Under the pieces are notes generated by a model. That model had not been told where the DNA came from and made no database searches. It was given only the letters and a program-made list of their open reading frames with translations. Shown here piece after piece: positions 1 to 10,611 of a stretch of DNA of 10,611 bases (within the stretch, counting starts at the first letter, position 1; each line of letters begins with the position of its first letter). Both the position numbers and the translations under genes were made by a program. This stretch comes from Sphingobacteriales bacterium (GTDB taxonomy: Bacteria > Bacteroidota > Bacteroidia > Chitinophagales > Chitinophagaceae): NCBI GenBank assembly GCA_004294195.1, contig REAQ01000287.1, positions 1 to 10,611 of the forward strand. Direction: 5' to 3'.

Positions 1-1
1 G

Positions 2-454
2 AAGCGCTATCAAGCATACGGCGGTCCTGTTTTTCTTGCTGCCGTTGTGGGCACAAGGACGGAGCATAACGCCCCTGCAAATCTGATCAGAATCAATGCA
101 TGGCCGGGTATGCTTATCCGCCCGGCTGTTGAAGCAGTAGGAGATCCGTCTATCCGCCCGGCAGCTGAAGCCGTGCTGTTGAGCCTGGGAAAAACCGTTG
201 CATGGGTTGATGATCTGGTGGGAATGGTTTCACCAAGAGTGATCACGATGATCATCAACGAAGCCGGATTTGCCTGGGAAGAGGGGGTCAGCCAAAAAGC
301 ATCCATAGATGTGGCCATGAAACTCGGTACCAATTATCCGCTCGGTCCATTTGAGTGGGGAACGATGATCGGGTGGCATAGGCTGAAACAACTGCAAAAG
401 GCGCTGGCCAATGGGGCCGGTCTTTATCAACCCTCCCAAACCCTTTCTTCCTGA
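2..454 (+). CDS. 3-hydroxyacyl-CoA dehydrogenase, C-terminal part (partial, open at left edge)
   Basis: This is the last 150 codons of a gene that enters from the left; the frame is open from base 2, so the GTG at 47 is not its start. The first ~50 residues match the end of the NAD-binding domain of 3-hydroxyacyl-CoA dehydrogenases (the INAWPGMLIRP stretch, then GKTVAWVDDLVGMVSPRV). The rest is the C-terminal helical 3HCDH domain, with the signature IINEAGFAWEEGVS followed by AMKLGTNYPLGPFEW. Enzymes of this family oxidise 3-hydroxyacyl-CoA to 3-ketoacyl-CoA with NAD+ in the cytoplasm, in fatty acid beta-oxidation or butyrate-type metabolism. The catalytic His/Glu and the Rossmann GxGxxG motif would lie upstream and cannot be seen. 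The stop TGA shares one base with the tsaB start (TGATG), so the two are probably transcribed and translated together. The family call is confident; the exact substrate is not determinable. Confidence 0.85.
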   Translation, partial: KRYQAYGGPVFLAAVVGTRTEHNAPANLIRINAWPGMLIRPAVEAVGDPSIRPAAEAVLLSLGKTVAWVDDLVGMVSPRVITMIINEAGFAWEEGVSQKASIDVAMKLGTNYPLGPFEWGTMIGWHRLKQLQKALANGAGLYQPSQTLSS

Positions 455-1125
455 TGAGTGGACTTCAATTGCATATCAATACCGCGCTCGACAAAGCCTA
501 TATTGCGGTTTCTCTGGATGGCCAGATCCTTGGCTATATGGAGAACCTGCAACAAAAAGAACATGCGTCTTTTCTGCAACCTGCTATCAAGGATATATTG
601 GTCTCCCTGAACAAGAAAGTTAGAGAATTATCATCTATTTCAGCGGTATATGGCCCGGGGTCCTATACGGGTTTAAGGGTTGGGCTGGCGGCCGCCAAAG
701 GCATTTGCTATGCATGCCAAATTCCTCTGATATGCATTTCAACGCTGGAATGGCTTGCCGTTCCTCACTTACATAAAGGTTTTGATTGTATTATTCCAAT
801 GATTGATGCGAGGAGGATGGAAGTGTTTACAGCGGCTTTTAACAATTCCTTGCAACCTTTGTTACCCTCCTGCGCTATGGTATTGGACGATAATAGTTTT
901 AGCGATATCCTACCTGAAAAGAAGACTATGTTCACGGGCAATGGTGCGTTCAAAGTGTCACAACACATTAGAGATCAATATGATTGTGAAAGCACACCAG
1001 TTTGTTCCGGGGCAGAGGAGCAGGTTGTATTGGCAAAAACGATGTTTGAACAACGATTATTTGCTGACCTCGTTTATGCAGAGCCCTATTATTTGAAAGC
1101 TTTCTTTACGACTGCCAACATATGA
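454..1125 (+). CDS. tsaB: tRNA threonylcarbamoyladenosine biosynthesis protein TsaB
   Basis: A 223-residue protein, the normal length for TsaB (YeaZ), an inactive ASKHA-fold paralogue of TsaD. TsaB binds TsaD and TsaE in the cytoplasm to make the t6A37 modification on tRNAs that read ANN codons. Family signatures visible are the N-terminal LHINTALDKAYIAVS strand pair, GPGSYTGLRVG at about residues 67-77, IDARRMEVFTA at about 117-127, and a C-terminal AEPYYLKAF. The start is the ATG that overlaps the upstream stop by one base, which places the conserved N-terminal strand right at the start. It is coupled to the 3-hydroxyacyl-CoA dehydrogenase gene without an obvious functional link. No hairpin terminator is seen in the 126 bases after its stop. 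Base composition looks somewhat more AT-rich than the downstream dioxygenase gene. Confidence 0.95.
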   Translation: MSGLQLHINTALDKAYIAVSLDGQILGYMENLQQKEHASFLQPAIKDILVSLNKKVRELSSISAVYGPGSYTGLRVGLAAAKGICYACQIPLICISTLEWLAVPHLHKGFDCIIPMIDARRMEVFTAAFNNSLQPLLPSCAMVLDDNSFSDILPEKKTMFTGNGAFKVSQHIRDQYDCESTPVCSGAEEQVVLAKTMFEQRLFADLVYAEPYYLKAFFTTANI

Positions 1126-1209
1126 AAGAATAGCCGTATCCGTTTAAATGATGATCGTGTTCAACCAGTTTACCGTATAATGGACGAATGCTTTATAATT
1201 TCGTATTGT

Positions 1210-1233
1210 TATCTTTAATCATAACCAAGTTAT
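1210..1233 (+). promoter_or_regulatory. Candidate promoter -7 box and 5-3-5 palindromic operator upstream of the arsR-type gene
   Basis: TATCTTTA at 1210-1217 matches the Bacteroidota -7 consensus TAnnTTTG at all but the last base. It is followed at 1221-1233 by a perfect inverted repeat, ATAAC-CAA-GTTAT. The palindrome sits between the -7 box and the ATG at 1252, where a repressor would block transcription. ArsR-family regulators often bind such AT-rich dyads and repress their own gene. No convincing -33 element was found, and both calls are by eye. Confidence 0.4.
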
Positions 1234-1251
1234 ATTATCACCTTTCATCCT

Positions 1252-1557
1252 ATGTCCAAGGTAAACTCCATTAACATCGATTACCTGAATGTCAAGAAAG
1301 CATCATTGGTGCTGCGCGCGCTTAACCACAAGTTGCGCCAGCAAATGGTCAAAATGCTGGACGAAAAACAGCGAATGACCGTTACGGAAATCTATGTTGC
1401 GTTAAGACTTGAGCAATCAGTTGCCTCTCAACACCTTGCCATCCTGAGAAGGGCCGGCATCGTTAAAACGGAGCGCGACGGAAAATTCATTTATTACCAT
1501 GTCAACTATGACCGTCTTGATCAGATCAACCATCTGATCAGTGAATTACTTGGCTAA
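1252..1557 (+). CDS. ArsR-family winged-helix transcriptional regulator without cysteines
   Basis: A 101-residue protein with the compact ArsR/SmtB winged-helix fold. It has N-terminal helices around LVLRALNHKLRQQMVKML, a helix-turn-helix at about residues 44-71 with the recognition helix in QSVASQHLAILRRAGIV, and a beta-wing at about 73-85 (TERDGKFIYYHVN). It contains no cysteine at all. It therefore lacks both the ELCVCDL-type metal site of classical ArsR and the cysteine pair that BigR/SqrR use to sense persulfide. The C-terminal helix has one His (NHLISE), which does not match the SmtB alpha-5 zinc site well. It is followed by a terminator and then by a persulfide dioxygenase-rhodanese gene, so sulfur-linked control is plausible from context only. 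The signal sensed is unknown. A palindrome upstream suggests autoregulation. Confidence 0.9.
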   Translation: MSKVNSINIDYLNVKKASLVLRALNHKLRQQMVKMLDEKQRMTVTEIYVALRLEQSVASQHLAILRRAGIVKTERDGKFIYYHVNYDRLDQINHLISELLG

Positions 1558-1576
1558 AGCGCTGTTCATCAAGTGG

Positions 1577-1612
1577 AAGAGGCCGCCCAGTCGGGCGGCT
1601 TCTTCATTTCAT
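1577..1612 (+). terminator. Intrinsic terminator after the ArsR-type gene
   Basis: The stem GCCGCCC (1582-1588) pairs perfectly with GGGCGGC (1593-1599) around the 4-base loop AGTC. It extends outward through AAGAG (1577-1581) and TTCTT (1600-1604) to about 12 base pairs, with one G-T pair. A T-rich run (TTCTTCATTTC) follows. It begins 20 bases after the ArsR-type stop. Because the outer stem is A-rich on its left, it could also work weakly from the other strand. It separates the regulator transcript from the dioxygenase gene. Confidence 0.8.
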
Positions 1613-1620
1613 CCCTTTTG

Positions 1621-1628
1621 TATCTTTG
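1621..1628 (+). promoter_or_regulatory. Bacteroidota-type -7 promoter box just upstream of the dioxygenase ATG
   Basis: TATCTTTG at 1621-1628 is an exact match to TAnnTTTG. The ATG of the dioxygenase follows after only four bases (CAAC). With the usual distance from this box to the transcription start, the mRNA would begin at or within a few bases of the start codon, giving a leaderless or nearly leaderless message. The expected -33 TTG is not clear because that region is taken up by the terminator stem. Confidence 0.65.
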
Positions 1629-1632
1629 CAAC

Positions 1633-3009
1633 ATGTATATACAACAGCTTTACACAGGATGCCTGAGCGAAGCGGCCTATTATATTGAAAGCAACGGAGA
1701 GGCTGCTATCATTGACCCCATACGGGACATCGATGAATATATGAACCTCCTTTCCAGCCGCGGCGCTACCCTGAAATATATTTTTGAGACCCATTTCCAT
1801 GCTGACTTTGTCAGTGGTCACCTGGAGCTTTCAAAGGCCACCGGAGCACCCATCGTGTTTGGTCCGGAAACGGAAACCAGCTACCCGGTAACTATTGCCC
1901 GTGACGGACAGGTATTTCCAATTGGCGCCTGCACCCTGAAAGTTCTCCATACGCCAGGGCATACCCTGGAATCCTGCAGCTACCTGCTGCAGAAAGAAAA
2001 TGGCGAGCCGCATGCTGTATTTACAGGTGATACCTTATTTGTGGGCGATGTGGGCCGTCCTGACCTGAGTTCTGGCAACCTAAGTTCCGATGAACTGGCC
2101 GCATTACTCTATCAATCCCTGGAAGAAAAGATCAAAACACTTCCAGACGATGTGATTGTTTACCCCGCCCATGGCCCCGGAAGCGCCTGCGGGAAAAACA
2201 TCGGCCCCAAAACGGAAAGCACCATTGGGGAAGAAAAAGCCGAAAACTATGCCTTGAAGGCAGAAAATAAAGAAGCATTCATCAAGGCAGTCACAGAAGG
2301 ACTATTGGCACCTCCGGACTATTTCATGCTCAATGCAAAGATCAACAAGGAAGGCTATGAGCAATTGCATGCCATCCGCGAGAAAGGCCTTACCCCCATT
2401 ACCGCCGAAGCATTGCATACATGGATACAAAACGAGCGTAAGCTCGTTATGCTGGATACCAGGCCGGCAAACCAGTTTGAAGAAGGGTTTGTTCCTGGCG
2501 CTATTTTCATAGGCCTGGAAGGACGGTTTGCAGAATGGGCAGGCTCTCTGCTGCCTTATGATACCGATATGATCCTCATCACTGAGCCCGGAAAAGAAGA
2601 AGAGGCTGTAATACGGTTGGCCCGGGTCGGTTTTTCCCGAATGATCGGCTGCTTGCAGGGTGGATATGACGCGTGGGTAAAAGCAGGATACGAAAAAGAC
2701 CTGCTGATCACCATTGAGCCCGATGAACTAATGATGGATCTGCCATTTGATGAGCACTTGTTGGTATTGGACGTACGGAAAGCGGCCGAGTACGACGGCG
2801 GTCATCTTGAGGAAGCAGAAAACCTTCCCCTTGACCTCATGAAAGATCCCGGAACAATGGCGATGATTGAGGATACGGATAACGTTTATGTTTATTGTGC
2901 CGGCGGCTACCGCAGCATGATCGCCTGCTCTTTACTGAAAAAAGAAGGCATTCATAATATTAGAAACATTGCGGGGGGATATAAGGCAATTAGTCAATTA
3001 GAAAATTAG
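1633..3009 (+). CDS. MBL-fold persulfide dioxygenase fused to two rhodanese domains
   Basis: A 458-residue protein with three domains. Residues 1 to ~250 are a metallo-beta-lactamase fold of the ETHE1/BLH persulfide dioxygenase type: THFHADFVSGH (H54, H56, D58), TPGHT (H110), FTGDTLFVGDVGRPDL (D133) and YPAHGPGSACG (H180). The family uses one iron to oxidise glutathione-type persulfide to sulfite. Residues ~262-352 are a rhodanese domain whose active-site loop reads ITEPGKEEE, with no cysteine, so it is probably non-catalytic. Residues ~362-458 are a second rhodanese domain with the catalytic loop C422-AGGYR, suited to sulfur transfer. The ATG at 1633 is chosen because it follows the promoter box and opens the conserved YIQQLYTGCLSEAAYYIE strand; an earlier in-frame GTG at 1573 lies before the terminator stem. 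The last codons and the stop are made of the octamer repeat that follows, so the C-terminus may be slightly shortened. Confidence 0.9.
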   Translation: MYIQQLYTGCLSEAAYYIESNGEAAIIDPIRDIDEYMNLLSSRGATLKYIFETHFHADFVSGHLELSKATGAPIVFGPETETSYPVTIARDGQVFPIGACTLKVLHTPGHTLESCSYLLQKENGEPHAVFTGDTLFVGDVGRPDLSSGNLSSDELAALLYQSLEEKIKTLPDDVIVYPAHGPGSACGKNIGPKTESTIGEEKAENYALKAENKEAFIKAVTEGLLAPPDYFMLNAKINKEGYEQLHAIREKGLTPITAEALHTWIQNERKLVMLDTRPANQFEEGFVPGAIFIGLEGRFAEWAGSLLPYDTDMILITEPGKEEEAVIRLARVGFSRMIGCLQGGYDAWVKAGYEKDLLITIEPDELMMDLPFDEHLLVLDVRKAAEYDGGHLEEAENLPLDLMKDPGTMAMIEDTDNVYVYCAGGYRSMIACSLLKKEGIHNIRNIAGGYKAISQLEN

Positions 3010-3154
3010 ACAATGCGGAAATGCGGCAATGATGGAAGTGCGGCCGTGCGTTGCCGGCCTGCGCAGAAACACTCGGAGTGACCGCGGGCGCGCCGCTACG
3101 CAAGGCGCGCCTTCCTTCATTGCCACACTGCCGCATTGCCACATTGCCACATTT
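2987..3154. repeat. Compound octamer/hairpin intergenic repeat, copy 1
   Basis: The left arm is six consecutive phased octamers: CAATTAGT (2987), CAATTAGA (2995), AAATTAGA (3003), CAATGCGG (3011), AAATGCGG (3019) and CAATGATG (3027). The right arm is CTTCATTG (3115), CCACACTG (3123), CCGCATTG (3131), CCACATTG (3139) and CCACATTT (3147), i.e. the same unit on the other strand. Bases 3013-3031 and 3118-3136 are inverted with 16 of 19 matches. The core contains TTGCCGGCCTG, CGGAGTGAC and two GGCGCGCC palindromes (3087-3094 and 3104-3111) separated by 9 bases, able to form an 8-bp hairpin. The element lies between convergent genes: its left end includes the stop of the dioxygenase gene and its right end touches the stop of the acyltransferase gene. 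A second copy lies at 7610-7785 in the same orientation. Short reading frames inside it are artefacts of the repeat. Confidence 0.85.
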
Positions 3155-4004
3155 ACTTCGCGTATTTCCACCGCCGATGTGTCCACAAGTAGTTAGCGGG
3201 ATGCTCACGGATGCAGGTCTCACAATAATCCCTGAACAAACGGGTGATTTCTCCATCGGGATAAGACCTCGGATCATCTGTGATGAACTCATATTTGAAT
3301 GAATACTTGCCCCTGCTTACCGGGAAAAAATATCCAAAAACAATAGCCGTATCTTGCAACTTTGCGCCCGTTTCAGGCCCCTTGATGAAAGGCACCTCCT
3401 TACTGAAAAACGGAAACCAATAGCCTACTTCTTTTCTGGGCGGGTTTTGGTCAGCTACAAGCGCAAGCATATATAACTTATCCTTCCAGTGAACAAACTC
3501 TTTTTTAAACTCAGTTGCAGGGATTAGGATAGTGCCATATCTGGCCCTGATTTTCCTGAACATTCGTTCGAAAATCGGGCTACTCAACGGCCCATATACG
3601 CCCAGAAAAGGATAAGTAAACTGTAAAGCCAGATTGAGGTTTATAATCTCCCAGTTGAAATTGTGCAGCGCCATCACCTGCACACTTTTGCCTCGCGCCA
3701 TGATATCATTCAGGGGTCTAAAATCACCCACAAATTTCTTCATGACCCCTTTCTTACCCAATGAAATCAGTTTGATGCTTTCAACCAACGTATCGCAAAA
3801 CAAAAGGTAAAAAGCTTTTGCGATCTTTATTCTTTCTTCATTGGTTTTTTCCGGGAACGCGATGGCAAGATTGTTCATCACTACATCTTTCCGATACTTG
3901 AAAACATTCCAGACCAAAAACCGCAAAAATTCAGATAGCCGATACATCACAAACCAGGGCAGCAATGAAATCAGGTATAATGGTATATAAACAAGGTAGT
4001 ACAT
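3153..4004 (-). CDS. LpxL/HtrB-like lysophospholipid (lipid A) acyltransferase
   Basis: A 283-residue protein of the LpxL/LpxM acyltransferase family, close to the usual ~300. A hydrophobic N-terminal segment (LVYIPLYLISLLPWFVMY) anchors it at the inner membrane. Family motifs are a stretch like the conserved NLAIAFPEKTNEER region (residues 45-58), the catalytic HX4E motif HNFNWE (H114, E119), ADQNPP in the middle, and the C-terminal YLWTHRRWK. In E. coli such enzymes transfer an acyl chain from acyl-ACP to lipid A; in Bacteroidota members of this family may act on lipid A or on other lysolipids, so the substrate is not fixed here. The ATG lies 6 bases after the nadB stop, so it is the last gene of the ispG-nadB operon. 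Its stop codon overlaps the outermost octamer of repeat copy 1. Confidence 0.85.
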   Translation of the reverse strand: MYYLVYIPLYLISLLPWFVMYRLSEFLRFLVWNVFKYRKDVVMNNLAIAFPEKTNEERIKIAKAFYLLFCDTLVESIKLISLGKKGVMKKFVGDFRPLNDIMARGKSVQVMALHNFNWEIINLNLALQFTYPFLGVYGPLSSPIFERMFRKIRARYGTILIPATEFKKEFVHWKDKLYMLALVADQNPPRKEVGYWFPFFSKEVPFIKGPETGAKLQDTAIVFGYFFPVSRGKYSFKYEFITDDPRSYPDGEITRLFRDYCETCIREHPANYLWTHRRWKYAK

Positions 4005-4010
4005 GAGGCG

Positions 4011-5609
4011 CTAAAGTACGATATCCTGTATCAATTCATGCTTATACGGATGGTCCGTATTAAAATGAAGACCCCTGCTTTCCGTCCGGAATTGTGCACT
4101 CTTTACCACCAGATAAGAGACGGTGATCATGTTACGAAGCTCGCAAAGTTGTGGACTCAACACGGTATGCCGATAAAGATCCTCGATCTCTTCATGCAAA
4201 AGATCCAACCTTCTACTCGCCCTTTGTAAACGAACATTGGTGCGTACAATTCCCACATAGTCCGTCATCAGCAACTGCATCTCTTTCAGGCTCTGGGTGA
4301 TCAGGATCATCTCCTTCGGCGCCGTGGTGCCTGCCGTGTTCCAGTCTGGTATGCCATCCTTAACGGGAATATCATCCACAAGGATCAATGAATTGAGATA
4401 GGCACGATGGGCAAACACCATCGCCTCCAGCAGTGAGTTACTGGCCAACCTGTTGGCGCCGTGAAGTCCTGTTGACGCACACTCTCCAACAGCATATAAA
4501 TTATGGATGCTCGTTCTGCCCCACTCATCTGTTTTCACGCCACCACAACTGTAGTGTGCAGCTGGCGCAACAGGGATCATGTCCTTCGCCACATCGATCC
4601 CTATCGATTTACATTTTTCATAAATATTAGGAAAATGATGCAGAAATTTCTCAAGGGGCATATGCCGGCAATCAAGCCACACATGCTCCGTACCATTGAT
4701 CTTCATCTCACTGTCAATGGCCCTGGCCACAATATCCCTTGGGGCCAGATCTTTGCGTTCATCATATCGCTCCATGAATGCTTCACCGGTTTTGTTCCGG
4801 AGAATTCCGCCGTCTCCCCTTACCGCTTCAGTGATCAGGAATGCCTGTCCCTTGGTATTGGGTTCATACAATGCAGTGGGATGGAATTGGATGAACTCCA
4901 TATTCTCGATCCTTCCCTTGGCCCGATATACCATGGCCACACCATCGCCCGTAGCAATAGAAGGGTTGGTAGTGGTCCGATAAATCTGCCCATTGCCTCC
5001 GGTTGCAAGAATGGTGATCTTAGCACGGATGGTTTCTATCTGGTTTGTTTGCTGATTTAAAACATACACGCCATAGCAATGAATGTCTGTGGTAGACTTC
5101 ATCACCAGAAAGCCAAGGTGGTGCTGCGTGATCAAATCAACCACAAAACAATGGTTGATCATTTTTACATTGGGACGCTTCATCACCGATTCCAGCAGCG
5201 CTCTTTCCATCTCCCTACCGGTCACATCTTTGTAATGAAGGATCCTGCTTTCACTGTGTCCACCTTCTTTTCCCAAGGCATAGTCGCCGTCTTCCTGTTT
5301 ATCAAATCTCGCACCCCATTCAATGAGCTCACGAACCCGCTGCGGTCCCTCTTTCACAACAATCCTCACCACGTTCTCATCACAAAGGCCATCTCCTGCG
5401 ATGAGTGTATCCTCAATATGCTTTTCGAAATTATCCGTTTCATCATCCCATACCGCAGCCACACCACCCTGTGCGTACTTGGTGTTGGTTTCATCAGAAC
5501 TTGTTTTGGTCATAACGATCACCTGGCAATCCGGCTTGGCCTCGGAAATCTTCAATGCGTAAGTCAATCCGGCAATGCCGGAACCGATGACCAGAAAATC
5601 TGTTTGCAT
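4011..5609 (-). CDS. nadB: L-aspartate oxidase NadB
   Basis: A 532-residue flavoenzyme, the expected length. NadB oxidises L-aspartate to iminoaspartate, which NadA converts to quinolinate in de novo NAD synthesis. The N-terminus has the FAD-binding dinucleotide motif VIGSGIAGL (residues 8-15). NTKYAQGGVAAV and HSESRILHYKDVTGREME follow. Active-site residues known for the E. coli enzyme sit at nearly the same numbers: QFHPT (H243), APRDIVARA (R291), PAAHYSCGG (H352) and HGANRLASNSLLEA (R387). These, rather than fumarate-reductase features, support aspartate oxidase over SdhA/FrdA. A C-terminal helical domain contains the RTNVRLQRASRRL segment. It lies 11 bases after ispG and 6 bases before the acyltransferase gene, all on the minus strand, so it is probably transcribed with them. 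nadA and nadC are not in the window. Confidence 0.95.
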   Translation of the reverse strand: MQTDFLVIGSGIAGLTYALKISEAKPDCQVIVMTKTSSDETNTKYAQGGVAAVWDDETDNFEKHIEDTLIAGDGLCDENVVRIVVKEGPQRVRELIEWGARFDKQEDGDYALGKEGGHSESRILHYKDVTGREMERALLESVMKRPNVKMINHCFVVDLITQHHLGFLVMKSTTDIHCYGVYVLNQQTNQIETIRAKITILATGGNGQIYRTTTNPSIATGDGVAMVYRAKGRIENMEFIQFHPTALYEPNTKGQAFLITEAVRGDGGILRNKTGEAFMERYDERKDLAPRDIVARAIDSEMKINGTEHVWLDCRHMPLEKFLHHFPNIYEKCKSIGIDVAKDMIPVAPAAHYSCGGVKTDEWGRTSIHNLYAVGECASTGLHGANRLASNSLLEAMVFAHRAYLNSLILVDDIPVKDGIPDWNTAGTTAPKEMILITQSLKEMQLLMTDYVGIVRTNVRLQRASRRLDLLHEEIEDLYRHTVLSPQLCELRNMITVSYLVVKSAQFRTESRGLHFNTDHPYKHELIQDIVL

Positions 5610-5620
5610 GAACTAATAAT

Positions 5621-7603
5621 TTATGGTTCGATCCAGGCGCCACTGTCTTTCAGCAGCAGGATCAATTCTTCAACCGCAACATCACTGTCAACACTTCGCT
5701 TAACAACCTCTTTCCCTTTGTAAAGGGTGATCTTACCTGGGCCACTGCCCACGTATCCAAAATCAGCATCGGCCATTTCACCCGGACCATTCACAATACA
5801 TCCCATAATCGCGATCTTCACGCCTTTGAGGTGATGGGTGACGTTGCGGATCTTGGCCGTGGTTTCCTGGAGATCAAACAAGGTTCTGCCACAACTGGGA
5901 CAGGAAATGTATTCTGTCTTTGAGATACGGGTCCTTGTTGCCTGCAGAATAGAGAATGCCGTATTGTTGAGAAACTGGTAGTTGTCTTTTACTTCCAGGT
6001 AGGTTCTTCCACTGACTTTTATGTTCTCGAGTTTCTCTTCATTGTTCCATAACCACAATCCATCGCCCATTCCATCCAGCATCAACGCACCAGCTTCTGT
6101 TGAAAAATGAATCAGTTGCTGATCAATGTTGCCCTGCTGGGTTTCAACTGAAATGATCACCGGACGTTGTACACCCTGTGCCATCATTTCTATCATAAAC
6201 CTGCGGACATGCATCATGGAAGGTGTTGCACTGGTTTTAAGGCAGCACACTACGGACCCGTCTTTCAGCATCAGTTCAATCATGGCCGTCCACGATGTAA
6301 TGTCTGCAACATCCATCATCACAAAGTTCATCTGTGCAGACCTTGGACCTGTGCTATTATAATAATCAGCAAATGAAAAAACCGGATAATACTTATCCTT
6401 ATCTGGCGCATCTATCCATGTCTTTTGATCAACCAATACTTTCAGGGTACCCGGCAAAGCAAATTCCAGAATGTTACGTCCTGTATATACATAGTCTGCT
6501 GCAGCATCTGCAATGTTCCACTTATCCGTCACAGCATCATAACGGTAACCAATAGACGAAAAATCCGCCGGCTTAAGATCGGGCCTCTCCTTCATATCAG
6601 CCACTACTACCGGAACATGCCCCTCGCCAATATTGGAAATAGGACGGGTGGTCCTTCTTCTGTATTGATAGGGATCATAAGGCATTTTCTCGATGGCAGG
6701 AATTGGGGACGATGGGGTTCTTGTATTGTATCGGCTCACAATGTCTTTGCATACCGGAATCTCAAACTCAGGATCCTCAGTGAGGGAAACTCGGATGGTA
6801 TCACCGATGCCATCTTCCAGCAATGTTCCGATACCGATGGCTGATTTGATCCTGCCATCTTCTCCATCACCCGCCTCCGTAACACCGAGGTGCAACGGGT
6901 AACAGGCATTGAACTCCTCTTTCATGATCTTCACCAACAGTCGATAGGCCTGTACCATCACCAGTGGGTTGCTGGATTTCATGCTGAGCACGATGTTGTG
7001 GTAGCTTTCACCACGGGCGATCCTTAAAAACTCCATGGCTGACTCAACCATGCCCATCGGCGTATCGCCATAACGGCTCATGATGCGATCACTGAGCGAT
7101 CCATGGTTGGTGCCGATGCGCATCGCCGTGCCGTACTCTTTACAGATCTTCACCAGGGGCGTGAACCGCTCTCGTATCCGATCGATCTCCTCTACATAAT
7201 CGGCATCGGTATATTCAATGAATTCAAATTTCTTCTTGTCTACGTAGTTTCCCGGGTTCACGCGAACCTTTTCAACAATGCGTGCAGCAATTTCTGCAGC
7301 GTTGGGCGTAAAATGAATATCCGCAACCAGTGGTGTATGATATCCCCTTTTACGCAACTCGTCTTTAATGACCTGGAGGTTCTCTGCCTCCTTTTTTGAA
7401 GGAGCGGTGATGCGGACCAGTTCTGCGCCTGCTTCAATGCAACGGATCGACTGCTCCACGGTTGCCAGGGTATCCATCGTATCCGTAGTGGTCATGGTCT
7501 GCACGCGGATGGGATGACCATTGCCCAATAGGAGGTCACCGATCTTAACTTCTAGGGTCTGCAGTCTTTGGTAGGAAACAAGGGAAGAGGCGTATGATAA
7601 CAT
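5621..7603 (-). CDS. ispG: (E)-4-hydroxy-3-methylbut-2-enyl-diphosphate synthase IspG, long form
   Basis: A 660-residue IspG (GcpE), an iron-sulfur enzyme of the MEP isoprenoid pathway that reductively converts methylerythritol cyclodiphosphate to HMBPP. Residues ~15-290 form the TIM barrel, with VQTMTTTDT, LVADIHFTP, VRVNPGNY and MRIGTNHGSL, ending near GIGDTIRVSLTEDPEFE. Residues ~300-550 are the large inserted domain found in plant and Bacteroidota enzymes and absent from the ~370-residue E. coli type. The C-terminal domain carries the [4Fe-4S] ligands CPSC (C568, C571) and GCIVNGPGE (C602, E609), followed by ADADFGYVGSGPGKI. The ATG at 7603 precedes the conserved barrel by a normal distance. 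Its whole upstream region back to the previous gene is repeat copy 2, so its promoter lies in the repeat or it depends on readthrough. It is followed by nadB after 11 bases. Confidence 0.97.
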   Translation of the reverse strand: MLSYASSLVSYQRLQTLEVKIGDLLLGNGHPIRVQTMTTTDTMDTLATVEQSIRCIEAGAELVRITAPSKKEAENLQVIKDELRKRGYHTPLVADIHFTPNAAEIAARIVEKVRVNPGNYVDKKKFEFIEYTDADYVEEIDRIRERFTPLVKICKEYGTAMRIGTNHGSLSDRIMSRYGDTPMGMVESAMEFLRIARGESYHNIVLSMKSSNPLVMVQAYRLLVKIMKEEFNACYPLHLGVTEAGDGEDGRIKSAIGIGTLLEDGIGDTIRVSLTEDPEFEIPVCKDIVSRYNTRTPSSPIPAIEKMPYDPYQYRRRTTRPISNIGEGHVPVVVADMKERPDLKPADFSSIGYRYDAVTDKWNIADAAADYVYTGRNILEFALPGTLKVLVDQKTWIDAPDKDKYYPVFSFADYYNSTGPRSAQMNFVMMDVADITSWTAMIELMLKDGSVVCCLKTSATPSMMHVRRFMIEMMAQGVQRPVIISVETQQGNIDQQLIHFSTEAGALMLDGMGDGLWLWNNEEKLENIKVSGRTYLEVKDNYQFLNNTAFSILQATRTRISKTEYISCPSCGRTLFDLQETTAKIRNVTHHLKGVKIAIMGCIVNGPGEMADADFGYVGSGPGKITLYKGKEVVKRSVDSDVAVEELILLLKDSGAWIEP

Positions 7604-7609
7604 GGTGTA

Positions 7610-7785
7610 AAATTAGATAATTAGACGATGCGGTAATGCGGCAATGACGCTTCGCGAGGCATTTGGCATTGGGCACTGGGCATTGCCGGCCTGTACGTCA
7701 ACGCCGGAGTGACTGCCGGCGCGCCGCAACGCAGGGCGCGCCTTCCAACATTGCCGCATTACCGCATTACCACATTGCCACATTG
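7610..7785. repeat. Compound octamer/hairpin intergenic repeat, copy 2
   Basis: Same architecture and orientation as the copy at 2987-3154. The left arm has phased octamers AAATTAGA (7610), TAATTAGA (7618), CGATGCGG (7626), TAATGCGG (7634) and CAATGACG (7642). The right arm has CCGCATTA (7754), CCGCATTA (7762), CCACATTG (7770) and CCACATTG (7778). Bases 7628-7646 and 7749-7767 are a perfect 19-bp inverted repeat. The core again has TTGCCGGCCTG, CGGAGTGAC and two GGCGCGCC palindromes (7718-7725 and 7735-7742) with a 9-base spacer. Unlike copy 1 it carries four tandem heptamers at 7658-7685. It fills the gap between the batC-like stop (7788) and the ispG start (7603), i.e. between genes read in the same direction. 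No T-run follows the hairpin on either strand, so it is not a classical intrinsic terminator. Confidence 0.85.
7658..7685 (+). repeat. Tandem heptamer array inside repeat copy 2
   Basis: Four consecutive 7-base units, GGCATTT, GGCATTG, GGCACTG and GGCATTG, run directly into the conserved GCCGGCCTG core. Repeat copy 1 has no equivalent at this place, so this is an optional module with a period different from the 8-base arms. Confidence 0.8.
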
Positions 7786-7787
7786 CT

Positions 7788-8387
7788 CTACCAGTCTTTC
7801 TCTGGTTGACCAGGTGCTGGCACTTTTGATTTCTGCATGCGTTGCTGAAGTTGTTTCTCCTGTTCCTGCAACGCATTCAACATCTGCTGTACCTGCTGTT
7901 TGTTCATTTTGGGTTGCTTCTTGGGCTGCTGGCTATTGTCCTGCTTTTGCTGCTCCTGCTTTTTCTGCTTTTCATTGAGCGCACGTTGCAGATTCTGGCG
8001 GGCGAGGGTATCAGCAGGATTAAGCCGAAGCGCTGATTTGTACGCTCCAATACTTTCATCCAGCTTTTTTTGCTTGGTATACACTACGCCTTTATTATAC
8101 AAGGCATCGGCCTTTGCCGGATTGCTCTTGCCACTATTCGCTGAAGCTTCAAACTGCTCGATGGCTTCTTCCTGTTTATTCTCTTTAAGGAGTGTATTGC
8201 CATAATTGAATGCGGCTACAGGATTGCCAGGTGTTTTCTGCAAGGCGCGCTGGTAAAAGCTTCCGGCCTTACCATATTCTTGTTTTCGGTATGCTTCATT
8301 ACCCTTGCTGATATCTTCATTGGCTTGCTGTGCATGCAAACAAAACGGGACCAGCCCCAAAAAACATATCAATGCTTTTCTTTTCAT
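7788..8387 (-). CDS. batC: BatC-like tetratricopeptide repeat protein
   Basis: A 199-residue exported protein. Residues 1-19 form a signal peptide ending in LHA before QQ. Three TPR units follow at about 22-55, 56-90 and 93-126; helix pairs such as GNEAYRKQEYGKAGSFYQRAL and GVVYTKQKKLDESIGAYKSALRLNP show the pattern. From ~137 the chain is rich in Gln and Lys and likely coiled coil or disordered, ending in PEKDW. This layout matches BatC of the Bacteroides aerotolerance (Bat) operon, where TPR proteins act with VWA proteins at the cell envelope; the biochemical role is not established. The start ATG overlaps the VWA gene stop by 4 bases (ATGA), so translation is coupled. No BatD or BatE gene follows: repeat copy 2 and ispG come next. 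Confidence 0.75.
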   Translation of the reverse strand: MKRKALICFLGLVPFCLHAQQANEDISKGNEAYRKQEYGKAGSFYQRALQKTPGNPVAAFNYGNTLLKENKQEEAIEQFEASANSGKSNPAKADALYNKGVVYTKQKKLDESIGAYKSALRLNPADTLARQNLQRALNEKQKKQEQQKQDNSQQPKKQPKMNKQQVQQMLNALQEQEKQLQQRMQKSKVPAPGQPEKDW

Positions 8388-9382
8388 ACAGCAAGGGATT
8401 TTCGTTCAGGGTAAAGCAATTCAAGGATCAATATCAGGATTGCAGCTCCCAAAAACCAGGGGAAAAAACTGCGGTAGTTTAACAGGCTATTGTCATTGAT
8501 CGTTTTCTTTTCCATACCATCGATTTCCTTAAGAACTCTGGACACCGCAGCGTCAGCATCGGCCAGCAATTGAAAAGACCCGTTGCCGGTGACTGCGAGA
8601 TCCATCAGCTCTTTCTCATTCACCCTTGTGATCACGGGCGTTCCATCAGCATTCTTCTTCACTTCTTTGGTATCCGGATCAATGATCTGCGCGCCAGAAC
8701 TTGTACCAACACCAATGGTATGCAAGAGCACACCGTCCTCGGCCATCGTCTTTGCGATCTCAACCGCTTTCTCATCATGATCTTCCCCATCCGAAATAAG
8801 GATCACCGCCTTGAATTTTTTCTGCTCTTTATCAAACGCGTTGTTACAGATCTGTAGTGCCTCCCCGATCACGGTGCCCTGCGTGGGAACCGAAGCCGTG
8901 GACGCCGCATTCACATACATTTTAGCCGCGCTGTGGTCACTGGTCAGCGGCATCTGCAGATAGGCTCTGCCGGCAAACACTACCAACCCGATCTTATCGT
9001 TATCCAATTCATCAATCAACTTATTGACCAGTAGCTTTGCCCTTTGCAGTCGGTTGGGCTGAATGTCTTCCGCCAGCATTGACTTACTGACATCAAGCGC
9101 AATCATTACATCCACCCCCTGGCGGTTGATCTGGGCAATCTGGTCTGCGCGTTGAAGGTTTGCTAATCCGATGGCACCCAGCACAAATGCGATCACCACC
9201 ATGATAAATTTCCAACGAAAACGGGCCGGGGAATAGTTGCTGATCAGCTGTTTCACTAGCACGGGATCTCCGATCCTGGATACTATTCTCTTCTTCCATC
9301 GGATGACTGCCCAATAAAGCAAAACAAAGACAGGTATGAGTACCAGCACCAACAAAAGAATAGTATGCTCAAAACGAAACAT
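8384..9382 (-). CDS. batB: BatB-like von Willebrand factor A domain membrane protein
   Basis: A 332-residue protein with two N-terminal membrane helices (about residues 7-27 and 58-77), a VWA domain at about 90-285 and a C-terminal membrane helix at about 305-323 (FFPWFLGAAILILILELLYP). The metal ion-dependent adhesion site is intact: DVSKS (D97, S99, S101), a Thr in the TQGT segment near 170, and SDGED (D198). This arrangement is that of BatA/BatB; the position directly before a BatC-like gene favours BatB. Such proteins are thought to form envelope complexes linked to MoxR-type ATPases and stress tolerance. The ATG at 9382 overlaps the preceding beta-lactamase stop by one base (TGATG); an adjacent in-frame GTG at 9385 would add only one residue. 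A 4-base overlap leads into the TPR gene. Confidence 0.8.
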   Translation of the reverse strand: MFRFEHTILLLVLVLIPVFVLLYWAVIRWKKRIVSRIGDPVLVKQLISNYSPARFRWKFIMVVIAFVLGAIGLANLQRADQIAQINRQGVDVMIALDVSKSMLAEDIQPNRLQRAKLLVNKLIDELDNDKIGLVVFAGRAYLQMPLTSDHSAAKMYVNAASTASVPTQGTVIGEALQICNNAFDKEQKKFKAVILISDGEDHDEKAVEIAKTMAEDGVLLHTIGVGTSSGAQIIDPDTKEVKKNADGTPVITRVNEKELMDLAVTGNGSFQLLADADAAVSRVLKEIDGMEKKTINDNSLLNYRSFFPWFLGAAILILILELLYPERKSLAV

Positions 9383-10227
9383 CACATTTTCCCTTTAAAA
9401 AATCCCAGATCAGTCAAAATATTGTTCAGGATCTTCTTTCTGACTTCGGCCATATTAATAGAATGATCCGTTGATTCCAGGTTCAGGGCGAAGAAATACA
9501 CATGCCGATTCTCCTCGATCCAACCCACAACCCAGCCAAGTTCATTACCTTTCTCCGTTTTGCCCCATCCTGTTTTGTAAGCAAGTATATATTTATCATT
9601 CCGCTCCCGAATCATCATGTTACGAACAATTTCCTGTTCGCGATTTTGAAAAGGCAATTGCCTGAAATATAAGCGTTTGACGAAGCCCAATTGTTCATCA
9701 GCGGTAACTTTCAAGGTGTTATCGAGCCAAAAAGTGTCAATATTGTTAGTAATACGGAAAGTATCATACCTACGTCCATATCCTATACTGTCTAACAACA
9801 TTTGCATGGTATCTTTTCCAATACGCCTTGCCATTTCACGGTAAAAAGGCACATTACTTACTTCAAATGCCTCGCGCATATCCATATTCTTATTCCATTG
9901 GTGCATCGTATCCCCACCTGATGAAATTCGCACCACCTTATCCCATGGAACAACTACGGTATCACTAAAAATGACACCGGTGCCTAAGGCTGCAAGCGAA
10001 TTAAAGATTTTAAAAGTAGATGCAGGTAAATAAGCACTATCGCGAAAACGGGTAAGGTTATAAACCGTAAATTGACCTTGCGCGTTATCAAAAATGCCAA
10101 ATGTGCCTTGTACTCCGGCTTCATCAAAGTATTTTTTCAGTGAATCGTCCTGGGTAACATTATTGGTATTACAGGCAGCAAGAAACAAAACCACTCCCGC
10201 AAGACTTCTTAAAATCAAATGCTTCAT
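9382..10227 (-). CDS. Class D (OXA-type) beta-lactamase, lipoprotein form
   Basis: A 281-residue protein with the class D serine beta-lactamase motifs in order: PASTFKIFNSL (S70-T-F-K73, nucleophile and carboxylatable Lys), SNVPFYRE (S124-x-V126), YGR at 150-152 where many OXA enzymes have YGN, FWL near 166, LKVTADEQLGFVKRLY (the OXA LKISxxEQ region), KTGWG (K218-T-G220) and GWVVGWIE. The N-terminus is a lipoprotein signal with lipobox LAAC (Cys19), so the enzyme is probably anchored in the envelope facing the periplasm. Class D enzymes hydrolyse penicillins and oxacillin-like substrates; the spectrum here cannot be read from sequence, and a related penicillin-binding role is possible. The ATG at 10227 is preferred to an in-frame TTG at 10236. 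It overlaps the VWA gene start, an unexpected neighbour. The gene looks more AT-rich than ispG or the dioxygenase gene. Confidence 0.88.
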   Translation of the reverse strand: MKHLILRSLAGVVLFLAACNTNNVTQDDSLKKYFDEAGVQGTFGIFDNAQGQFTVYNLTRFRDSAYLPASTFKIFNSLAALGTGVIFSDTVVVPWDKVVRISSGGDTMHQWNKNMDMREAFEVSNVPFYREMARRIGKDTMQMLLDSIGYGRRYDTFRITNNIDTFWLDNTLKVTADEQLGFVKRLYFRQLPFQNREQEIVRNMMIRERNDKYILAYKTGWGKTEKGNELGWVVGWIEENRHVYFFALNLESTDHSINMAEVRKKILNNILTDLGFFKGKM

Positions 10228-10233
10228 AGGTTG

Positions 10234-10241
10234 CAAAATTG
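10234..10241 (-). promoter_or_regulatory. Candidate -7 promoter box for the beta-lactamase cluster
   Basis: On the minus strand CAATTTTG lies six bases before the ATG at 10227 and matches TAnnTTTG at seven of eight positions. As with the dioxygenase gene, the message would be nearly leaderless. A matching -33 element is not obvious. Confidence 0.4.
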
Positions 10242-10297
10242 GCTATTTAAACCCAACCATCCACTATAAGGTTTGGTAAAAAGCATAAAATCTTTAA

Positions 10298-10330
10298 TAT
10301 CGGTAAATAAAAATTTAACAGTTACCGATA
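10298..10330. promoter_or_regulatory. Inverted repeat, candidate operator between divergent beta-lactamase and fic genes
   Basis: TATCGGTAA (10298-10306) and TTACCGATA (10322-10330) are perfect 9-base inverted copies separated by 15 A/T-rich bases. They lie seven or more bases upstream of the fic -7 box, across the expected -33 region. The half-sites start 24 bases apart, so a dimeric or looping regulator could bind both. The long spacer and absence of a T-run argue against a terminator. Confidence 0.5.
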
Positions 10331-10336
10331 ATAGTA

Positions 10337-10344
10337 TATTTTTG
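10337..10344 (+). promoter_or_regulatory. Bacteroidota-type -7 promoter box for the fic gene
   Basis: TATTTTTG is an exact match to TAnnTTTG and lies four bases before the GTG proposed as the fic start, again implying a leaderless or very short leader. No clear -33 TTG was identified. Confidence 0.5.
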
Positions 10345-10348
10345 TGGG

Positions 10349-10611
10349 GTGGATTGGAAAAAAAATATTGAGCAACTTAAAGCCATTGAGCTCCCATTGC
10401 ACAGGGTTGATGCCAAAAAGGCAGTGTTAGATGCTATGCGTCCTATACAGGCTATTGTAGTACAAAAACTAACCGAAACACTCTCCATTGAATGGACTTT
10501 TCACTCCAATGCTATTGAAGGAAATACCCTTACCCTGCCTGAAACACGAGCGGTGATTGAAGATGGAATAACGGTAAAAGGGAAAAGCCTGAGGGAGCAT
10601 CTTGAAGCGGT
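10349..10611 (+). CDS. Fic-family protein, N-terminal part (partial, open at right edge)
   Basis: An open frame of 87 complete codons runs off the right edge. It begins at GTG 10349; an in-frame TAA at 10316 limits any earlier start. The translation begins V-D-W-K-K-N-I-E-Q-L and contains FHSNAIEGNTLTLPET, followed by VIEDGITVKGKSLREHLE. This is the Fic N-terminal region. S53-N-A-I-E57-G58 fits the inhibitory helix motif (S/T)xxxE(G/N) that keeps many Fic enzymes self-inhibited when it is encoded in the same chain (class II). Fic proteins transfer AMP or similar groups from nucleotides to protein side chains. The catalytic HPFx(D/E)GN(G/K)R motif lies beyond the window and cannot be checked. 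It is divergent from the beta-lactamase gene and shares a 121-base control region with it. Confidence 0.85.
   Translation, partial: MDWKKNIEQLKAIELPLHRVDAKKAVLDAMRPIQAIVVQKLTETLSIEWTFHSNAIEGNTLTLPETRAVIEDGITVKGKSLREHLEA

Follow-up and report, generated by a model that had tools for sequence, protein, structure and literature searches.

How did the gap between two genes on contig REAQ01000287.1 come to be filled by an inverted repeat built in steps of eight bases, and what kind of element is it? The stretch analyzed here, which we call the window, comprises 10,611 nt of this contig and contains two copies. The left arm of copy 1, a 36-nt sequence on the plus strand (2996–3031), reads AATTAGAA (2996–3003), AATTAGAC (3004–3011), AATGCGGA (3012–3019), AATGCGGC (3020–3027) and AATG (3028–3031), and a fifth, outer octamer on the same strand, AATTAGTC (2988–2995), lies within the 3′ end of the neighboring gene. 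Next to the arm stands an imperfect GC-rich hairpin with the loop TGCGTTGC (module a, 3032–3064, plus strand), and further in lies a hairpin that reads GGAAGGCGCGCC... on the minus strand (module c, 3087–3117), in which GGCGCGCC (3087–3094), a 9-nt loop and a second GGCGCGCC (3104–3111) are followed by TTCC. The right arm (3118–3153, minus strand) reads AATGTGGC AATGTGGC AATGCGGC AGTGTGGC AATG on that strand and is the inverted octamer that an earlier note on this DNA had described. That note also had the element filling the gap between convergent genes. Copy 1 does lie between such genes and extends somewhat beyond the gap: the last codons and stop of the gene for a metallo-beta-lactamase-fold/rhodanese protein (1633–3009, plus strand) are themselves octamers, the stop (3007–3009) falling inside the third AATTAG unit, and the other end reaches the stop codon (3153–3155) of the gene for a lipid A acyltransferase-family protein (3153–4004, minus strand).

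Copy 2 (7611–7784) lies between two same-strand genes, so the convergent setting holds for copy 1 only: the start codon of the IspG/GcpE gene (5621–7603, minus strand) is 7 nt from it, and the stop codon of a TPR protein gene (7788–8387, minus strand) is 3 nt from it. Its left arm reads AATTAGAT AATTAGAC GATGCGGT AATGCGGC AATG (7611–7646, plus strand) and its right arm, read on the minus strand, AATGTGGC AATGTGGT AATGCGGT AATGCGGC AATG (7749–7784, minus strand). The second copy had been said to keep phase, order and core spacing; phase and the GGCGCGCC hairpin are indeed kept (module c, 7718–7748, minus strand, with the palindromes at 7718–7725 and 7735–7742), but the left half of the core is a different module, b (GACGCTTCGCGAGGCA...; 7647–7687, plus strand), in place of module a. 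Folded as single-stranded DNA, both window copies are far more stable than shuffles (z −4.8 each). The window gave no match to Rfam covariance models up to E = 1, and a Pfam search of nine window proteins returned ordinary genes and no mover, in agreement with the earlier note. Elsewhere in the window, positions 9382–10236 on the minus strand encode a penicillin-binding transpeptidase domain (PF00905), by appearance a class D beta-lactamase or a relative.

The element is a real multi-copy intergenic family, as had been proposed. In the genome from which the window comes (G000, a draft of 1.96 Mb in 398 contigs, 75% complete, with crude gene calls) GGCGCGCC-N9-GGCGCGCC occurs at 16 places, against 0 for a reversed control, and copy 1 used as a query returned 74 matches, often two per copy (one per strand), with about 24 near-full copies; a family of only two copies is thereby excluded. 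An array survey covered 46 stretches of this genome (45 fetched stretches and the window, 242 kb), in which an octamer score of at least 31 identified 84 arrays versus 0 in reversed sequence. Because a looser score of 18 gave 145 arrays versus 81 in the reversed control, weaker arrays were left out, with the exception of one at 28.5 (L132), a score that three control arrays also reach or approach (≥28). In the 46 stretches, 29 pairs of arms face each other in inverted orientation and another 27 arms stand unpaired, among them one cut by a contig end (C10) and two with a weak partner (C61:3559 and C380).

Each arm is a 36-nt end of four octamers followed by AATG, with the consensus AATGTGGC AATTTGGC AATGCGGT AATGCGGC AATG. 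Counted from the inner AAT, AAT..G is present at the fourth unit in 75 of 85 arms and at the fifth in 9 of 85. The AAT..G letters are 95% conserved versus 70–72% (about 71%) for the other octamer letters, in a motif that is partly ascertained because the search patterns favor AAT..G units by design; the fading past unit 4 and the gene-adjacent position were not imposed by the pattern. The commonest units are AATGTG (28) or AATTAG (19) in the outermost position, AATTTG in the second, and AATGCG in the third and fourth. The octamer phase is held through the change of unit type that had been noticed in the left arm of copy 1, and the change itself is better described as position-dependent, the arm being an end of fixed length (36 nt) with degenerate outer units. 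Cyanobacterial STRRs and TAACTGA repeats are short tandem arrays of near-identical units in variable number, whereas here AAT..G alone is kept and most arms have four units; the 36-nt arms do form terminal inverted repeats of the MITE type. Since letters are equally conserved in paired and unpaired arms, the unpaired arms are not decayed remnants. These arms without a core go beyond the earlier account, as does the wide occurrence in the phylum of inverted arms in octamer phase. The same genome also carries a different octamer array, a repeated AACTCAGC (L100, C76:3886–3973).

Between the arms, three core modules recur. Module a consists of GGAAG and the imperfect hairpin; module b, GACGCTTCGCGAGGC..., contains GACG, the reverse of CGTC (by eye); and module c has an 8-bp stem that is perfect in 15 of 22 c arms, its changes amounting to four GGCGCGCT variants, some stems that are broken, and one stem (C167) that is altered on both sides yet still pairs perfectly. 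The double GGCGCGCC core highlighted by the earlier note, with its two palindromes 9 nt apart, is one stem-loop among three interchangeable modules. The 29 pairs, which are inverted extragenic doublets forming hairpins as in GTAG-type repeats, comprise 19 a/c, 4 b/c, 3 a/b (counting C167, labeled b by the script, which begins with the c hairpin), 2 a/unclassified and 1 unclassified on both sides, and none of the 29 is homotypic. Unpaired arms are mostly without a hairpin (25 of 27 unclassified). We considered and rejected the idea that the arms are maintained by pairing with each other: the left and right arms within a copy resemble each other no more than arms taken from different copies do (per-unit shuffle p 0.06 to 0.51), and among the matches listed from named genomes (see below) units in mirrored positions agree as often as shifted ones (2.20 versus 2.19 of 4). 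Because left and right arms show no covariation, a conserved RNA stem is unlikely.

A search of 59 relatives found 0 copies of the full element and one weak arm match (up to 14 candidates scored per genome). The degenerate pattern AATNNGNN repeated four times matched 11 of 60 genomes in the relatives search, the window's own included, and the four-unit pattern was without a match in 32 of 36 same-genus relatives. Across the phylum, the octamer pattern was present in 54 of 395 Bacteroidota genomes; the reversed control was mostly 0, but in some genomes (e.g. G319 and G401) control matches equaled or exceeded the real ones, which leaves little weight to any single low count. Within one genus (g41), genomes with many arrays stand beside genomes that have none. 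A more stringent paired-arm pattern (25 fixed letters and 31 loop sizes, for which a hand estimate at even composition gives far less than one chance match) was found in at least 120 stretches of named genomes. Of 80 stretches with a listed title, 78 carry Bacteroidota names (Flavobacterium, Chryseobacterium, Niastella, Mucilaginibacter and Runella among others); the remaining two come from MAGs with the titles Saccharibacteria and Rickettsiales. In 246 arms of the matches listed, where two units per arm are fixed by the search pattern, the frequency of AAT is 0.66–0.67 at unit 3, 0.45 at unit 4 and 0.06–0.13 at unit 5. By number of units, four is the count in 106 arms, two in 62 and three in 59, and 19 arms exceed four. 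One genome, G184, has much longer octamer arrays, with several arms per spacer (L304, L305, L311). Viral contigs (viral_contigs) gave 0 matches to the paired-arm pattern and 0 to the c hairpin, and the core 26-mer gave 0 in genome_contigs, a set from which the window's own genome may be absent.

The elements lie at gene boundaries. Outer edges number 85 in the window's genome: a stop codon is the neighbor of 48 of them and a start codon of 20, and 17 have neither inside the limits applied. Of the 48 stop-facing edges, 30 fall between −2 and +3 nt of the stop; no start comes closer than 5 nt, and several other edges directly follow a terminator-like T-run (by eye). Stops keep a register with the octamers (TAA in phase 8 in 15 of 21, TGA in phase 5 in 6 of 10, TAG in phase 4 in 5 of 10), although this is trivial where the stop sits inside the array. 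Convergent gaps make up 18 of 52 classifiable element gaps versus 14 of 159 gaps without an element. Both orientations of the element are seen between co-directional genes, and arms occur within conserved operons, e.g. rplB-rpsS, rplF-rplR and ftsA-ftsZ (gene names by reading). The matches listed from named genomes behave similarly: all 124 elements fall outside called genes, 86 of the 129 edges on the stop side are within 3 nt of a stop or overlap it, where uniform insertion would place 2.6–8.6%, and 37 of 95 start-side edges are 5–9 nt before a start. In this same listed set, the spacer outside the element has a median of 13 nt in tandem gaps (n=84) and −2 nt in convergent gaps (n=26), against 89 and 122 nt for gaps without an element, whereas whole gaps including the element (97.5 nt tandem, 88 nt convergent) are not longer overall. 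Many edges, not all, touch stops or sit 5–8 nt from starts in G445, G184 and G015. We also tried and rejected the idea that the octamers are chosen to close all reading frames. All three frames were closed in 54% of the named arms among the matches listed, in 56% with free letters redrawn and in 41% with all letters shuffled, the corresponding values in the window's genome being 14%, 10% and 15%; there is thus no frame-closing effect beyond the fixed letters.

At orthologous junctions of same-genus genomes (30 loci for each ribosomal pair, with the window's genome among them), the L6 and L2 proteins terminate at practically the same residue, and in the window's genome the octamers begin at the native L6 and L2 stops. 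The L6-L18 gap is 108 nt there versus 40–117 nt in the others, and the L2-S19 gap 42 nt versus 21–46 nt; because 42 nt falls within that range, the L2-S19 array replaces spacer. Between acyltransferase and rhodanese, the gap filled by copy 1 measures 0–9 nt in four relatives, and in five others the genes overlap slightly. In G015 the gap is 87 nt and holds a different inverted repeat, also stepped by 8 nt (by eye). Between TPR and ispG the gap is 61–193 nt in four relatives, with heptamer arrays just past the stop in G015 and G034, and G033 has other octamers in its L2-S19 spacer (by eye). Further phased arrays visible by eye directly after stops in same-genus genomes (ribosomal spacers L200, L216, L178 and L179; the window's junctions in relatives, L324, L354 and L358) include a 9-nt TCACATTCA-like array, an inverted pair of GAGAGNNN octamers, and 7-nt arrays of AATTCGT, ACGTTTA/ACGTTCA, GCAGGTT and ACGAAGG. 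Ahead of the start of L18, the rplF-rplR spacer (L165–L194) has a short conserved hairpin-like CCTGGCAGNATCAGG at the majority of the 30 loci; it is retained downstream of the octamers in the window's genome and is a possible leader element.

No mover of the element was found. Directly outside the four-unit edges, target duplications of at least 3 nt were found in 0 of 28 cases, and of 2 nt in 1 of 28 versus a shuffled mean of 1.75. Gene-sized arm pairs (205 loci, 350–5000 nt) showed no excess of the +/− arrangement (6, versus 17 +/+, 31 −/+ and 5 −/−), and no transposase was found in nine tested ORFs enclosed by arm pairs. The suggestion that a RAYT gene might be flanked by the same arms found no support at the 31 Y1 loci examined (30 of the relatives' Y1 matches, not all, and the window's genome), none of which has an octamer array in its flanks. 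The single Y1 match in the window's genome is a truncated Y1_Tnp cut by a contig end (L046, C146:8010–8324), which starts directly past the stop of an aroG-like gene. In G045, a Y1 transposase gene (L142, 1958–2240) carries its own CCCC..GGGG repeats, a separate REP-like system.

The general design that had been suggested, REP/BIME- or MITE-like, is supported. As described in the literature (PMC3733652; PMC3116915), REP, BIME and REPIN repeats (GTAG and CGTC families) likewise form inverted doublets and singlets with GC-rich hairpins and a mosaic of modules, are intergenic and lie next to gene 3′ ends, where their termini can supply stop codons. They end in a GTAG or CGTC tag and a hairpin, whereas the ends here are 36-nt octamer-phased arms, the unpaired arms mostly have no hairpin, and no link to a RAYT was found. 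That the elements nonetheless belong to the genuine GTAG REP/REPIN repeats, with a RAYT (Y1 transposase) as their mover, is very improbable. Such a family would account for the hairpin-forming inverted doublets, the 3′-end location and stop-supplying termini, the AATGTAGG ahead of the hairpin in 21 of 49 module-bearing arms, the truncated Y1 gene and the Y1 match in all five genomes with at least five array matches in the relatives search. But GTAG is limited to those 21 of 49 arms, while the tag exceeds 90% in most REP families and has degenerate variants in some (PMC3733652); Y1 is present in 36 of 60 genomes, most of them without arrays; and array-bearing G045 has CCCC..GGGG hairpins, not octamers, beside its Y1 gene. 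On account of the GTAG frequency and the missing RAYT link we have not filed the elements as REPs. MITEs such as BrickBuilt of Porphyromonas gingivalis are also short, intergenic, Bacteroidota elements with inverted ends; BrickBuilt, however, has internal 23-nt tandem repeats and lies 49–591 nt from genes (PMC4596501), whereas here octamers form the ends and the arms reach the genes, with neither a target duplication nor a known parent transposon. The TAACTGA heptamer repeats found in Beggiatoaceae, Cyanobacteria and some Bacteroidetes are intergenic arrays with a period that is not a multiple of three, occurring at ribosomal genes too and sometimes overlapping stops (PMC4679880). There a single heptamer is repeated directly, a variable number of times, and in the main genome studied the arrays mostly stand shortly before starts, whereas the units here are degenerate, four per arm and usually in inverted pairs. 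Searches of an open-access library gave no description of octamer-phased inverted arms, and neither there nor in Rfam did an already named family emerge.

We lean, with somewhat less than even confidence, toward a dispersed, non-autonomous intergenic element that is REPIN/BIME-like and has a new kind of end. It resembles REPINs in that copies at unrelated loci share a core and have fixed arms, the core is specific to the species, target duplication is absent, and doublets occur along with singlets. The 36-nt arm, AAT..G every 8 nt four times and then AATG, would be the recognized unit, and the 8-base phase may be the step of a protein's contact with it; a factor reading the phase is suggested because the arm exists alone and keeps AAT..G every 8 nt without partner covariation. 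Two inverted arms enclose interchangeable GC-rich hairpin modules, arms occur unpaired as well, and copies might spread in trans by a putative enzyme or a replication-linked process that leaves no target duplication. They sit where neighbors stay intact, right after a stop or terminator and some nucleotides before a start, a placement that could reflect targeting or selection. Counting for dispersal are the many near-identical copies at unrelated loci, the heterotypic combination of modules a, b and c, the arm boundary after four units (also the commonest count among the named matches listed), the conservation of AAT..G, the clustering of edges at gene ends, the absence of the full copy from 59 relatives and the existence of orthologous junctions without the element. 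Simple insertion is disfavored because it should lengthen gaps, yet element gaps are not longer overall and the L2-S19 spacer is replaced. Against dispersal count the lack of any mover or gene-bearing copy among our findings and the other-unit arrays of near relatives at the same junctions, so that in-place turnover also fits; mobility, moreover, is judged from one draft genome, 75% complete.

The arms could instead be functional in cis, binding a protein as DNA or RNA at gene boundaries, with copies kept because they work, for example in 3′-end protection, intercistronic translation control or the separation of convergent transcripts. This is possible, if unlikely: arms that fill the spacer from the stop to 5–9 nt before the start, AAT..G retained in unpaired arms as well, the enrichment in convergent gaps and the presence within ribosomal and ftsA-ftsZ operons are all consistent with it, but the cores are species-specific, same-genus genomes are nearly devoid of the element, both orientations occur between co-directional genes, and the arms do not covary as a conserved RNA stem would. 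Decidedly unlikely, in our estimate, is an origin with no transposition at all, in which imperfect short tandem repeats, grown and rewritten by slippage and ectopic gene conversion, fill non-functional spacer up to functional boundaries. The 7-, 8- or 9-nt phased arrays of relatives, among them the G033 octamers, the gap lengths that are not raised and the variable, long arrays of G184 would suit such a process; it sits poorly with the four-unit limit of arms in the window's genome, four being also the mode among the named matches listed, and with fixed 170-nt cores bearing hairpin modules at many loci.

Beyond the preferred dispersed element lies a broader proposal, conceivable but doubtful: that Bacteroidota harbor a phylum-wide, apparently undescribed class of elements in which a protein reads the ends at 8-nt intervals (four AAT..G units and a closing AATG) and a boundary-sensing process, coupled for instance to translation or transcription termination, lays copies between a stop and a few nucleotides before the next start, each lineage renewing unit sequence and core but preserving phase and unit number. 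The element would provide Bacteroidota with a counterpart of the proteobacterial REP/BIME repeats, and the sharply defined end would offer a handle for finding the protein that binds or copies the repeat. Because arrays sit within ribosomal and ftsA-ftsZ operons of the window's genome and occupy entire spacers in genera such as Flavobacterium and Chryseobacterium, they bear on the evolution of gene boundaries, on annotation and possibly on expression.
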